From positions 1 through 64,000 of the forward strand of contig CADAIT010000001.1 of assembly GCA_902788095.1 (NCBI GenBank): a DNA stretch of 64,000 nucleotides, given 5' to 3'. Position 1 is the first letter of the stretch. Every line of letters starts with the position of its first letter. A program made the position numbers and the translations under genes. Source of the stretch: an uncultured Bacteroidia bacterium. Lineage in GTDB: Bacteria > Bacteroidota > Bacteroidia > Bacteroidales > UBA932. Shown here one piece after another: positions 1-64,000 of the stretch. Under the pieces are notes generated by a model that was not told the DNA's origin, searched no databases, and worked only from the letters and a program-made list of their open reading frames with translations.

Positions 1-195
1 CTCCTTCCGGAGCAGCTCACAGGCCGATGCCACCGTCTTCGGTGTATTCCGGTAAAGGAAAGAACTGTGCGAAGTACAAACCACTCGCTCATACCCCCAG
101 GACGCGAGCTTCGATGCCAGAAAAACGGATTCCACCAGCGTCTGCGCCCCGTCGTCCAGTCCGGGAAGAATATGACAATGACAGTCAACTTTCAT
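1..195 (-). CDS. CpsB/CapC-type PHP tyrosine-protein phosphatase, N-terminal part
   Basis: Only the first 65 codons are inside the window; the gene continues past base 1. The N-terminus reads MKVDCHCHILPGLDDGA (residues 1-17), the metal-binding signature of the PHP-family phosphatases (CpsB/YwqE) that dephosphorylate bacterial tyrosine kinases controlling capsule and exopolysaccharide export. A second expected metal-site segment, usually CTPH, appears as CTSH at residues 40-43. The start is ATG at 195; a TAAATTTG -7 box lies only 6 nt upstream, so the mRNA may be leaderless. Its partners (kinase, export genes) would lie left of the window. The family call is firm from the N-terminus; the role in capsule regulation is family knowledge. 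Confidence 0.85.
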   Translation of the reverse strand, partial: MKVDCHCHILPGLDDGAQTLVESVFLASKLASWGYERVVCTSHSSFLYRNTPKTVASACELLRKE

Positions 196-201
196 AGATT
201 G

Positions 202-209
202 CAAATTTA
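202..209 (-). promoter_or_regulatory. -7 promoter box of the PHP phosphatase gene
   Basis: On the minus strand this reads TAAATTTG, matching the Bacteroidota TAnnTTTG box. Only 6 nt separate it from the ATG at 195, which leaves no room for a ribosome binding site. Confidence 0.6.
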
Positions 210-299
210 GCAAAAAGACCGGGACGAAGCAATCGGAGCCCGGTCTGCCGCCGCATTCTTCTACGCTTACGGAAATATAGACGCCAAAAGCACATAAAT

Positions 300-339
300 C
301 TATCACACCGATAGAATTTGTTTAGCCAGTGATAGAATT
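300..339. promoter_or_regulatory. Possible operator: paired CTATCAC/GTGATAG half-sites
   Basis: CTATCAC (300-306) and GTGATAG (329-335) form an inverted repeat, and GATAGAATT also recurs directly at 310-318 and 331-339. They lie between the divergent phosphatase and unknown-pair promoters, just upstream of the plus-strand -7 box at 366. Binding by a regulator is inference. Confidence 0.3.
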
Positions 340-365
340 CCGCTTGCATTTTCGTCTTTATATCG

Positions 366-373
366 TAACTTTG
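366..373 (+). promoter_or_regulatory. -7 promoter box for the unknown gene pair
   Basis: TAACTTTG matches TAnnTTTG. Transcription from here would make a leader of about 150 nt before the ATG at 528, and that leader contains the folded element at 428-521. Confidence 0.5.
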
Positions 374-427
374 CCAACCGAAGCAGTTTCTATGCACACT
401 TGAACATTCTATAAGCCATAACAGGCA

Positions 428-521
428 CGTATTTCAACAACACCGGACGAAGGTCCACTCCCGGGGTGTATTGTACCCCGACGCGAGCGGCCGGGTGGCC
501 GGTGAAGTTCTTTGAAATACG
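428..521 (+). ncRNA. Folded 5' leader element, multibranched, possible cis-regulator
   Basis: A perfect 10-bp closing stem (428-437 with 512-521) encloses three hairpins: GGAC/GTCC (445-448 with 453-456, loop GAAG), CGGGGT/ACCCCG (462-467 with 475-480, 7-nt loop) and CGGCC/GGCCG (488-492 with 497-501, loop GGGT). The element ends 6 nt before the ATG at 528, so the closing stem could control access to the start codon. It matches no riboswitch class I can name. Structure is read directly from complementarity; function is inference. Confidence 0.45.
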
Positions 522-527
522 AGTCAA

Positions 528-815
528 ATGTACAGCTTCTTAAAAAACAAGGAAGGTGAGCTCATGCTCATCTTCAACCCTCCTCTCGGGGAAGCCCCCG
601 AACTCTCTATGTTCCTCTACGACGATTCCGGAACGGGCCTGCTGCTGCAGGACCTGTTTTCCGGCATCCGTGTGAAAAACATCAGTCCTGAGACGCTTGC
701 CGCCCTGGACGATGTCACACACATCCACGTGGTGGAAAAGGACGGCGAGACCATCACCAGAGACTATCTCGCCGTCGTCAAGAAAGTATCCGACGTCAGG
801 TCGCTGGTACTGTAA
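528..815 (+). CDS. Hypothetical protein, 95 aa
   Basis: I do not recognise the family. The protein is small, soluble and acidic-leaning, with no signal peptide, no membrane segment and no cysteine motif. It starts at ATG 528 directly behind the folded leader at 428-521, with no obvious Shine-Dalgarno sequence. The next gene begins 26 nt after its stop on the same strand, so the two are probably co-transcribed. Codon use resembles the surrounding chromosome, and an alternating hydrophobic/charged pattern (for example HIHVVEKDGETITRDYLAVV near the C-terminus) suggests a beta-rich fold. I assign no function. Confidence 0.6.
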   Translation: MYSFLKNKEGELMLIFNPPLGEAPELSMFLYDDSGTGLLLQDLFSGIRVKNISPETLAALDDVTHIHVVEKDGETITRDYLAVVKKVSDVRSLVL

Positions 816-841
816 GTCAAACCTTTAAATTGTACACTGTT

Positions 842-1396
842 ATGGCAAAATCTTATCAACTCGTTGCGTGGACCGACAAAGGCCAGGTTCGCATGATTCC
901 TTCTCAGCTCAAAGCATACATCAGTGAAGAAGTGCAATATCTGAACCGCATTAACGAGCGGGTGCGCTATGGGACGTACCACGAAGTGGGCGACCTCCTC
1001 AAGGTGAGCTGCGCTTATGAAAAGCTGGCACTCAGTCTCCTCGACCTTGGTCAGACAAAAGCAGCCTTCCTGCTCCTTGCCGAAGCGGCACACTGTTGCA
1101 CGGCATCCTACAATAACTGGCATGAAACGGAATGGGGCGATGTGCTGGAGAAGCCCCTTCGTGGCCGGTTCTTCGCGATGTTCTGCGCCTGCAAGGACCT
1201 GGTCCGCAAGTATCCGCGGCTCCAATACGTCTGGGAGAACAGCGGCTTGCAGCAGGACTGTAACCACCTCACCTACGCAGACAGATGCTTTGAAATCGCT
1301 TGGGACGGCGATTCCGGCGACTTCTGGGAAGCCTGGAACTACTCCAAAGCCCTGCAATTCGGCAAGAACGAAGTCTATCGGCGCCGGAGGGCGTAA
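842..1396 (+). CDS. Hypothetical protein, 184 aa
   Basis: I do not recognise the family. I chose ATG 842 (MAKSYQLVAW) over an upstream ATG at 830 because residues from 842 look like a normal soluble N-terminus and it leaves a usual spacing from the preceding stop at 815. The protein has no signal peptide or membrane segments. Several helical stretches (for example EKLALSLLDLGQTKAAFLLL) suggest an all-alpha, perhaps TPR-like, helical-hairpin core, and the C-terminus ends in a basic tail YRRRRA. It sits behind the 95-aa unknown gene and shares its leader. Everything downstream to 2158 is decayed sequence on the other strand. Confidence 0.6.
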   Translation: MAKSYQLVAWTDKGQVRMIPSQLKAYISEEVQYLNRINERVRYGTYHEVGDLLKVSCAYEKLALSLLDLGQTKAAFLLLAEAAHCCTASYNNWHETEWGDVLEKPLRGRFFAMFCACKDLVRKYPRLQYVWENSGLQQDCNHLTYADRCFEIAWDGDSGDFWEAWNYSKALQFGKNEVYRRRRA

Positions 1397-1402
1397 TCAA
1401 TT

Positions 1403-1572
1403 TTATTTTCCCAGCCTTTCAAAAACCTCCTTCACCGCCTCATCCAGCAAGACACCGACTCCTGACCGATCTTGCAGATGAGGCGGAATTTGTTCACGCT
1501 AATGCGGCGCAGGTGCTTGTTTTCTTTTTCGAGGGCAAGCACCCATGTCGCAAGTCTATAGTAGGATTGATG
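1403..1572 (-). pseudogene. Decayed C-terminal gene fragment, unknown family
   Basis: Minus-strand reading gives a plausible coding stretch containing WVLALEKENKHLRRISVNKF, which then loses frame; the next frame continues as GVGVLLDEAVKEVFERLGK and stops at TAA 1403-1405. The change of frame lies near 1465. No start codon or complete domain remains. The helical, charged sequence could be a DNA-binding or antitoxin-like tail, but I cannot identify it. It sits just below another fragment ending at 1580, so the region looks like a pile of gene ends rather than a working gene. Confidence 0.35.
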
Positions 1573-1579
1573 GTTCAGA

Positions 1580-1773
1580 TTAATTCAGCCTCCTCGCCCT
1601 GGCATAGGGGTTGTCTTCATAGAGAACGTCCAGGCGGATAAACGCTTCCGGGTTGCCGGAAGTCTCGAAGGCCAATTCGTAAAATACCTTGGAATGGCTC
1701 GCGGGAAGATTCTTTCCGGCGTGTTCGGCACGGACGGGTACGGCCTGGATGAACCCATGTTTGTCCAGGTCGT
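1580..1773 (-). pseudogene. C-terminal gene fragment, unknown family, abutting hsdS remnant
   Basis: A clean minus-strand frame of about 60 codons reads DLDKHGFIQAVPVRAEHAGK and onward, then YEDNPYARARRLN, and ends at TAA 1580-1582. Codon use is GC-rich and native-like, so this was real coding sequence. It has no start: at about 1770 the frame is replaced by an hsdS remnant in another frame, so the junction looks like a deletion or recombination breakpoint. I do not recognise the parent family. Confidence 0.4.
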
Positions 1774-2112
1774 GTCTGTACCTCCGAAAGACTCAGCAAC
1801 GACAGCATGTTCGGTAGCATAGAACTCCCCAGATGCATAATTAATGTTGCCACATAATGCGCCTTGACGACCAATAATCGGAAAGTCACCTGTGCGATTT
1901 GGGGATGACACATAACCACGAATACCGTTCCCACCAAAACATCGGTATGGGTATCGCGCTGATTCTTCATGGATGTCCTCTGCAGGTACGAACTTACCGG
2001 CTTGAAGGTAAAAAAATCACCAAGTGTGCTCCATACCCACCCCTCCGGCACCTCAAAAGGACCTTCCTTCGGATAATGGGACGTATCACACGCATACGAT
2101 TTAGAAAAAACC
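1765..2112 (-). pseudogene. hsdS: Type I restriction specificity subunit (hsdS) remnant, frameshifted
   Basis: The minus strand encodes a typical HsdS target-recognition segment: a linker reading DTSHYPKEGPFEVPEGWVWS, then after a frame change AGKFVPAEDIHEESARYPYR, GGNGIRGYV, GDFPIIGRQGALCGNINYA, FYATEHAVV and FGGTDTTW. The break is a single-base length change in a run of seven A's at 2010-2016 (T's on the coding strand): one more T would restore the frame. The N-terminal domain, the second recognition domain and any hsdM or hsdR are missing, so it cannot work as a specificity subunit. It may be a scar of an earlier R-M locus or a silent recognition-domain cassette; with no partner gene visible I favour a scar. 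Confidence 0.75.
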
Positions 2113-2158
2113 CCGGATTTTTTGTAACTTTACAAACCCATGTACTTGAGTAAGAAAG

Positions 2159-2677
2159 ATGATGAAACACGGCCTTGCCCCGCTGACATGCCCAGACCCA
2201 ATTGTCCTGGTCCTCGGCTCGCTTCCCGGCGATGAATCCATCCGTCGGCAGGAGTACTATGGCAACCCCCGGAATATGTTCTGGAAGGTGTTGGCTTCCG
2301 TTTTTGAAGATACTGTTCCGGAATCATATCCAGAGAAGAAAGCCTTCCTTGCTCAGCATCATGTCGCCTTATGGGATGTGTTTGCATCGGCAGAACGAGA
2401 AGGAAGCCTGGACGTGAACATTCGCGATAATTCATGTAATGACATTGCTGGATTCCTTGCTGCACATCCCTCCATCAAAGCTATCGTACTAAACGGAGGT
2501 AAGGCGTCCAAGGCATTCAAGAAAATGCAGAAGGCTGTTAATGGAGACTTTGGACGAATTGACGTTTTCTCTTTCACCAGCACAAGTCCTCTAAGTATTA
2601 GCGCCGGATGGCCGTTGGAGCGTATCGCTGAACAATGGAAACAAATCCTCACCGCATATGAAAAAATTCGACTATAA
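2159..2677 (+). CDS. DNA-deoxyinosine / uracil-DNA glycosylase family (Mug-like)
   Basis: Base-excision repair enzyme that removes deaminated bases from DNA. The opening VLVLGSLPGDESIRRQEYYG (about residues 16-36) followed by NPRNMFWK is the signature of the short DNA-deoxyinosine glycosylase family in the uracil-DNA glycosylase superfamily. The C-terminal STSPLSISAGW segment fits the conserved second active-site loop. The length of 172 aa is normal. Two tandem ATG codons (2159 and 2162) are possible starts; a purine-rich AAGAAAG precedes them. A weak -7-like TAACTTTA lies at 2125-2132, within the edge of the hsdS remnant. The superfamily is clear; exact base preference (hypoxanthine, uracil or both) cannot be read from sequence. 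Confidence 0.8.
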   Translation: MMKHGLAPLTCPDPIVLVLGSLPGDESIRRQEYYGNPRNMFWKVLASVFEDTVPESYPEKKAFLAQHHVALWDVFASAEREGSLDVNIRDNSCNDIAGFLAAHPSIKAIVLNGGKASKAFKKMQKAVNGDFGRIDVFSFTSTSPLSISAGWPLERIAEQWKQILTAYEKIRL

Positions 2678-2682
2678 ACACC

Positions 2683-2937
2683 TCAGCTGCCCACTCCCTT
2701 CCGGCGCGGACACACAAAGGAACCAAGCCACACAGGATCCGAGGCAATCTCGGCTACCCAGCCGCAGCTGTAGGTCATTTCCATGTAGAGGGGAATGAAG
2801 TAGAAACGGTCGATATCCTTCCACTCTTCAAAGCGGGCAAAGATTTCCGGTGCGTTCTGGTAGAACAGTTGGGTGTCGAGCAGTTGCTCCTGGGACGGAC
2901 GGCGTTCGTCTGTCTTGAAGAAATTGTACTTTTTCAT
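2683..2937 (-). CDS. Hypothetical protein, 84 aa
   Basis: A small minus-strand frame with native codon use, convergent with the glycosylase gene (5 nt between stops). It begins MKKYNFFKTDERRPSQEQLL and is rich in aromatic residues, with a WVAEIASDPVWLGSFVC segment near the C-terminus. There is no signal peptide and I recognise no motif. No clear TAnnTTTG box precedes the ATG. It may be a genuine small gene of unknown role; the chance that it is spurious is real. Confidence 0.45.
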   Translation of the reverse strand: MKKYNFFKTDERRPSQEQLLDTQLFYQNAPEIFARFEEWKDIDRFYFIPLYMEMTYSCGWVAEIASDPVWLGSFVCPRRKGVGS

Positions 2938-3059
2938 GGTACAGACTTTTTTTGATGTTGAACAATCCGCATCGCTTTACCACCGTGGCTTCTGGCTGCT
3001 CGGTTGGTGGCCCTCAAGGGGCACTCTTGATGCACGGTGCAAATGTAGATTGTTTTTCG

Positions 3060-3067
3060 TATTTTTG
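3060..3067 (+). promoter_or_regulatory. -7 promoter box of the dtd operon
   Basis: TATTTTTG matches TAnnTTTG and lies about 64 nt before the dtd ATG at 3131. It would drive the four-gene run from 3131 to 4914. Confidence 0.55.
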
Positions 3068-3130
3068 CAATACAGAACCCTTATTGGAAATCAAGAAGTT
3101 TTTTAATAACGCTTAAGATAACGGACAAGT

Positions 3131-3583
3131 ATGCGAGCAGTAATTCAACGAGTATCCTCGGCTTCCGTCACCATTGAAGGTCGCGTCAAATCGTCCATCG
3201 GCCCAGGCCTTCTGATCCTGCTGGGCATTGGCCATGAGGACGGGCAGGAGGACATGGACTGGCTGGTCAAGAAGATTGCCGGACTCCGGATATTCAATGA
3301 CGATGCGGGTGTAATGAACCGTAGCGTAGTGGATGTGGGTGGTGAGGCTTTGGTTGTGAGCCAGTTCACGCTGATGGCTTCCACCAAGAAAGGGAACCGG
3401 CCGTCTTATATCCATGCCGCCGGTCACGAACTGGCTGTTCCGCTCTATGAACAGTTCTGCGCGGCCATGTCCGCCGCCATCGGCCGTCCGGTGGGGGCCG
3501 GTGAATTTGGCGCCGACATGAAAGTGGCCCTGGTGAACGACGGGCCGGTGACCATTTGTATCGACACGAAAAACAAGGAATAG
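3131..3583 (+). CDS. dtd: D-aminoacyl-tRNA deacylase
   Basis: Hydrolyses D-amino acids mischarged on tRNA, and glycine from tRNA-Ala, in the cytosol. Evidence is the whole-protein match: [17 protein letters not shown] at the N-terminus, the SQFTLMA motif near residues 77-83 and the cross-subunit GPVTI motif near the C-terminus, here preceded by NDG where NSG is more usual. Length 150 aa is standard. It is the first gene of a run; the next ATG is 2 nt after its stop. The ND-for-NS change next to the Gly-cisPro motif is a mild oddity, and the motif itself is intact. Confidence 0.95.
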
Positions 3584-3584
3584 A

Positions 3585-4124
3585 ATGAGCAATATTGACA
3601 AAGTCCTCGCGTACAACCGCGAATATGTAGCCTCCAAGGGCTACGAGAAGCATTTGACGGACAAGTACCCGGACAAGAAGCTGGCCGTGCTCAGTTGCAT
3701 GGATACGCGACTTTCCGTGCTGCTGCAGGATGCCCTGGGCCTCAAAAATGGCGACGCCAAGATTATCAAGAATGCCGGAGCTATCATCCCTTCACCCTGG
3801 GACTCCGCTATGCGTAGCCTTATTGTAGCCGTGTACGAACTTGGCGTGACGGAAATCATGGTGGTTGCTCACACTACCTGCGGCGCTTGCCACATGAGTT
3901 TCGGCCATTTCAAGGAGGAAATGCTTCATCGCGGAATTCCTGCCGCTGAACTTGAACGTTCCGACATAGATTTGAATGCCTGGCTGGAAGGCTTCCATGA
4001 CACGGAGAAGTCCGTCAGGGACACTGTCTCCACCATTATTAACCATCCGCTGATTCCATCGGATGTGAACGTGCGAGGCTTCATTATCGACTCGGCAACA
4101 GGAGAATTGACAGAAGTAAAGTAA
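3585..4124 (+). CDS. Beta-class carbonic anhydrase
   Basis: Zinc enzyme interconverting CO2 and bicarbonate. The metal site is visible: Cys38 and Asp40-Arg42 in the CMDTR motif, and His96 with Cys99 in HTTCGAC. The protein is short (179 aa), typical of the small beta-carbonic anhydrases of anaerobes. It begins 2 nt after dtd and ends 2 nt before the cysteine-rich gene, so the operon link is strong. Bicarbonate supply for carboxylases is the likely role; the pairing with dtd appears to be organisational rather than functional. Confidence 0.9.
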   Translation: MSNIDKVLAYNREYVASKGYEKHLTDKYPDKKLAVLSCMDTRLSVLLQDALGLKNGDAKIIKNAGAIIPSPWDSAMRSLIVAVYELGVTEIMVVAHTTCGACHMSFGHFKEEMLHRGIPAAELERSDIDLNAWLEGFHDTEKSVRDTVSTIINHPLIPSDVNVRGFIIDSATGELTEVK

Positions 4125-4126
4125 AC

Positions 4127-4507
4127 ATGGAAACACGTAAGCACCTCGCCGCAGAAAAGAAGCGGCAAAACACGCACAACTGCGCCCAGAGCGTGGTCTG
4201 CACCTATTGCGACCTGGTGGGGCTGGACGAACAGACCGCCTTGAACATTGCCGGAGCCTATGGGACCGGCATGGGCAATATGGAAGGAACATGCGGTGCC
4301 TTGGTGGGCGCCGGAATGATTGTGGGCCTTGCTACCAAGGATAGAATCAAGTCCCGGGCACGGATGAAGGAAATGATGGAGAAATTCCAGGCCCGTAACG
4401 GAGCAACGCAGTGCCGACAGCTAAAAGGCATCGGCACCGGGAAATCGCTCCGCGACTGCCCGGACTGCGTAGCGGATGCATCTGAGTTTTTAGAAGAGTA
4501 CCTGTAG
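4127..4507 (+). CDS. C_GCAxxG_C_C family redox-active cysteine protein
   Basis: Family of small cysteine-rich proteins of anaerobes, predicted redox-active and without an agreed biochemical role. The conserved pattern is visible: HNCAQSVVC near residues 17-25, GTCGALVGAG near 55-64, a Cys in ATQCRQL and the final CPDC. It starts 2 nt after carbonic anhydrase. Its stop TAG shares its last base with the GTG start of the next gene, so translational coupling is likely. There is no signal peptide, so it is probably cytosolic. The family call is good; metal or cluster binding is inference. Confidence 0.8.
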   Translation: METRKHLAAEKKRQNTHNCAQSVVCTYCDLVGLDEQTALNIAGAYGTGMGNMEGTCGALVGAGMIVGLATKDRIKSRARMKEMMEKFQARNGATQCRQLKGIGTGKSLRDCPDCVADASEFLEEYL

Positions 4508-4914
4508 TGAATCGCCTTCGTCTCATATTCCTGATGGTGCTGGGCCTCCTGCTTTGCAGCGTGGCTTATGCCCAACGCGTCACCAACAGCAACTACCAGA
4601 CCGTCGCACACATCAAGTCGAACGGCACGATTCAGGATGCCAACTACCGCACTATCGGCCACATCAAGTCAGACGGAACGGTGCAGGATGCCAACTACAG
4701 GACAGTGGGTCACCTAAAAGATGACGGTACCGTCCAGAACGCCAATTATTCTACCATCGGCCACGTCAAGAAAGACGGCACCGTCCAGGACAGCAGCTAC
4801 CGCACCATCGGTCACATCCGCGACGATGGCACCATCCAGGATGCCAACTACCGAACCATTGGCCATGCCCCGGGTATTCCGCTATTCTGGGCAGCTTGGT
4901 ATTTTTTCTTTTGA
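4507..4914 (+). CDS. Secreted 5-fold beta-flower repeat protein
   Basis: Starts with GTG overlapping the previous stop by one base. Residues 1-22 are a signal peptide (LIFLMVLGLLLCSVAYAQ). From about residue 29 there are five near-identical 17-residue repeats of the form NYRTIGHIKSDGTVQDA plus a partial sixth, matching the Bacteroidota 5-fold beta-flower family. At DNA level the repeats have a 51-bp period from about 4591. The tail is unusually aromatic (FWAAWYFFF) and could be a membrane-associating end. Export to the periplasm or outer membrane is likely. No function is known to me; the copy number may vary by slippage between repeats. Confidence 0.8.
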   Translation: MNRLRLIFLMVLGLLLCSVAYAQRVTNSNYQTVAHIKSNGTIQDANYRTIGHIKSDGTVQDANYRTVGHLKDDGTVQNANYSTIGHVKKDGTVQDSSYRTIGHIRDDGTIQDANYRTIGHAPGIPLFWAAWYFFF

Positions 4915-5036
4915 TTAGATTGTTATGAGTGAAGCTATAAAGGGAGTATTTGAACTTTGAGATATAGTGAAGGACCCCAAGGATAGTAAAGGCCTCAAAA
5001 CACCCCATTTTTGCCCCATTTTTGGGTACAAAAAAA

Positions 5037-5060
5037 CCAGGGAACTATCCCTGGCTTTTT
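5037..5060. terminator. Bidirectional Rho-independent terminator
   Basis: CCAGGG (5037-5042) pairs with CCCTGG (5049-5054), followed by a T-run on the plus strand and preceded by an A-run that serves the minus strand. It lies between the convergent beta-flower and DUF2795 genes. Confidence 0.75.
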
Positions 5061-5102
5061 CATAACTTATTGATTTTCAGTATAGATTAACTGAGAAATC
5101 TG

Positions 5103-5327
5103 TTAATATTCTTCCTCATTCCACATAAAATCCTCCTTGGTCGGGTAATCCGGCCAAATGTCTTCGATGGATTCGTAGATTTCGGCGTTGTCGTCGTCCA
5201 GTTCTTCCAGGTTTTCAATTACCTCGTCGGGGGCGCAGGTACGGGTTGCGTAGTCTATCAGTTCTTCTTTGGTTGCGGGCCACGGAGCGTCGTCCAAGGA
5301 ACTTGCAAGTTCGAGTGTCCAAAACAT
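5103..5327 (-). CDS. DUF2795 domain protein
   Basis: Small acidic protein of 74 aa, MFWTLELASSLDDAPWPATK at the start and SIEDIWPDYPTKEDFMWNEE near the end. This closely fits the short Bacteroidota DUF2795 proteins, widespread and of unknown role. It has no signal peptide or membrane segment. It is monocistronic, ending at the bidirectional terminator at 5037-5060. A TATCTTTG box at 5392-5399 drives it, divergent from folE, and both promoters are framed by a 14-bp inverted repeat. Confidence 0.8.
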   Translation of the reverse strand: MFWTLELASSLDDAPWPATKEELIDYATRTCAPDEVIENLEELDDDNAEIYESIEDIWPDYPTKEDFMWNEEEY

Positions 5328-5381
5328 AGTGAGTATGGTTTTAGTTGTTTATAATCAGTCGTTTAAGCTCAACATCGTTCT

Positions 5382-5449
5382 ATTTGGACTGCAAAGATAG
5401 ACAAAAAAATGATATAATGAATTTTTTTCGCTATTTTTGCAGTCCAAAT
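5382..5449. promoter_or_regulatory. Divergent promoters of DUF2795 and folE framed by a 14-bp inverted repeat
   Basis: The minus-strand box TATCTTTG is at 5392-5399 and the plus-strand box TATTTTTG at 5432-5439. ATTTGGACTGCAAA (5382-5395) is the perfect reverse complement of 5436-5449, so each copy overlaps the downstream edge of one -7 box. A shared operator that couples the two genes is a reasonable inference. Confidence 0.55.
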
Positions 5450-5479
5450 TCGAAGGACATCTGCTACAAAGAATAGACC

Positions 5480-6070
5480 ATGGCGTACAAAAAAATAGAA
5501 GAATACGATAAAAAGACCACGCAGGAAATCGCAGCGCACATTGAGGCCATTCTGGGCCTGCTCGGGGAAGACCCCACGCGCGAAGGCCTGCAGAAGACGC
5601 CGGAACGGGTAGCGAAGGCCATGCAGTTCCTTACCCAGGGGTATTTCCAGGACGGAGAGGCCCTCGTCAAAAGCGCCCTTTTCCAGGAACCGTACAACCA
5701 CATGGTCATCGTAAAGGACATCGAACTGTTCTCCCTGTGCGAGCACCACATGCTTCCGTTCATCGGCAAGGCGCATGTCGCCTACATTCCCAAGGGAGAA
5801 ATAACCGGCCTCAGCAAAATCGCCCGCGTAGTGGAAACCTACGCCCGCCGGCTGCAGGTACAGGAACGCCTCACCGAGCAAATCCGTGATTGCATCCAGG
5901 AGTCCCTGCACCCGCTGGGTGTAGCCGTGGTCATCGAAGCCATGCACACCTGCATGTCCATGCGCGGTGTGCAGAAATCCAACGCCATTACCACTACATC
6001 GGCCTTCTCGGGCATTTTCCTCAAAAGCGACAAAACCCGCAACGAGTTTCTGGAGCTGATTGGCCGATAA
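5480..6070 (+). CDS. folE: GTP cyclohydrolase I (type IA)
   Basis: Converts GTP to 7,8-dihydroneopterin triphosphate, the entry to folate and, through QueD, to queuosine. The zinc ligands are visible as Cys87 and His90 in LCEHHMLP, and Cys158 in [11 protein letters not shown]. Length 196 aa is standard. The gene has its own promoter at 5432 and ends in a strong hairpin terminator at 6089-6118. queD and queE (33.3-34.3 kb) and queC (25.7 kb), also in the window, use its product downstream. Confidence 0.95.
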
Positions 6071-6088
6071 ATTATTGCGAATCAATGC

Positions 6089-6118
6089 ATGGGGCAGTGA
6101 AAACTGTCCCATTTTTTT
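6089..6118 (+). terminator. Rho-independent terminator of folE
   Basis: A 10-bp stem (6089-6098 with 6103-6112, one G-U pair) with a GAAA loop is followed directly by a run of T's. Confidence 0.85.
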
Positions 6119-6126
6119 GTGATTTT

Positions 6127-6348
6127 ATGAAAATGAAACGAATAACCATCCTGCTACTGTTCCTCCTCCCTTCCCTTCTTTGCAAGGCACAGGAAGAGAG
6201 CCCGTTTTATCGTTCACCATCCCCGCCTTCCGGAAGACAAAATCCCCTGGACTTTGATGCACCGGATATTCCCAACGCCCCCGGAGACGCTTCCGACGGA
6301 ACTCTCCCCTGCCGCCGTACGCTGCGCACTGACCACGCGCTATTTTAG
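6127..6348 (+). pseudogene. Signal-peptide ORF, probably a truncated secreted protein
   Basis: An ATG at 6127 opens a 73-codon frame beginning MKMKRITILLLFLLPSLLCK and AQEES, a convincing signal peptide with cleavage near CKA-QE. After that it is proline-rich and low in structure, and it stops at 6348, overlapping the last 9 bases of htpG on the other strand. No promoter is visible, and the ORF sits directly behind the folE terminator. I read it as the N-terminal stub of a secreted protein gene cut off by rearrangement; a genuine small exported peptide is the alternative. Confidence 0.35.
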
Positions 6349-8340
6349 GTAGGCATCCTGCACTACTTTCTGGCTGCGTGCGATGAAATCGCTCAGCGCC
6401 TTCCCTTTCAACATGCCGTTCCCCAAAAGAGCCAGGTCCACCAGCTGATGCAACAGTTCGTTGTCCTTGGCGAAGGCTTCCACATCGGAGCGATGCGCTC
6501 TGCGAACGGCTTCACGGGCTTCGCGGGCCTTGTTCTTCTCCTCGTCTGAGGCATCGGACGGCGCCTCGGCGGGCAGTTCCGCCTGCGGGGCGACATCGGC
6601 CTGCTTGGCGGCCCAGATCTTCGCCACCAACGGGTTCTCCATGTTGACGGTGATATTGTAACTCTCAGGCATGGAGCCGTAAAAGTTCATTCCGCCGCCA
6701 AGAGCGCTCATTTCGCGATAACGGCGCATGAATTCGTTCTGGGTAATGAGGATGGGCGCGGCATCGGCCCCCAGGTTGTCACCCTGGACAAAGTAGTCGT
6801 TGCCCTCGGGCATGACGGCCTTGAACAGGTTCTCGAGGTCGTAGCGCTCGTCTTCCTTCATTTCCAGCTTCACCTTTTCCTCCTTAGGGATGAGGTTCTC
6901 CACAGCGTCGGAGTCCACGCGGGCAAAGCGGATGTCCGTAAGCTTCTGCTCCAGCAGGTTCACATAGTGAGCGTCCAGCTCACAGTCCATCAGCAGCACG
7001 TCGTACCCCTTGTCCTTGGCTGCCTGGATAAACGTATATTGGTCCTCAGGCTTGGTGGCGTACAGGTACACCAGCTTCTTATCTTTGTCCGTCTGCCGGG
7101 CTTCCACGGCCGATTTGTACTCTTCGAAAGAGAAGTATTTGCCGTCCACGTTCTTGAGAAGGGCAAACTTGAGCGCCCGCTCGCAGAACTTCTCGTCGGA
7201 AAGCATACCATATTCGATAAAGAGCTTGAGGTTGTCCCATTTTTCCTCCAGCTGGCCGCGCTGCTCTTTGAAAATGCCTTCCAGGCGGTCGGCCACCTTC
7301 TTGGTGATGTAGGTCGATATCTTCTTGACGGCGGCGTCGCTCTGCAGGTAGCTGCGGCTCACGTTCAGCGGAATGTCCGGCGAGTCGATAACGCCGTGCA
7401 GCAGCGTCATGAAGTCCGGGACAATGTTGTCCACATGGTCTGTCACGAACATCTGGTTGCAGTAGAGGGAAATCTTGTTGCGTTCCACCGCCACGCGGTC
7501 CTTCAATTTAGGGAAATACAGGATACCGGTAAGGTTGAACGGATAGTCCACATTCAGGTGAATCCAGAACAGGGGCTCCTCGTTCATGGGGAACAGCGTA
7601 CGGTAAAAGTCCTTGTATTCCTCGTCCTTTACCTCACTCGGGGCCTTGGTCCACAGCGGCTCGACAGCGTTGACGACCTTGTCCTTGTCGGTATCGACAT
7701 ATTTTCCGTCCTTCCACTCCTGCTCCTTGCCGAAGACGATGGGAACAGGCATGAACTTGCAGTATTTGTTCAAGAGGGCCTCGATGCGGGCCTTTTCGCC
7801 ATACTCCTTGGAATCGTCGTCCAGATACAACGTAATCACCGTTCCGCGCTCCTTCTTGTCGATTTCCTCCATCTCATAGGCCGGAGAACCGTCGCAGGTC
7901 CACTTGACCGCCTTGGCCCCTTCCTTCCACGAAAGCGTCTCTATGGTCACTTTCCGGGACACCATGAAAGCGCTGTAAAATCCCAGGCCGAAATGGCCGA
8001 TAATGCTCTGTATCTGGTCCTTGTACTTCTCCAGAAACTCGCCGGCGCTGGAAAAAGCAATCTGGTTGATGTATTTGTCAACCTCTTCTTCCGTCATGCC
8101 GATACCGTTGTCTATAATCTTGAGCGTCTGCGCCTTTTCATCCAGCTGGATGACGACTTTCAGCTCGCCCAGCTCATCCTTATAGTCACCGCTGGCTGCC
8201 AGCGCTTTCATTTTCTGCGTGGCGTCCACGGCATTGGCCACCAGTTCACGGAGGAAAATCTCGTGGTCGGAATACAGGAACTGCTTGATAACCGGGAAGA
8301 TGTTCTCGGTGGTTACCCCAATTTGTCCTTTGTTTGCCAT
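6340..8340 (-). CDS. htpG: Molecular chaperone HtpG (Hsp90)
   Basis: Cytosolic ATP-dependent chaperone, a homodimer that remodels client proteins. The GHKL ATPase domain is seen at the N-terminus: FLRELVANAVDATQKM near residues 28-43 holds the catalytic Glu and Mg-binding Asn, followed by IIDNGIGM and GHFGLGFYSAFMV. The middle and C-terminal dimerisation domains follow. At 666 aa it is usual for Bacteroidota HtpG, with no eukaryotic MEEVD tail. An Ala/Glu-rich insertion (AELPAEAPSDASDEEKNKAR) sits in the C-terminal domain. I see no clear -7 box; a transcript entering from the upstream ligase gene would meet the terminator at 8391-8420. Confidence 0.97.
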   Translation of the reverse strand: MANKGQIGVTTENIFPVIKQFLYSDHEIFLRELVANAVDATQKMKALAASGDYKDELGELKVVIQLDEKAQTLKIIDNGIGMTEEEVDKYINQIAFSSAGEFLEKYKDQIQSIIGHFGLGFYSAFMVSRKVTIETLSWKEGAKAVKWTCDGSPAYEMEEIDKKERGTVITLYLDDDSKEYGEKARIEALLNKYCKFMPVPIVFGKEQEWKDGKYVDTDKDKVVNAVEPLWTKAPSEVKDEEYKDFYRTLFPMNEEPLFWIHLNVDYPFNLTGILYFPKLKDRVAVERNKISLYCNQMFVTDHVDNIVPDFMTLLHGVIDSPDIPLNVSRSYLQSDAAVKKISTYITKKVADRLEGIFKEQRGQLEEKWDNLKLFIEYGMLSDEKFCERALKFALLKNVDGKYFSFEEYKSAVEARQTDKDKKLVYLYATKPEDQYTFIQAAKDKGYDVLLMDCELDAHYVNLLEQKLTDIRFARVDSDAVENLIPKEEKVKLEMKEDERYDLENLFKAVMPEGNDYFVQGDNLGADAAPILITQNEFMRRYREMSALGGGMNFYGSMPESYNITVNMENPLVAKIWAAKQADVAPQAELPAEAPSDASDEEKNKAREAREAVRRAHRSDVEAFAKDNELLHQLVDLALLGNGMLKGKALSDFIARSQKVVQDAYLK

Positions 8341-8366
8341 ATCTCTATATTTTAGTTTTCTGCAAC

Positions 8367-8391
8367 GATTCCTCGCTTGCGCTCAGAATGA
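8367..8391. repeat. Dispersed ATTCTGAGC-family repeat, partial copy
   Basis: The bases GATTCCTCGCTTGCGCTCAG followed by AATGA form a degenerate, inverted copy of the repeat also seen at 21042, 29525, 33624 and 35170. It lies next to the terminator at 8391-8420. Confidence 0.45.
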
Positions 8392-8420
8392 AAAAATACC
8401 GGTCCCCTCGGGAACCGGTA
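8391..8420 (-). terminator. Rho-independent terminator of the acyl-CoA ligase gene
   Basis: TACCGGT (8397-8403) pairs with ACCGGTA (8414-8420); on the minus strand the hairpin is followed by a six-T run (A's at 8391-8396). Confidence 0.75.
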
Positions 8421-8471
8421 TTTGATACTCAAATTATGCGCCAAGCCTTTGCGGCTGACAATTTGTCAGAA

Positions 8472-10124
8472 TTACTTATACAGGAATCTGCGGATTGACA
8501 TTTTCGGGGTTTTCTCGAAGGGTTTGTCCATGAGTTCCACTTTGGCAATCTGGCTGTAAGACGGCAGCTGACGATTGGCTCCCAGACGGATGTTCTCAGG
8601 AATATCGGCCTTGGCCTCATGGTCCAGCAGGGCCGTCGCGATGGCCTGTTCATCCAGAAATACCAGGGCGACCAACTTGCCGCCGCGGTCCACGACCACG
8701 CTTTCCATCACGTACGGCTGGTTGTTCAGCACGGCCTCCAATTCCTCCGGATAGATATTCTGGCCGGAAGGACCCAGAATCATATTCTTGGAGCGGCCAC
8801 GGATGAAGATATTTCCGTCGGCATCGATGATGCCCAAATCGCCGGTACGCAGCCATCCGTCCTCGGTAAAGGCATTGGCGGTAGCTTCCTCGTTCTTGTA
8901 ATAGCCGATGGTGATGTTCTCGCCGCGGGCCTGGATTTCACCCACCACATGCTGAGGATCATCGGAATCGATACGGACCTCCGCCACATCCACAGCCTTG
9001 CCGCAGGAACCGGCCACGTACTTGGTCCAATGCTCATAGGCCAGCAGCGGGCAGGCTTCCGTCATGCCGTAGCCCACCAGATAGGGGAACTTGATTTTCT
9101 TGAACAGGCGCTCCACTTCGGGATTCAGGGCGGCACCACCCATGATGAACTCTTCTACATTGCCGCCGAAAGCCGACACCAGGCCGTCCTTCACCTTTTT
9201 GTAGATGACATTGTTAATACCCGGTATCTTGGTAAGGAACTTGATGAGGGGCTTGTCCAAGGTGGGTTTCACCTTGCTCTTGTAAATTTTCTCCATCACC
9301 AGCGGAACCGTGATAAGGAGGTAAGGCTTCACGTCGGCAAAGGCTTTCAGCAGCGTGGCCGGCGTGGGGGCCTTGGCCATCCAGTAGATGGAAGTGCCGT
9401 TGCACAGCGGATACAGGAATTCAATGACCAGACCGTACATGTGGGCCATGGGAAGCATGGAAACCATCTTGTCTCCCGCAGGAACGTGGCGCTGGCTGAA
9501 ATCTACGTTGGCGGAGAAGTTCCGATAAGTGAGCATCACGCCCTTGGGGTCGCCCGTAGAACCGGATGTATAGTTGATGGTGGACAAATCGTCCCAGTTG
9601 TCGGTGGGGAACACCACGTCGTCCGGGCCGAAGCCGCCGGGATACTTCTCCGAGAAGAGTTTATCCAAATTGTCCACCGCTTCCTGGATTTTTGCGTCAC
9701 GGCAGAAAAGCACCTTCCAGGTATCCACGTCGAACACCACCTTGAGCGCAGGCATTTTCTGTGCATCCATCTTGGCCCAACGGGCTGCATTGGTGAAAAG
9801 TGCAATACTGTCGGAGTGGTTTACCAAGCCCATGACGCTTTCCGGAGTAAAATCCGCCAGGATGGGAACGATGACGGTCTCATAGGTATTGACAGCCAGG
9901 TACGCAAAGCCCCACTTGGCTCCGTTGTTGGCACAAAGGGCAATTTTATCACCTTTCTTGAAGCCGGCCTTTTCGAACACGATATGGAAGCGGGCGATAT
10001 CCGTTGCCATCTGGGCGTATGTGAAAGAATCGCCGCCGATAGTATTGAGTGCAGGCTTGTTCCAGAATTTTCGAGTAGCGTCCTGCAGACGCTGCAGGTA
10101 ATGCGGGTAAACTTTATTCTCCAT
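8472..10124 (-). CDS. AMP-forming long-chain acyl-CoA ligase / AMP-dependent synthetase
   Basis: Activates a carboxylic acid with ATP to an acyl-adenylate, then to the CoA thioester. The phosphate-binding loop YTSGSTGDPKG is at residues 185-195. YGMTEACP and GWLRTGDLG are the adenylate and hinge motifs, and the C-terminal RFLYK follows the usual Lys region (KTPKMSIRRF). Length 550 aa fits the FadD15-like ligases common in Bacteroidota. It is monocistronic, from the TATATTTG box at 10154-10161 to the terminator at 8391-8420. Fatty acid as the substrate is inferred from the family. Confidence 0.88.
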   Translation of the reverse strand: MENKVYPHYLQRLQDATRKFWNKPALNTIGGDSFTYAQMATDIARFHIVFEKAGFKKGDKIALCANNGAKWGFAYLAVNTYETVIVPILADFTPESVMGLVNHSDSIALFTNAARWAKMDAQKMPALKVVFDVDTWKVLFCRDAKIQEAVDNLDKLFSEKYPGGFGPDDVVFPTDNWDDLSTINYTSGSTGDPKGVMLTYRNFSANVDFSQRHVPAGDKMVSMLPMAHMYGLVIEFLYPLCNGTSIYWMAKAPTPATLLKAFADVKPYLLITVPLVMEKIYKSKVKPTLDKPLIKFLTKIPGINNVIYKKVKDGLVSAFGGNVEEFIMGGAALNPEVERLFKKIKFPYLVGYGMTEACPLLAYEHWTKYVAGSCGKAVDVAEVRIDSDDPQHVVGEIQARGENITIGYYKNEEATANAFTEDGWLRTGDLGIIDADGNIFIRGRSKNMILGPSGQNIYPEELEAVLNNQPYVMESVVVDRGGKLVALVFLDEQAIATALLDHEAKADIPENIRLGANRQLPSYSQIAKVELMDKPFEKTPKMSIRRFLYK

Positions 10125-10153
10125 ATAAATAAGTTAACGGTTTGTACAACTTA

Positions 10154-10191
10154 CAAATATACTAATTATTTTTAGAAAATCCGTATCTTTG
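10154..10191. promoter_or_regulatory. Divergent promoters of the acyl-CoA ligase and agmatine deiminase genes
   Basis: TATATTTG on the minus strand (10154-10161) and TATCTTTG on the plus strand (10184-10191), both exact TAnnTTTG boxes. The plus-strand box also argues against any deiminase start upstream of ATG 10210. Confidence 0.65.
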
Positions 10192-10209
10192 TACCCTAAG
10201 AAAGAAGCT

Positions 10210-11229
10210 ATGAGAATTCCGGCCGAATGGGAAAAACAAGGTTTCGTGCAGCTTACCTGGCCGCACGAGGACACTGCCTGGTACGCACTCCCCCAGGTTT
10301 TGGACTGCTATGTAGAAGTGGCGAAAGCCATTACGCGATATGAGCCGCTGCTGGTCGTATGCCGCAATACGGCCGAATGCAGGGCGGATATGGCTGCCCG
10401 CGGCTGGGAGCCCGGCACCAACGTCCGCCTGGTGGAAAGTCCCCTCAACGACACCTGGGCCCGTGACCACGGCGCCATTTCCGTCTGGGGAGACCAGGGA
10501 GAAAAATACATTGAAGATTTTGTCTTCAACGGCTGGGGCCTCAAGTTCGGCTCCGATCTGGACAACCAGATTACACGCAACATCTACAAAGCCGGCGCTT
10601 TTGCCGCCGATGTCCTCTACAGGGACATGCGTCCCTTTGTGCTGGAAGGCGGCAGCATAGACACCGACGGCGCCGGAACGCTCATGGCCACCAGCGAATG
10701 CCTTTGTTCGCTCAATCGGAACGAATACCTGAGCCGGGAACAAATAGAGGAAAAACTCAAAGCAGCCTTTGGCCTGCAGCGCATCCTGTGGCTGGACCAC
10801 GGCGGTATCGCAGGCGACGACACCGACAGCCACGTGGACATTCTGGCACGCTTCTGCAGCCCGGATACCATCGCCTATACGGCCTGCGACAATCCCGATG
10901 ACGAGAATTTTGCTCCGCTCAAAGATATGGAAGAACAGCTGCGCACGTTCCGCACCCTGGACGGACGGCCGTACAAGCTCATTCCCCTGCCCCTTCCGGA
11001 GCCGCTCTACCTGGAGGATTACCGCCTGCCGGCCTCTTACGCCAATTTCCTGATTGTAAACGGTGCCGTACTCATGCCGGGGGCCGGCTCTCCGCTGGAT
11101 ACGGAAGCGGCCCGGCAACTCCAAAAAGCGTTCCCGGACCGCACCATAGAAATCATCGACTGCCGTGCCCTCCTCTCCGGCCACGGCGGCCTCCACTGCA
11201 TCACCATGAACTACCCCCTAGGCTGGTAG
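10210..11229 (+). CDS. aguA: Agmatine deiminase
   Basis: Hydrolyses agmatine to N-carbamoylputrescine and ammonia. The guanidino-group-modifying fold is marked by WARDHG (about residues 85-90), EGGSIDTDG, DTDSHVD and the catalytic cysteine in GHGGLHCITM near the C-terminus. I use ATG 10210, as upstream in-frame codons overlap the promoter; this gives 339 aa, the usual size. The gene for the next enzyme, N-carbamoylputrescine amidase, faces it at 11422-12306. The two stop codons form the ends of a 198-bp inverted-repeat element. A peptidyl-arginine deiminase role is less likely because the protein is short and has no signal peptide. Confidence 0.92.
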   Translation: MRIPAEWEKQGFVQLTWPHEDTAWYALPQVLDCYVEVAKAITRYEPLLVVCRNTAECRADMAARGWEPGTNVRLVESPLNDTWARDHGAISVWGDQGEKYIEDFVFNGWGLKFGSDLDNQITRNIYKAGAFAADVLYRDMRPFVLEGGSIDTDGAGTLMATSECLCSLNRNEYLSREQIEEKLKAAFGLQRILWLDHGGIAGDDTDSHVDILARFCSPDTIAYTACDNPDDENFAPLKDMEEQLRTFRTLDGRPYKLIPLPLPEPLYLEDYRLPASYANFLIVNGAVLMPGAGSPLDTEAARQLQKAFPDRTIEIIDCRALLSGHGGLHCITMNYPLGW

Positions 11230-11424
11230 GTTCTGGGAGGCTTTGCCTTCCCAAACCCATGGCCACCCTCGGCCGTGCCCCGTAAGGGCAAGTATCCCTA
11301 GGGGGATTACAGGGGGAAAACCAATCTCCCGGAACGGGAGGGGCCCACAGCCGTGCTTTAGCACGTTGCGTATGGGAGGGGTCGCGAAGCGACGGTTTGG
11401 GAAGGCAAAGCCTCCCAGAACCTA
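11227..11424. repeat. 198-bp inverted-repeat element between convergent genes
   Basis: A perfect 30-bp inverted repeat (11227-11256 and 11395-11424) begins TAGGTTCTGGGAGGC. Its outer ends are the TAG stop codons of both flanking genes. The interior holds further small hairpins, for example CGTGC/GCACG near 11352-11365, GTCGC/GCGAC near 11381-11391 and CTCCCG/CGGGAG near 11326-11340. No ORF of substance lies inside. This resembles a palindromic mobile unit (MITE or REP-like) or a large terminator structure; I know no name for it. Confidence 0.7.
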
Positions 11425-12306
11425 CTTTCCGAAACGCTGTAAGAGGATGTCGTAGGCATCGATACGACGGTCGCGAAGGAAAGGCCAGCCGCGACGGACA
11501 TATTCGCACTGTTCCATGTCAATTTCAACCACACGGACACCTTCTTCCGTCTTGTCGAACTCCGTAAGCAACTCACCCTGCGCACCGGTGGCGAAAGAAT
11601 GTCCCCAGAAGTCGATGCCGGTGGAATGACCGGTAGGATCCGGCTCCACCCCCGTACGGTTCACCGTAATAACCGGCAGTCCATTGGCCACGCTGTGCCC
11701 GCGCTGTACCAGTTGCCACGCCTGACGCTGCTGTGCCTGCTCCCAGTCGGGATCCGTAGGCACGCCGCCGATAGCCGTGGGATAAATGAGCAATTCCGCA
11801 CCGGACAACGCCATGGCGCGGGCGGCCTCCGGATACCACTGGTCCCAGCATACCAGCACGCCCAGCACGCCCACTGAAGTCCTGATGGGCCGGAAGCCCA
11901 AATCGCCGGGCGTGAAATAGAACTTCTCGTAGAAGAGAGGGTCGTCCGGAATATGCATTTTCCGATAAATACCGGCCATGCTGCCGTCCGCCTCCATCAC
12001 TACGGCCGTATTGTGGTAAATCCCGGCCGTACGACGCTCGAACAGCGACAGGACAATTACCACGCCCAACTCCTTGGCCAACTTCCCGAAAGCCTCCGTG
12101 GAAGGCCCGGGAATGGGTTCTGCCAAATCGCACAGGCGGGCATTCTCCTCCTGGCAAAAGTACAGGCTGTTGTGCAATTCCTGCAGCACGACCAACTGGG
12201 CCCCCTGCGCTGCCGCCTCGCGTATGTGCTGCTGCAGGCGGGCGATATTGTCGGGAATGCTGGCGGTGCAGGACTGCTGCACCATGCCTATCTTCAGTTT
12301 TCTCAT
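11422..12306 (-). CDS. aguB: N-carbamoylputrescine amidase
   Basis: Nitrilase-superfamily enzyme releasing putrescine, CO2 and ammonia from N-carbamoylputrescine. The catalytic triad is visible as Glu43 (LQELHN), Lys116 (YRKMHIP) and Cys153 (LVCWDQWYPEAAR). DDPLFYEKFYFTPGD is characteristic of the AguB branch. Length 294 aa is normal. It overlaps the upstream HAD gene by one base (TAATG), indicating an operon led by the promoter at 13166. With the convergent agmatine deiminase it completes the arginine-derived route to putrescine. Confidence 0.93.
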   Translation of the reverse strand: MRKLKIGMVQQSCTASIPDNIARLQQHIREAAAQGAQLVVLQELHNSLYFCQEENARLCDLAEPIPGPSTEAFGKLAKELGVVIVLSLFERRTAGIYHNTAVVMEADGSMAGIYRKMHIPDDPLFYEKFYFTPGDLGFRPIRTSVGVLGVLVCWDQWYPEAARAMALSGAELLIYPTAIGGVPTDPDWEQAQQRQAWQLVQRGHSVANGLPVITVNRTGVEPDPTGHSTGIDFWGHSFATGAQGELLTEFDKTEEGVRVVEIDMEQCEYVRRGWPFLRDRRIDAYDILLQRFGK

Positions 12307-13145
12307 TATTTGTATCGGCTAAATTGTCTTAACTCGCTGTCCGCCTTGATTTTGTCGATAATCGCGCAGACAAGGCGGAAAGTGCGGGAATCCTTTGTGT
12401 AACTGGCTGGTGTAATGAAGTTTACACGTCCCTGTCTAAGCAGTTTTTGGGCAGTAGCCTTCTTGGAAGGACGGCTGGGGTCGAAAACGGCAATGGCATT
12501 GCCACCGAACATGTTCACCAACTTCATGGAGGGCACATCCGTATCGCCGTCTCCAAAATAAATCATGTTGGTGAACGGAAGCCGCTTGGCATCATCCGCC
12601 ATGGACTCATTCACATGCTGGGCATCCCGGGAAGAGAAAATGCCCTTCTGGATTTTGAACAGATACTGTGTTTTGGCAGTGAAGTCCACGGCTATCCCGG
12701 GCCACTCGGCCTCCCCTTTCTCGTCATAGATGTAACTGCCGGCAAAGATGTGTTTGAAATACTTGGCGATGGGCGACCCTTCTATGATTTCCGTGAGGCC
12801 GGAGGAGTTGATATAATGTTCGATGATGACTCCGTGCTCCTTTCCGTAATCATTCACATTGTTGAACCATTCGCGCACGCCGTCGTACAGTTTGATATCT
12901 TCACCGAAACGATGGAAGCCGCTGCGCGTAAGCCGGATGTGATTCTTCTTGGCCTCGTCGTGCATCAGTTTCATATAGGCAAGGATATTGGAAGCATCCT
13001 GGCCGATGGCGATTCCATCACTCTTGGCCCAGAACTCCTCCGGCGTTTGCCCAATAGCCTGAATGAACCCGAACTCCTGCATGTTGCCGGGAGAAAGGGT
13101 GCCGTCGAAATCATAAATAAGGCCGATGATGGGTTTACGTCTCAT
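12306..13145 (-). CDS. HAD-family phosphatase/hydrolase
   Basis: Haloacid-dehalogenase-fold hydrolase. Motif I DFDGTLS is at residues 12-18, with the nucleophile Asp12 and acid/base Asp14, and the Mg-binding motif GDGDTD at 198-203. The large helical cap between them (about residues 25-130) and 279-aa length fit the uncharacterised HAD group common in Bacteroidota. The substrate cannot be deduced. It is co-transcribed with N-carbamoylputrescine amidase, whose ATG overlaps its stop, but a direct link to polyamines is not established. Confidence 0.8.
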   Translation of the reverse strand: MRRKPIIGLIYDFDGTLSPGNMQEFGFIQAIGQTPEEFWAKSDGIAIGQDASNILAYMKLMHDEAKKNHIRLTRSGFHRFGEDIKLYDGVREWFNNVNDYGKEHGVIIEHYINSSGLTEIIEGSPIAKYFKHIFAGSYIYDEKGEAEWPGIAVDFTAKTQYLFKIQKGIFSSRDAQHVNESMADDAKRLPFTNMIYFGDGDTDVPSMKLVNMFGGNAIAVFDPSRPSKKATAQKLLRQGRVNFITPASYTKDSRTFRLVCAIIDKIKADSELRQFSRYK

Positions 13146-13165
13146 GTATCGAATTTTTTACGCAG

Positions 13166-13173
13166 CAAAGGTA
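13166..13173 (-). promoter_or_regulatory. -7 promoter box of the HAD-aguB operon
   Basis: TACCTTTG on the minus strand, 20 nt before the ATG at 13145. Confidence 0.55.
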
Positions 13174-13196
13174 ATAAAAAAAATAGAATGGGCAGC

Positions 13197-13228
13197 ATAA
13201 AAAAGAGCCCGGGGTTACCCTCGGGCTC
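13197..13228 (-). terminator. Rho-independent terminator of the OmpA-family gene
   Basis: GAGCCCG (13205-13211) pairs with CGGGCTC (13222-13228); on the minus strand it runs into a T-run (A's at 13199-13204). It lies just past the ompA-family stop at 13251. Confidence 0.8.
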
Positions 13229-13250
13229 CTTGTGTAAGGGATAGTCAAAT

Positions 13251-14471
13251 TTACTTGACCTCGACCGTAACAACACGGTTCTTGGCAGCAGCGTCGAAGA
13301 GCTGGACATCTGCACCGTGAGCAATGCACTCGATGTTGGCCTCGTTGGCACCAGCGGCCTTGAGAACATCAACAACAGCCTTTGCACGCTGCTCGGAGAG
13401 CTGCTGGTTGCGCTTGGCGGAACCGGTCTGCTTGTCAGCGTAACCGTTGACGGCGAGTTTGGTGTCACCGTTGACAACGTTCTGGGCGAAGTACTCGAGG
13501 TGAGCTTTCTCACGATCGGAGAGCTTGGCGGAGCCGCAGTCGAAGTAGAGGGTGATAGGAGCACCGGCCTTCATTTCCACAGCGGTGAAGGTACCGTTCT
13601 CATACAGATAGGTCTGGCCATTCTGGAGGTTGCGGAAAGGAGCAAGCTCGTTTTCGAGGGCAGCCACTTTGTCCTTCAGGGCGGCATTCTCTTTCTCGAG
13701 GGCGGCCACCTTGTCCTTCAGAGCGTTGTACTGTTCGGTGGTGAAAGGAACAGGGATCACGACAGGAGTGATGGAGGAGTGACGATCCCAGTTGGTCTTA
13801 CCGAGGTTGACCTGGAGACCGAGGGCTGCGGAAGGATAGAGAATGAAACGACCGGCGTTGGGGGTGTAAGCGTGAGCTTTGCCGACAAGGGCCTTCAGAT
13901 CAAGCGTGATGTTGATGCGCTTGCTGACACGGAGGACATTGAGGAGACCGGCACCGGCGGCATACTCGAGGTTAGCCTTCTGGAAAGGGTTGATGTTTTC
14001 GGAAATATCCAGAACACCCATGGTTACATAGGGAACAAAGTTCCAGAAGCGGAGCTCATTGTAACCGGCGATGGTGTGAGAAATGTTCCAGAGGAAATCT
14101 GCATGCAGATAATGGAAACCGAATTTGTTACCGGCAGCGACTGCGGGGGAAGTAAAAGCAACCTTGGAATTGTTCCAAAGGCCATGATAACCCAGACGCA
14201 TACCGATGGTAGGAGTAAACCACTTACCGAAGTTCAGGTCTGCGGCGAGGCCGATGTTGCCCCACTGCTTGGGATCTCTGATGGGTCCTACAACACCGTT
14301 GATACCTGCACCGATGCCGATAAACATGTTGTCACCAGCATGATTGGTCTCATAAGGGCCATGGACGATCTTACCGTTCTCGTCACGGTTGTGATTCTCC
14401 TGAGCAAAAGCGTTAGCGGAGAACAGGAGGCTTGCAATTGCAAGAGCTCCAAAGAATTTGATACCTTTCAT
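13251..14471 (-). CDS. OmpA-family outer membrane protein
   Basis: Outer-membrane beta-barrel anchored to peptidoglycan. Residues 1-23 are a signal peptide ending SANAFAQ. An N-terminal barrel region rich in alternating aromatic strands follows. Around residues 245-275 there is a short heptad-type coiled coil made of two near-identical KDKVAALE-x-EN repeats. The C-terminal OmpA peptidoglycan-binding domain holds LYFDCGSAKLSDREKAHLE and NQQLSEQRAKAVVDVL. Length 406 aa is typical of major Bacteroidota OmpA proteins. It has its own TAATTTTG box at 14530-14537, a leader of about 50 nt with a CCCC/GGGG hairpin, and a strong terminator, which fits an abundant monocistronic product. Confidence 0.93.
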   Translation of the reverse strand: MKGIKFFGALAIASLLFSANAFAQENHNRDENGKIVHGPYETNHAGDNMFIGIGAGINGVVGPIRDPKQWGNIGLAADLNFGKWFTPTIGMRLGYHGLWNNSKVAFTSPAVAAGNKFGFHYLHADFLWNISHTIAGYNELRFWNFVPYVTMGVLDISENINPFQKANLEYAAGAGLLNVLRVSKRINITLDLKALVGKAHAYTPNAGRFILYPSAALGLQVNLGKTNWDRHSSITPVVIPVPFTTEQYNALKDKVAALEKENAALKDKVAALENELAPFRNLQNGQTYLYENGTFTAVEMKAGAPITLYFDCGSAKLSDREKAHLEYFAQNVVNGDTKLAVNGYADKQTGSAKRNQQLSEQRAKAVVDVLKAAGANEANIECIAHGADVQLFDAAAKNRVVTVEVK

Positions 14472-14529
14472 AATACAATATTAGAAAAAATTAATTCCTT
14501 TCTTCCACCCCTAACGGGGATTGTCGATG

Positions 14530-14605
14530 CAAAATTAGATATTTTTTTCGTACGAACAAAATTTTATACAATTTTTTTAATATTTAAGGAAAGCACGTAT
14601 CTTTG
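14530..14605. promoter_or_regulatory. Divergent promoters of the OmpA-family gene and uvrB
   Basis: Minus-strand TAATTTTG (14530-14537) and plus-strand TATCTTTG (14598-14605). Between them lies AT-rich sequence with no other feature. The uvrB box ends 17 nt before ATG 14623 and excludes the upstream GTG. Confidence 0.65.
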
Positions 14606-14622
14606 TGCAACAAGTTTCACGC

Positions 14623-16818
14623 ATGGATTTCAAGCTGCATTCAGATTATCAACCTTCCGGCGACCAGCCGGAGGCCATCGACCAATTGTGCAAGGCCCTG
14701 GAGCAGGGTGTCCAGGATGTTACGCTGCTTGGCGTAACCGGTTCGGGCAAGACCTTCACCATGGCCAACGTCATTCAGCGGCTGCAGCGGCCGGCTCTTA
14801 TCCTGAGCCACAACAAAACCCTGGCCGCCCAGCTGTACGGAGAATTCAAAGCCTTCTTTCCGGACAACGCGGTGGAGTACTTTGTCTCCTACTACGATTA
14901 TTACCAGCCGGAGGCGTATATTCCCACCACCGATACCTACATAGAAAAGGACCTGAGCATCAACGACAAGATTGACGAGCTGCGGGTCAGCGCCGCCAGC
15001 GCCCTCATGAGCGGCAGGCGGGACGTCATCGTCATATCGTCCGTGAGCTGCCTGTACGGAATAGGCAATCCCGACGATTTCCACGACCAGACCGTTACGG
15101 TGCGCAAAGGCGAGCAAATGTCCATGACGCGCCTGTTGTATAAAATAGTGGATGCGCTGTACTACCGGACGGAGACCGATTTCAAGCGCGGCTCCTTCCG
15201 CGTGCGAGGGGATACCATCGATATATTTTTGGGCGGCGCGGACTATGCCGCCCGCATCGAGTTCTTCGGGGACGAGGTGGACCGGATTGCGCTCATCGAC
15301 CCGGTGAGCGGGGCCGTTTTTGAGGAAATGGACAAGATTGACCTCTATCCGGCGAAGAACTTTGTCACTTCCAAGGAAAAGGGTGCCAAAGCCGTAAGCC
15401 AGATTCAGGAGGACCTGGTGAAGCAGGTGGAATACTTCGAGTCCGTCGGCAAGTTCCTGGAGGCAAAGCGTCTGAAGCAGCGCGTGGAATATGACATCGA
15501 GATGATAAAGGAGATGGGCTACTGTCCCGGCGTGGAAAACTACTCCCGCTATTTCGACGGCCGCAAGCCCGGCCAGCGCCCCTTTACCCTGATAGACTAT
15601 TTTCCGGACGACTTCCTGGTGTTCATCGACGAAAGCCATGTCACGCTCCCCCAGATCCGCGCCATGTACGGCGGCGACCATTCCCGCAAGGAAACGCTGG
15701 TGGAATACGGCTTCCGGCTTCCCGCCGCCAGCGACAACCGCCCGCTCACCTTCGAGGAGTTTGAAGCGGTGACGGGCCAGACCGTATATGTAAGCGCCAC
15801 CCCTGCCGACTACGAACTGTCCAAGTCAGAAGGCCTGGTGGTGGAACAGATTGTGCGCCCGACCGGCCTTCTGGACCCGCCCATCGAGGTTCGTCCCACC
15901 AAAAACCAGGTGGACGACCTCATGGAAGAGATTCAGCAGCGGGCCGCCAAGGACGAACGTGTGCTGGTGACCACCCTCACCAAGCGCATGGCGGAGGAAC
16001 TGGACAGCTACTTCACCAAAACCGGCATCCGTTGCCGATACATCCATTCCGACGTGGACACCGCTGAGCGCGTGGAAATCATCGAAGACTTCAAGAACGG
16101 CCTCTTCGACGTCCTGATCGGCGTAAACCTCCTGCGCGAGGGCCTGGACATCCCCACCGTCTCGCTGGTGGCCATATTGGATGCCGACAAGGAGGGGTTC
16201 CTGCGCAGCGGCCGCGCCCTCACCCAGACCGCCGGCCGTGCAGCCCGCAACATCAACGGCCTGGTTATCATGTATGCCGACACCATCACGGACAGCATGG
16301 ACGAAACCATCCGCGAAACAGCTCGTCGCAGAGCCAAACAACAGGAATACAACAAGTTGCACGGAATTACGCCCAAACAGGTACAGGTCCGCGCCAACGT
16401 ACTCATGAGCGAGCTGGTGAAATCCGGGGACGACACCACCCACATGAGCGGTTTCCTGAACCCGGCCTTGCAGAACAGTGTCACCGGCCATGTCAGCGCA
16501 CGCGATTCCGTTTCCGACCCCACCTATGTCCCCAGCGCCTCCGAACTGGGCAAGGGCGACGTGAGCGTAGGCCTCGGGCACGACGCCAGGCGCGAAGGGA
16601 CATCGGCCTATGTGGACGGTTACATCCAGGCCGACCTGGCCGCCGTCCTCCAGGACCCGGTCATCCGCTCCATGTCCCGCGAACAGGTGGAGAAAGCCGC
16701 CGAAGAAGCCCGGCGCAAGATGCAGAAAGCCGCGGCCGACCTGGACTTCACCGCCGCCGCCCGCTTCCGCGACGAAATGTGGGCCCTGCAGCAGTACCTG
16801 AAGGTGTGGAGGGAATAA
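14623..16818 (+). CDS. uvrB: Excinuclease ABC subunit B
   Basis: Damage-verification helicase of nucleotide excision repair. Walker A GVTGSGKT is at residues 37-44, the DNA-gripping beta-hairpin region includes [11 protein letters not shown], the DEAD-like box is DESH, and motif VI is [11 protein letters not shown]-terminal UVR motif ([20 protein letters not shown]) contacts UvrC. ATG 14623 ([10 protein letters not shown]) is used because the promoter box ends at 14605. At 731 aa it is longer than most UvrB: about 70 residues, rich in Ser, Gly and Asp, separate the helicase core from the UVR motif. uvrA and uvrC are not in the window. Confidence 0.97.
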
Positions 16819-16906
16819 TGCCATTCTCCAGGGCCAGGTGCACCACGTAAAAAACCGCCTTGCCCTCACCATAAAGGAAAAACCGGTTTTGCAAACAAGA
16901 ACGGCC

Positions 16907-19012
16907 CTATTGGCGCACCACTTTTATCACGTGCTTCAAAACACGGATTTGCGAAAGAATTTTGTCCAGCTCCAGGTTGGAGGGGACGGAGATTTTCATG
17001 CTGATTTCCCAGGTGCCGTTCCGCGGATTCTCGACAACGGTAAAGCTGCGGATACTGGCCTTGAAATGGCCTACCGTCTCCAGGATGCTGCCTGAGGCGC
17101 TTTCTTCATCGGCCACCACCTTGATTCCCACCTGAAAACTGCCGCCGGAAAGGCTTTCGGCCCATTTCACCTTTTGGATGCGGTAGGGATACAGTTCCAG
17201 CAGGCGGGCGGCGTTGGGGCAGGTGATGCGGTGAATCTTGATGCCGTCCGTACGCGTCACAAAGCCGAAGACATCGTCCCCGAACACCGGATTGCAGCAC
17301 TTGGACATCTTGTAGTCCAGCCCCTTCACGTTTTTGGCATTGAGCACCAGGATGTCCTCCCTGGATGCGTTCGGGCGACGCTGCTTGACCTGGGCGACTA
17401 CGGCCTCCGCCGCTTCCACGGATGCGGCATGGCGTTCCGCCTCGCCAAGGATATAGTCCTTGACCTGGTTCACGTCCACAGTCCCCACGCCCACGGCCGC
17501 ATAGAAAGCCGTCAATGAACTGTAACCCAGTTTCTTGCGAAGTTCCGTGAGCATGTCGTCCGGAAGTTCCAGCTTCCAGTTCTTGAGACGGCGCTCCAGG
17601 AGTTCCCGGCCATCCACAGCCCGGCTCTGCTCCTGCTGCACAAGCGCCTGCTTCACCTTGGCGCGCGCCTTGGAACTCACCACCCATCCCAGCCAGTCCT
17701 GGTTGGGACGCTGGTTTTTGGATGTAAGGATTTCCACCACATCGCCCGTTGAGAGCTTTTCCCGGATGGAGACGGCCTTTCCGTTCACCTTGGCGCCGGA
17801 ACAGTGCGCACCGATATTGGTATGGATGCCGAACGCGAAATCCAGCACCGTGGAACCGGCACTCAGAATGCGCAATTCTCCGGTAGGGGTAAACACGAAA
17901 ATTTCCTTGTCCGGCGGCTGCGGAAGATCTTCCGGATTGTCCGAGCCGGGATGCTCCAGGGCGTAACGCACACTCTTGAGCCAGGTATCCAGCGAGGCTT
18001 CCCGCTTGATGCCTTTGTAGGACCAGTGGCTGGCAAAACCGTTCTCCGCTATGTCATCCATGCGCTTGGTGCGGATTTGCACCTCCACGTAGGCGCCGTC
18101 GCGGTTCTTGACCGTGATGTGCAGGCTCTCATACCCGTTGGGCTTGGGATTGGTCACCCAGTCCCGCAGGCGCCTGGTATCGGGCTCATACTCCTCCGTT
18201 ACGAAGGAATACACCTGCCAGCAGAGGTCCTTCTCCCGCTTGTGGTCTTCCCCGTCGCAGTCGATGATGAAGCGGATGGCAAAAACGTCATAAACACCCT
18301 CGAACGGCACTTTCTGCTTCACCATCTTCTGCCAGATGGAGTAAGCGGCCTTGGTGCGGATTTTCAGCTTGTACCGGATGCCGGCCTCCGAAAGTTTCCG
18401 TTTCAGCGGTTCGATAAACTCCGCCATGAGCTTCTCACGGTCCTTCTCCCCTGCTTTCAGTTTATTGGTGATAAGCCTGTACTGCTCCGGCTGGGCATAG
18501 TTCAGGTAAATGTCCTCCATCTCCCGCTTCATGTTGTACAGGCCCAGCTGGTGCGCCAGGGGGATGTACAGCATCAGGGTTTCCAGAATTTTCTGCTCAC
18601 GGTTGCTTTTGGGGAACATGGGCAGGCTGCGCATCACTTCCAGGCGGTCCGCCAGCTTGAGCACGGTCACGCGCGGGTCCCGTGAATACTGGATGATAAG
18701 TTTCTTGTAATTCTCCGCCTCCAGGCGTGTATCCTTGGGCTTGATGGTGGCAATTTTGTTGAGCCCGTCCACCAGGGTAAAAATGGCCTCTCCCCACTCC
18801 GCAGTCTTCACCTCGTAACCGGCCATCCGGCTGGCCTCGTGCAGATAAACGGCGGCTATGCACTCTTCCGGGAGGCCTATCTCCTCCCTGACTATCTGCG
18901 CCACGGCATCCGGATGGCCCATGAACGGCGTTCCGTCGTAACGGGTCCGGTCCTTGAGGACCGACGCCGCCACTTCACGTGCTTTGTTTACAATTTCCGT
19001 GGAACTGCTCAT
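16907..19012 (-). CDS. RelA/SpoT-family (p)ppGpp synthetase, hydrolase site altered
   Basis: Long Rel protein (701 aa). An HD-type hydrolase region lies at residues 1-150, the (p)ppGpp synthetase at about 200-330 (GYESLHITVK, EVQIRTKRMDDIAE), the TGS domain at about 380-445 and an ACT domain at the C-terminus. The HD motif that binds Mn reads YLHEAS (His58-Glu59) instead of HDVVEDT, and the later KLADRLxNMRT motif reads KLADRLEVMRSL. I infer a synthetase with weak or absent hydrolase activity. The gene is the last of the rpsA-rnz-glucosaminidase-mltG run. Bacteroidota often carry a second, bifunctional Rel elsewhere; it is not in this window. Confidence 0.9.
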   Translation of the reverse strand: MSSSTEIVNKAREVAASVLKDRTRYDGTPFMGHPDAVAQIVREEIGLPEECIAAVYLHEASRMAGYEVKTAEWGEAIFTLVDGLNKIATIKPKDTRLEAENYKKLIIQYSRDPRVTVLKLADRLEVMRSLPMFPKSNREQKILETLMLYIPLAHQLGLYNMKREMEDIYLNYAQPEQYRLITNKLKAGEKDREKLMAEFIEPLKRKLSEAGIRYKLKIRTKAAYSIWQKMVKQKVPFEGVYDVFAIRFIIDCDGEDHKREKDLCWQVYSFVTEEYEPDTRRLRDWVTNPKPNGYESLHITVKNRDGAYVEVQIRTKRMDDIAENGFASHWSYKGIKREASLDTWLKSVRYALEHPGSDNPEDLPQPPDKEIFVFTPTGELRILSAGSTVLDFAFGIHTNIGAHCSGAKVNGKAVSIREKLSTGDVVEILTSKNQRPNQDWLGWVVSSKARAKVKQALVQQEQSRAVDGRELLERRLKNWKLELPDDMLTELRKKLGYSSLTAFYAAVGVGTVDVNQVKDYILGEAERHAASVEAAEAVVAQVKQRRPNASREDILVLNAKNVKGLDYKMSKCCNPVFGDDVFGFVTRTDGIKIHRITCPNAARLLELYPYRIQKVKWAESLSGGSFQVGIKVVADEESASGSILETVGHFKASIRSFTVVENPRNGTWEISMKISVPSNLELDKILSQIRVLKHVIKVVRQ

Positions 19013-19026
19013 CTGACTTATATTTA

Positions 19027-20049
19027 CTAACGGGCGCGCTGACGTTCCGTGAGGGCGCGCTGGAACGCCCGGGCGTTGGCCAGGTGTTCTGCGTAAGAGG
19101 ATGCGAAACGATGCCTTCCGTTAAACGCAGGGTCCGCACAGAAAAAGATATAATTGTGGCTGTCCGGGTGCAGCACTGCCTCCAGGCAGCTTTTGGGCGG
19201 GCAGGAAATGGGGCCCGGGGGTAACCCCATGTACATATAGGTATTGTACGGCGAATCCACCAGAAGGTGCGACTTGAGAACGCGGTTGAGCTGGTAATCG
19301 AAACAATAGGCCACGGTAGGGTCGGCCTGGAGTTTCATCCCCGTGCGCAGGCGGTTCAGGTACACGGCCGCAATCGCCGGCTGTTCCGGGACATATTTGG
19401 TTTCCCCGTCCACGATGGACGCCAGCGTGCTGACCTCCTGCAAGGTAAGGCCCAACTTCTGTGCGGCGTCCTTGCGCTCCGCCGTCCACCAGGCGTTGCG
19501 CTGCTCCACCAGGCGGTCCATGATTTCCGGCACCGACGCCGTCCAGAGGAACTGATAGGTGTCCGGAAGGATGAGGGTGAACAAGTGCGTGCGCGTAACG
19601 CCGTAGCGGGCCAGCGAGTCGTTGGAGCCGATAAAAGCGGCGACCCGGGCGGAATCCACCATCATCTGGGAGCCGATTTTACGTGCAAGATCCCCCTCGC
19701 GCCGGATGCTGCCGGACAGGGTAAGGTTCACAGGAGTTTGCCACCCCCTTTCCAGCATGCGCTTCACATACATGCTGGTGCAGGTGGAGTCCAGCAGATA
19801 GTGTCCGGGCTTTACCTCCCTGACTTCCCGGAAAACACGCCGGAAACTGGATGCCTTTTTCACTTTTCCGCCGCTCAGGATATCGTCTTCCACCTCTTCC
19901 AGGCTCATGTCCGGATAGATGTACAGGTGCCGGACACCCGTAAAATTGGGAACCTTGCGGTCGTACCACATACGATAGGCTTTCACCGCCCCCCATACGA
20001 GCAGCAGGACGGCCGCCACGGCCCCTGTCCAGACAAGTACTTTTTTCAT
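19027..20049 (-). CDS. mltG: Endolytic transglycosylase MltG
   Basis: Membrane-anchored enzyme that cleaves nascent glycan strands and sets their length. One N-terminal membrane segment (VLVWTGAVAAVLLLVWGAV, residues 4-22) is followed by the YceG domain, with LQADPTVAY, NTYMYMGLPPGPIS and NYIFFC as family signatures. The active-site segment usually reads IVEKET; here it is SIVDGET with Asp214 at the position aligned to the catalytic Glu, and Glu216 retained. Length 340 aa is normal. It begins 1 nt after the glucosaminidase stop, so two peptidoglycan hydrolases are co-expressed. The Glu-to-Asp change is worth checking. Confidence 0.9.
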   Translation of the reverse strand: MKKVLVWTGAVAAVLLLVWGAVKAYRMWYDRKVPNFTGVRHLYIYPDMSLEEVEDDILSGGKVKKASSFRRVFREVREVKPGHYLLDSTCTSMYVKRMLERGWQTPVNLTLSGSIRREGDLARKIGSQMMVDSARVAAFIGSNDSLARYGVTRTHLFTLILPDTYQFLWTASVPEIMDRLVEQRNAWWTAERKDAAQKLGLTLQEVSTLASIVDGETKYVPEQPAIAAVYLNRLRTGMKLQADPTVAYCFDYQLNRVLKSHLLVDSPYNTYMYMGLPPGPISCPPKSCLEAVLHPDSHNYIFFCADPAFNGRHRFASSYAEHLANARAFQRALTERQRAR

Positions 20050-20050
20050 G

Positions 20051-21034
20051 TCAACGGAGTTTAATGCTGTCTCCCTCCTGCAACTCCACGGGCGCCGTAA
20101 GACCGTTCAGTTTCATGATGGCTTTCTGCCGCACGCCGAAGCGCTGGCAGATGGCGTGGAAATCTTCACCGTCTTCCGCCACGATGTACATCTCCAAGCC
20201 CTTGGGAGCCTGGTTTTTCTTGGCCTGCAGGTAAACAATCTCGCCGGGCGCCGGGACAGCACCCTTCTCCACTTCATTGTAACGCAGGATTTCCCATTTG
20301 AAGAGGTGATATTCCTTGGCGATGGACGCATAGGTTTCCCCTTCCATGGCATACACGAAAGGCACACCGTTCAGCGAAAACAGTTGACGGGAAAGCGCAA
20401 AATGGAAGTCTTCGCTGGGCTGCACGATATCCGTTTCGTCCGATATCACCGACGTGGCGGCCGTCGGACGCACCGCCACGGGTTCCTCAATTTTGTTCGG
20501 TGCCTCCGGCAAAGCGGCTTCCACTTCCTCGGGAACGATGTCGAAGCGGGTCAGCTCATACTCCTCGATGTATTTGATGAGTTTGGCGGGATACTTGGGA
20601 TCCGTCGCATAACCGGCCTGCTTGAGACCGTATGCCCACCCCTTGTAATCCGTACGTTCCAGGTCGAAGAGGAACTTGTAACGGTCGCGGTAACGGAGGA
20701 AGTCCGAATGGTCCCGGAAACTTTGGGCCGCCGAGTCGTACACGCGGAAACACTCGTTCCTGGTATCGTCGTCCCTATGCATCGTGCGACCTGTCCAGCC
20801 CTTGTGGCACTTGATGCCAAAGTGGTTGTTGCCCTTGACGGCCAGGGGAGACTGCCCGGAACCGGATTCCAGGATGCCCTGGGCCAGGGTAATGCTGGCC
20901 GGCACACCGCTGCGAAGCATTTCCTGCACGGCGATGTCGGAATAAGTATTGATGTATTTCTCCTGCAGCGTCTGGGCAAAAAGCGACAGCGGAAGGAGGA
21001 GCGCAAAAAGGAACGGAAACAATTTTTTCATCAT
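20051..21034 (-). CDS. Secreted glucosaminidase with C-terminal LysM-like repeats
   Basis: Peptidoglycan hydrolase. A signal peptide (KLFPFLFALLLPLSLFAQ) leads into a glucosaminidase domain: SITLAQGILESGSGQS with the catalytic Glu, and GNNHFGIKCHKGW, at about residues 45-75. After a linker, two LysM-like modules (about 215-262 and 272-327) would bind cell wall. I chose the tandem ATG at 21034 because it opens the signal peptide; the upstream ATG at 21073 would add 13 residues read from a dispersed repeat. It lies in the rpsA-rnz run and is followed directly by mltG. Confidence 0.88.
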   Translation of the reverse strand: MMKKLFPFLFALLLPLSLFAQTLQEKYINTYSDIAVQEMLRSGVPASITLAQGILESGSGQSPLAVKGNNHFGIKCHKGWTGRTMHRDDDTRNECFRVYDSAAQSFRDHSDFLRYRDRYKFLFDLERTDYKGWAYGLKQAGYATDPKYPAKLIKYIEEYELTRFDIVPEEVEAALPEAPNKIEEPVAVRPTAATSVISDETDIVQPSEDFHFALSRQLFSLNGVPFVYAMEGETYASIAKEYHLFKWEILRYNEVEKGAVPAPGEIVYLQAKKNQAPKGLEMYIVAEDGEDFHAICQRFGVRQKAIMKLNGLTAPVELQEGDSIKLR

Positions 21035-21041
21035 AGCACTG

Positions 21042-21072
21042 TTATTCTGAGGGCACCGCCCGAAGAATCTCA
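21042..21072. repeat. Dispersed ATTCTGAGC-family repeat
   Basis: An imperfect palindrome: TTATTCTGAGGG and CCCGAAGAATCTC flank GCACCG. It occupies most of the gap between rnz and the glucosaminidase gene, 7 nt upstream of the latter's start. Confidence 0.55.
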
Positions 21073-21096
21073 AGTTGCTAAGTTAAAAAGAAAAAA

Positions 21097-22017
21097 TCAA
21101 ATTTGGTAGATATCGCCGTCGGAAGTGGCAAAAGTTTCAGGGAAAACGCTGCGGCACTCCGCCTCATACGCTTTCGCCTCGCCGCTGCGGGAAGAATAAT
21201 GGCCGATGAGCAGCTTCTCCGCTCCGGCCTCCAGGGCTGCCTTCGCCGCCTGGAGCGTAGTGGAATGATGCCGCCGGGCACCCTGGTCGGCAAGTTCCTG
21301 CATATAGGTGGCCTCGTGATAGATGACGGTGGTTCCGCGCAGCCATTCGGCTTCCTCCGCAAAGGGCGCGGTGTCGGAGCAATAGGCATAGCTCCGCGGC
21401 ACGAAGGGCTTGTAGGCGGCCTCCGAAGCCGGAATCCTGCTTCCGTCGGCACGGAGTACATCCTCCCCTCTTTTCAATGTGCCGATTTCCGTAAGGGTAA
21501 GGCCGTACTGTTCAATGGCCTCCTTGCGCACATTGAAGGGCGGTTCCTTCTCTGCGAAGCGGAAACCGAAGGTCTCGATGCCGTGATTCAGCGGAAACGC
21601 CCGGACCTCGATGCTTTTTGTCTCAAGGATGGTCTCCGGGGCCTTCATTTTCAGGGGTGTGAACCGAATCTCATACGCCAGCCCGTCCCCATAATAGCTG
21701 AGGAAGAATTTGAGGATGGGGCCGAAGTTCACCGGGGCGAAAATGTTCAGCGGCGTCTGACGGCCTTTCATGCCCAGGGTACTCAGCAGGCCGAAGATAC
21801 CGAAGACATGGTCCCCGTGGATATGCGAAAGGAAGACGGAATCCAGTTTCATCATGGGGATACGCTCCTCCACCATCCGGTACTGGGTTCCTTCCCCGCA
21901 GTCAATAAGGAATAAGCGCCCATGCAGGTTGAGAGCTTGGGCGCTTTGATTCCGGCCCTTGACCGGCATGGCCGAAGCCGTGCCGAGCAAGGTCAATGTG
22001 AACGGGTTATTACTCAC
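21097..22017 (-). CDS. rnz: Ribonuclease Z
   Basis: Endonuclease that trims tRNA 3' trailers; metallo-beta-lactamase fold with two zinc ions. The core motif SHIHGDH is at residues 64-70, with GTASAMP at the N-terminus, DTAPF, HEATY and GHYSSR near 272 completing the metal and phosphate sites. Length 306 aa is the short bacterial RNase Z form. Its start overlaps the end of rpsA by 8 nt, so translational coupling is likely. The tRNA-Thr in this window encodes no CCA, which makes 3' trimming by RNase Z relevant. Confidence 0.95.
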   Translation of the reverse strand: MSNNPFTLTLLGTASAMPVKGRNQSAQALNLHGRLFLIDCGEGTQYRMVEERIPMMKLDSVFLSHIHGDHVFGIFGLLSTLGMKGRQTPLNIFAPVNFGPILKFFLSYYGDGLAYEIRFTPLKMKAPETILETKSIEVRAFPLNHGIETFGFRFAEKEPPFNVRKEAIEQYGLTLTEIGTLKRGEDVLRADGSRIPASEAAYKPFVPRSYAYCSDTAPFAEEAEWLRGTTVIYHEATYMQELADQGARRHHSTTLQAAKAALEAGAEKLLIGHYSSRSGEAKAYEAECRSVFPETFATSDGDIYQI

Positions 22018-23791
22018 CCTTTTCCATCTGCTCCTTCAAGGCAGCCAGGGCGGAGATGTCACCGAGGGTGGTCTTCTCCACATTGCTCTGGACCTTCTTG
22101 ATGGCCTTCTTGGCGGTTTCGGCCTCGGCGTTTTCACGGGCGGCTTTCACCTCCTGATAGGTGCGGACGTGGGAAACACGGATGGTGCGGGTGCTGCGGC
22201 GCAGATCCACAACCTTCACGGGAAGGGTCTCGCCCACGAGGGCCTGCTTGCCATCTTCCTTCACCATTTCACGGTTGAAGGCGGTAACCTCGGTGCCGTC
22301 GGCGAAGGTGAGGGTGGTGTTCTTGTCACCGGCAGCCGTAACAGTGGCTTCTACCTCGGTACCCACAGGATACTTGGCCTCGAGCTCGTCCCAAGGGTTG
22401 GGCGTAAGCTGCTTGTGGCCCAGGGAAAGTTTGTGGCTGTTCTCGTCAAAGTCCAGGATGACAACGTCGATGACGTCGCCGGTCTGAACCATCTCCGCAG
22501 GATGCTTGATTTTGTTCCAGCTGAGGTCGGAGATGTGGATAAGGCCCTCGACGCCGTCTTCCAGCTCAGCGAACACGCCGAAGTTGGTGATGTTGCGGAC
22601 AGTAGCCTTATGCTGGGAACCGACGGGATATTTCTCGCGGATGCTCTCCCAAGGATTGGCGGTGAGCTGCTTGATGCCGAGGGACATCTTGCGGGCCTCG
22701 CGGTCCAGGGTAAGAATGACGGCCTCTACCTCGTCGCCCATTTTCAGGAATTCCTGGGCGCTGTGCAGACGGGGGCTCCAGCTCATTTCGCTCACGTGAA
22801 CCAGGCCTTCCACGCCGGGTTCCACCTCTACGAAGGCACCGTAGTCGGCCACGGCCACCACTTTGCCCTTCACGGTGTCACCCACCTTGAGGTCTGCGGA
22901 GAGAGCCTCCCACGGGTGCGGAGTAAGCTGCTTGAGACCGAGAGCGATACGTTTCTGCTGCTCGTTGAAGTCCAGGACGACCACGTTGATTTTCTGGTCC
23001 AGGGCAACCACCTCTTCCGGATGGGAGATGCGGCCCCAGCTGAGGTCGGTGATGTGGATGAGACCGTCCACGCCGCCCAGGTCCACGAACACACCGTAGT
23101 TGGTGATGTTCTTGACAACGCCTTCCAGCACCTGGCCCTTCTCCAGCTTGGAGATGAGTTCTGCGCGCTTGAGTTCCTGCTCGGCCTCCAGGAGGGCTTT
23201 GTGCGAAACGACCACGTTGCGGAATTCCTGATTGATTTTCACAATCTTGAAGTCCATGGTGGTATCTACGAATACGTCGTAGTCACGGATGGGCTTGATG
23301 TCGATCTGGGAGCCCGGGAGGAAAGCCTCGATACCGAACACGTCCACAATCATACCGCCCTTGGTGCGGGTCTTGACATAACCCTTCACCACTTCGCCGC
23401 TTTCGTAAGCAGCGTTTACCATATCCCAAGACTTGAGCTGACGCGCCTTCTTGTGGGAGATGACGAGCTGACCTTTGCGGTCTTCGGCGCTCTCGACAAG
23501 CACTTCCACCTTGTCACCCACCTTGAGGTCCGGGTTGTAGCGGAATTCGGGAGCGGAGATTACACCTTCGCTCTTGGCGCCGATGTTCACCACAACTTCG
23601 CGTTTGTTGATGGAGGTGACGACACCTTCCACCACTTCGTTTTCGGTCACCTTGGAGAGGGTCTGCTCATACTTGGCAAGCGTTTCCTCCTTGGAGCTCT
23701 TGTCCACGCCTTCGTTCTCAAAAGCATCCCAGTCGAAGTTTTCGGGAGCGACAGAGGCGTTCAGCACAGTGTTTTTAATTTCTTCAGACAT
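22010..23791 (-). CDS. rpsA: 30S ribosomal protein S1
   Basis: mRNA-binding ribosomal protein. Six S1 (OB-fold) repeats are visible over 593 aa. The first two are the divergent ribosome-docking pair (from about residue 50 and 133). Three strong copies follow, each with a GLIHITDLSW-like core and ending in a GLKQLTPHPW-like segment, then a degenerate sixth. The promoter is TATATTTG at 23869-23876. A leader hairpin (23837-23863) lies at the predicted transcript 5' end. rnz overlaps its 3' end by 8 nt and begins a run of five co-directional genes. Confidence 0.97.
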   Translation of the reverse strand: MSEEIKNTVLNASVAPENFDWDAFENEGVDKSSKEETLAKYEQTLSKVTENEVVEGVVTSINKREVVVNIGAKSEGVISAPEFRYNPDLKVGDKVEVLVESAEDRKGQLVISHKKARQLKSWDMVNAAYESGEVVKGYVKTRTKGGMIVDVFGIEAFLPGSQIDIKPIRDYDVFVDTTMDFKIVKINQEFRNVVVSHKALLEAEQELKRAELISKLEKGQVLEGVVKNITNYGVFVDLGGVDGLIHITDLSWGRISHPEEVVALDQKINVVVLDFNEQQKRIALGLKQLTPHPWEALSADLKVGDTVKGKVVAVADYGAFVEVEPGVEGLVHVSEMSWSPRLHSAQEFLKMGDEVEAVILTLDREARKMSLGIKQLTANPWESIREKYPVGSQHKATVRNITNFGVFAELEDGVEGLIHISDLSWNKIKHPAEMVQTGDVIDVVILDFDENSHKLSLGHKQLTPNPWDELEAKYPVGTEVEATVTAAGDKNTTLTFADGTEVTAFNREMVKEDGKQALVGETLPVKVVDLRRSTRTIRVSHVRTYQEVKAARENAEAETAKKAIKKVQSNVEKTTLGDISALAALKEQMEKGE

Positions 23792-23836
23792 AAATTTGAC
23801 TTGAAAAATTAGTAGTTAAACATTATTTTTTGAGCC

Positions 23837-23876
23837 TTTTCCCCGCACATGGGCGGGAAAAAAGCGCGCAAATATA
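23837..23876 (-). promoter_or_regulatory. rpsA promoter and 5' hairpin
   Basis: TATATTTG box (23869-23876, minus strand). The transcript would start near 23862, directly in a GC-rich hairpin (TTTTCCC...GGGGAAAA, one bulge, 23837-23863). It could be a transcript stabiliser or an autoregulatory site; this is inference. Confidence 0.5.
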
Positions 23877-23907
23877 CATATAAATATTTGATTTTGCAAT
23901 AACTGCC

Positions 23908-24873
23908 CTACATCAGTTTCTTCCGCTTGAACACAATCCAGATGGCCACGCAGCTCAGGGCCATCACGCCCAGGATGATAATCCAGTTCCAGAAATTGGC
24001 GTTGGGCTCATCGGCGTTGAGCATGGGCAGGCGTACGTTCATGCCGTAGAATCCGGCGATGAGGGTGGGCGGCATCAGGAATACGCTCACCACGGTGAAC
24101 ACCTTCATGATTTTGTTCTGTTCCAGGTTGATAAGACCCAGGACGGTGTCCTGCAGGTATTCCAGACGCTCGAAGCAGAAGTTGGTATGGTTGAGCAGAG
24201 AGCTGATGTCCTGCAGCAAGACGTTCAGGCGGTTCTCCAGGGTGCGCGGCACCTTGGTGGAGCGCATGAGATTGGAGATGAGACGCTGCTTGTCCACCAC
24301 GTTTTCCCGCACCACCATCGTATTTTCCTGCATCTGGGAGATGTCCAGCAGGAGTTCCTGGTCGATGTCTTCCTCCTCGTTGATGCGCTTGGCATACTGG
24401 GAAATTTCCTTGGACAGGAGCTCAATCATGTCCGCATCCAGGTCCACGCGTTGATCCAGGATGGAGGCGAAGACGCTGAAGCCGGAAAGATATTGCCGGG
24501 GGTTCACCTGCAGGCGGCGCTGCAATTCCGTAAAGGAGCGCAGCGGCACCTCGCGGAGCGTGGCCAGGGTATCGTCCACGATGGTGAACGAAACCGCCTG
24601 CATCGTATATTCGTCCTGGAACGGCGTAAGGAAGTTGGTGTTGGCGAAGATGGCGTCGTCCGTCTCGAAGTAACGGGACGATGACTCAATTTCCTCCGCC
24701 TGCGCCCGGCTTTGGATTTCGGTGCCCATGAAGGATTCCACCGCACGTTTTTCCGTCCCTGTGGGGTCCACAAGGTCAATCCATACGGTGTCCTCCAGTT
24801 TCAACTGCGGGAAGTCTTTCTCCGACTGGGAGAGGAGAATTTTTCCGTTTTCTCTGTAGAAGATACTCAGCAT
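23908..24873 (-). CDS. corA: CorA-family magnesium/cobalt transporter
   Basis: Pentameric divalent-cation channel of the inner membrane. A large cytosolic N-terminal domain is followed by two C-terminal membrane segments (about residues 255-280 and 295-314). Between them is the GMN selectivity signature in FYGMNVRLP. Length 321 aa is typical. A TACTTTTG box lies at 24961-24968. The 87-nt leader contains a GCTGAC/GTCAGC hairpin (24935-24957) that may be regulatory. The gene appears monocistronic, divergent from nothing and downstream of the traX end. Confidence 0.92.
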   Translation of the reverse strand: MLSIFYRENGKILLSQSEKDFPQLKLEDTVWIDLVDPTGTEKRAVESFMGTEIQSRAQAEEIESSSRYFETDDAIFANTNFLTPFQDEYTMQAVSFTIVDDTLATLREVPLRSFTELQRRLQVNPRQYLSGFSVFASILDQRVDLDADMIELLSKEISQYAKRINEEEDIDQELLLDISQMQENTMVVRENVVDKQRLISNLMRSTKVPRTLENRLNVLLQDISSLLNHTNFCFERLEYLQDTVLGLINLEQNKIMKVFTVVSVFLMPPTLIAGFYGMNVRLPMLNADEPNANFWNWIIILGVMALSCVAIWIVFKRKKLM

Positions 24874-24934
24874 ATCTCAGAACCTGTTTTAGCTCCGGGC
24901 CAGTCGCACCGGATGGGATTGTACGTAAAAACCA

Positions 24935-24968
24935 GCTGACATTACGGAAAAGTCAGCCAGCAAAAGTA
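24935..24968 (-). promoter_or_regulatory. corA promoter and leader hairpin
   Basis: TACTTTTG (24961-24968, minus strand) followed by GCTGAC/GTCAGC (24952-24957 with 24935-24940, 11-nt loop). It does not resemble the known M-box Mg riboswitch in size. Confidence 0.4.
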
Positions 24969-24999
24969 CGGAAAAATCCTGAAAAAGCAAATATTTTTA

Positions 25000-25695
25000 T
25001 TACGATTGCAGCAACCAGATTACCAGCAGATGCAACGGATAGAAGGAATAGAAAAGATATTTCCCCACCTGTCCGCGGATAAAGCCCCGCCTGCCGTTGT
25101 AAAGGTTGATGGGAATGAAGGCCAAGCCGGCAATCCAGCGTGAAGGGAGCATACAGGCGCCCACGACGGCCTGGACAGGACGAAGTTCACGCAGCACATA
25201 GAGCATCAGGATGAACCCGTAGCCCACGTAGCCGTAGTCCGCATGGAAAAAGAATGCGAACACACAGAGGCCGAGAACGGCCAGCGCCCTGCGTCCCGGC
25301 TTTTCCCTGTAGTAATCCAGCAGGTACATCCCCAGCATCCCGAAAAACAGCGTAAACAGGACATTCTGTTTGCCCAGAAAGAAAAAACCTCCGGTGTGCA
25401 CCAGGTTCCAGGGCAATTCCGACAAGAGGGCGAAAAGCAGCAGGTTCAGGCCATATCGTTTCCGGCTGCGGGTATGGAGGTACCCCTCCACCACCAGAAA
25501 GGCAAAGATGGGAAAAGCCAGCCGTCCGAACATCCGGCACAACACATACGGCGTAATGGTGTGCGCATGATAGGTAAACAGCGGAACCAGCATGTCCGGA
25601 CTGTCTTCCCACAGGAAAGTGGCCAGATGGTCCACCAGCATGGAAAGCATGGCCAGGAGTTTGAGCGCGCTGCCGCTGAGAATCTTATATTTCAT
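25000..25695 (-). CDS. TraX family membrane protein
   Basis: Integral membrane protein of 231 aa with about seven hydrophobic segments; KLLAMLSMLVDHLATFLW at the N-terminus, GRLAFPIFAFLVVEGYLHT, and the final FYPLHLLVIWLLQS are signatures of the TraX/acyltransferase-like family. The F-plasmid member acetylates pilin; chromosomal homologues in gut bacteria are mostly uncharacterised, so I do not infer pilin acetylation. ATG 25695 is chosen because it opens the family N-terminus and overlaps the queC end by 11 nt; the frame upstream is queC sequence read out of phase. It is the last gene of the eight-gene run. Confidence 0.82.
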   Translation of the reverse strand: MKYKILSGSALKLLAMLSMLVDHLATFLWEDSPDMLVPLFTYHAHTITPYVLCRMFGRLAFPIFAFLVVEGYLHTRSRKRYGLNLLLFALLSELPWNLVHTGGFFFLGKQNVLFTLFFGMLGMYLLDYYREKPGRRALAVLGLCVFAFFFHADYGYVGYGFILMLYVLRELRPVQAVVGACMLPSRWIAGLAFIPINLYNGRRGFIRGQVGKYLFYSFYPLHLLVIWLLQS

Positions 25696-26326
25696 ATTCG
25701 GTGGTATCAAAGCCCTCCAGCGCCTCTTTGCGCTCGATGCAGGTACCACACTTGCCGCAGTGCTTCTCCCCGCCCTTGTAGCACGAATACGTGAGCGAGT
25801 AATCCAGGCCGATGGCTTTGCCCCGGAGCGCAATGTCGCGCTTGGTGATGTCGCAGTACGGGGACACCAGCCGGATACCCTCATAGGTGCCCGTCTGGAT
25901 GGCCTTGTCCATCCCTTCCACGAACTCCGGACGGCAGTCCGGATAAATGGCATGATCCCCGCCGTGATTGGCCATCATCACGGTATCCAGGCCATAACTT
26001 TCCGCCAGGCCCGCCGCAATGGCCAGCATGATGCCGTTGCGGAAAGGCACCACCGTGCTCTTCATGTTTTCGTCGGCATAGGAACCCTCGGGGATGTCGC
26101 CGCCGCTGAGCAGCAGGTCGCTCTTGAAATACTGGCCGATAAAGCCGAGCGGCATTACCAGATGCTTGACACCCAGTCGTTTGCAATTCTCACGTGCACA
26201 GGCGATTTCCCGTGCATTGTGCTTGGAGCCATAGTCGAACGTGACGGCCAGCGCAATGCTGTCCTTGTACTCATAGAGCAGCGTAGTGCTGTCCAGGCCG
26301 CCGGAATAAATCAGTAGCGCTTTCAT
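25685..26326 (-). CDS. queC: 7-cyano-7-deazaguanine synthase
   Basis: Converts 7-carboxy-7-deazaguanine to preQ0 using ATP and ammonia. The PP-loop SGGLDS is at residues 8-13, and the zinc-binding cysteines are in CYKGGEKHCGKCGTC near the C-terminus. Length 213 aa is normal. ATG 26326 overlaps the GltD-like stop as ATGA. queD and queE lie 7-8 kb away on the other strand, so the pathway is split between two loci. The upstream GltD-like neighbour is not a known queuosine enzyme. Confidence 0.95.
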   Translation of the reverse strand: MKALLIYSGGLDSTTLLYEYKDSIALAVTFDYGSKHNAREIACARENCKRLGVKHLVMPLGFIGQYFKSDLLLSGGDIPEGSYADENMKSTVVPFRNGIMLAIAAGLAESYGLDTVMMANHGGDHAIYPDCRPEFVEGMDKAIQTGTYEGIRLVSPYCDITKRDIALRGKAIGLDYSLTYSCYKGGEKHCGKCGTCIERKEALEGFDTTEYEI

Positions 26327-27537
26327 AAAACTTCCATTATATTTCTCACCGCCTCCCGGGCCGATGCCACCGCTTCCACCACCGTGCGCGGCCCCAGGCA
26401 GAAGTCGCCGGCCACCCACACGTTGCGCAGGCCTTCCACCAGACCGGCCTCGGAAACGACAGGCCAGCCTTCTTCATTCATGACGGCTCCCGACCCCTTC
26501 AGCAAGTCGAAGTCCGGCTTTTCGCTGATGGCCGTAAAAAGGGTGTCGCACGCGACGAAGTGTTCCGTTCCCGGAATGATGCGCGTCACCACGCGCCCGC
26601 CGTCTTCCGGCACCACGTTTTCGCAGTCGCAGAACACGACGCCGTCTTCCCGTACCTCCACCGGCGCCTGGAAAACCTCGAATCGGACGCCGTCGGCCTT
26701 GGCTTCTTCCACTTCCAGCGGATTGGCCGGCATGTTTTCGAAGGTCTTGCGATAATACACCCAGGTTTCGCAGCCCTGGCGTACGGCGGTGCGGCAGGCA
26801 TCCATGGCCACGTTGCCGCCGCCGACCACAATCACCTTCCTGCCCAGTCTGCAGGCCGAAGGAGCCTTGAGGAAGGTCAGCGCCTGCACGGCCTTTTCCT
26901 CCCCGGGAATGTGCAGCGTGGCGGGTTTTTCCGCACCGGCGCCCACGAGGACGGCGTCATAGTCGGCCGAAAGCTGCTTCAGGGTAATGTCCCTGCCCAC
27001 TTCCACGCCGCCGCGGAAGGGGATGCCGGCATCGGCAAACATGGTTTCGAAGACATCGCAGTACTTCTTGTCCAGGCGGAACGCGGGGATGCCGTAACGG
27101 AGTACACCGCCCATGCGCTCATTCGCGTCCAGCAGGGTGACATCGGCCCCGGCCTCGTACAGCCACACGGCGGCGGCAATGCCTGCCGGTCCCGCGCCTA
27201 CCAGCGCGATGCGCCTGCCGGCCAGTTCCGTCGAACGGCGCTGCAGCCGGCGCTTGAACAGGTAGGCCATGGAAATTTCCTGTTCCACCTCGTACCAGCG
27301 TATCGGCACCTGTTTCACGTTCAGCACGCAATGGCCGTAACAAAACTGCTTCCAGTCACATACTTGCGAAGTGACGGCGGTCAGCGGGTTGTTGCGGAAC
27401 AGCATCTCCCCCGCCTCGTCCAGTTTGCCCTGACGGTACAAAATCATGCATTCCGGCACAGGCGTTTGCACCGGACAGCCCTGCAGGGCACATTTGGGTT
27501 TTTTGCACAATAAACAGCGTTGTGCTTCAGTATTCAT
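26323..27537 (-). CDS. GltD-like FAD-dependent oxidoreductase (glutamate synthase small subunit family)
   Basis: NAD(P)H-dependent flavoprotein related to the small subunit of glutamate synthase. The N-terminus has the cysteine clusters for [4Fe-4S] centres (CLLCKKPKCALQGC and CDWKQFCYGHC). The FAD site VGAGPAGIAAAVWL is at about residues 110-123 and the NAD(P)H site VVGGGNVAMDACR at about 237-249. WVAGDFCLGPRTVVEA closes the second FAD contact. Length 404 aa is shorter than GltD of about 470. No large GltB subunit is nearby, so it may reduce another partner. Start and stop overlap recR and queC by 4 nt (ATGA), so coupling is tight. Confidence 0.85.
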   Translation of the reverse strand: MNTEAQRCLLCKKPKCALQGCPVQTPVPECMILYRQGKLDEAGEMLFRNNPLTAVTSQVCDWKQFCYGHCVLNVKQVPIRWYEVEQEISMAYLFKRRLQRRSTELAGRRIALVGAGPAGIAAAVWLYEAGADVTLLDANERMGGVLRYGIPAFRLDKKYCDVFETMFADAGIPFRGGVEVGRDITLKQLSADYDAVLVGAGAEKPATLHIPGEEKAVQALTFLKAPSACRLGRKVIVVGGGNVAMDACRTAVRQGCETWVYYRKTFENMPANPLEVEEAKADGVRFEVFQAPVEVREDGVVFCDCENVVPEDGGRVVTRIIPGTEHFVACDTLFTAISEKPDFDLLKGSGAVMNEEGWPVVSEAGLVEGLRNVWVAGDFCLGPRTVVEAVASAREAVRNIMEVL

Positions 27538-28160
27538 GGCTTAAAGATTTGTCGGTTAGTCAGTGAGCGTCCCAATGTGAGGGTATCGGCATATTCAAGG
27601 TCATCCCCGAATCCCAGTCCGCGGGCCAGGGTGCTTACCTTGATGCCGGAAGCCTCTATCTGTCGATAAATGTAAAATGCGGTGGTCTCCCCTTCCACGT
27701 CGCCGCTCAAGGCCAGGATGACCTCGGCCTCGGAAGGATTTTCCAGGCTGTTCACCCGTTCAGTCAATTCCTTGATGGTCAGGTCCGAAGGGCCGATACC
27801 GGCGATGGGCGAGATGATGCCGCCCAGCACATGGTACAGGCCGTGGTACTGCCCCGTTCCTTCGATGCTCATCACGTCGCGGACGCTTTCCACCACGCAG
27901 ATGGTCCGCTGGTCGCGGCTGTGGTCGCTGCAGATGGAGCATATCTCGTCATCCGAAATCATGCGGCAGCGGCGGCAATAGCAAACCTCGTCCCGCAGAC
28001 GGTCGATGGCCTCGGTGAAGTGATGCACGTTCTCCGCGGGCTGCTTCAGAAGGTGCAGGGCCAGGCGCAGCGCACTCCGCCGGCCCACGCCGGGAAGCGA
28101 GCTGATGGCCTCGACGGCCTCCGACAGCAATACGGAAGGATAATTCTCTTTATAGGCCAT
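27534..28160 (-). CDS. recR: Recombination protein RecR
   Basis: Works with RecO and RecF to load RecA on gapped DNA. The N-terminal helix-hairpin-helix (LPGVGRRSALRLALHLL), the four-cysteine zinc finger (CYCRRCRMISDDEICSICSD, about residues 56-75) and the Toprim domain (ICVVESVRDVMSIEG) appear in order. Length 208 aa is standard. It overlaps the upstream kinase by 11 nt and the downstream GltD-like gene by 4 nt. Confidence 0.96.
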   Translation of the reverse strand: MAYKENYPSVLLSEAVEAISSLPGVGRRSALRLALHLLKQPAENVHHFTEAIDRLRDEVCYCRRCRMISDDEICSICSDHSRDQRTICVVESVRDVMSIEGTGQYHGLYHVLGGIISPIAGIGPSDLTIKELTERVNSLENPSEAEVILALSGDVEGETTAFYIYRQIEASGIKVSTLARGLGFGDDLEYADTLTLGRSLTNRQIFKP

Positions 28161-28950
28161 GGTACAGTTTTAAGCCGTCCAGCGGGGAGGCGATGATGCG
28201 TGACACCGTGATGCCGTATTCTGCGGCAAGGCTTTGCAGGATATCCCGGCAGGCATAGCCGAAACCGCCCACGATACCGAGGGGCAGGGCTTCATATTGC
28301 CGGATTGTCCGTTCAAAAAAAGCACGGAAATTCCTGTCTATCAATTCCTTTGCATACGTATTGGTCTTGTAGTGCGCCAGCAGGAAGGGAGCCAGGCCGC
28401 CCAGATAACGGGCCGGTGCAGGTGTGCGGTACACCTGCCGGACGATTTCCGCATACGAAGCCGGGAAGGCATGTGCGAATTCCTGCGCAAGTTCCTCCGG
28501 CACAAAACCTTTCAGGTAATCCGCGAGGAAGAGTTTTCCGAGCACGGAGGCCGCGCCTTCATCGCCCAGGATGTATCCGCCGCAAGGAATTTGGGCGACG
28601 ATTGTTTCACCGTCGTACTGGCAGCTGTTGGCGCCGGTGCCCACAATGGCGGCAATGCCCGGACGGCGGCCGCAGACGGCACGCGCGGCACCCAGCATGT
28701 CGGAAGCATATTCCATGCGCGCTTTCGGGAACCACCGGCCCATATCTACGGGCGCTTCTCCCACCAGTCCGGCGGCATACAGGTACAGCTCGTCGATGTC
28801 CGGGAACTGGCGTGCGGCCGCGTCCAGAACGGCCTGGAGCTGTTCCTCGGGCGTCTGCGCCAGGTTGAAGCCCGGCGTACGCAGCTGCGTTCCGTCGCTG
28901 CACAGCCAGTCCGACTTGGTGGCGCCGCAATCGACAATCAGCGTTTTCAT
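28150..28950 (-). CDS. BadF/BadG-type N-acetylglucosamine kinase-like ATPase
   Basis: Actin-fold (ASKHA) sugar kinase of the BadF/BadG/BcrA/BcrD family. The phosphate-1 motif MKTLIVDCGATKSDW is at residues 1-15, the ATP-site loop IVGTGANSCQYDG at about 102-114 and GGYILGDEGAAS at about 124-135. Length 266 aa resembles the GlcNAc-kinase-like members of Bacteroidota. ATG 28950 overlaps the pnuC stop as ATGA, which decides the start. Likely role: phosphorylation of amino sugars, possibly recovered from cell wall; the substrate is inference. Confidence 0.85.
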   Translation of the reverse strand: MKTLIVDCGATKSDWLCSDGTQLRTPGFNLAQTPEEQLQAVLDAAARQFPDIDELYLYAAGLVGEAPVDMGRWFPKARMEYASDMLGAARAVCGRRPGIAAIVGTGANSCQYDGETIVAQIPCGGYILGDEGAASVLGKLFLADYLKGFVPEELAQEFAHAFPASYAEIVRQVYRTPAPARYLGGLAPFLLAHYKTNTYAKELIDRNFRAFFERTIRQYEALPLGIVGGFGYACRDILQSLAAEYGITVSRIIASPLDGLKLYHGL

Positions 28951-29528
28951 GCCTGTACCCATTTACCGTTTTTCTGCCAATGGAAATAGCCGTAAACGGC
29001 GGACAGCGCATACAAGGCGTAGAGCGCCGCCATCCAGTACTGCCCGGTGCTGATGCAAAGGGCGGTGGAAAGGACATCGGCCACAATCCAGAGGAGCCAT
29101 TGTTGCAAATAGCTCTGTGCCAGCCACCAGGTGCCGATTACGCTGAGCACGGCGGTCGTGCCGTCCAGCACGGGAGCGGAGTCGCCTGTCAGACGGAGCA
29201 CCTGGATGAGCGCCACGGAGCCTGCCACCAGCAGGACGGCGCTCCAGGCTGCCACCTTTTTGGGAAGGCGCCGGAGGTGAATTTCTCCCTCCCCCACCTG
29301 TTCACCGGCTTTCCGCCACTGGAGAAGGCCCACCACGGACATGCCCATATAATAGATGTTCAGTCCCATGGAGGCCCACACGTGCTGTACGCCGAAGCTC
29401 ACGGCGCAGGCGATGCCGGTAAAAATGCCCAGCACCCACATGGCGTTTTTCTGCAGGATTTCCAGCACCACGTACGCGATGCCGGTCACCGTCGCAAAAA
29501 TCTCTATGGCCTGAATCCAGTTTGTCAT
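28947..29528 (-). CDS. pnuC: Nicotinamide riboside/mononucleotide transporter PnuC
   Basis: Inner-membrane vitamin transporter. About seven hydrophobic segments in 193 aa; NAMWVLGIFTGIACAVSFGV near the start and WWLAQSYLQQWLLWIVADVL near the end fit PnuC, whose family carries a conserved tryptophan-rich substrate site. Some PnuC-like proteins carry thiamine or riboflavin, so the substrate is not certain. Its ATG is the last triplet of a dispersed repeat (29525-29560). The next gene, a sugar kinase, overlaps it by 4 nt; no NadR-type kinase is seen. Confidence 0.88.
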   Translation of the reverse strand: MTNWIQAIEIFATVTGIAYVVLEILQKNAMWVLGIFTGIACAVSFGVQHVWASMGLNIYYMGMSVVGLLQWRKAGEQVGEGEIHLRRLPKKVAAWSAVLLVAGSVALIQVLRLTGDSAPVLDGTTAVLSVIGTWWLAQSYLQQWLLWIVADVLSTALCISTGQYWMAALYALYALSAVYGYFHWQKNGKWVQA

Positions 29529-29560
29529 TTCGACCGAGCGAAGCGAGCGGAGAAATCTCC
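29525..29560. repeat. Dispersed repeat overlapping the pnuC start
   Basis: A copy of the family seen at 21042 and 33624, ending TTTCGACCGAGCGAAGCGAG next to GCGGAGAAATCTCC. It fills the whole gap between the FKBP stop and pnuC, and its end supplies the pnuC ATG. Confidence 0.6.
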
Positions 29561-30162
29561 TACCTTACCTCTATCAGTTCCACCACAAACTTGAGCGCGC
29601 TGCACGGCGGGATGCCGCGGGTGCCGCTCTCGCCATAGGCCAGGTTGTAAGGCAGATAAAGTTCATACTTGGCGCCTTCGCTCATGAGCTGCAGACCTTC
29701 CGTCCAGCCCTTGATTACCTGATTGAGGCCGAACTCGATGGGTTCCCCGCGCTTGTAGGAGCTGTCGAACACCTGACCGTCCGGGAAGGTGCCCTCATAG
29801 TGGCAATATACCTTGTCCGTAGCCTTGGGCTTGCGGCCGGTTCCTTCCTTGATAACCTTATACATGAGACCGCTCTTGGTGGCTTTCACCTCGGGGTCCT
29901 TGGCCATCCGGGCCAGGAATTTCTCTCCTTCTTCCCTGGCGGCGGCACCGGCCGCGGCTGCGCGCTGGCTGGTTTCTTCCTCCAGTTCCTTGTAGAAAGC
30001 TTCCAGGGCCTCACCGGCCTCCTCCATGCTGATGGCGGGCTGGGCGCCCGTGAGCATGTCCTTCAGGCCGGAGAGGAAGTCTTCTACGTTTGCCACGTGG
30101 ATTCCCTGCTGATAGAAACTGGAAGCCACGCTCATTCCGAATGCGTACGATTTCTTGTCCAT
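29560..30162 (-). CDS. FKBP-type peptidyl-prolyl cis-trans isomerase
   Basis: Prolyl isomerase of 200 aa. The N-terminal alpha-helical dimerisation region (residues 1-90, including an Ala/Glu-rich coiled stretch) is followed by an FKBP domain with KVYCHYEGTFPDGQVFDSSY, GWTEGLQLMSEGAKYELYLP and LAYGESG. ATG 30162 (MDKKSYAFGM) is the natural start; the longer reading frame upstream is the end of the flavoprotein gene out of phase. There is no signal peptide, so a cytosolic FkpA/FklB-like enzyme is likely. It sits 4 nt after the upstream stop, inside the eight-gene run. Confidence 0.93.
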   Translation of the reverse strand: MDKKSYAFGMSVASSFYQQGIHVANVEDFLSGLKDMLTGAQPAISMEEAGEALEAFYKELEEETSQRAAAAGAAAREEGEKFLARMAKDPEVKATKSGLMYKVIKEGTGRKPKATDKVYCHYEGTFPDGQVFDSSYKRGEPIEFGLNQVIKGWTEGLQLMSEGAKYELYLPYNLAYGESGTRGIPPCSALKFVVELIEVR

Positions 30163-30166
30163 ATTA

Positions 30167-31669
30167 TTATTGTAATGATTTTGCGGCAGATGCACCGGCC
30201 AGGTAGCCGGAGCTGAATGCGAGCTGCAGGTTGTAGCCGCCGGTATCGGCATCCATGTCCAACACCTCGCCGGCAAAGTACAGGCCGGGCTGTTTCTTGG
30301 ATTCCAGCGTCTTGGCCACCACTTCCGCGGTGCTTACGCCGCCGGCCGTGACCACGCAACGCTCGAAGCCCACGAAGCCGGCAATGTCCAGTTTCCAGTC
30401 CTTGAGGGCGGCGGCGAGGGTATCCACACTGACCTTAGGGTGCGTTTTCAGGAAGGCAAGGGTGATGTTCCAGGGAATGAGCTTGCCCAGCATGATGCGG
30501 AACAGTTTCTGGAAAGGCTGGCCTTCGGAGCGCTCGTCGTGAATCACCTCTTCCCACTTGGCGTGGATATCGGCACTGAGCTTTTCCTCCTCTACGGCCG
30601 GTTTCAGGTCGATGGACACGCTTACCTTCTGCCCGTCCACCAGCGCTTTGACAGCCTTCCGGCTCACCATGAAGCCCAGCGGACCTTCCAGTCCCCCGTC
30701 GGTGAATTCGATGTCGCCGAATTCCTGCTGCACGGCTTCTCCGTTCACCAGGAGGGTGAGCTGGACATTGTCCAGGTTGTTGCCGTTGAACAGGCCGCCC
30801 AAGTCGCTGAGCGGGGTGACGCGCTCGATGTGTTTTTCAAAAGTGGGATACCAGGAAGGCAGCGGCGCAATTTTGCGCTCCTTGCTTTTGCCATATACGG
30901 TGCGGCCGCGGAAAGCCTGCTTGATTTCGCCGGAAAGGGGTGTCTTTTCCTTGTAACCGACAGGCACGAGGGCCGTCAAGGCAGGCAGGCAGGCGTCTAT
31001 GCTATGTCCCAGTTCCTCCGCCCACATATAGCCGTCACCGGTGGACCCGGTGCCCGGATAGGACAGTCCGCCCGTGGCGACAATCAGCTTTTTGCAAGTA
31101 TATTCCACCGGTTCTATGGTGACTTCCTCCCGCGTGGGCGCCGGTTTGCCGGGGCGCCGTTTGCGGGGGTCATCGACAGGGATTCGCACCTGCTTGCGGG
31201 AAGTTTGCACGCAGTCCAGGCTGAAGCCGTGGGCCGTAGGGTCGATGGTTTTGACCTCGCAGTCCGTCACCACCTTGACGCCGCTCAGGGTACAGGCACG
31301 CAGGAGCGTATCCACGACATCGCCGGCCATGTGCGAAGCCGGGAAGGCGCGGTCTCCGCGTTCCACGACGCTGCGCAGGCCGTTGTCCTGGAACAGGGCG
31401 ATGAGGTTTTCAGGGGTGAGATTGTGCCAGGAAGGGCTCACGAAGTTGATATCGGTCCGGATATGGTCGCTGAACGCCGCCCAGTCTTTCACGTTGGTGA
31501 AATTACAGCGGCCCTTGCCGGTAATCATGACCTTGCGGCCCGCTTTGGGCATTTTCTCCAATACCGTCACGGTGCCCCCCTCTGCAGTTTCCGCCAGCAC
31601 TTTTGCTGCACCTACGGCTGCCATGAGCCCGGCGGCTCCTCCGCCGATAACAATAATATCCGAACGCAT
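30167..31669 (-). CDS. BaiN/HI0933-family flavoprotein (NAD(P)/FAD oxidoreductase)
   Basis: Flavoprotein of 500 aa. The FAD-binding motif IVIGGGAAGLMAAVGA is at the very N-terminus, KMPKAGRKVMITGKGRCNFT follows near 40-60, and FAGEVLDMDADTGGYNLQLA near the C-terminus; all are diagnostic of the HI0933/BaiN family. The bile-acid enzyme BaiN belongs here, but most members are uncharacterised, so no substrate is claimed. ATG 31669 opens the dinucleotide fold and lies 17 nt from a TATTTTTG box at 31687-31694. It leads the eight-gene run that ends with traX. Confidence 0.88.
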   Translation of the reverse strand: MRSDIIVIGGGAAGLMAAVGAAKVLAETAEGGTVTVLEKMPKAGRKVMITGKGRCNFTNVKDWAAFSDHIRTDINFVSPSWHNLTPENLIALFQDNGLRSVVERGDRAFPASHMAGDVVDTLLRACTLSGVKVVTDCEVKTIDPTAHGFSLDCVQTSRKQVRIPVDDPRKRRPGKPAPTREEVTIEPVEYTCKKLIVATGGLSYPGTGSTGDGYMWAEELGHSIDACLPALTALVPVGYKEKTPLSGEIKQAFRGRTVYGKSKERKIAPLPSWYPTFEKHIERVTPLSDLGGLFNGNNLDNVQLTLLVNGEAVQQEFGDIEFTDGGLEGPLGFMVSRKAVKALVDGQKVSVSIDLKPAVEEEKLSADIHAKWEEVIHDERSEGQPFQKLFRIMLGKLIPWNITLAFLKTHPKVSVDTLAAALKDWKLDIAGFVGFERCVVTAGGVSTAEVVAKTLESKKQPGLYFAGEVLDMDADTGGYNLQLAFSSGYLAGASAAKSLQ

Positions 31670-31686
31670 ACCTATAATTTTGTTTG

Positions 31687-31756
31687 CAAAAATACGTTTA
31701 ATCCGCAACCTCTGCAAATAAAGTTTGGATTGTTTTAGAAAAAAGTTGTATATTTG
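31687..31756. promoter_or_regulatory. Divergent promoters of the flavoprotein operon and tRNA-Thr
   Basis: TATTTTTG on the minus strand (31687-31694) and TATATTTG on the plus strand (31749-31756, 27 nt before the tRNA). Confidence 0.65.
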
Positions 31757-31783
31757 CAATCCCGATTCATCACAATCGGTCTT

Positions 31784-31856
31784 GCCACTTTAGCTCAGTC
31801 GGTAGAGCAGCGCATTCGTAACGCGCAGGTCGTCAGTTCGAGCCTGATGAGTGGCT
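31784..31856 (+). tRNA. tRNA-Thr (anticodon CGU)
   Basis: A cloverleaf of 73 nt. The acceptor stem is GCCACTT with GAGTGGC (one G-U). The D arm has GCTC/GAGC, the anticodon arm GCGCA-TTCGTAA-CGCGC (A-C mismatch at the base of the loop), and the T arm contains GTTCGAGCC. The loop gives anticodon CGU, reading the threonine codon ACG. CCA is not encoded. The promoter is TATATTTG at 31749-31756 and a terminator follows at 31858-31891. Confidence 0.92.
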
Positions 31857-31857
31857 C

Positions 31858-31891
31858 AAAAAAAGTTTCAGTGAGAGCTGGAACTTTTTTT
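31858..31891 (+). terminator. Rho-independent terminator of tRNA-Thr
   Basis: AAAAAAAGTTTCAG (31858-31871) pairs with the T-rich 31878-31891, loop TGAGAG, one G-U pair. The T-run is the 3' arm of the stem. Confidence 0.7.
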
Positions 31892-31967
31892 GTACCTTTT
31901 TGCCCCTGGGAGAGGGCCCGGGATGGGTGGCCGTTAAACAATTGAATCACAGCGTGCTATAACACAT

Positions 31968-32033
31968 TCCTCGTTCGAAAATCGAACGAGGATTATTGCA
32001 TAATACACTGTGGGACTGCCACTTAGCTGCCAC
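31968..32033 (+). repeat. Dispersed CCTCGTTC palindromic element, single diverged copy
   Basis: The hairpin TCCTCGTTCGA/TCGAACGAGGA (31968-31992) is followed, 32 nt later, by AGCTGCCAC (32025-32033). The same layout, hairpin then (A/G)GCTG(T/C)CAC after 30-33 nt, occurs at 34318-34608 and 48602-48670. Confidence 0.6.
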
Positions 32034-32432
32034 CCATTTCGGCAGGACCTGTAGCGGACACCACTCCAACCTGCACCACTGCGCACGCCATTACGCATGG
32101 GGATTGGGCAGGCCTCGCGTGAAAAGCAGTACTCACTGCTAACCAGCGGTCCATTCGATCCCCCACTGCTACGTTCCTGGCCAATATCGCGCCCCCTGGC
32201 AGTCCCGAACATGTCTGCCTTCGGTCTCCTCACCGACTTCCCCCGGCATACCGTGTATTCCTTCCTGCCATACCGGGCGCAGCGAGCGTATCTCCTTCCC
32301 CCTCAGCGAATCCACTGCGGATAACTGGTAAATTTTTCGCCACCTACCTGCAAAAATCGGCCTATTTGCATGTGACTGGTCTTTTTTCAACCACCTACCC
32401 GCACTCATCATCCTTCCATCCGCAAGTAGGAG
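32034..32432. other. Non-coding segment before the toxin-antitoxin-like pair
   Basis: I see no gene, tRNA-end duplication or integrase here. The only structure is a 13-bp direct repeat, CCACCTACCTGCA (32340-32352) and CCACCTACCCGCA (32391-32403), 51 bp apart, just upstream of the pair. These could be operator sites for the HTH protein. Short minus-strand ORFs in it have no recognisable content. Confidence 0.35.
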
Positions 32433-32528
32433 ATAATTATCCTCCGGCACAAAAAAGAGGGAGCCCAGTATTTCCGCATTATCAATATTGACGATGCCAT
32501 CTTCGACACCTTATCGGATGCTGTCAGG

Positions 32529-32870
32529 ATGCAAAGCCTTATTCTGGACATATCTCCAAACGCGGATTTAGACTCCATTTTCAAGCCACTGCATAATAGC
32601 AAAACCGCAGAAATATTACTTGGGAAAGAAAAGGCAAAAGGGTTCCGCACGTCTGGGCATCTCTCCTGGTTGAGACTGTACGCCATAAAACTGGAGCCAC
32701 AAACCTACGTTATTACGGGTGGGGCCATCAAACTTACCTATACCATGACCGAACGTCAACACACGCTCTCGGAATTGAACAGAATGGAAATGGTCCGCAA
32801 TTTCTTGATAGAAAACGGTGTCGTAGATTTAGATGGAATTATTGATTTAAGCGTAAATAACAATGACTAA
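32529..32870 (+). CDS. Toxin-like partner of an XRE antitoxin, start codon uncertain
   Basis: Protein of at least 113 aa with HLSWLRLYAIKLEPQTYVIT and GGAIKLTYTM in the middle; I recall similar ORFs upstream of HTH genes in Bacteroides but know no function. The first ATG is 32529, yet the frame stays open and protein-like to 32433 (IIILRHKKEGAQYFRIINID), directly after an AGGAG at 32429-32432. There the codons are ATA ATT ATC, so the ancestral start may have been ATG changed to ATA, or a rare ATA/ATT start is used. It overlaps the HTH gene by 8 nt, a toxin-first order like higBA. The toxin role is inference from this layout. Confidence 0.55.
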   Translation: MQSLILDISPNADLDSIFKPLHNSKTAEILLGKEKAKGFRTSGHLSWLRLYAIKLEPQTYVITGGAIKLTYTMTERQHTLSELNRMEMVRNFLIENGVVDLDGIIDLSVNNND

Positions 32871-33231
32871 AGCAATTGATGTTGTAAAGGCTCATCAGAG
32901 CACTGAGCCGTCCCAGTGGAAACAGCAAGCGCAATGGCACGTGGACAACTGGGCATGGATTAAACATTCCGCCCAAATTGCCATGAAAGTTAAAGGACGG
33001 TTAAATGCATTGGGCCTTACACAGAAAGAACTGGCAGAAAGAATGGGCTGCTCCCAGCAGTACGTATCCCTCATTCTTAAAGGAAAAGAGAATCTTACCC
33101 TGGAAACCATTGCTAAATTAGAAACGGCACTGGATTTTGAACTCCTTATCTACACACGGAATTTAGTATACGACTACAACGCGGCGCTGCTCGAAAAGCC
33201 CCAATACCTAAGCGAGGCCGAGAGTCCATAA
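32863..33231 (+). CDS. XRE-family HTH protein, probable antitoxin
   Basis: Protein of 122 aa with a clear helix-turn-helix: LGLTQKELAERMGCSQQYVS at about residues 49-68, then LILKGKENLTLETIAKLETAL. The long N-terminal extension (KQQAQWHVDNWAWIKHSAQI) and the position just after a small ORF with 8-nt overlap fit a HigA-like antitoxin that represses its own operon. Two 13-bp repeats upstream (32340 and 32391) are candidate binding sites. The HTH call is firm; the toxin-antitoxin role is inference. Base composition here is more AT-rich than in neighbouring genes, consistent with horizontal acquisition next to the tRNA. Confidence 0.75.
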   Translation: MTKAIDVVKAHQSTEPSQWKQQAQWHVDNWAWIKHSAQIAMKVKGRLNALGLTQKELAERMGCSQQYVSLILKGKENLTLETIAKLETALDFELLIYTRNLVYDYNAALLEKPQYLSEAESP

Positions 33232-33263
33232 TATGAGGACCAGAAATAGACCAAAATATTTGT

Positions 33264-33271
33264 TATCTTTG
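33264..33271 (+). promoter_or_regulatory. -7 promoter box of queD-queE
   Basis: TATCTTTG, 20 nt before ATG 33292. The leader would be about 15 nt, too short for a preQ1 riboswitch. Confidence 0.65.
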
Positions 33272-33291
33272 CAAAAAATTTGGGGATAACT

Positions 33292-33621
33292 ATGTATTAC
33301 GTTTGTAAAAGACTGGAAATATCATCGGCCCATGCACTGCGCCTTTCCTACGAGAGCAAGTGCGAGGACTTGCACGGGCATAACTGGATAGTGAAGGTGT
33401 ACTGCAAGAGCGAGACGCTGAATGCGGACGGAATGGTAACGGACTTTACGCACATCAAGCGGGATATCTGCGGCGCACTGGACCACAAGAACCTGAACGA
33501 GATACTGCCGTTCAATCCTACGGCTGAGAACATTGCCCGTTGGATCTGCGACCACGTGGAAAACGCCTACAAGGTGGAAGTCTGGGAGAGCGAGAACAAC
33601 ATGGCCGCTTATGAACGGTAG
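33292..33621 (+). CDS. queD: 6-carboxytetrahydropterin synthase
   Basis: Turns dihydroneopterin triphosphate into 6-carboxy-tetrahydropterin in queuosine synthesis. The zinc histidines are His14, His28 and His30 (SSAHALRL; DLHGHNW), the catalytic Cys24 is in ESKCEDLHGH, and DHKNLNE with PTAENIARWI completes the signature. Length 109 aa is typical of short QueD. ATG 33292 is used because the promoter box ends at 33271. queE follows 57 nt downstream behind a tandem repeat; queC lies at 25685-26326. Confidence 0.95.
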   Translation: MYYVCKRLEISSAHALRLSYESKCEDLHGHNWIVKVYCKSETLNADGMVTDFTHIKRDICGALDHKNLNEILPFNPTAENIARWICDHVENAYKVEVWESENNMAAYER

Positions 33622-33623
33622 CG

Positions 33624-33678
33624 GGTTGCCATTCTGAGCGAAGCCGGTTGCCATTCTGAGCGAAGCCGAAGAATCTCC
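33624..33678. repeat. Dispersed ATTCTGAGC-family repeat with 22-bp tandem duplication
   Basis: Two perfect 22-bp copies (33624-33645, 33646-33667), each GGTTGCCATTCTGAGCGAAG plus CC, run into GAAGAATCTCC and then the queE ATG at 33679. The whole queD-queE gap is this repeat. Confidence 0.7.
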
Positions 33679-34278
33679 ATGTACCGCGTCAACGAAATAT
33701 TCTACTCCCTGCAAGGTGAGGGTTTCTGGACAGGAACCCCCATGGTGTTCGTGCGCCTGAGCGGTTGCAACCTGCAATGCACTTTCTGCGACACGGACCA
33801 CAAGCCCGGCAAGGAGATGAGCGCGCAGGAAATCCTCCGGGAGGTGCAGCAGTACCGCTGTCCGCGCATTTGTCTCACCGGCGGAGAACCGTTGCTGCAG
33901 CTGGATGACGAGTTTATCGACACGTTCAGCGCCTACATCGTCCACATGGAAACCAACGGTTCCGTCAACAAGCCGGAAGTGAATCGGATTCAATGGGTTA
34001 CGCTCAGTCCGAAGAATCATCTTCCCGGCTATGCCGAACGGGGCAAGGTGAACATCCGTGAAGCCGATGAAATCAAACTGGTCTATGACGGTTCGCTTAC
34101 CGAGGAACAGATTTGCACCTGGGAAGGCTTCCCCGCCAGCCACCTCTTCCTCCAGCCATGCGATGTGCCGGACCCGGCGCTTCGGCAGCGGCTCCTTGAG
34201 GAGACCATCGGCTTTGTGCAGCGCCACCCCCTCTGGCGCCTCTCCCTCCAAACCCACAAACTCCTAAACATCCGATAG
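33679..34278 (+). CDS. queE: 7-carboxy-7-deazaguanine synthase
   Basis: Radical-SAM enzyme that converts 6-carboxy-tetrahydropterin to 7-carboxy-7-deazaguanine. The cluster motif is CNLQCTFC (Cys30, Cys34, Cys37), a standard CX3CX2C; LQGEGFWTGTPMVFVRLSGC precedes it and TGGEPLLQ follows at about residues 73-80. Length 199 aa fits the compact QueE type. It follows queD on the same strand behind a duplicated dispersed repeat and converges on ybaK across the palindromic array. Confidence 0.95.
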   Translation: MYRVNEIFYSLQGEGFWTGTPMVFVRLSGCNLQCTFCDTDHKPGKEMSAQEILREVQQYRCPRICLTGGEPLLQLDDEFIDTFSAYIVHMETNGSVNKPEVNRIQWVTLSPKNHLPGYAERGKVNIREADEIKLVYDGSLTEEQICTWEGFPASHLFLQPCDVPDPALRQRLLEETIGFVQRHPLWRLSLQTHKLLNIR

Positions 34279-34608
34279 AGTGACAGCTAACCAATTGGCT
34301 GTCAGCAAATAACAACATAATCCTCGTTCAAATTTTGAACGAGGATTAGTGTATAATATACTATCAATCAGTTAGTTAGCTGTCACACGTCCAGGGAGGG
34401 AGGCCGCCTGTGACAGCTAAGTTGTTGTTGGCCAACTTGTTACATTATAATCCTCGTTCGAAATTTGAACGAGGATTAGTGTACAATATACTATCAATCA
34501 GTTAGTTAGCTGTCACACGTCCAGGGAGGGAGGCCGCCTGTGACAGCTAATTTATTGTTGGCCAACTTGTTACAACATAATCCTCGTTCGAAAAATGAAC
34601 GAGGATTA
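34279..34608. repeat. Tandem array of 130-bp palindromic units
   Basis: Three 31-nt hairpins, TAATCCTCGTTC.../...GAACGAGGATTA, start at 34318, 34448 and 34578, exactly 130 bp apart. The spacers between them are almost identical and hold a second hairpin (TTAGCTGTCAC.../...GTGACAGCTAA) and a TTGGCCAA palindrome. Upstream, a diverged unit start (TGACAGCTAA at 34281) adds a partial copy. Single copies of the family lie at 31968 and 48602. It fills the gap between convergent queE and ybaK. The spacers are repeats too, so it is not a CRISPR. Confidence 0.8.
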
Positions 34609-34651
34609 GTGTACAATTATCTGTTAATCAACAGATTAGCAATCACAAAAA

Positions 34652-35122
34652 TTACAGGGGATAAATGCCGGCACCGACAAAATCGATGAGGGTTTGCGGC
34701 TCGATGCAGATTTGCAGGCCGCGGACGCCGGCGCTCACATAAATTGTGTCCCACAAAAGGGCACTCTCGTGAATGAAGGTAGGGAACGGTTTTTTCATGC
34801 CGATGGGACTGCATCCGCCACGGATGTAGCCGGTGAGCGGCAGCAACTCTTTCACATGAATCATGGCGCAGTTCTTGTTGCCGGAAATACGGGCCGCCAC
34901 ACGAAGATCCACCTCCATAGACCCCGGAACGACACAGACGAACAACCCCGTCCGGTCTCCCCGGAGCACCAACGTTTTGAACACCCGGTCCAGGTCTTCG
35001 CCCAGCTGTTCCGCCACATGGGAAGCCTCCAAATGTTCCTCGTCCACTTCGTAAGGAACCAGCGTATAGGAAATCCCGGCGGCATCGAGCAAGCGGGCTG
35101 CGTTTGTTTTCTGTAAAGCCAT
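34652..35122 (-). CDS. ybaK: Cys-tRNA(Pro)/Cys-tRNA(Cys) deacylase YbaK
   Basis: Trans-editing enzyme that hydrolyses cysteine mischarged on tRNA-Pro. VFKTLVLRGDRTGLFVCVVP (about residues 47-66), GYIRGGCSPIGMKKPFPTFI (about 97-116) and GVRGLQICIEPQTLI are the family motifs; the catalytic lysine is in FKTL. Length 156 aa is standard. A TAATTTTG box at 35127-35134 ends 4 nt before the ATG, so the mRNA is probably leaderless. With dtd, the window has two aminoacyl-tRNA proofreading genes. Confidence 0.93.
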   Translation of the reverse strand: MALQKTNAARLLDAAGISYTLVPYEVDEEHLEASHVAEQLGEDLDRVFKTLVLRGDRTGLFVCVVPGSMEVDLRVAARISGNKNCAMIHVKELLPLTGYIRGGCSPIGMKKPFPTFIHESALLWDTIYVSAGVRGLQICIEPQTLIDFVGAGIYPL

Positions 35123-35126
35123 GGTG

Positions 35127-35134
35127 CAAAATTA
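35127..35134 (-). promoter_or_regulatory. -7 promoter box of ybaK
   Basis: TAATTTTG on the minus strand, 4 nt from the start codon. Confidence 0.6.
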
Positions 35135-35169
35135 GTGAAATTATTCGTACCTTCGTAAATTCGGAGCTG

Positions 35170-35202
35170 CAAGATTCTTCGACTACGCTCAGAATGACAA
35201 GA
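35170..35202. repeat. Dispersed ATTCTGAGC-family repeat, inverted copy
   Basis: AAGATTCTTCGACTACGCTC followed by AGAATGACAAGAG, the reverse complement of the copies at 33624 and 21042. Short echoes (GAACGACAAAAGAG) follow at 35216 and 35239. Confidence 0.6.
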
Positions 35203-35257
35203 GGCGTTGGCTTGGAACGACAAAAGAGCCTCGTTCAGAACGACAAAAGAGGGCCGG

Positions 35258-35484
35258 CCCGAAAGAGGCAGAGTTTATGCTCAAACAGGACAGATTGGCC
35301 GAAATAAATAGAGCTATGCTCAAATAGGCAGAACGCCCGAAAAAGGCAGAACCAAACCAAAAGGCAGGACTACACAAATAGACAGAACGCCCGAAAGAGG
35401 CAGAGTTTATGCTCAAACAGGATAGATTGGCCGAAAAAATAGAGCTATGCTCAAATAAACAGAACGCCCGAAATAGGCAGAACC
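35258..35484. repeat. 132-bp-period direct repeat tract
   Basis: A block of about 95 bp starting CCCGAAAGAGGCAGAG at 35258 recurs at 35390 with few changes. Inside, the motif CAGAACGCCCGAAA recurs at about 35330, 35383 and 35460, so shorter sub-repeats are nested. The minus strand stays open through the whole tract, but that frame only reflects the repeat. It lies between divergent ybaK and recQ, where the recQ promoter would be expected. Confidence 0.75.
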
Positions 35485-35503
35485 GCACCCGAAATGACAG
35501 ATT

Positions 35504-37366
35504 ATGACAGCGCTGGAGGTACTGAAGACATACTGGGGCTATGACAGTTTCCGTCCCATGCAGGAGGAGATTGTCCGGGAAGCCCTGGCCGGCAGGGACG
35601 TACTGGCTATTCTGCCAACAGGGGGCGGCAAGAGCGTATGCTTCCAAGTGCCCGCCCTCATGCAGGACGGCCTGGCGCTGGTGATTACCCCCCTTATCGC
35701 CCTCATGAAGGACCAGGTGCAGAACCTGCAGGCACGGGGCATCCGGGCCATGGCCATCCACGCCGGCATGAACCGCCGGGAAGTGGACCTGGCCCTGAAC
35801 AACGCCGCCTACGGAGACTACAAGTTCCTGTACCTGAGCCCCGAACGTCTGCACACGGACCTGTTCCAGGCCTATATCAGCGTTCTCAAGGTCTCCTACA
35901 TTGTAGTGGATGAAGCCCACTGTATTTCCCAGTGGGGCTACGATTTCCGGCCCAACTACCTGGAAATCGGCCAGTTGAGAAACCGTATAGATGCGCCTGT
36001 CATTGCCCTTACCGCCACCGCCACGCCGCCGGTATGCGAGGACATCATGGACCGCCTGCGCTTCAAGGAAAAGAACCTGCTGCGCTCCGGCTTCGAGCGT
36101 CCCAACCTGAGTTACGTGGTGCGGAAAACCCAGGACAAACTGGGCCAGATTCTGAGCATCTGCGAAGGCGTACCGGGCACCGGCATCGTCTATGTCCGCA
36201 GCCGGGCCCGCACCCAGGAACTCGCGGAAGCACTCCGCGCAGCCGGCATTCCCGCCTCGTTCTACCACGCCGGCCTGGGAGCGGAAATCCGCACCCTGCG
36301 CCAGGAGGACTGGAAAAGCGGCAGGACACGCGTCATGGTCTGCACCAACGCCTTCGGCATGGGTATCGACAAAGCCGATGTCCGCTTCGTGGTGCACGCG
36401 GACCTGCCGGAAAGCCCGGAGGCTTACTTCCAGGAAGCCGGCCGGGCCGGACGCGACGGACTCCCCTCCTACGCCGTCCTGCTATGGAACGGCACGGACC
36501 AGACCCGCCTGCGGCAACTGGAGGAAGTCTCCTTCCCCAGCCTGGAATACATCGAGGACATTTACCAGAAAATACACATCTTCTTCGGGATACCTTATGA
36601 AGCCGGGACGGGCCGCATGCTCAAATTCGACCTTCCCAGCTTCTGCAAGCAGTACAAACTGCAACGGGCACCGGCCTATTACGCCATCAAGTACATCGAA
36701 CGGGAAGGCCACTGGACGCTTTCGGAAGACATGGACATTCCCACGCGCGTCCGCATAGAAGTTGACCGTCAGCAGCTGTACAACGTGGAACTGCCCAGCC
36801 CGGTGATGCCCGCCCTGCTGGAAGCCCTGATGCGCATGTACACCGGCATCTTTTCCTTCGCGCAACCCATTGATGAAGAAGCGGTTGCACGGAAAGTCGG
36901 CATCAGCGCCGCACAACTTCGGCAGGAACTGTACCAGCTCAGCGTAAACCATGTAATCCGTTACATCCCCGCAGATCATGCCACGGTGCTCTACCTCCAG
37001 CACGGCCGCCTGCAGCCCGGCAATGTCCAGCTCTCGCCCAAGCGCTACCGGATGCTCCGCAGCACCTACGGCGAGCGCGTGCAAACCATGCTGGACTACG
37101 TGGAGGAAACCACGGAATGCCGTTCCCGCTTCCTGCTCCGCTACTTTGGCCAGGAAAAGAGCGCCAACTGCGGCAAATGCGACCTCTGCCGCGCCCGGGC
37201 CGCCCGTCCGCAGGACCTGGAACAGCAGCTGAAAGCCTGGATTCAGCAACGGAACGCCCCTTACACCCTTGCCGACATCCGCAGCGCCTTCGGCACGGCC
37301 GACGAGAACTGGCTGCCGGTGCTCCGTGAACTCATCGACCGGAAAGAAGTTCCGCCTTACGCATAA
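35504..37366 (+). CDS. recQ: ATP-dependent DNA helicase RecQ
   Basis: 3'-5' helicase. Walker A LPTGGGKS is at about residues 35-42, the DEAH box VDEAHCISQWGYDFRP near 135-150, and motif VI QEAGRAGRDG near 310. The RecQ zinc-binding region (CRSRFLLRYFGQ, CGKCDLC) and a winged-helix follow. The protein ends at 620 aa without a full HRDC domain, although a short tail (TLADIRSAFGTADENWLPVL) remains. ATG 35504 follows the repeat tract directly; no TAnnTTTG box is visible there. Confidence 0.95.
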   Translation: MTALEVLKTYWGYDSFRPMQEEIVREALAGRDVLAILPTGGGKSVCFQVPALMQDGLALVITPLIALMKDQVQNLQARGIRAMAIHAGMNRREVDLALNNAAYGDYKFLYLSPERLHTDLFQAYISVLKVSYIVVDEAHCISQWGYDFRPNYLEIGQLRNRIDAPVIALTATATPPVCEDIMDRLRFKEKNLLRSGFERPNLSYVVRKTQDKLGQILSICEGVPGTGIVYVRSRARTQELAEALRAAGIPASFYHAGLGAEIRTLRQEDWKSGRTRVMVCTNAFGMGIDKADVRFVVHADLPESPEAYFQEAGRAGRDGLPSYAVLLWNGTDQTRLRQLEEVSFPSLEYIEDIYQKIHIFFGIPYEAGTGRMLKFDLPSFCKQYKLQRAPAYYAIKYIEREGHWTLSEDMDIPTRVRIEVDRQQLYNVELPSPVMPALLEALMRMYTGIFSFAQPIDEEAVARKVGISAAQLRQELYQLSVNHVIRYIPADHATVLYLQHGRLQPGNVQLSPKRYRMLRSTYGERVQTMLDYVEETTECRSRFLLRYFGQEKSANCGKCDLCRARAARPQDLEQQLKAWIQQRNAPYTLADIRSAFGTADENWLPVLRELIDRKEVPPYA

Positions 37367-37372
37367 AATTCC

Positions 37373-37380
37373 TATCTTTG
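37373..37380 (+). promoter_or_regulatory. -7 promoter box of the MATE gene
   Basis: TATCTTTG, 8 nt before ATG 37389 and directly after the recQ stop. Very short or no leader. Confidence 0.6.
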
Positions 37381-37388
37381 CACCGCAA

Positions 37389-38762
37389 ATGACCTCCGGA
37401 AAAGACATACTGCTTGGCCGCATACGCAAGGGTGAAGGGCTCAGTTTGGGACAACAAATCAAACTGTGCCTGATGCTCAGCTATCCGGCCATCCTGGCGC
37501 AACTCTCCTCGGTGATGATGCAGTATATCGATGCCTCCATGGTGGGGCATCTGGGGCCGGCCGCCGGAGCTTCCATCGGCCTGGTTTCCACCTGCTTATG
37601 GCTCTTTGGCGGATTTGGCATGGCCGTCACCAGCGGTTTTTCCGTGCAGGTGGCGCACCGGGTTGGCGCGGGCGACTTCAGCGGTGCCCGTTCCGTCCTG
37701 CGGCAGGCGCTGGTGTGCGTACTGGGCTTCAGCCTTTTCCTCTCTGTCGTCGGCATGGGAATCTCCCCCTTCCTGCCCCATTGGCTGGGAGGCGGCGAAG
37801 ACATCTCCGGGGATGCCTCCAGCTATTTCTTCATCATGTCGCTGTTCATGCCCGCCATGCTCATGGACTGGACCTGCGCGGCCATCCTGCAGGCGAGCGG
37901 CAACATGAAAGTACCCAGCCTGCTGAGTATCGGCATGTGCGTGCTGGACGTCATCTTCAACTATCTCTTCATTTACCTGCTGGACATGGGCGTCACCGGC
38001 GCGGCGCTGGGCAGCGGCCTGGCGGAAGTCATTACCGGCCTGGCCATGTTCTGGTTCCTGGCCGCGCGCAGCCCGGAACTGAACCTCAGGCAGGAAAAAG
38101 GGAGTTTCCGTCCGACGCGGAAAGTGGTGGAAAAAGCCCTGGGCATCAGCGGGCCGATGGCGTTCCAGAACCTCCTCATGCGCGGTGCGCACATCGCTTC
38201 CACCGTCATTGTGGCGCCGCTGGGAACCATCTCCATCGCAGCCAACACCTTCGCCATTACCGCCGAAAGCTTCTGCTACATGCCCGGCTATGGCATTGCC
38301 GATGCCTCCACCACGCTGGTGGGCCAGAGCATCGGCGCAGGACGCAAACCGCTGGCGCAGCGCTTCGCCTGGATCACCACCTTCCTGGCCATGGGAATCA
38401 TGGGCCTGCTAGCCATCCTGATGTTCCTCTTCGCCCCGCAGATGATGGGACTGCTCACGCCGGATCCTGACGTTATCGGCCTGGGAGCCCACATACTCCG
38501 CATCGAATCCTTTGCAGAAATCGGCTATGCCGCCTCCATCGTCGCCTACGGCGCCTGCGTAGGTGCCGGCGACACCCGCGTCCCCAGCCTCATGAACTTC
38601 TGCTCCATGTGGATAGTCCGAATTATTCCCGCCATTTTCCTTACCCGCATTTACGGCCTCGTAGGCTTCTGGATTTGTATGGCCGTGGAACTGAACTTCC
38701 GTGGCGTCATCTTCCTCATCCGCCTGGCCCGGGGAAAATGGATTTCATCGTTAACCCGTTAA
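37389..38762 (+). CDS. MATE-family multidrug/toxin efflux transporter
   Basis: Inner-membrane antiporter of 457 aa with about twelve hydrophobic segments. The duplicated MATE signature is visible: LSYPAILAQLSSVMMQYIDASMVGHLG at the start of the N-half (about residues 25-51) and GISGPMAFQNLLMRGAHIAS at the start of the C-half. ATG 37389 is used because the TATCTTTG box ends at 37380; the longer frame upstream is recQ out of phase. Substrate and coupling ion (Na+ or H+) are not readable. The following unknown gene starts 11 nt later. Confidence 0.92.
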   Translation: MTSGKDILLGRIRKGEGLSLGQQIKLCLMLSYPAILAQLSSVMMQYIDASMVGHLGPAAGASIGLVSTCLWLFGGFGMAVTSGFSVQVAHRVGAGDFSGARSVLRQALVCVLGFSLFLSVVGMGISPFLPHWLGGGEDISGDASSYFFIMSLFMPAMLMDWTCAAILQASGNMKVPSLLSIGMCVLDVIFNYLFIYLLDMGVTGAALGSGLAEVITGLAMFWFLAARSPELNLRQEKGSFRPTRKVVEKALGISGPMAFQNLLMRGAHIASTVIVAPLGTISIAANTFAITAESFCYMPGYGIADASTTLVGQSIGAGRKPLAQRFAWITTFLAMGIMGLLAILMFLFAPQMMGLLTPDPDVIGLGAHILRIESFAEIGYAASIVAYGACVGAGDTRVPSLMNFCSMWIVRIIPAIFLTRIYGLVGFWICMAVELNFRGVIFLIRLARGKWISSLTR

Positions 38763-38773
38763 TTTTCAAGTAT

Positions 38774-39550
38774 ATGCTTGCCATTGTTGTACCGCAACCC
38801 GACGACCGCCTCCTGGGAGCCCTGCTGTTCCAGAAAAGCAAGAAATTCAAGGTCTATGTTTCCGAAGACACGCCCGTCACCGCCGACTATGAAGGCCGCT
38901 TGAACATGGTCCACGGAAGCTGGAAGGAAGTGGAAGAGCCCCTGGTGTGCATCCTGGAACCCGGCGCCGTACCCGGCCCGCGCTTTGTGTGCCGCGTGCT
39001 TTTCTGCGCCTGGCTGTTCAAGAAGTCCCAGGTGTTCCACGTGCGCACCGGCATCTCCTACGGCTGCAATGCAAGCGCCAAAAAGTTCTTCAAGCTGGCC
39101 GTGGTGGAGCATGTCCCCGCCCCCCTCTCCAGCTTTGTCTTCCGCAGCGCCAAACTCCGGGAAATGTCCGTGTCCAGGCCGGACGGCAGCCTGGAAGTGA
39201 TTCCAACGGTAATCGGCTGCGCGCCTGTCCGTAACGTCTGGTGGGAAAAGCTTGCCTGGACCGCTCCCCTGCCGCCCCAGGGACCCGAAGCCGTGAAAGA
39301 ATCGGTGAAGAAGAACCTGGACCTTTTCCGCTGGTGCGAGTCCTTTTTCGGGGACGATAACTTCCCGCTTTCCGTAGGCGACCAGCTGGACCTGTTTGCA
39401 ACGGAACTCGCCCGTCTGTATCCGGACTACACCGAAGAGCAGCTGAGCGAGACCATGCTCAGTTTCCAGGTTTCACAGGGAATGGTAAGGAAAATGCGGG
39501 CTTCCAGTGCCCTCAGCAGCGCCATCAAAGCCAGGGAAAGACAACTCTAA
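38774..39550 (+). CDS. Hypothetical protein, 258 aa
   Basis: I do not recognise the family. The start ATG 38774 (MLAIVVPQPDDRLLGALLF) is the first good one after the MATE stop. The protein is soluble, without a signal peptide; the N-terminal two thirds look alpha/beta (alternating short hydrophobic strands such as EPLVCILEPGAV) and the C-terminus is helical and charged (SSALSSAIKARERQL). Several cysteines (CRVLFCAWLF, SYGCNA) are not in a known metal motif. It is probably co-transcribed with the MATE gene and ends in a 4-nt overlap with the convergent MBL hydrolase gene. Confidence 0.65.
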   Translation: MLAIVVPQPDDRLLGALLFQKSKKFKVYVSEDTPVTADYEGRLNMVHGSWKEVEEPLVCILEPGAVPGPRFVCRVLFCAWLFKKSQVFHVRTGISYGCNASAKKFFKLAVVEHVPAPLSSFVFRSAKLREMSVSRPDGSLEVIPTVIGCAPVRNVWWEKLAWTAPLPPQGPEAVKESVKKNLDLFRWCESFFGDDNFPLSVGDQLDLFATELARLYPDYTEEQLSETMLSFQVSQGMVRKMRASSALSSAIKARERQL

Positions 39551-40341
39551 AGGGCCAGCAGCGGCGACGCCACGCCGCGTTTGAGTACCCGCAGGTTCAC
39601 GGTCCCCGCTTCCACGCCCAGGCTCTCCAATGCCCGTTTGGCACTCTCGTAGGCCAGTTCCGGCGTGTTATTGTTGCCGCTCAGGTGGCACAGGAAGAGG
39701 TTGCGGAGCTCCGGATGCATAAAACGCGTGATAGCCTCCGCACAGTCCGCATTGGACAGATGGCCGATACCGCGGGTAATGCGTCGTTTCAGCTGTTCGG
39801 GGTAATTCCCGCCCAGAAGCATATCCAGGTCATAATTGGACTCCACCACGACCGTCGCGGCCTGCGAAGCCCAGCGGATAGCCTCTCCCGTGGTGTGTCC
39901 CAGGTCCGTCATAAGGACGAAGAGTTCATCCTCGCAGCGGATGGCAAAACCCACGCACTGGGTGGCATCGTGCGGCACCTCGAAAAACTGCACGTCAAAG
40001 TCTTCCGTGACGGGATTCCACACGCGCGGCGCCAGGTTGTGCCTGCAGGGAGCCGTCCAGTCCCGGGTGAAAGGATGCCGCAGCAGCGCCTCGTGGATGG
40101 CCGATGTGGTCCAGACGGGCAGCATAAGCCGCTTGCAGAACGAGCCCAGCGAGCGGATATGGTCTCCGTGGTCGTGCGTTACCAGGACGGCCGACAGGCA
40201 GGAATAGTCCAGGTGCAAATTTTCCAGTTCTTTTTTCACGCGACGGATACTCACGCCGGCGTCAATCAGCAGACCGGAATGCGGGCCGATGAGCAGGTAA
40301 CAATTGCCGCAGCTGCCGCTGGAAAAACTCACAAAGTGCAT
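39547..40341 (-). CDS. MBL-fold metallo-hydrolase (YycJ/WalJ-like)
   Basis: Metallo-beta-lactamase-fold hydrolase of 264 aa. The zinc motif THDHGDH is at about residues 55-61, preceded by SSGSCGNCYLL and LLIDAGVS; MTDLGHTTGE and GHLSNADCAEAI complete the YycJ-type pattern. WalJ/YycJ proteins are linked to DNA processing and cell-wall regulation, but the substrate is uncertain. Its ATG overlaps the stop of the upstream TPR gene by one base, so the two are co-transcribed. Confidence 0.85.
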   Translation of the reverse strand: MHFVSFSSGSCGNCYLLIGPHSGLLIDAGVSIRRVKKELENLHLDYSCLSAVLVTHDHGDHIRSLGSFCKRLMLPVWTTSAIHEALLRHPFTRDWTAPCRHNLAPRVWNPVTEDFDVQFFEVPHDATQCVGFAIRCEDELFVLMTDLGHTTGEAIRWASQAATVVVESNYDLDMLLGGNYPEQLKRRITRGIGHLSNADCAEAITRFMHPELRNLFLCHLSGNNNTPELAYESAKRALESLGVEAGTVNLRVLKRGVASPLLAL

Positions 40342-42329
40342 TACGGCCGGTCCTCCTTCTCACAATAGCGTGCAATCACCGTGTAAGCGCCTTCTACGCC
40401 CAATTCACCGGCACGGGACAGGTCTATGCAGCCTTTTTCTTTATCTTTCAGATAGATAAGTACCAAGCCACGATTGAAATATGCACTGCCCATCCAGGGG
40501 TAAAGGCGGATGGCCTTGTCGTAGCTCTCGATCGCCTGCACAAAACGGGAACTCAGGCTGTAGAGGTTGCCCAGATTGAACTGGATGTACGGGAATTGCG
40601 GCAGGAGGGCGGCGGCGGCTTCCATGTCCGCAAGCGCCTCCGAATAGTCGTACTCCTTCATCACCTGCTCCCGTACACGCGCCCGCGTATTGCCTTTGTC
40701 GTCCATGGTCAGCGTCTGCACATTGGACTCGAAGGAGGCGATGAAGGCTATCATCTCGGCCCGCAGCGCACCCCGGTTCATCAGGTAAAACGCCTTGTGA
40801 TAAGCGGCATACGGGTCATCGCCAGGGGTATCCACCGCATCCGTGAAATGCAGCAGCGCCGAGGAATACTGCTTGAGTCCCATGTCCTGCAGTCCCTTGA
40901 AGAACGCACCCTCGACCGTTTCGCTCAGCACGGCCGATGTCGCCGGCAGTTCCGGCGCTTCCTGACTGAGTTCCATCGGCAGCGGCGCCCGGGCCAGGAA
41001 GCTGTCCAGCAGCTTGTTTTCGTACTTATGCGCCAGCGCGTAGTGGGAATCGTCGCGCTTGCCGGTAATCACGAAGCGATAGAGCGGTTTCAGATTGATG
41101 TCCACGTCGCGGTAGCGGAGCATCTCGTTCTCGAAGCCGCCGCTCCGGGCAAAATCCGCGTCGAAGGCCAGCAGGCTGGAATACTTGCGCGTGGTATCCG
41201 AAAAGTCTGCGCCGCCGGACGTAGCCTTCTCATATTCAGCCACTTTCGTTCGTGCCGTACGGTAATCTTCCTTGGAAGCGCGCGTCATGCCCAGCTGCAG
41301 TTCCACAAAAGCGCGGTTCATATAGGCCTTGGCAAAATCCGGATACAGTTCGATGGCCTTGTTGTAGTCGGCCAGGGCGTCGTCCCAGCGCTTCATTTCG
41401 ATGAAATAGCCGGCGCGGTTGAAATAGGCCAGCACGTTGCCCGGGTTGATGGCAATCACGCGGTCCATGTCTTCCAATGCCCCCTCGTAGTCGCCCACCT
41501 GTGCGCTCAGGAGGCTCCGGTTGTACAGGGTGAGCGCATTGCCGGGCTCGTACTTGAGCACGGTGTTCAGGTCTCTCATGGCGGCGTTCAGGTCCCCTTT
41601 CTCGCTGCGCACGATGGCCCGTTGGAAGTAGGCCAGCGTAAGGGTGGAATCCAGTTCCACCGCTTTGTCCAGGTCGTTCAGGGCGTCGTCGAACTGCCCC
41701 CGCGCCGCCAGGAGGCCGCCGCGCCGGATGTACCCTTCCGGTTCAAATCGGTCCAGCTTGATGGCATGGTTGTAGTCCTGCAGGGCCTTGGTGGTATCGC
41801 CCAGAAACAGATAGGACGCGCCGCGGTTCAGGTAGGACGAAGGGTCCTTGGGCTCCTTGCGGATATACTTGTCGAAATCCTGGACGGCACGCTCGAACTG
41901 GCGGCTCAGGAAAAAGGTGACGCCGCGCGTAAAATACAGGCCGGAGGACCCCGGACGCAGTTCGATGGCCCGCTCCAGGTCTTTCAGCGCCTGGTCGTAG
42001 TCCCCGGTGCGGCTTTCCGTGATGGCACGGTAATGGAAGCCGGAAGTAAAGACGGGATTCAGGCGCACGGCGGTGGAAAAATCGGCCCGCGCGCCCCGGA
42101 TATCGCCCAGATTGTACTTGGCGATACCCCTGTAAAAGAAGGTCCAGTAGTCCGTACTGTCCAGCTGGGCCAGGATATTGAAATTGGATACGGCCTCGTT
42201 CAGGCGGCCGTCCTGCAAAGCGGTGCGGCCGCGAAAAGAAAAGACATCCTTGTCCCACTGGCCCCATGCTTGCATACTAACGCAGAGAGTCAGGCAGATA
42301 AGAAGGAAACGCCGGGTGCTGTTTTTCAT
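40341..42329 (-). CDS. Secreted tetratricopeptide-repeat protein
   Basis: Exported TPR scaffold of 662 aa. The signal peptide (LLICLTLCVSMQAWG, residues 9-23) is followed by about eight consecutive 34-residue TPRs to about residue 360, with repeated elements such as NLGDIRGARADFSTAVRLNP and YNKAIELYPDFAKAYMNRAF. A less regular middle and two or three more TPRs near the C-terminus follow. The partner is unknown; such proteins assemble envelope complexes. It is co-transcribed with the MBL hydrolase gene and divergent from the M28 peptidase. Confidence 0.85.
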   Translation of the reverse strand: MKNSTRRFLLICLTLCVSMQAWGQWDKDVFSFRGRTALQDGRLNEAVSNFNILAQLDSTDYWTFFYRGIAKYNLGDIRGARADFSTAVRLNPVFTSGFHYRAITESRTGDYDQALKDLERAIELRPGSSGLYFTRGVTFFLSRQFERAVQDFDKYIRKEPKDPSSYLNRGASYLFLGDTTKALQDYNHAIKLDRFEPEGYIRRGGLLAARGQFDDALNDLDKAVELDSTLTLAYFQRAIVRSEKGDLNAAMRDLNTVLKYEPGNALTLYNRSLLSAQVGDYEGALEDMDRVIAINPGNVLAYFNRAGYFIEMKRWDDALADYNKAIELYPDFAKAYMNRAFVELQLGMTRASKEDYRTARTKVAEYEKATSGGADFSDTTRKYSSLLAFDADFARSGGFENEMLRYRDVDINLKPLYRFVITGKRDDSHYALAHKYENKLLDSFLARAPLPMELSQEAPELPATSAVLSETVEGAFFKGLQDMGLKQYSSALLHFTDAVDTPGDDPYAAYHKAFYLMNRGALRAEMIAFIASFESNVQTLTMDDKGNTRARVREQVMKEYDYSEALADMEAAAALLPQFPYIQFNLGNLYSLSSRFVQAIESYDKAIRLYPWMGSAYFNRGLVLIYLKDKEKGCIDLSRAGELGVEGAYTVIARYCEKEDRP

Positions 42330-42360
42330 TAAAATATTTTCATTTCCGCTCCGAAATAGC

Positions 42361-42368
42361 TAATTTCG
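42361..42368 (+). promoter_or_regulatory. Probable -7 box of the M28-to-VanZ operon
   Basis: TAATTTCG, one base off TAnnTTTG, 6 nt before ATG 42375. Confidence 0.4.
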
Positions 42369-42374
42369 CGCCAG

Positions 42375-43364
42375 ATGACAAAGTTAGTAAATTTTTTGAT
42401 GATATTGTTGCTGGGAGCCTCTGCTCCTTCCATGGCACAAGTACGATATACCATCAGTCCCAAGAACGCGGAAACCGTCCTGAAGACGGAAAACATCCGC
42501 AGTACCGTGGAGTACCTCTCCGACCCTTCCCTGGGCGGACGCGCCGCCGGAACGGACGGCGGGCGCAATACCGCAGGCTGGCTGGAGGGCCGATTCCGGG
42601 ACCTGGCCCTGCAGCCCCTCGGCGGGGCCTGGATGCACGGATTCACCACCGACGGCCTGTTCGGGCGCAACGTACTGGGCTTTATCCCCGGCAGCGCCCA
42701 GCCTGCCGGCTATGTGCTTGTGATGGCCCACTTCGACAACCTGGGCACGCTGGGCGGCACCTTCTACCCCGGCGCCGACAGCAACGCCTCCGGCGTGGCG
42801 GCCTTGCTGGAGATAGCCCGCATGTTCGGGCACATGAAGAACTGCAAGCGCAGCTACGGGGCCGGAATCATCTTCGCCGCCCTGGACGCCAAGGAAAAGG
42901 ACCTGGCCGGTTCCAAGGCCCTGTGGCGCCTGATAGAGCAGGGAAAGCTGAAGGACCCGGCAAGCGGAGCGCCCATCTCCCGGGAGCAGATTACCCTGGT
43001 GGTGAACCTGGACCAGGTAGGGGCCACCCTGGCACCGCTTACCAAGGGCAATCCCCACTATATCATGATGCTGTCGGAGGCCGCAAGCGCCTGGCGTTCC
43101 ACCCTGGAAAACGTGAACCGGGACCAGCATATCGGCCTTGAAATCGGCTACAGCTACTATGGCAGCGCAGACTTCACCCGGCTGTTTTACACCCGTATCA
43201 GCGACCAGCGCGTCTTCCTGGAAAACGGGCTTCCGGCCGTCATGTTCACCTCCGGCATCACTTATAACAACAACAAGTCCACCGACACCCCGGAAAGCCT
43301 GGACTATGCCGTGATGCGCAAACGCATCCAACTCATTTTCTACTGGCTGGACAAGATACTGTAG
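42375..43364 (+). CDS. Secreted M28-family peptidase homologue
   Basis: Exported protein of 329 aa with a signal peptide (LMILLLGASAPSMAQ). The M28 aminopeptidase fold is marked by AHFDNLGTLGGTFYPGADSN (zinc His and Asp, about residues 114-133), SGVAALLEIARM and NLDQVG. The usual catalytic Glu-Glu pair (xEExGLxGS) reads AKEKDLAGS, so the aligned general base is a Lys while the next Glu is kept. It may be inactive or belong to a Bacteroidota subfamily with another arrangement. The next gene, an MsbA-like exporter, begins 1 nt after its stop. Confidence 0.82.
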   Translation: MTKLVNFLMILLLGASAPSMAQVRYTISPKNAETVLKTENIRSTVEYLSDPSLGGRAAGTDGGRNTAGWLEGRFRDLALQPLGGAWMHGFTTDGLFGRNVLGFIPGSAQPAGYVLVMAHFDNLGTLGGTFYPGADSNASGVAALLEIARMFGHMKNCKRSYGAGIIFAALDAKEKDLAGSKALWRLIEQGKLKDPASGAPISREQITLVVNLDQVGATLAPLTKGNPHYIMMLSEAASAWRSTLENVNRDQHIGLEIGYSYYGSADFTRLFYTRISDQRVFLENGLPAVMFTSGITYNNNKSTDTPESLDYAVMRKRIQLIFYWLDKIL

Positions 43365-43365
43365 C

Positions 43366-45216
43366 ATGCGGGCCTTTTTGAACATGATGAGACAATATGC
43401 CGCACCTTACAAAGGGCATCTGGCGGCATCGGTGGTGCTGAATATCCTCAGCGCCGCATTCAACATCGTCTCCTTCGCCGTGCTCATCCCCCTGCTGGAA
43501 CTCCTGTTCAAAGTGAACGAAACGCAGTACACTTTCATCCCCTGGGCCGCAGACATCGGCTTGAAGGAAAAGCTGCTCAACAACTTGTACTTCTACGTGT
43601 CCCACTTTTCCGACACCTATGGGGCAGCCTCCGCCCTGTTCATGCTCTCCGGCGTCATGATTTTGTTTACCGCCCTCAAAACCGGCTGCTACTTCGGCTC
43701 CAACGCCGTCATGATCCCCATATCCACGGGAATCGTCAAGGAAATCCGCGGCCGCATCTACAACAAAATCCTGGACCTGCCCCTCGGTTTCTTCTCCCAG
43801 GAGCGCAAAGGAGACGTCATCGCCCGCATCTCGGGAGACGTTTCGGAAGTGGAGAATTCCATCATCGCCTCCCTTTGCCTGCTTATCAAAAATCCCATTC
43901 TCATCCTCATGTACCTGGGATTTCTCACCTGGCTGAGCCCGGAAATGATGGGCCTTACCCTTGTTTTTGCGCCGCTGTTCGTGTGGGTGATGGGGTTTAT
44001 CGGCAAACAGCTCAAACGGCCCTCCGTGGAGGCGCAGAACCTGTGGAGCGACACCATGAGCCAGGTGGACGAAACCCTGGGCGGCCTGCGCGTCATCAAG
44101 GCGTTCAATGCGGAAAAAACCATGCGCCGGCGTTTCCGGGACATTACGGACCGCATGCGCAGGAAAGTGGCCCGCGTGAGTATCCGCCAGGCCATGGCCC
44201 ATCCCGTAAGTGAATTTCTGGGGACTGTCATGCTCATGGTCGTTCTCTGCATAGGCGGCATCATGGTCATCAACGGGGAAAGCCTCGTCGGCAAAGGAAA
44301 ATTCATCGACGCCCCTACATTCATTTACTTCCTGGTCATCCTGTACTCGGTCATAGAGCCTATCAAGGAGTTGTCCCGCGCCGCATACAGCGTACGCAAG
44401 GGGATGGTCTCCATGGAGCGCATCAACCACATCCTGGAAACGGAAAACAACATCCAGTCACCAGCCGTTCCTCTGGAAATCAAGGGTTTCCGGCACAGTA
44501 TCCGCCTGGAAGACGTATCTTTCAGCTATGACGGTTCGCGCCGGGTGCTGGACCATGTAAACCTGGAAATTCCCCGTGGGACGATGATGGCCGTCGTGGG
44601 CGAATCCGGGGCAGGAAAAACCACGCTGGTGGACCTGATTCCTCGTTTTTGGGATGTCAGCGAGGGGCGCATCACCATCGACGGAAAAGACATCCGGGAG
44701 CTGGACCTGAAAGAGCTCCGCGCCCTCATGGGCAATGTCAACCAGGAACCTTTCCTGTTCAACGACACCATTTTCAACAACATAGCCTTCGGCGTGGAGG
44801 GAGCTACGGAGGAACAGGTGGTCGCGGCCGCCCGAATCGCCAACGCCCATGCGTTCATCATGGAGAAAGAAGGCGGCTACCAATACAATGTAGGCGACCG
44901 CGGCAGCAAACTGTCCGGTGGCCAGCGCCAGCGTATTTCCATCGCCCGCGCCATCCTCAAGAACCCGCCCATCCTCATTCTGGACGAAGCCACGGCATCG
45001 CTGGATACGGAGAGCGAGCGTCTGGTGCAGGACGCCCTGGACCGCCTGATGTCCACGCGCACCACCATCGCCATCGCCCATCGGCTCTCCACCATCCGCC
45101 ATGCCGATGTGATTGTGGTGATGCACGAAGGACGCATCGTGGAGACGGGCCGGCACGAAGAACTGATCGGCCAGGGCGGATATTATAAAAAACTTATCGA
45201 CATGCAGGCCCTATGA
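43366..45216 (+). CDS. MsbA-like ABC exporter, fused permease-ATPase
   Basis: Half-transporter of 616 aa: six N-terminal membrane helices (about residues 15-310) fused to an ABC ATPase. Walker A GESGAGKTTLVDL lies near 410, the signature LSGGQRQRISIARAIL near 515, Walker B ILILDEATASLD near 540, and the H-loop AHRLST after it. It matches the lipid/LPS-core flippase class (MsbA) as well as generic multidrug exporters; the sequence cannot separate them. Start is 1 nt after the M28 stop, and its stop overlaps VanZ by 4 nt. Confidence 0.9.
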   Translation: MRAFLNMMRQYAAPYKGHLAASVVLNILSAAFNIVSFAVLIPLLELLFKVNETQYTFIPWAADIGLKEKLLNNLYFYVSHFSDTYGAASALFMLSGVMILFTALKTGCYFGSNAVMIPISTGIVKEIRGRIYNKILDLPLGFFSQERKGDVIARISGDVSEVENSIIASLCLLIKNPILILMYLGFLTWLSPEMMGLTLVFAPLFVWVMGFIGKQLKRPSVEAQNLWSDTMSQVDETLGGLRVIKAFNAEKTMRRRFRDITDRMRRKVARVSIRQAMAHPVSEFLGTVMLMVVLCIGGIMVINGESLVGKGKFIDAPTFIYFLVILYSVIEPIKELSRAAYSVRKGMVSMERINHILETENNIQSPAVPLEIKGFRHSIRLEDVSFSYDGSRRVLDHVNLEIPRGTMMAVVGESGAGKTTLVDLIPRFWDVSEGRITIDGKDIRELDLKELRALMGNVNQEPFLFNDTIFNNIAFGVEGATEEQVVAAARIANAHAFIMEKEGGYQYNVGDRGSKLSGGQRQRISIARAILKNPPILILDEATASLDTESERLVQDALDRLMSTRTTIAIAHRLSTIRHADVIVVMHEGRIVETGRHEELIGQGGYYKKLIDMQAL

Positions 45217-45620
45217 CCCGTTTTACCAGAATCGGCTTTCAGCTTATTTTCATCCTCTACCTGGGCACGGTGCTGTATCTGTGCTTTGCGCATTTCGGGC
45301 AGGTACCCTCCACGAAATGGTCCCTGTTCGGCATTCCCAGCGACAAAGTGGTTCACTTCTGCATGTTCTTCCCCTTCCCCCTGCTGGCGTTCCTGGCCTT
45401 CGACCGATATACGGGGAGTCTGCGCAGCACGCTGCTGTTTTCCGGAGTCACCCTGCTGCTGGGTATCCTGCTGGCCGTGGCGACGGAATGGGGGCAGGCG
45501 CACCTGACCAACTATCGCAGCGGAGACTTAATGGACCTCCTGGCCGACATAACGGCCCTCGTCATAAGCACTGTACTTGTTATTTTCCTGGATACCCGAA
45601 AACAGAAAAAAAACCTATGA
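45213..45620 (+). CDS. VanZ-family membrane protein
   Basis: Small membrane protein of 135 aa with four predicted helices. SDKVVHFCMFFPFPLLAFLA (about residues 43-62) and TEWGQAHLTNYRSGDLMDLL (about 92-111) are the VanZ signature; the conserved EWxQ...RxxDxxD pattern is present. VanZ-like proteins are linked to glycopeptide-lipid resistance and lipid-linked polymer handling; the chromosomal role is unknown. It overlaps the ABC exporter and the following secreted protein by 4 nt at each side. Confidence 0.85.
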   Translation: MTRFTRIGFQLIFILYLGTVLYLCFAHFGQVPSTKWSLFGIPSDKVVHFCMFFPFPLLAFLAFDRYTGSLRSTLLFSGVTLLLGILLAVATEWGQAHLTNYRSGDLMDLLADITALVISTVLVIFLDTRKQKKNL

Positions 45621-48550
45621 AACACCCTGCCGCCATTCTTTTCCTGTTCCTGAGTCTTTGTGCAAGCGCCCAGAATCCGCCCCGTGTGCGGGATTTCGCC
45701 GGCGTGTCCGACTCCCTGCAAGTCCGCCTGAAAAAGCGAATGGGGGTGGACAACACGTTCCGCCTGGAAAAGGTGACGGCACGGGGGAAAACCCTGGATT
45801 TCTACTATTCGCAGAACCTGACCAACTATCCCTGGCGGCCCGGTGACGTGACCTGGTTCCGGGAGCAGCTGCGCCAGTTGGGGGCCAGGGGCCTGGGCTC
45901 TTATACGGTCGGCAGCATCTACGCCAAGAAACAGAATATCGCGGAACTTCCCCTTCCCCCCATCACCAACAACGGGCAGCCCGTGTCCACCGCCTACCGC
46001 GTCAAGGACGCCCGGACGGAAACCGAGCCGCTGGTAAAAGGCGACAGCAACTGGCCCCTGGGCCTGAGCGGCCGCCATATAGGCCTTTGGCATAGTCATG
46101 GCCGTTACTGGGAGGAGACCACGCGCCGATGGGAATGGCAGCGGAGCGCCACCCACACCACCGTGGAAGACCTTTTCACGCAAAGTTACGTCCTGCCGTT
46201 CCTGATTCCCATGCTGGAGCACGCCGGCGCCGTGGTGCTCACCCCGCGCGAACGGGATACCCAGACCTGGGAAGTGGTGTGTGACAACGACCCCGGCTTC
46301 TCCCCCCGCCGTGACCCGAAGGTGCGCCGCGAGGGCGAGTACAGCGAAGAAGGCGAATGGAAGCCGGTCGGCCCCGGTTTTGCCGATGCCAAGGAACGGT
46401 ACTCCGGAAGGGACAACCCCTTCAAGATGGGCACGGCCCGCATGAGGGCCACCTCCCGAACCGACGAGCGTGAAGCAAAAGCCATCTGGCGGCCGGACAT
46501 CCCGGAAAAAGGCGACTACGCCGTATATGTCAGCTACACCACCCTGCCGGAAAGCACGGATGACGCCCGCTACACCGTGCACCACCTGGGCGGAGAAACC
46601 CTCCTGCACGTAAACCAGCAGATGGGCGGCGGCACCTGGATTTACCTGGGCACTTTTCCCTTCGACAAGGGGACGGCGGGCTATGTCAGCCTCAGCAACC
46701 ACAGCAGCAGGAGCGGCGTTGTCTGTGCCGATGCCGTCCGCTTCGGCGGCGGTATGGGCAAGGTGGAACGCGAAGGTACGCTCTCCGGGCTGCCGGCCTA
46801 CACGGAAGGCGCCCTGTACAGCTTCCAGTACGCCGGCATGGACATGGACCTGCTGGAAAAATGGGAAGGCGACTACAAAAAAGACCTTTCGTCCCGCGGC
46901 ACCTGGGTAAACGAACTTACCGGCGGGTCCCGCGTGAATCCGGAAGCCCCCGGCCGCCGTATCCCGCTGGACCTGACGCTGGCCTGCCACTCGGATGCCG
47001 GTGTCACGCCGGGCGACTCCATCGTAGGGACGCTCGCCATCTATACCCTCCGCAACGAAAACACGGAATCGCTGCCCTCCGGCGAAAGCCGCCTCACAAG
47101 CCGCCTCCTGGCCGACTGGGTGCAGAGCCAGGTCGTGGCCGATATCCGCGCCGGCTTCGAACCACAGTGGATGCGCCGGGACACCCGCGACCGCTCTTAC
47201 AGCGAATGTCGCGTCCCGCAGGTGCCGTCCATGATTCTGGAGCCCTTATCGCACCAAAATTTCGCCGATATGCGCTACGGCCTGGACCCGTCCTTCCGTT
47301 TCACCCTGGCGCGCGCCGTGTACAAGGGCGTCGTCAAATACCTAAGCGCCCGCTACAATTGTCCCTACGCCGTGCAGCCCCTGCCGGTGCACGGGTTCAG
47401 CGCCCGTCTGGACAAAGGCCGGACCGTGCTCACCTGGAGCCCCACTTCCGATTCACTGGAGCCCACCGCCAAGCCCAATTATTATAAGGTATATACCCGC
47501 CGGGACGACGGTGCCTTCGACCAGGGCTTCCAAATCAACGACACCACCTGCACCCTCTCCTTGCAGCCCGGACATGTGTACAGCTACAAGATTACGGCCT
47601 GCAACGAAGGCGGCGAGAGTTTCCCGTCGGAAATCCTGGCGGTGGGGGAAATGCCCGCAGGAACACGTAAGATTCACATTGTCAATAATTTCACGCGTGT
47701 TTCCGCACCGGCAAGTTTTGATTCTCCCACCTATGCGGGCTTCAACGTCCGGCTGGACGGCGGCGTTCCGTGGGGGAAGGACATCCTTTTTGCCGGCGAA
47801 GTCAACCAGTTCGACCGTTCCCGCGAATGGACGGACGACGACAACCCGGGCTTCGGCGGTTCCTACACGGACCACGGCGGTACGCAGATTGCCGGCAACA
47901 GCTTCGACTTTGTGGCGCAGCACGGCCGTGCCATCCTCAACGCCGGATACAGCTTCGATTCGTCCAGTGCCGAAGCCTTTACCGGGCAGACCGACGCCTT
48001 TGCCCTGGACCTCATCTGCGGCAAGCAACTTACCACGCGCATCGGGAGCGGCGCCGTGCCCAACCGCTACTCCGTATTTCCGGAGACGCTCCGGACTGCC
48101 TTGAAAACTTATACGGACGCCGGCGGCAACATCCTTATTTCGGGGGCCTACATTGCCACCGATGCGTGGGATACCGTGTACCACGGCGTAGGAAAGGCCT
48201 CTGAAGACACCCGTACCTTCGTGAAAAGCGTGCTGGGCTACCAATGGGTCACCAATTACGGCGACTATAGCGGACGGGCCCTGCCTGCGCCCGGCAGCAA
48301 CTTCCCCTCCGTCACGTACAACCGCGAACGCTCTCCCCAGCTGTACCGGGTGGAGAATGCAGACGGCCTCGCCCCGGCATCGGACCAAAGCCGGGCGCTG
48401 CTGCGCTACAAAGGCACCGACATCACCGCCGCCATCTTCATGGACAACGGCCGCTACCGCGTGGCCGCCTTCGGCTTCCCCCTGGAGGTGAGTCCCCAGT
48501 TGGGAGAGATTATCAAAAACATCCTCCAGCGATTCTCCGAAGGACGCTGA
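45617..48550 (+). CDS. Secreted amidase / xanthan-lyase-like protein with golvesin-like and Fn3 domains
   Basis: Exported protein of 977 aa; ATG 45617 opens a signal peptide (AAILFLFLSLCASAQ) and overlaps the VanZ stop. An amidase_3-like catalytic region is suggested by GLWHSHGRYWEETTRRWEWQ (about residues 155-174) and by ACHSDAGVTPGDSIVGTLAI (about 455-474), split by a golvesin/xanthan-lyase-type beta domain (about 290-380; YAVYVSYTTLPESTDDARYT). An Fn3-like domain lies at about 590-680, and a large C-terminal domain follows. Proteins like this are annotated as xanthan lyase or N-acetylmuramoyl-L-alanine amidase in Bacteroidota. Given the VanZ and MsbA-like neighbours I favour envelope processing, as inference. 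Confidence 0.75.
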   Translation: MKHPAAILFLFLSLCASAQNPPRVRDFAGVSDSLQVRLKKRMGVDNTFRLEKVTARGKTLDFYYSQNLTNYPWRPGDVTWFREQLRQLGARGLGSYTVGSIYAKKQNIAELPLPPITNNGQPVSTAYRVKDARTETEPLVKGDSNWPLGLSGRHIGLWHSHGRYWEETTRRWEWQRSATHTTVEDLFTQSYVLPFLIPMLEHAGAVVLTPRERDTQTWEVVCDNDPGFSPRRDPKVRREGEYSEEGEWKPVGPGFADAKERYSGRDNPFKMGTARMRATSRTDEREAKAIWRPDIPEKGDYAVYVSYTTLPESTDDARYTVHHLGGETLLHVNQQMGGGTWIYLGTFPFDKGTAGYVSLSNHSSRSGVVCADAVRFGGGMGKVEREGTLSGLPAYTEGALYSFQYAGMDMDLLEKWEGDYKKDLSSRGTWVNELTGGSRVNPEAPGRRIPLDLTLACHSDAGVTPGDSIVGTLAIYTLRNENTESLPSGESRLTSRLLADWVQSQVVADIRAGFEPQWMRRDTRDRSYSECRVPQVPSMILEPLSHQNFADMRYGLDPSFRFTLARAVYKGVVKYLSARYNCPYAVQPLPVHGFSARLDKGRTVLTWSPTSDSLEPTAKPNYYKVYTRRDDGAFDQGFQINDTTCTLSLQPGHVYSYKITACNEGGESFPSEILAVGEMPAGTRKIHIVNNFTRVSAPASFDSPTYAGFNVRLDGGVPWGKDILFAGEVNQFDRSREWTDDDNPGFGGSYTDHGGTQIAGNSFDFVAQHGRAILNAGYSFDSSSAEAFTGQTDAFALDLICGKQLTTRIGSGAVPNRYSVFPETLRTALKTYTDAGGNILISGAYIATDAWDTVYHGVGKASEDTRTFVKSVLGYQWVTNYGDYSGRALPAPGSNFPSVTYNRERSPQLYRVENADGLAPASDQSRALLRYKGTDITAAIFMDNGRYRVAAFGFPLEVSPQLGEIIKNILQRFSEGR

Positions 48551-48601
48551 CAGGGCATATCCTGTGATACTTAAAAAGCTGACACTCTAACGATTACACA
48601 A

Positions 48602-48670
48602 TAATCCTCGTTCGGATTTTGAACGAGGATTATACTATAAATGTATGATAATCAGATGATTGGCTGTCAC
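48602..48670. repeat. Dispersed CCTCGTTC palindromic element, single copy
   Basis: Hairpin TAATCCTCGTTC.../...GAACGAGGATTA (48602-48632), followed after 29 nt by GGCTGTCAC (48662-48670). It lies between the convergent secreted amidase and argS, the same setting as the 34.3-kb array. Confidence 0.7.
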
Positions 48671-48674
48671 AGGG

Positions 48675-50402
48675 CTACATCCGTTCCGGGAGGGTGATGC
48701 CCAGAAGGCCCATGGCGTGGCGAAGGGTGCGGGCCAGGGTGTCGATCAGGGCCAGGCGGAACTTGAGCACGGCCTCATCCTCCTCCTTGAGGATAGGCGT
48801 ATCGTGGTAGTACTGGTTGAACTCCTTGGCCAGGTCGTACGCGTAATTGGCGATAATGGCGGGGCTCAGCGCGGCGCCGGCCTCTCCCACCTTGCCGGGA
48901 TACAGGCCCAGCAGCTTGATAAGCCGAACCTCCTTGGCCGAGGGCTGTGCGCCCAGGGCATCGGCAGGGCCATACGGGACCGTCGCCTTGCGCAGGATGC
49001 TCCGGATACGGGCGTGCGTGTACTGGATGAAAGGGCCAGTATTGCCGTTGAAGTCGATGGACTCCTTGGGGTTGAAGAGCATGGTCTTCTTGGGATCCAC
49101 CTTGATGATGAAGTACTTCAGGGCGCCCAGGCCGATAATGTGGTACAGCTGGTCGCGCTCCGCCTCGGAAATGTCGGCCAGCTTGCCGCCTTCCTCGGAG
49201 GTCTTTTTCGCTTCTTCGTACATCTGCCGGATGAGGTCATCGGCGTCCACCACTGTGCCTTCGCGGGATTTCATCTTGCCTTCCGGGAGCTCCACCATGC
49301 CGTAGGACAGGTGGTAAATCTGGTCCGCCCAGGCAAAGCCCAGCTTCTTGAGGATGAGCTTGAGCACCTGGAAATGGTAGTCCTGCTCATTGCCCACCAC
49401 GTACACGTGGGAGTCCAGCTTGAAGTTGGCGAAACGGCGCTCCGCGGTGCCCAGGTCCTGGGTGATGTACACGGAGGTGCCGTCGCTACGAAGCACCAGC
49501 TTGCGGTCCAGGCCGTCCGCCGTGAGGTCGCACCACACGGAACCGTCCGGGTCCTTCACGAAGACACCTTCCTGCAAACCCTTCTGTACCAGTTCCTTGC
49601 CCAGGAGATAGGTCTCGCTCTCGTGGTCCACCTGGTCGAAACTGATGCCCAGGGCGGCGTACGTCTCGTCGAAACCCTTGTACACCCAGCTGTTCATCAT
49701 GGCCCAGAGCTGCCGCACGTGCGGGTCTCCGGCTTCCCAGTCCACCAGCATCTTGTGCACGTCGTCAATCACCTCCGGGTGCTCTTTCTCCAGTTTGGCG
49801 TAGGCCACGTAGCAGTCCCCTACCAGGTGGTCGCCCTTTTTTCCGGTGCTCTCCGGCGTGGCGCCGTTGAAGCATTTTTCCCAGGCGTACATGCTCTTGC
49901 AGATGTGCACGCCACGGTCGTTGACGATGGTGGACTTGACCACCTCGTTGCCGCAGGCCTTCAGGATGCGGGACACGCTGTCTCCCAGGAGGTTGTTGCG
50001 GATGTGACCCAGGTGCAGGGGCTTGTTGGTATTGGGCGACGAGAACTCCACCATGATGCGTTTACCCGTGGAAGGAAGCTGGCCGAAGGAAGCGTCGGCG
50101 GCGATGCCTTGCAGGGCCTCGTTCCAATAGACCGGGGAGAAAGACAGGTTCAGGAAGCCCTTCACGCTGTTGTAGGCGGCGATTTCCGGGACGTTGTCCA
50201 CCAGCCACTGCCCGATGGCGTTGCCGGTAGCGTCCGGAGCCTGACGGCTGATTTTCAGGAGCGGAAAAGTGACCAGGGTGTAGTCTCCCTCGAACTCCTT
50301 GCGGGTAACGGCCACCTGCAGCGACGCGGGAGCCACTTCCGAGTTATAAACAGCTTGTATGGCCGCTGCGGCCTTCTGCTGAATAAAGGCTTCCGGCGTC
50401 AT
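48675..50402 (-). CDS. argS: Arginyl-tRNA synthetase
   Basis: Charges tRNA-Arg. The class I signature is [13 protein letters not shown] (about residues 129-141; HIGH-type HLGH) and the KMSKS-like loop is [11 protein letters not shown]. The N-terminal Arg-tRNA-synthetase domain ([11 protein letters not shown]) and C-terminal anticodon-binding DALR domain ([20 protein letters not shown]) are present. Length 575 aa is normal. Its ATG overlaps the rpoD stop by 4 nt, coupling it to the primary sigma factor. Confidence 0.97.
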
Positions 50403-51259
50403 CCCAGGTACGATTTAAGAAGTTTGCTGCGGGACGGGCTCTTGAGCCGGCGGATGGCCTTTTCCTTGATTTGACGCACGCGCTCACGGGTAAGGCCGAA
50501 ACGCTCGCCGATCTCCTCCAGGGTCATTTCCTGGCAGCCGATGCCGAAGAAACTCTTGATGATTTCCCGCTCACGGTCCGTCAGGGTGCTCAGGGCACGC
50601 TCGATTTCCGTGTTCAGGCTCTCGTTCACCAGGCCGCGGTCCGCGCTGGGGGAATCGTCATTGGGAAGCACGTCCAGAAGGCTGTTGTCCTCCCCTTCCA
50701 CAAAAGGCGCATCCACGCTGACGTGGCGGCTGCCCACGCGGAGGGTGTCGGAAATTTTGTCCTTGGGGACGTCAATCATCTCCGACAGTTCCTCGTTGGA
50801 AGGCTGGCGCTCGTTCTCCTGCTCGAATTTGGACAGGGCCTTGTTTATCTTGTTCAGGGAGCCTACCTGGTTCAGGGGCAGACGCACGATACGGCTTTGT
50901 TCGGCCAGGGCCTGGAGAATGCTCTGACGAATCCACCACACGGCGTAGGAAATGAATTTGAAGCCACGGGTTTCGTCAAATTTTTCCGCCGCCTTGATGA
51001 GGCCCAGGTTGCCTTCGTTGATGAGGTCCGGCAGGCTGAGGCCCTGATTCTGGTACTGCTTGGCCACGGAAACCACAAAGCGGAGGTTTGCACGGGTAAG
51101 TTTTTCCAGGGCTTCCTGGTCTCCTTTGCGGATACGCTGGGCCAGCTCCACTTCCTCGTCCGGGGTGACGAGCTCTTCGCGGCCGATTTCCTGCAGGTAC
51201 TTGTCCAGCGACGCGCTCTCGCGGTTGGTGATGGACTTGGTAATTTTAAGTTGTCTCAT
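50399..51259 (-). CDS. rpoD: RNA polymerase primary sigma factor
   Basis: Bacteroidota-type primary sigma factor, 286 aa, lacking the long N-terminal region of proteobacterial sigma70. Regions 1.2 ([20 protein letters not shown]), 2 ([40 protein letters not shown]), 3 and 4 ([20 protein letters not shown]) are complete. This sigma recognises the TTTG/TAnnTTTG promoters seen throughout the window. A 14-bp hairpin (51272-51306) lies 13 nt upstream of the ATG, so expression may be attenuated or read through from degP. argS overlaps its end. Confidence 0.97.
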
Positions 51260-51271
51260 TTATATACAATA

Positions 51272-51306
51272 GTTTCGGTCAACTCACGTAAGGAGCTGAC
51301 CGAAAC
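51272..51306 (-). promoter_or_regulatory. Hairpin between degP and rpoD
   Basis: GTTTCGGTCAACTC (51272-51285) pairs with 51293-51306 over 14 positions with one G-U, loop ACGTAAG. No T-run follows on the minus strand. It sits 13 nt from the rpoD ATG and could be a weak terminator or a translational control element. Confidence 0.5.
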
Positions 51307-51328
51307 GATGGCTGACTGCGGCAGTTCC

Positions 51329-52783
51329 TTACTTGCCGAAGCCAAAATAGAACGCTTTCCCGTTCTGGTCCACACCTTCGATGTAAACCGCACGCGATGC
51401 CTTCTTTGCTTTGGCCACGACATCTTCGGGGCTGGAAACGGCCGAGTCGTTCACATAGACGATAATACCGCCTTTTTCTGCACCGGCCTCCGCCATTTTG
51501 CCGCTACCCAGGGAAACAATCTCCACACCCGAGCGCAGGCCCAGTGTTTTCAATTTTTCAGGGTTGGCAGCTTTGAGACGGGCGCCATAGAAAGCGATGG
51601 AACCGTCCAGGTCTGTCTCGCCGTTCTGCACGGCTGCAGCCTGGAATTCCACGGTGGTTTGCTGCTGCTTCCCGTCCCGGATGTAGCTGACGACGGCTTT
51701 GTCTCCGGGGTGGTAACTGCTCACCTTGGCCTGTACGGAAGAAGCATCTGTAATCTTTTGACCATCAATGGCTATGATGACGTCATTCTTCTGCAGGCCG
51801 GCTTTCTCGGCGGCGCTTCCCTTCATAACCTCGTTAATATATACGCCCGAGACGGAAGAAAGTTTCATTTCGTCGGCAAACTTCTTGTCCACCGAGCCCA
51901 TGCTGATGCCCAGCACGGCGCGCTTGACGGAGCCGTAGTCCATGAGGTCTTCGGAGACACGCTTGACAATGTTCACGGGAACAGCGAAGGAGTAGCCGGT
52001 GTAGGAGCCCGTCTGGCTCACGATGGCGGTGTTGATACCCACCAGTTCGCCTTTCTTGTTCACGAGCGCGCCGCCCGAGTTGCCGGGATTCACGGCCGCG
52101 TCGGTCTGGATAAAGGACTCGATTTTGAATTCTCCGGAATAGTCCGGCATGCTGCGGCCCTTGGCGCTCACGATGCCGGCGGTGATGGTGGAACGGAGCT
52201 GGGCGCCCAGCGGGGAGCCGATGGCCAGCACCCACTCACCCAGCCGCAGTGCGTCGCTGTCCCCGAGGGGAATGGTGGGAAGGTCGGTGGCATCGACCTT
52301 GATGATGGCCACGTCCGTCGCCGGGTCCGTACCCACGACGGTGGCGTCGTACTGCTGGTTGTTGTTCAGCGTCACCTGGATTTTGCTGGCGCCGTTCACC
52401 ACGTGGTTGTTGGTGACGATGTAGCCGTCCGGGCGGATGATGACGCCGCTGCCGCTCCCCTTTTGCTCGCGCTGCTGCGGGAAGGCATATTCGTCACCGA
52501 AGAAAAAACGGAAGAAGGGGTCGATGGTCTGGTACTGCTGGCGGCTCTGGACCGTCACTTCCACATACACAACGGCCTCCACGGCGCTTTCCGCCGCGTA
52601 GGTGAAATCCGGATAATCGGTTTCTGCCAAATTGACAGTACGGTATTCCACGGAATTGCCGGAAGCGTCCTTGACGATGCTGACGGATTCGGGATTTGCC
52701 TGGGGAGCCGTCGCCTTCACGACTCCAAATGCCGTGAGGCCTCCTGCCAGGATAGATAGTAGTACAGTTGTCATAGGTTTCAT
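51329..52783 (-). CDS. DegP/HtrA-family periplasmic serine protease
   Basis: Periplasmic protease-chaperone of 484 aa. An N-terminal membrane or signal segment (TTVLLSILAGGLTAFGVV) is followed by a trypsin-like domain with His127 (NNHVVNG), Asp157 (TDPATDVAI) and Ser236 (NPGNSGGAL), and two PDZ domains (about 290-385 and 410-480). ATG 52783 (MKPMTTVLLS) is chosen; an upstream in-frame TTG would extend it by 8 residues. The residue stretch between signal and protease is short. It precedes rpoD on the same strand, separated by a hairpin. Confidence 0.93.
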   Translation of the reverse strand: MKPMTTVLLSILAGGLTAFGVVKATAPQANPESVSIVKDASGNSVEYRTVNLAETDYPDFTYAAESAVEAVVYVEVTVQSRQQYQTIDPFFRFFFGDEYAFPQQREQKGSGSGVIIRPDGYIVTNNHVVNGASKIQVTLNNNQQYDATVVGTDPATDVAIIKVDATDLPTIPLGDSDALRLGEWVLAIGSPLGAQLRSTITAGIVSAKGRSMPDYSGEFKIESFIQTDAAVNPGNSGGALVNKKGELVGINTAIVSQTGSYTGYSFAVPVNIVKRVSEDLMDYGSVKRAVLGISMGSVDKKFADEMKLSSVSGVYINEVMKGSAAEKAGLQKNDVIIAIDGQKITDASSVQAKVSSYHPGDKAVVSYIRDGKQQQTTVEFQAAAVQNGETDLDGSIAFYGARLKAANPEKLKTLGLRSGVEIVSLGSGKMAEAGAEKGGIIVYVNDSAVSSPEDVVAKAKKASRAVYIEGVDQNGKAFYFGFGK

Positions 52784-52850
52784 ATATCTGTGTTTAATAT
52801 TTTCCAAAGGGGAACTTACTCAAAAGTTATGCCATTTACGAGAAATTCAT

Positions 52851-52858
52851 TATATTTG
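52851..52858 (+). promoter_or_regulatory. -7 promoter box of dnaN
   Basis: TATATTTG, 37 nt before ATG 52896; divergent from the protease gene. Confidence 0.6.
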
Positions 52859-52895
52859 TGAGCTAAGACATTTTGATGATTAAAAAGAACGCCAT

Positions 52896-54017
52896 ATGAA
52901 CCTGACTATTTCCAGCACCAATCTCCTGAAGGCCCTCATGGATGTATCCAAGGCCATTCCATCCAAGTCTCCGCTTCCCATCCTGGAGAATTTCCTTTTC
53001 GTGCTCAAGGACGGCAAGTTGGAAATTACCGCCTCGGACTCCGAGCTCACCCTGCGCACCGCCATCGAGGTGGACGGTCCCCAGGAGGAAGGCTCCATCG
53101 CCGTTCCGGCCCGCCACATGACGGACCTGCTGAAAGAACTGCCGGACCAGCCGGTGAGTATCAAAACCATTTCGGAGAGCGCCTTCGAGTGCGGCTGGGC
53201 CAGCGGTAATTCTGTGCTCCCCTACTTCCCGGCCGCGGACTATCCGGAAATCAAGACCACCGGAGAGGACGCCCTCAAGGTCACTTTCCCGGCCGAAAGC
53301 CTCACGGACGGCATCCAGGGCACCATTTACGCCACCGCGGACGACGAAATCCGCCCGGCCATGAACGGTATCTTCTTCGATATCGACCCGGACAGCACCA
53401 CGCTGGTAGCGTCGGATTCCCACAAGCTTATCTGCTATACCACCAAGGACGTAAAAGCCGCCGAAAAGGCTTCCTTCATCCTGCACAAGAAACCGGCCGG
53501 CGTACTGCGCTCCATCATCGGCAAGGATGTGGAGAACGTGGAAATCGCTTTCGACAGCACGACGGCCCAGTTCACCTTTGGCGCCACCACCATGGTATGT
53601 CGTCTGGTGGTGGGCAAATATCCCAAGTACCGGGACGTCATTCCCACGGGCAACGCCAACATCCTGCAGATAGACCGCCAGCTGCTGCTCAACACGGTAA
53701 AACGCGTGGCCGTCTGCGCCAACAAGGCCTCCAACCACATCAAGTTCACCCTGCAGGAAGGCCAGCTGGAAATCAGCGCCCAGGACCTGGGCTTCGCGCT
53801 GGCCGCCTATGAGAAAATAAACTGCAACTACGCCGGAGACGCCCTTACCATAGGCTTCAAGAGCACTTTCCTCACGGAAATCCTCTCCAACATGAGCTGC
53901 AATACGCTTGTCATCAAGTTTGCCGATGCCCGTCGCGCCGCCCTCATCCTCCCCGCGGAGGAAGAAGCGGATACCGAGAAGGTATGCGGCATCTTAATGC
54001 CCATCATGATCCAATAG
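52896..54017 (+). CDS. dnaN: DNA polymerase III sliding clamp (beta subunit)
   Basis: Ring-shaped processivity clamp. The three-fold repeated clamp domain is seen over 373 aa: MNLTISSTNLLKALMDVSKA at the start, SDSHKLICYTTKDV (usual ATDGHRL position) in the middle and CGILMPIMIQ at the C-terminal partner-binding end. It is far from dnaA here, which is common in Bacteroidota. An exonuclease gene follows 75 nt later on the same strand, after a CCTCCCCC/GGGGGAGG palindrome at 54067-54082. Confidence 0.96.
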   Translation: MNLTISSTNLLKALMDVSKAIPSKSPLPILENFLFVLKDGKLEITASDSELTLRTAIEVDGPQEEGSIAVPARHMTDLLKELPDQPVSIKTISESAFECGWASGNSVLPYFPAADYPEIKTTGEDALKVTFPAESLTDGIQGTIYATADDEIRPAMNGIFFDIDPDSTTLVASDSHKLICYTTKDVKAAEKASFILHKKPAGVLRSIIGKDVENVEIAFDSTTAQFTFGATTMVCRLVVGKYPKYRDVIPTGNANILQIDRQLLLNTVKRVAVCANKASNHIKFTLQEGQLEISAQDLGFALAAYEKINCNYAGDALTIGFKSTFLTEILSNMSCNTLVIKFADARRAALILPAEEEADTEKVCGILMPIMIQ

Positions 54018-54066
54018 CCTGACGGCTCTTGAATCCGTTTCACCAACGTTACCCCACCCGAAACCC

Positions 54067-54082
54067 CTCCCCCCGGGGGAGG
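54067..54082. other. GC palindrome between dnaN and the exonuclease gene
   Basis: CCTCCCCCGGGGGAGG is a perfect 16-bp palindrome, 10 nt before ATG 54093. No T-run follows, so it is not a normal terminator; as RNA it could mask the start region. Confidence 0.4.
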
Positions 54083-54092
54083 GACTTAAAAT

Positions 54093-55058
54093 ATGGAACT
54101 AAAATTAGAAAGACCGCTGCTGTTTTTCGATATTGAGAGCACCGGCCTCAATATTCCCACCGACGGCATCATCGAGCTCAGCTTCGTAAAAGTGATGCCC
54201 GGCGGCGAGGTAAAGATAAAAACCTGGAAAATCAAGCCCTGGGATTACGTAAACCACTGCACCATTCCCATCAATCCGCAGGCCTCGGAAGTGAACGGCG
54301 TCAAAGACGAAGACCTGGTGGACTGCCCCAAGTTCATCGAGGTGCTTCCGGAGGTGGCTTCCTGGCTGCAGGACAGCGACCTGGCCGGTTTCAACTCCGC
54401 CAAGTTCGACCTTCCTATGCTGGCGGAGGAAATCGAGCGCGCCCGGGCATACTCCGTTTCGCGCCTGTCCAACGATGCCGCCCGCGAAAAAGCGCAGGAA
54501 ATGATAGACTGCATTGACCGGCTGGACCTGCACGCCTGCCGGATGGTGGATGTCCAGAACATCTTTCACCATTTTGAGCCCAGGAACCTGCGTGCCGCTT
54601 ATCGTTTCTACTGCGGCGGAAAGGATTTTGAGAACGCCCATACGGCGGAGGCGGATACCCTGGCCACCTATGAGGTCCTGAAAGGCCAGCTGGAACGCTA
54701 CCAGGCCCCCACGGAATTCCAGCAGGAAGTACTCAAGAACGACGTGGACGCCCTGTCCAAGATAGGTCCGCGCACCCGCAACGTGGACTTCGCCGGCCGC
54801 CTGATATACAACGATGCCGGAGAAGCGGTCATCAGCTTTGGTAAACACAAGGGAAAAACCGCCCGGGAAGTGTGGAATGCGGAGCCTTCTTACTTTGCCT
54901 GGATAGAGGCCGGAGACTTCACCCTGGACACCAAACGCCAGTTTGCACGGCTCAAGGCCCAGTTCCAGAAGGAGCGGAAAGAGGCACTGAACAGGCCAGC
55001 CACCGCAGACGAGCTGCAGGGACTGGCCAGCAAATTCAACAACGGAAAATTGTTCTAG
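54093..55058 (+). CDS. DnaQ-like 3'-5' exonuclease
   Basis: DEDD exonuclease of 321 aa. Exo I FFDIESTGLN (Asp13, Glu15), Exo II DLAGFNSAKFDLPMLAEEIE and Exo III HTAEADTLATYEVL are all present; the type is DEDDh (HxxEAD). The C-terminal third (SFGKHKGKTAREVW and onward) resembles the small DUF3820-like module often fused to such exonucleases. The position after dnaN suggests a replication or repair proofreading role; it could equally be RNA-directed. It ends in a 4-nt overlap with the convergent TonB-C lipoprotein gene. Confidence 0.88.
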   Translation: MELKLERPLLFFDIESTGLNIPTDGIIELSFVKVMPGGEVKIKTWKIKPWDYVNHCTIPINPQASEVNGVKDEDLVDCPKFIEVLPEVASWLQDSDLAGFNSAKFDLPMLAEEIERARAYSVSRLSNDAAREKAQEMIDCIDRLDLHACRMVDVQNIFHHFEPRNLRAAYRFYCGGKDFENAHTAEADTLATYEVLKGQLERYQAPTEFQQEVLKNDVDALSKIGPRTRNVDFAGRLIYNDAGEAVISFGKHKGKTAREVWNAEPSYFAWIEAGDFTLDTKRQFARLKAQFQKERKEALNRPATADELQGLASKFNNGKLF

Positions 55059-55639
55059 TTGATGCGGAACACGACCGGGAAGGTATAGTTCACAGATACC
55101 GGGACACCGTTCTGGGAACCGGCCTCCCACTTGGGAGAAGCGGAAACGACGCGGACAGCTTCTGCATCCAGGACTTCGTTCACGCCACGCAGCACCTTCA
55201 CGTCCTTCACGTCACCTTCCTTGGAAACGGTGAACTGAAGGATGACCTTTCCGGAGATGTTGTCGTCGATGGCGCTCTGGGGATAGACGATGTTCTCGTT
55301 CACCCACTTGGAGAAGTCGTTGGCGTCACCGCCGTTGAACGTAGGCTTGCTCTCTACCAGGGCAAAAGGAAGGACGGCGTCCGGGTTCTTTTCCAGAGCC
55401 TCGGCAGCGGTTTCCACGATTCCGGCGCTCTGGGCGGCGGAGAGCTTTTCTACAGCCTCGCGGACATCGATTTCTTCAGCAGCCTCTACGGCCTCGATAG
55501 CCTGGGCCATGTCGTCGGCGGCCTTCACGGCAGCTTCTTCGGCTGCATTGGCCTCAGCGGCAGCCTTTTTGGCACCGTTGTTCTTGCAGCCCACCACCAT
55601 GACGGCGGCAACTGCCATAAGCACATAAATTTTACGCAT
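55055..55639 (-). CDS. Lipoprotein with TonB C-terminal domain
   Basis: Lipoprotein of 194 aa: the lipobox is VVGC with Cys18, then an Ala/Glu-rich helical linker (residues 24-75, coiled-coil-like, AANAAEEAAVKAADDMAQ type). A TonB C-terminal domain follows (VYPQSAIDDNISGKVILQFT and PKWEAGSQNGVPVSVNYTFP at about 118-188). Unlike energy-transducing TonB it has no N-terminal membrane helix or proline-rich spacer, so it cannot couple ExbBD directly. A TAATTTTG box at 55679-55686 precedes it. Role unknown. Confidence 0.8.
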   Translation of the reverse strand: MRKIYVLMAVAAVMVVGCKNNGAKKAAAEANAAEEAAVKAADDMAQAIEAVEAAEEIDVREAVEKLSAAQSAGIVETAAEALEKNPDAVLPFALVESKPTFNGGDANDFSKWVNENIVYPQSAIDDNISGKVILQFTVSKEGDVKDVKVLRGVNEVLDAEAVRVVSASPKWEAGSQNGVPVSVNYTFPVVFRIN

Positions 55640-55678
55640 AGTTTATAATAATTGGTTGACGTTCATTTGTTTCTCCTG

Positions 55679-55686
55679 CAAAATTA
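55679..55686 (-). promoter_or_regulatory. -7 promoter box of the TonB-C lipoprotein gene
   Basis: TAATTTTG on the minus strand, 39 nt before ATG 55639; CAGGAGAAAC between them is a plausible ribosome binding site, unusual for this window. Confidence 0.55.
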
Positions 55687-55703
55687 GTAAACTTTTCCGG
55701 AAA

Positions 55704-56693
55704 TTATTCCACCGGAAGGTAATAATTACAGTTTCCGGCGGCGCCGGAGAAAATGGAGACAAGATCCTCCAAAATGAGTTCCGGATGGACGGGGCCGGTT
55801 TCCCAGAAGCGGTTGCCGCCGCCGGGCGTACTTTGCAGCGTATTGTTCCACACCGCCTTCTCCAGTACGGGGAAGGAAGCGAACAAGGGATGAATCCCGC
55901 GAATCTGCTCCCGGGTACGGCACCAGCCGGGATTCAGCCAGATATCGGCCTCCTGCGCATATCGGCAGGCGGTTTCCAGGCTGATGACGGACGATTCCCG
56001 CTTACCCGGAACGGCACCCAAAATCTCACCGCCGGCGTCCCGGACCAGGCGCGTCATGTAATTGTCTCCGCCCGGGATGTACCACTGGTCCGCGTACGGA
56101 ATGTTGATGAGCACTTTCCGCGTCACCGTCGGCCGGACACGGGCCAGATAGCGCTCGCGGACCTGCCGGAAGACGGAATCGGCCAGGGCCTGGCGTCCGG
56201 TCAGCGCACCGAACAGTTTCACGTACTCTGCCCGCGCCAGCGGATGGCTTTCCAGGTGCTCGCTCAATACCAGCGTCCGCACGCCCAGCTCCCGCAGTTT
56301 GGCCAGATACGGCGGTTCCACCGCACCCACATTGTACGTAAGGAAAAGGTCCGGACAGGCCTTGACGATAGCCTCAAAATCCAACGCCGCATCGTACCCC
56401 ACCTCCACGGCCCGGGGCGGGCGTTCGCCCAGAAAAGCCATGCCGGACACGCCCACAACGGTGGAATCCGCGCCGATGGCATGGAGGAACCCCACGTAGG
56501 AGCTGGACATGCACACCAGTGCCTTGAACGGGCCCTGCAAGGTATCCGCTCCCCCGCCCGGCGTGCTCACGAAAACCGTATCCCCGCTGATGCCGAACCA
56601 ACGGGCATATTCCATGTTCATTTCTCCCTGCCCTGCGGGACTTGCACACGAGAGCGTCAGAAGAAAAAGCACGATGAAGCCAAACTGTCTCAT
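55704..56693 (-). CDS. Periplasmic-binding lipoprotein of a metal-chelate/cobalamin ABC importer
   Basis: Class III (BtuF/FhuD-like) solute-binding protein of 329 aa. ATG 56693 opens a lipoprotein signal with Cys16 (LFLLTLSCAS). MEYARWFGI, VGVSGMAF, ACPDLFLTYNVGAVEPPYLA and LRELGVRTLVLSEHLESHPL are typical of the helical-backbone fold. YVGFLHAIGADSTVVG marks the ligand cleft. No permease or ATPase is adjacent, so the cobalamin or iron-chelate role is inferred from the family. A TACCTTTG box (56700-56707) ends 6 nt before the ATG. Confidence 0.85.
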   Translation of the reverse strand: MRQFGFIVLFLLTLSCASPAGQGEMNMEYARWFGISGDTVFVSTPGGGADTLQGPFKALVCMSSSYVGFLHAIGADSTVVGVSGMAFLGERPPRAVEVGYDAALDFEAIVKACPDLFLTYNVGAVEPPYLAKLRELGVRTLVLSEHLESHPLARAEYVKLFGALTGRQALADSVFRQVRERYLARVRPTVTRKVLINIPYADQWYIPGGDNYMTRLVRDAGGEILGAVPGKRESSVISLETACRYAQEADIWLNPGWCRTREQIRGIHPLFASFPVLEKAVWNNTLQSTPGGGNRFWETGPVHPELILEDLVSIFSGAAGNCNYYLPVE

Positions 56694-56699
56694 AGTCTG

Positions 56700-56707
56700 C
56701 AAAGGTA
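56700..56707 (-). promoter_or_regulatory. -7 promoter box of the solute-binding lipoprotein gene
   Basis: TACCTTTG on the minus strand, 6 nt from ATG 56693; the transcript may be leaderless. Confidence 0.6.
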
Positions 56708-56769
56708 CGAAAAAAGTCACAGGTTAGCACGGACAGCCGACCTGTGACATGGCGTTATGAGGGCCGAAA

Positions 56770-58143
56770 CTAAATTTGCTGCACTTTCCGCTTCCAGTTC
56801 AGCAGCGGAAGCAGGAAAGAGATAACGGCGGCACCCAACCAGAAAATACTCACATAGGTGAAGTCATGGGTGCCTGCATCCCCGCTGTCCATGAGCAGGC
56901 CGGTTACAATGTTCTGCAGACCGGCAGCAGCATAAGACGCAATGCCCACAATACCCAGGGCGGCACCGGAAGCTTTCCGCGGCACAAGGTCGATGGCCAT
57001 AAGCCCGCCCAGGAAAGAGATGAGCACGCCTATGGCAATGCCGAACAGCACCATAGCCACGATGTTCACCCACTTTGCCGGTCCACCGTACAGGAACAGC
57101 GCCAGGGCCACAGCCTCCAGGACGCCGGCCACAAAAGCCGGATAGCGGCGGTCACCCTTGAAGATGACATCCGACAGCCAGCCGGACACCACCGTGCCGA
57201 TAATGCCGAAAACGGGATTGATACCGATAACGGTAGCCGCTTCGGCCAGGCTATATCCCTTGGCTTCCTGCAAAAAGATGGTACCCCACTCGTTTATAGC
57301 GTATCGGCTCATATACATGAACGCGCTGGCCGCCGCCAGAATCCATACGCCGGGGTTCTTGATCACCATTTTCTGCATCTGCTTGGTTTCCAGGCGTTTT
57401 CTCTTCTTTTCCTCCGCCGCGGCCAAATGCATATTGCCGCTCTCCCTGTCGTATTCTTCCTGGGTCATCTCGCCTGAGAGCACCTCAATGGCGGGAAGTC
57501 CCTTGGCCTCCGGGGAGTCGTGGAAGAAAAGCAGTACCAGAACAAGGCCGACAATGCCGCCCAGCGCAGCGCCAAAGAAGCCCCACTTCCAACCGAAGGC
57601 GGCCACGATAGAGCCCACGAAGATGAAGGAAAGCCCCTCGCCTATATTATGGGAGGCGCTGAAAATGCCGTAGAACGTTCCCCTTACCTTCAGCGGCATC
57701 CACCGGGACAGGGCGACAATGCAGGCGGGAGCGCCCATGGACTGTGCCCAGCCGTTCAGCGCCCAGAGGACGCAGAAACTCAGAAAGAGCAGGGAATTGG
57801 CGATACCGCCGTTCAGCGCGCTCACGCCCAGCACGCCCATGGCAAAGTTCATGGCCACGGAAATGAGGATGCCCATAGCCATGAAACGCTTGATGTTGGC
57901 ACTGTCGGCCAGGAAACCATTCACCAGTTTTCCTACAGCGTATGTCCAATACAGGCAGGCGCCAATCACACCCAGCTGGGTGGCACTGAGCAGGCCCGCG
58001 TCTATGAGCGGCTGCTTCATCACCCCCATGGACAGGCGGCACACATAGTACAGCGCATAGCCCAGGGTGGCGGCCACAAAAGTCTGCATCCGCTGACGCT
58101 TGTAGGTTTTCAACAGCTTCTGGTCGAGATTAGATTCTGACAT
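56770..58143 (-). CDS. Organophosphate:phosphate antiporter (GlpT/UhpT-like MFS)
   Basis: MFS transporter of the OPA family, 457 aa with twelve membrane helices. RQRMQTFVAATLGYALYYVCRLSMG at the N-terminus (with the conserved Arg-rich and YxxR elements), GPVFGIIG-like NPVFGIIGTVVSGWLSDVI and a long central loop with a charged EEKKRKRLETKQ stretch fit GlpT. It would import glycerol-3-phosphate or a sugar phosphate against phosphate. It ends the SusD-led operon, with 4 nt to the upstream phosphatase-fold gene, which ties it to extracellular phosphoester cleavage. Exact substrate unknown. Confidence 0.88.
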   Translation of the reverse strand: MSESNLDQKLLKTYKRQRMQTFVAATLGYALYYVCRLSMGVMKQPLIDAGLLSATQLGVIGACLYWTYAVGKLVNGFLADSANIKRFMAMGILISVAMNFAMGVLGVSALNGGIANSLLFLSFCVLWALNGWAQSMGAPACIVALSRWMPLKVRGTFYGIFSASHNIGEGLSFIFVGSIVAAFGWKWGFFGAALGGIVGLVLVLLFFHDSPEAKGLPAIEVLSGEMTQEEYDRESGNMHLAAAEEKKRKRLETKQMQKMVIKNPGVWILAAASAFMYMSRYAINEWGTIFLQEAKGYSLAEAATVIGINPVFGIIGTVVSGWLSDVIFKGDRRYPAFVAGVLEAVALALFLYGGPAKWVNIVAMVLFGIAIGVLISFLGGLMAIDLVPRKASGAALGIVGIASYAAAGLQNIVTGLLMDSGDAGTHDFTYVSIFWLGAAVISFLLPLLNWKRKVQQI

Positions 58144-58147
58144 AGGG

Positions 58148-59107
58148 TCAAGGTTTAAGAGTCACAAATACAGGAAAATGGTCGGAAGGATGGCAGAAGT
58201 TGTGGATATCCTTCCCGCGGGGGTCACGGTAACAATCGGCAAAACCTTCTCGGATAACGCGCGCCGAGTTTACCTTTTCAAAGAGCGCAGGAGTTACATA
58301 GACCATGTCGATACGCTTTCCCGAGACAGTGGTTTTCTGGAACTCTCCGGGATAGAACTTCTCAATCACATCGATATACGGTGTTTGGTTGCGCACATAG
58401 TCATGCACCAGGAAGGCGGTGTCGTCCGCGCGCTTCCCATAATGGAAATTATCCACGGACGAAATGGCGTTGAAGTCCCCCGCCATCAGCCAGAGCTGCT
58501 CCCTGGCATCCGGTACGGAGCCGATGGTCTCCCCGCAGATGAACTGCATCTCACGGGCGCGGAAATAGTCGCCGCCGTGCGCTGCGGCATCGGCTTTCTC
58601 GTCCTGAGCCAGATAGGCATACTTCTGGGGCCAGGTGTGCAGGGTGACAAGATTGAGTTCCTCCCCGCCGGGCAGCTCCGCTACCGCCCAACCGGCACCG
58701 TGGGCAACAATGATGTCGGTCCCGTTGCCGGTAATGCGCTTGACAATGCGCAGGGGGTACTTGGAAGTTATCACCTGTGGGAAGGTGTCACGCTTGCCGC
58801 AAATGAGCGTATAGGGATGGCCATAGCGGGCGGCCAAGAGGTCCCAGTTCCAGGGCAGATACTGTTCCTCGGGCATTTGCATCTTCTCGGCCATACCAGT
58901 TTTGTACCGGGACTCAGCCTCGGCCCATATACAGATATCCGGATCCAGTTCCTGCACGAAGGCGACAAAATGGTCATAGTTATCCCCTTGGTCGTGCCAC
59001 ATTCCGTTCTGGATATTCCAGTACAGAATCTTTACTTCCTTACCCTGCCCCCAAGCACATGAGGACAGGGTTAGAAAGCAAATGAAAAGAACTAAAAAGC
59101 GTCTCAT
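58148..59107 (-). CDS. Secreted endonuclease/exonuclease/phosphatase-fold protein
   Basis: DNase I-like metallophosphoesterase of 319 aa. A signal peptide, possibly a lipoprotein signal (LTLSSCAWG, Cys17), precedes ILYWNIQNGMW (about residues 28-38). WAEAESRYK holds the metal-binding Glu, MAGDFNAISS (about 208-217) the Asp-Asn pair and PSDHFPVFVTL the final Asp-His. All expected catalytic residues are present. It could act on phosphoesters released outside the cell. It overlaps the BACON lipoprotein by 4 nt and precedes the GlpT-like transporter, so all three are co-transcribed. Confidence 0.85.
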   Translation of the reverse strand: MRRFLVLFICFLTLSSCAWGQGKEVKILYWNIQNGMWHDQGDNYDHFVAFVQELDPDICIWAEAESRYKTGMAEKMQMPEEQYLPWNWDLLAARYGHPYTLICGKRDTFPQVITSKYPLRIVKRITGNGTDIIVAHGAGWAVAELPGGEELNLVTLHTWPQKYAYLAQDEKADAAAHGGDYFRAREMQFICGETIGSVPDAREQLWLMAGDFNAISSVDNFHYGKRADDTAFLVHDYVRNQTPYIDVIEKFYPGEFQKTTVSGKRIDMVYVTPALFEKVNSARVIREGFADCYRDPRGKDIHNFCHPSDHFPVFVTLKP

Positions 59108-60705
59108 GGGGCAGGCGCTACATAGGTTAGGCCGTCAACTTTGTCCTTGGAGCCGCCGCCGATGTAGTCCATGAAGTTCCCGGCATTGATGTCAAAGACC
59201 TCACCGCCATTCATGCCCAGCGTACCGCTGACAACCACATCCTTGACGTAGGTATATTTGGAGAAATTGGCCACCAGCAGACCGCGGCCGTTGGCGGCAG
59301 TATTCCCAGTGCGGATGTTGCCATAGTTGCCTCCGCCCTCTATGGTGCAGCTGTTGTCGTTCAGCAGGGCCACCATACCACCCGTAGTGGTATTGGAGGC
59401 GCTGGTGGTCAAATCGCCATAGTTGGTGCAGTTAATCAGGCTGCAATCCAGATTCAGGAGCGATACCAGATTGCCGATACGGGCATTGACAAAGTTATTC
59501 ACCTGGCTGGCGTAGTTGGAGCAATCCTTCACGATGGCCGCATTGTTGGCTGTCGCGATCAGACCGCTGCAGCGGCCCAGGTCGGCAGTAATGGTTCCGC
59601 GGACCACGCAATTCTCGATGGTGTTGCGGGCTGTGCTCTTGTCACCGGTTACAAAGCCGGCGATACCGCCAAACATGGGGGCAGTAGCGCCATTCTTGGT
59701 GTTCTCGCCTCCGTTACCAGTAACCTTCACCTCCACTTCACAGTTTTTGATACTGCTTTCCAGGAGATCGCCCTCATTGGAACAAGAATATACGAAACCG
59801 GCAATGCCGCCCACGGAGAAACGCTTGTTGTCGGTCTTGGTGCCTTCCATCTTGATGGTCGCAGTTACATTCACATTCTCGATAGTAGAGGCATATACCG
59901 TACCTACAAGCACACCGGCATCGGCCGTAGCTTCACCGCCGACGGTGAAATCGGCCTCCAGGTTCAGGTTCTTCACGGTTGAGCGGGAAATGGCCCCAAA
60001 GAAGCCGAATGTTCCGCCGTCGGCGACATCGGTCTTGGAGACCTTGAAGCCCTTGATGGTATGACCGCCGCCATTGAACACGCCGGTAAAGTAGCCCCCT
60101 TCGGGGGACGATGCGTTATTGCCGTTGCCGGTCTTTTCCACATTGCCGATAGGAACCCATTCGCTCAGGTCGAACTCGCTGAGGTCCAGGTCGGCGAGGA
60201 GTTCAATCTCCTGCTTGTCGTTGTACCAGCGGTGAATGGGGTCGCCGTTCGCCATGGCTGCCACAAAGTCCATGAACTCATCCTCGTCGGGAATACCGCC
60301 GATGGAAGCATCGGGGTCGATGTAGCCCACATGGCCGAGCTGGCTCACGGAAACCATCAAGGAGGTCATGCCGCCGGAGAACTTGACTTCGCCGCTACGG
60401 GGAGCGGTGTCCGTGCTCTCATTCTTGTAATTGGACTGGAAGGTCAGAGTTACTACGGTAGATTTTCCGCCCCCCACACCCATATTGGGCTCGATGGTAA
60501 TCCAGTCCGGACCCATGGCAATCCAATAAGGGGCATCCGTTGTTACGACAACGGTTTGGCTGCCCGGATTGTTCGCCGCCACTTCCGTGAAACTGGTGAT
60601 GTCCGAGGAAATGGTATACGTCTTGGTTTGTTCCTGTTTTTTGCAGGAAAGCGCCAAAGTCGCTCCGGCCAGGAGCAAGATAAGGCTTTTTTGCAAGGTT
60701 TTCAT
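59104..60705 (-). CDS. BACON lipoprotein with GLUG-like repeats
   Basis: Surface-type lipoprotein of 533 aa, Cys21 in ATLALSCKKQ. An N-terminal BACON beta-sandwich (about residues 30-125; TTDAPYWIAMGPDWITIEPN) is followed from about 135 by a beta-helix-like array of GLUG-type repeats (for example GGYFTGVFNGGGHTIKGFKV, then GFFGAISRSTVKNLNLEADF). BACON is a Bacteroidota carbohydrate- or mucin-binding module; GLUG-like repeats are adhesive or structural. I see no catalytic site. It probably holds glycan at the surface for the neighbouring phosphodiester glycosidase. Confidence 0.85.
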   Translation of the reverse strand: MKTLQKSLILLLAGATLALSCKKQEQTKTYTISSDITSFTEVAANNPGSQTVVVTTDAPYWIAMGPDWITIEPNMGVGGGKSTVVTLTFQSNYKNESTDTAPRSGEVKFSGGMTSLMVSVSQLGHVGYIDPDASIGGIPDEDEFMDFVAAMANGDPIHRWYNDKQEIELLADLDLSEFDLSEWVPIGNVEKTGNGNNASSPEGGYFTGVFNGGGHTIKGFKVSKTDVADGGTFGFFGAISRSTVKNLNLEADFTVGGEATADAGVLVGTVYASTIENVNVTATIKMEGTKTDNKRFSVGGIAGFVYSCSNEGDLLESSIKNCEVEVKVTGNGGENTKNGATAPMFGGIAGFVTGDKSTARNTIENCVVRGTITADLGRCSGLIATANNAAIVKDCSNYASQVNNFVNARIGNLVSLLNLDCSLINCTNYGDLTTSASNTTTGGMVALLNDNSCTIEGGGNYGNIRTGNTAANGRGLLVANFSKYTYVKDVVVSGTLGMNGGEVFDINAGNFMDYIGGGSKDKVDGLTYVAPAP

Positions 60706-60717
60706 ATTTCGATTGAT

Positions 60718-63177
60718 CTATTTTTCTCTGATTAGTATGTAGGAAAGGCAACTGCGCTCGCCCCGGGAATCACACGGTTGGTTCACCACGGCGCCCTTGG
60801 AACCATCCCAGAGCCATACCGTGGAACTTCCCCCACCGTCCAGACGGGTGATGTTGGCACCACCCAGTTTCTTTCCTATCCGGTACATCTCATAGGCTTT
60901 TACGCCCATGCCTTTCCAGCCCTTTCGGCCATCAATTTCCACCAGCCACAGCCGGGAGCCGTCGGCCGACAACACCGGGAAAGTCATGGGGTCGTATTTG
61001 ACCAGCGGAGCTGCGCCGGCAGGAATGGAGGAGGTCCGGTCTTCTCCGCCAACCATAATCTCATACATGGTCGAATCCAGCGTGAGCATGGGTTTGGAGC
61101 TGTCGCCGTCGATAGAAATGGTACAGGACAGTTCTATGGTGTCCCCCACTTTCACCGCATCGGCCCACTCGGCTGCGGGAGTGCCGGAAAGGGCGATACC
61201 CACCCGGCTGGCCGACGTAACGTAGGGCGGTGTCACATTCGTGAACCGTCCGTCATGGATAGAAATCACGCGGGCCCGGGCATAGCCGGTGTTCACCTTC
61301 ATCGGGGATCCCGTGTACTCGCAGATTACATAGAGTACGTTGGGAGCCAACGGGTTGGTGAGAGCAGGCGTACTGGCATACGGCTTTTGCACATAGTACT
61401 TCGTGTAAAGGTTGATGGGTGCTGCCGTAGGACTGGCATGGCGAAGCGTAGTATCATTCACGCTGTAGAAGTTGTACTCCTTGGCAGCGGTCTTCACCTT
61501 TCCGGTGAACTGTTTCTTGCCGGAGGCCGCCGTGCCGTCTGCGTAAACGGCAAAGCCCCACTGGTGATTGCTCAACTGCTTCACGACGGAAGGGTTGTTG
61601 ATGTACACCGGCTCGCCGTTTTCCACGTGGAAGCCACGGGAGATGCCGTCGTTGGAGTCAAAGAAACAGGCGTTGACGCCGTAGAGAATCTTCTCCCCCG
61701 CAGCGCGGCGGCGGTTGCACACATCGGACAGACGTTCCCGCAGTTTGAAGCCGTTGTTGTTGTTCCCGTTCCCGTTGGGATTGGGAATCATGTCACCGGC
61801 CAGGGCCCCGACAACCTCCACGTTCGCGTTTTTCAGGTCCACTTCCAGCACATGCATGGTGCGCGGAACATTCGTGAACGAATACTTGGTATACACCGCG
61901 CCGGAGGCCAGTTCCCGGGTCTCCATTACGGTCCAGTCGTAATAGGCGTCCAGGGTCCAGTCTACGTTGTTGTTCATGCCCGGATTCACGGAGTCGTCGT
62001 CATACAGGTTGAAGTTGTTCAGGGGCTCTACCACGGCATTCACCAGCATGGCAGGGTGCTCCATGTCGGCCACAAAACCGTATCCGGTATTGCCGATGAA
62101 GTTCTCGGCGGTCTGGTTGTAGGAGCATCCCCAGCCCGGGCCCAGTTTCCTGTCGTCCGAATACGGCCCCAGAATGGCGCCGCGATTGACGCAGCGGCTT
62201 ACGGTTCCCATATTGTATCCGACAAGGCCGCCTTCCCGGCAAGCGGTTTTCACGCTGATATCGCCGTTGTTGGTACATCCCTTGGCGGCGGTGTCGCCGC
62301 CCAACAGGCAAGCTGCGTCGGTACGGCCTGCAATGCCGCCCACGAACAGGTTGCTTCCGGACGAGAAACTGCCGTCCAAGGTAATGGACACATTGTTGGT
62401 TACCCCTTCCAGAGTGACACCTATAGCCCGACCGACAATGCCGCCAACGGCAATATTGCCGGAAGGTGCGCCTGTGAAGACCACCTTATTGCCGCTTTCG
62501 CCTACATTGAGGCGGCGGATGGTAGCCCCATTCACACAACCAAACAGGCCGGCATCCGGGTACTTGGCAAGGTCCACCGTCCAGGAAATGTTCTTGATGG
62601 TGAACCGGGAACCATCCACATTGTGTTTCAGCGGAGAAGAAGCCGTGCCGACTGGCACCCATTCCTTGATGGAAGAAGCATCGATGTCGGCGGTGAACTT
62701 GACTTCGCCGTCTATCAGGTACTGGTTGATGGAGTATCCGGCCTCGCCATTTACGGCCCGGGCAAAGCCCAGCAGGTCTTCTGCAGAACCGATTCCCCGT
62801 TTGACGGTCCCGCTGCCGGCGGCCTGTTTCAGGGTGATTTCGGCCTTCTTTCCGTCCAGCGTGGAAACAGTGACCACACCTGTACGTTCGGCGGTCTCCT
62901 TATTTTCCTCTACAGAGACCGTGAGGGTGGAGGCCTGCGTGGAAGAGCCCTTTCCGGAAGCGGTGGACATCTTAATCCATGCAACCGAACTCCGGGCATA
63001 CCAGTCGCTTGAAGACAGGACGGTAAATGCCTTGTTTTCGCCCAGTGCAATCACCTCTGCGGAGGTGGGTGTAACCGTGAATGTCGCCTCCGACGCCGGC
63101 TTCTCTTCCCCGCCGCATGCGACGAGGAAGAGGGCCGAAACCGTCAGAATAACACTTTTAAGCAAATACCTATTCAT
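60718..63177 (-). CDS. Phosphodiester glycosidase (NAGPA family) lipoprotein with BACON and GLUG-like repeats
   Basis: Lipoprotein of 819 aa; ATG 63177 opens the signal with Cys21 (ALFLVACGG). A BACON-like domain (about residues 30-115) and a GLUG-like repeat region (about 130-330) lead to a C-terminal phosphodiester glycosidase domain (about 390-819). LDGGGSSTVWLWDG followed by GERSC near the C-terminus is the NAGPA signature; VNACFFDSNDGISRGFHVEN and YGMG-like GWKGMGVKAYEM lie before it. The family hydrolyses GlcNAc-1-phosphodiesters. The order fused here (binding modules, then catalytic domain) mirrors the next lipoprotein without its enzyme. It starts 8 nt inside the SusD gene. Confidence 0.88.
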   Translation of the reverse strand: MNRYLLKSVILTVSALFLVACGGEEKPASEATFTVTPTSAEVIALGENKAFTVLSSSDWYARSSVAWIKMSTASGKGSSTQASTLTVSVEENKETAERTGVVTVSTLDGKKAEITLKQAAGSGTVKRGIGSAEDLLGFARAVNGEAGYSINQYLIDGEVKFTADIDASSIKEWVPVGTASSPLKHNVDGSRFTIKNISWTVDLAKYPDAGLFGCVNGATIRRLNVGESGNKVVFTGAPSGNIAVGGIVGRAIGVTLEGVTNNVSITLDGSFSSGSNLFVGGIAGRTDAACLLGGDTAAKGCTNNGDISVKTACREGGLVGYNMGTVSRCVNRGAILGPYSDDRKLGPGWGCSYNQTAENFIGNTGYGFVADMEHPAMLVNAVVEPLNNFNLYDDDSVNPGMNNNVDWTLDAYYDWTVMETRELASGAVYTKYSFTNVPRTMHVLEVDLKNANVEVVGALAGDMIPNPNGNGNNNNGFKLRERLSDVCNRRRAAGEKILYGVNACFFDSNDGISRGFHVENGEPVYINNPSVVKQLSNHQWGFAVYADGTAASGKKQFTGKVKTAAKEYNFYSVNDTTLRHASPTAAPINLYTKYYVQKPYASTPALTNPLAPNVLYVICEYTGSPMKVNTGYARARVISIHDGRFTNVTPPYVTSASRVGIALSGTPAAEWADAVKVGDTIELSCTISIDGDSSKPMLTLDSTMYEIMVGGEDRTSSIPAGAAPLVKYDPMTFPVLSADGSRLWLVEIDGRKGWKGMGVKAYEMYRIGKKLGGANITRLDGGGSSTVWLWDGSKGAVVNQPCDSRGERSCLSYILIREK

Positions 63178-64000
63178 TGGAAGTAGAATCATAACCGTCA
63201 TTCCAGCCCGGATTCTGCGTCAGGGCGCCACCGGTGATAGAACGCTCGCTAACCGGAATGGGCCACAGGTAGTCGCGGCCTTCCACCCAGTCGTAATCCT
63301 CGCTGGCAAAGTAAGTGAGATAGCCGTGATCCCCTTCGGAAAGTGTATAGTTCGAGCCCAGTTCAATCTGGTTGGTGGCCTTCACGGAAGTGGTGGGTTT
63401 CTCCCCTTCGTACAACAAGATATCCATCTTGCCGTCACCGTCCATGTCAAACTCGCCAAGGCTGGGGAAATAGCAACCGCCAAAACCGCCTACGCTCTTG
63501 GGAGTAAGCCACTTGCCTTCACCCCAGCGCAGCAGGTCCCACTGACGGAAGCCCTCTGCGATGAGTTCTACGGCACGCTCACGGCGAATTTCCAGAATAG
63601 CAGCCTTCTGACTACCCTTGGCATGGGGATAGTATTCCTCCATCAGCGGATCCACGGTGGCGGGAACGGTGCCCATGGCGGGCATGCCCACGCGGGCGCG
63701 GATGACGTCAATGGTAGCAACCACATCGGGGTCGGTAAGTTCTCCCAATTCAGCCTTCGCTTCTGCGTAGTTCAGCAACACCTCGGCATAACGGAAAAGC
63801 GGGTAGTCCGTGGTGGAGGTGGTAGCCGTTTCATGGGAAGAATCGGAAATATATTTGATGATACGATAGCCATTGAAGGTACGGTCAAAGGCCAATTCTT
63901 CGTGTTCAGTACCGTCTAAAGCCTTGTAGGAAGGGCTATGCAGGGTCTGGGCCATACGCGGGTCGCGGTTGGTGAAAGCCTCCTGGTAAGACAGGGTCTC
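63170..64000 (-). CDS. SusD/RagB-family glycan-binding lipoprotein, C-terminal part
   Basis: Only the last 276 codons are in the window; the gene continues beyond 64000. SLSYQEAF-type TLSYQEAFTNRDPRMAQTLH at the partial start, LFRYAEVLLNYAEAKAELGE (about 60 residues in), RRERAVELIAEGFRQWDLLR and the terminal YLWPIPVSERSITGGALTQN with NPGWNDGY are classic SusD. It would bind a glycan at the cell surface with a SusC/TonB-dependent channel expected just beyond 64000. It leads, within this window, a five-gene operon ending with a GlpT-like antiporter. Confidence 0.95.
   Translation of the reverse strand, partial: ETLSYQEAFTNRDPRMAQTLHSPSYKALDGTEHEELAFDRTFNGYRIIKYISDSSHETATTSTTDYPLFRYAEVLLNYAEAKAELGELTDPDVVATIDVIRARVGMPAMGTVPATVDPLMEEYYPHAKGSQKAAILEIRRERAVELIAEGFRQWDLLRWGEGKWLTPKSVGGFGGCYFPSLGEFDMDGDGKMDILLYEGEKPTTSVKATNQIELGSNYTLSEGDHGYLTYFASEDYDWVEGRDYLWPIPVSERSITGGALTQNPGWNDGYDSTSNE

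Follow-up and report, generated by a model that had tools for sequence, protein, structure and literature searches.

A SusCD locus of a Bacteroidales bacterium with predicted phosphodiester-cleaving enzymes and an organophosphate transporter family member in place of glycosidases

Loci built around a SusC/SusD pair are usually taken to be harvesters of sugar polymers, and their substrates are guessed from the carbohydrate-active enzymes (CAZymes) encoded with them. What is harvested, then, by a SusCD locus of an uncultured Bacteroidales bacterium that encodes phosphoesterases and a GlpT-type transporter? The window, a 64,000-nucleotide stretch of contig CADAIT010000001.1, ends within this locus, which was followed further along the contig. 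Its likely food is material held together by phosphate links, for example wall polymers from other bacteria.

The genes at the window end form the last part of a run of 11 co-directional genes on the minus strand (56,770–81,874 in window numbering), six genes of which lie past position 64,000. The run encodes, in order, a GDPD, a GLUG/DUF4886 protein, an EEP fusion, two GLUG-type proteins, SusC, SusD, a NAGPA protein, a BACON/GLUG protein, an EEP protein, and a GlpT-type transporter:

80,906–81,874 (past the window), minus strand: GDPD, first gene of the run (PF03009, 80 bits against 23.6)
65,018–68,350 (past the window), co-directional with the run: SusC (TIGR04056)
63,170–64,000 in the window, continuing to 65,011 on the contig, minus strand: SusD-like lipoprotein of 613 aa (Pfam SusD_RagB PF07980, E 1e-38)
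60,718–63,177, minus strand: lipoprotein with BACON, GLUG-like, and NAGPA regions, a predicted phosphodiester glycosidase (Pfam NAGPA E 6e-13, BACON E 2e-10); an alternative upstream start at 63,201 is possible
59,104–60,705, minus strand: GLUG lipoprotein with a BACON-like region, a predicted surface binding protein (Pfam GLUG E 3e-5, over the cut-off; BACON E 7e-5, just under it)
58,148–59,107, minus strand: EEP-fold lipoprotein, a predicted phosphodiesterase/phosphatase (Pfam Exo_endo_phos E 3e-8)
56,770–58,143, minus strand: GlpT/UhpT-type transporter of the organophosphate:phosphate antiporter family, closing the run (Pfam MFS_1 E 2e-42)

The five co-directional genes described in the earlier note were all present in place on the minus strand, with Pfam matches to the families named there; their junctions, given as 4–12 nt, measure +4, −4, +12, and −8 nt, that is, two gaps and two overlaps. 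The run is not SusD-led as had been proposed, since SusC, 6 nt before SusD, and five further genes back to the GDPD precede it past 64,000. The susC gene and the additional phosphoesterases (GDPD and a second EEP domain, in the EEP fusion) expected there were found, whereas a sigma/anti-sigma pair was not found beside this copy of the locus; a sigma/FecR pair is present at related loci. Genes for CYTH, cytidylyltransferase-like, and guanylate kinase proteins lie upstream of the GDPD. Pfam retrieved no glycoside hydrolase, polysaccharide lyase, or other CAZyme in any of the 11 genes up to 81,874, which extends the previously reported absence of glycoside hydrolases and lyases to the right of 64,000. 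Rfam gave no match over the 20 kb that follow the window, and scans for sigma-70-type promoters and terminators (55,500–64,000) gave chance level only.

The NAGPA domain (PF09992) scored 49.8 bits against a cut-off of 25, and its DGGGS motif was invariant in 30 NAGPA sequences. In a phmmer search against solved chains, the protein returned nothing at 0.001; a profile of 30 homologues did better, matching 3ohg (BACOVA_00430; E 5e-19) and animal NAGPA 6pki (E 3e-7), and a spurious NAGPA match was rejected on this basis. The structure model (pLDDT 92) matched 5h3k, 6ozd, 3ohg, and NAGPA chains. The protein shares the family profile, fold, and DGR/DGGGS motifs of the DUF2233/NAGPA family, and differs from it in being fused to BACON and GLUG-like regions and placed behind SusD amid phosphoesterase genes. 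It is predicted from its sequence to be a sugar-1-phosphodiester hydrolase.

The EEP domain (PF03372, 34.2 bits against a cut-off of 24.5) carries N31, E63, H157, D211, N213, D309, and H310, the catalytic Asn/Glu/His/Asp/Asn/Asp/His, all invariant across 55 sequences. With phmmer, no solved chain was matched at 0.01; the profile did better, matching LINE-1 endonucleases (E 4e-6), and the folds nearest to the model (pLDDT 93) were AP endonuclease, ExoIII, and LINE-1 endonuclease, with 3mpr at rank 36. A lipobox was found in 56 of 83 EEP genes, and an acidic residue after its Cys, a weak indicator of surface or periplasm, in 21 of the 56. In the window copy, acidic residues just after the lipobox Cys are absent from EEP and GDPD and present in NAGPA. 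The GDPD (P0001) carries VHRGDW, EIDI, and CHDSN, giving the HRG...ExD...H catalytic motif.

The transporter is placed in the organophosphate:phosphate antiporter family by an Arg pair, a Lys, and a His aligned with those of the GlpT substrate site in 1pw4; this GlpT chain was also the best solved match (E 9e-39). Its score of 197 bits for the GlpT equivalog TIGR00712 lies below the 633 bits of that model, and the top NCBIfam models (PgtP, UhpC, and GlpT) as well as UhpT were all below their cut-offs, so that NCBIfam leaves the choice between GlpT, UhpT, and PgtP undecided. Treating the transporter gene as a separate unit was rejected because of its 4 nt gap to EEP and its recurring neighbourhood.

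The conservation of the locus was examined in the best 80 of 399 EEP loci, viewed for at most 10 kb on each side. SusC/D occurred in the same run as EEP in 39 of the 80, and NAGPA also occurred in 29 of these 39. EEP alone was rejected as a locus marker because SusC/D was missing from the run in 41/80; seven EEP relatives in the bacterium's own family likewise had no SusC/D nearby, two of them on short contigs. GlpT was visible in three and GDPD in two of the 39 SusC/D runs, both being often out of view because of the 10 kb limit. A MINPP-type phosphatase was seen in 11 of the 80 loci (as fragments in L044 and L049), GlpT in four, and both in none within the 10 kb views. Pfam named the MINPP family in L038 and L099, not in L035, which matched BtMINPP by phmmer; in L099, MINPP and an EEP half below the Pfam cut-off form a single ORF. 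These counts include an L035 SusC that resembles the start of a further locus and an L060 run drawn wrongly across a gene on the minus strand; L062, which has two metallophosphatases and SusC/D close by, was scored as lacking SusC/D.

Linkage was measured in the own genome and 32 others chosen for an EEP locus with NAGPA, SusC/D, or related parts; all rows were used for SusD (147), EEP (84), and NAGPA (133, that is, 130 + 3), while 11 weak GDPD rows out of 47 and 57 of 114 GlpT rows, all with 27–34% identity, were dropped. Split matches were merged in G152, G153, and G177, and two transporters of the own genome were added to the GlpT rows. NAGPA lay within 3.5 kb on the same strand for 33 of 37 SusD homologues with at least 43% identity, within 15 kb for 17 of 57 with 38–42%, and in no case for the 53 below 38%; these bands are not a tree, and two of the 53 are in G096, which the GDPD, EEP, and SusD searches covered, not those for NAGPA and GlpT, so that they and one of 36 GDPD rows could not be judged. 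GlpT homologues lay within 15 kb, on the same strand, of GDPD, EEP, or NAGPA in 20/34 cases at 60% identity or more versus 3/22 below it. GDPD was found within 1 kb of GlpT on the same strand in 9/36 cases, where even placement over 2.4 Mb would give 0.06, a chance value for which close relatives are not independent. SusD–NAGPA–EEP linkage is conserved (29 of the best 80 of 399 loci), and GlpT is linked to GDPD, EEP, or NAGPA as well. Neither ordinary CAZymes between 64,000 and 81,874 nor a lack of conserved linkage was seen, either of which would have spoken against the earlier reading.

A homologue of the GLUG/BACON lipoprotein follows NAGPA in most related runs. In gene views omitting unmatched ORFs under 110 aa, the loci of G173, G177, and G179, three of six chosen because GDPD shared a contig with EEP, end in GDPD–GlpT, and those of G157, G171, and G176 showed no intact GlpT; where GlpT is missing, some related loci have the MINPP-type phosphatase instead and others show nothing visible. 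With seven candidates scored per genome, the count across the order was at least 4 of 295 genomes, and a match was found in 9/149 genomes of the own family (own included in both). The locus type is carried by a set of bacteria from the gut and rumen.

From this gene content, the domains, the conserved catalytic residues, and the linkage, we infer the cell locations, order of steps, substrate, and direction of use as follows. The SusD, BACON/GLUG, and NAGPA surface lipoproteins would capture a polymer or oligomer containing diester links of glycerol phosphate and probably of sugar-1-phosphate; NAGPA would cut the sugar-1-phosphodiester, and the DUF4886 protein would take off ester groups. The fragments would enter through SusC and be reduced to glycerol-3-phosphate in the periplasm by the EEP proteins and GDPD, and the GlpT-type antiporter would swap it for inorganic phosphate. 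Organophosphate:phosphate antiporters, as established for GlpT, bring no net gain of phosphate, and the locus would therefore serve carbon supply. The presence of GDPD and of GDPD–GlpT pairs speaks more for glycerol phosphate than for a polymer of sugar-1-phosphate alone. A poly(glycerol phosphate) of the teichoic acid kind fits best: the unit that anchors teichoic acid to the wall, GlcNAc-alpha-1-P-6-MurNAc, is similar to GlcNAc-alpha-1-P-6-mannose, the substrate of NAGPA. We give about an even chance to this reading as a whole, in which a SusCD uptake locus breaks phosphodiester rather than glycosidic bonds and imports glycerol-3-phosphate as carbon. The more specific proposal that this class of loci eats Gram-positive teichoic acids, with NAGPA freeing the polymer at the GlcNAc-1-phosphate anchor, an SGNH-type enzyme stripping esters, GDPD and EEP shortening it to glycerol-3-phosphate, and the GlpT-type protein importing this as carbon, is tentative and somewhat unlikely.

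The earlier idea that phosphodiesters are cut outside and the organophosphate imported agrees with GDPD as a further phosphodiesterase class, the second EEP domain, and the lack of CAZymes, and is weakened by the related loci missing GlpT. Several observations count against the favoured reading: no GlpD/GlpA-type enzyme (DAO_C) for glycerol-3-phosphate was found in the own genome (83% complete), only a GpsA-type one; nucleases are the closest matches of both the EEP profile and the EEP model; GlpT and GDPD are rare in the SusC/D runs as viewed; a glycosidase that would deal with glycosylated teichoic acid is absent from the own copy; and the lipoprotein survey does not firmly put EEP in the periplasm.

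It is unlikely that the substrate is not a wall polymer but small glycerophosphodiesters derived from membrane lipids, such as headgroups of the GPI type or of deacylated phospholipid, although GDPD, the GDPD–GlpT pairs, the BtMINPP relatives, and the SGNH-like DUF4886 protein of 11 of the 39 SusC/D runs would suit them: DUF4886 would deacylate, GDPD would free glycerol-3-phosphate for the antiporter, and the MINPP-type phosphatase, where present, would handle inositol phosphates. Small headgroups would hardly require NAGPA, a SusCD pair, and multiple large GLUG proteins, and the substrates of NAGPA are sugar-1-phosphates rather than inositol or glycerol. A locus for utilizing a glycan of host or bacterial origin that is decorated with phosphodiesters, its glycosidases encoded elsewhere, is highly improbable. 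GH3 occurs in a second SusCD locus nearby in the own genome, alongside NAGPA, EEP, and a GlpT relative; a similar locus of G163 holds GH3 together with EEP, a GlpT relative, and GDPD, and the L035 run has a GH88 that may belong to the following locus. Against these stand the own locus and the six others chosen for GDPD, in none of which a glycosidase was seen. The chance that extracellular nucleic acid is the target and the EEPs are nucleases appears very slight: the LINE-1, AP endonuclease, and ExoIII resemblances and an S1/P1 nuclease adjoining EEP and GDPD in G096 point that way, but we know of no role for NAGPA, GDPD, or a GlpT-type transporter in DNA use, and Pfam matched none of the 11 genes to a nucleotidase or a nucleoside transporter.

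The closest known kind of system is the PusCD phosphate utilization system of Flavobacterium. In Flavobacterium johnsoniae and its relatives, according to Lidbury et al. 2020 (PMC8115612), PUS loci combine a SusCD-like pair with phosphodiesterases or phosphomonoesterases, some have inner-membrane organic-phosphate transporters beside PusCD, and they were discovered through induction at low phosphate. Both have phosphoesterases in place of CAZymes and an organic phosphate target, here with GDPD, two EEP domains, and NAGPA; NAGPA, GLUG, GlpT, teichoic, antiport, and glycerol-3-phosphate are absent as terms from that main text, where such genes may be named otherwise (PMC8115612). Phosphorus scavenging of this kind from organic phosphates is a distinctly unlikely role here, for all the shared building plan, the MINPP of some loci, and the S1/P1 nuclease of G096 with its relative in G179. 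The sigma/FecR pairs of related loci are like those of glycan loci, while still compatible with phosphate control. A role in carbon supply is suggested by the antiporter-family transporter that closes the run, and rumen fluid is rich in phosphate.

Polysaccharide utilization loci of Bacteroidota share SusC, SusD, surface lipoproteins, a co-directional run, and, in relatives, the sigma/FecR pair, and differ in their glycoside hydrolases and lyases, for which phosphoesterases and an organophosphate transporter stand here. Proteobacteria and Bacillota use GlpQ-type GDPD with GlpT to convert glycerophosphodiesters into glycerol-3-phosphate, which is then taken up by antiport; the present locus would follow the same route, joined to SusCD outer-membrane capture.

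A conserved type of locus in which no CAZyme is visible, equipped with an organophosphate transporter, NAGPA, GDPD, and EEP, points towards a diet of its own, consisting of phosphate-linked polymers or headgroups. If true, this would account for one fate of teichoic acids, or of similar material, in the rumen and gut. The locus type also offers a concrete genomic setting for testing bacterial NAGPA enzymes. Should the teichoic-acid reading hold, the locus would be the glycerol-phosphate counterpart of glycan utilization loci, and Bacteroidales would be consumers of the walls of their Gram-positive neighbours.

The five genes that the earlier note had described as an operon (SusD, NAGPA, BACON/GLUG, EEP, and GlpT-type genes) were recovered at their positions by ORF reading and Pfam/NCBIfam matches, but they form only the tail of a longer minus-strand run. 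The contig carrying the window is 289,915 bases long, in a genome of 2.16 Mb that is 83% complete. The 11 genes of the run, in transcription order, are as follows.

81874-80906, minus: GDPD (glycerophosphodiester phosphodiesterase class), first gene; Pfam GDPD E 4e-22, DUF4996 E 5e-25
80887-76754, minus: GLUG-type/DUF4886 lipoprotein, 1377 aa; DUF4886 E 2e-27
76750-73517, minus: lipoprotein bearing an EEP domain (Exo_endo_phos-fold phosphoesterase), 1077 aa; Exo_endo_phos E 2e-5; first half fimbrillin-like by eye
73318-71099, minus: GLUG-type lipoprotein, 739 aa; no Pfam family, assigned by likeness to other GLUG proteins
70930-68369, minus: GLUG-type lipoprotein, 853 aa; no Pfam family, assigned likewise
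68350-65018, minus: SusC, 1110 aa; TIGR04056 E 2.5e-239
65011-63170, minus: SusD
63177-60718, minus: NAGPA lipoprotein (phosphodiester glycosidase, DUF2233)
60705-59104, minus: GLUG lipoprotein with a BACON-like part
59107-58148, minus: EEP lipoprotein
58143-56770, minus: GlpT-type transporter, last gene

Two junctions are wide, at 198 and 168 nt; the others range from -8 to +18 nt. The sequence TATATTTG, approximately 195 nt ahead of the GDPD start, fits the Bacteroides -7 box. Of the genes sought past position 64,000, susC and further phosphoesterases (GDPD and the EEP fusion) were found, while the genes read upstream of GDPD (CYTH, cytidylyltransferase-like, and guanylate kinase genes) included no regulator. 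The claim that the locus lacks glycoside hydrolases and lyases was borne out by Pfam for all 11 proteins. A Peripla_BP_2 lipoprotein gene (55704-56720) lies 49 nt past GlpT on the same strand, followed by a TonB C-terminal protein gene (55055-55639); they look separate from the locus, because another gene lies in between in a related locus (L032). A third NAGPA gene of this genome is located on contig C3 (100009-100377).

The enzymes appeared intact. The Pfam match of the NAGPA protein is confined to its last part; among solved chains, a profile of 30 homologues retrieved 3ohg (DUF2233, E 5e-19) and animal NAGPA 6pki (E 3e-7), and the structural model (pLDDT 92) matched 5h3k, 6ozd, 3ohg, and NAGPA chains. 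The EEP catalytic columns are kept across 55 homologues and also in the EEP domain of the 1077-aa protein. The best solved relatives of the EEP profile were LINE-1 endonucleases (E 4e-6), and the nearest structures to the model (pLDDT 93) were AP endonucleases, LINE-1 endonuclease, and ExoIII; the Bacteroides protein 3mpr ranked 36, and query TM-scores were 0.51-0.59. GDPD has a solved relative, 3i10 (E 5e-55), and contains the HRG, ExD, and H motifs. The transporter is closest to 1pw4 (GlpT, E 9e-39), then SLC37A4, and the GlpT-site positions align. All 17 DUF4886 homologues have the GNS.T and DG.H motifs, the mark of a predicted SGNH-type esterase.

The species-genome collection was scanned with the EEP alignment, giving 399 relatives, by title nearly all Bacteroidales or Bacteroidia and many from rumen and gut MAGs; loci around the best 80 were fetched, each view reaching no more than 10 kb to either side. 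SusC/D and EEP shared one co-directional run in 39 of these 80. Within those views, the 39 runs contained NAGPA (29), GLUG proteins (29), DUF4886 (11), sigma (10), anti-sigma (10), MINPP-type phosphatase (6), GlpT (3), and GDPD (2). Beyond the views, 32 genomes (behind 33 loci) were searched for GlpT, NAGPA, EEP, GDPD, and SusD. Among the 37 SusD homologues with 43% identity or more, 33 had a same-strand NAGPA within 3.5 kb; NAGPA was within 15 kb for 17/57 at 38-42% identity and for 0/53 below 38%, two of the 53 being in a genome (G096) excluded from the NAGPA search. GDPD genes had a same-strand GlpT within 1 kb in 9/36 cases (0.06 expected by even placement) and a same-strand EEP or NAGPA within 30 kb in 15/36 (2.8 expected). 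Same-strand GDPD, EEP, or NAGPA occurred within 15 kb of GlpT homologues in 20/34 cases at 60% identity or more and in 3/22 below. The linkage of SusD, NAGPA, and EEP, and that of GlpT, thus recurs elsewhere, and the locus type is real and conserved, with a PUL frame and organophosphate-breakdown enzymes. It is uncommon at large: EEP was present in 9 of 149 genomes of the family and, under strict scoring, at least 4 of 295 of the order, this genome counted in both. A shorter form, SusC-SusD-EEP with no NAGPA in view, was observed in Parabacteroides and others (L085, L087, L094, L096, L097, L098, and L101). EEP genes outside such loci adjoin Tricorn-type S41 peptidases upstream (L089, L099), and in L105 the gene upstream of EEP encodes a histidine kinase that includes a transporter-like part.

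Seven loci, chosen from those with GDPD and EEP on one contig, were read whole. The order in G177 is sigma, EEP, anti-sigma, SusC, SusD, NAGPA, GLUG, GLUG/DUF4886, GDPD, GlpT; G179 adds an S1/P1 nuclease relative between GDPD and GlpT, and G176 has the same order but ends with GDPD. G173 reads EEP, EEP, SusC, SusD, NAGPA, GLUG, GDPD, GlpT; G157 opens with GDPD, sigma, anti-sigma, EEP and has MINPP at its end; in G171 the last elements are EEP, GDPD, and a GlpT remnant of 70 residues. The 70-residue remnant adjoining GDPD at L121 (5689-5901) looks like transporter loss. G163 is a different, NHL-type locus (EEPs, SGNH esterase, GH3, GDPD, GlpT). In the other six, every inside ORF of at least 110 aa was labelled; Pfam scans covering the accessory proteins, all but the DUF4886 protein of G176, gave DUF4886, DUF4988, EEP, GLUG, BACON, FecR, and sigma domains and no glycosidase. 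Among 36 accessory proteins of related loci, Pfam gave DUF4886 (8), EEP (6), and GLUG (3), as well as GH88 (L035), GDSL, fn3, and fimbrillin-like once each. The locus or its EEP lies directly behind ribosomal S4 - RpoA - L17 in L067, L070, L072, L075, L082, G173, G176, and G177 (Pfam-checked in G176 only), a recurrence that may reflect vertical inheritance or a preferred site of insertion. In L067, L072, L074, L075, L076, L077, L078, and L082, EEP sits between sigma and anti-sigma, ahead of SusC, as if taking part in sensing.

MINPP-type phosphatase was present in 11 of the best 80 loci, two copies being fragments (solved relatives of the L035 copy, 7r5y and BtMINPP 4fdt/5cx4; Pfam of the L038 copy, His_Phos_2). 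GlpT was present in four, and the limited views showed both together in none. In L099, a single open frame joins a MINPP stretch (63-463) and an EEP stretch (472-749, under the Pfam cut-off). From this distribution and this frame, the phosphomonoester therefore seems to be handled in two ways, by antiporter import or by dephosphorylation.

Phosphodiesters would most likely be cut stepwise to glycerol-3-phosphate, proposed as the product because it fits GDPD and the transporter alike. E. coli GlpT exchanges its substrate for phosphate; if the transporter likewise imported glycerol-3-phosphate in exchange for phosphate, the gain would therefore be carbon. A teichoic-acid-like polymer would account for most parts of the locus: GDPD and EEP would act on a glycerol-phosphate backbone, NAGPA on a sugar-1-phosphate anchor, and DUF4886 on ester groups, while SusCD and the GLUG proteins would suit its polymer size. 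Phospholipid headgroups as the substrate would explain GDPD, the transporter, and DUF4886 but leave NAGPA without explanation. Against any carbon reading, no GlpD-type enzyme was found in this genome, which is incomplete; a GpsA-type one was found. The proposal of phosphodiester cleavage and organophosphate import is supported by the enzymes, transporter family, and linkage; the teichoic-acid-like polymer is a candidate substrate.

Of the known kinds, the closest one found is the phosphate utilisation system described in Flavobacterium johnsoniae, in which SusCD comes with phosphodiesterases and is induced at low phosphate (PMC8115612). F. johnsoniae grows on sugar phosphates as a carbon source and not on phosphoglycerol, according to the PafA paper (PMC8812569), and background on teichoic-acid phosphoesterases and NAGPA is given in PMC11488536 and PMC12419801. 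No paper on a SusCD locus with NAGPA, GDPD, and GlpT appeared among the matches listed from the open literature, which lacks most subscription papers and so does not prove absence.

A second SusCD locus lies 7 kb from the first, beyond the window (contig C1, 88771-109001), with a sigma/FecR pair, NAGPA, IPT/NHL lipoproteins, EEP, an EEP fusion, a GDSL esterase, GH3, and a GlpT relative (48% identity). The G163 locus resembles it, with GDPD added. The second locus points to a wider family of loci like these, in which a glycosidase is present where the substrate is decorated with sugars.
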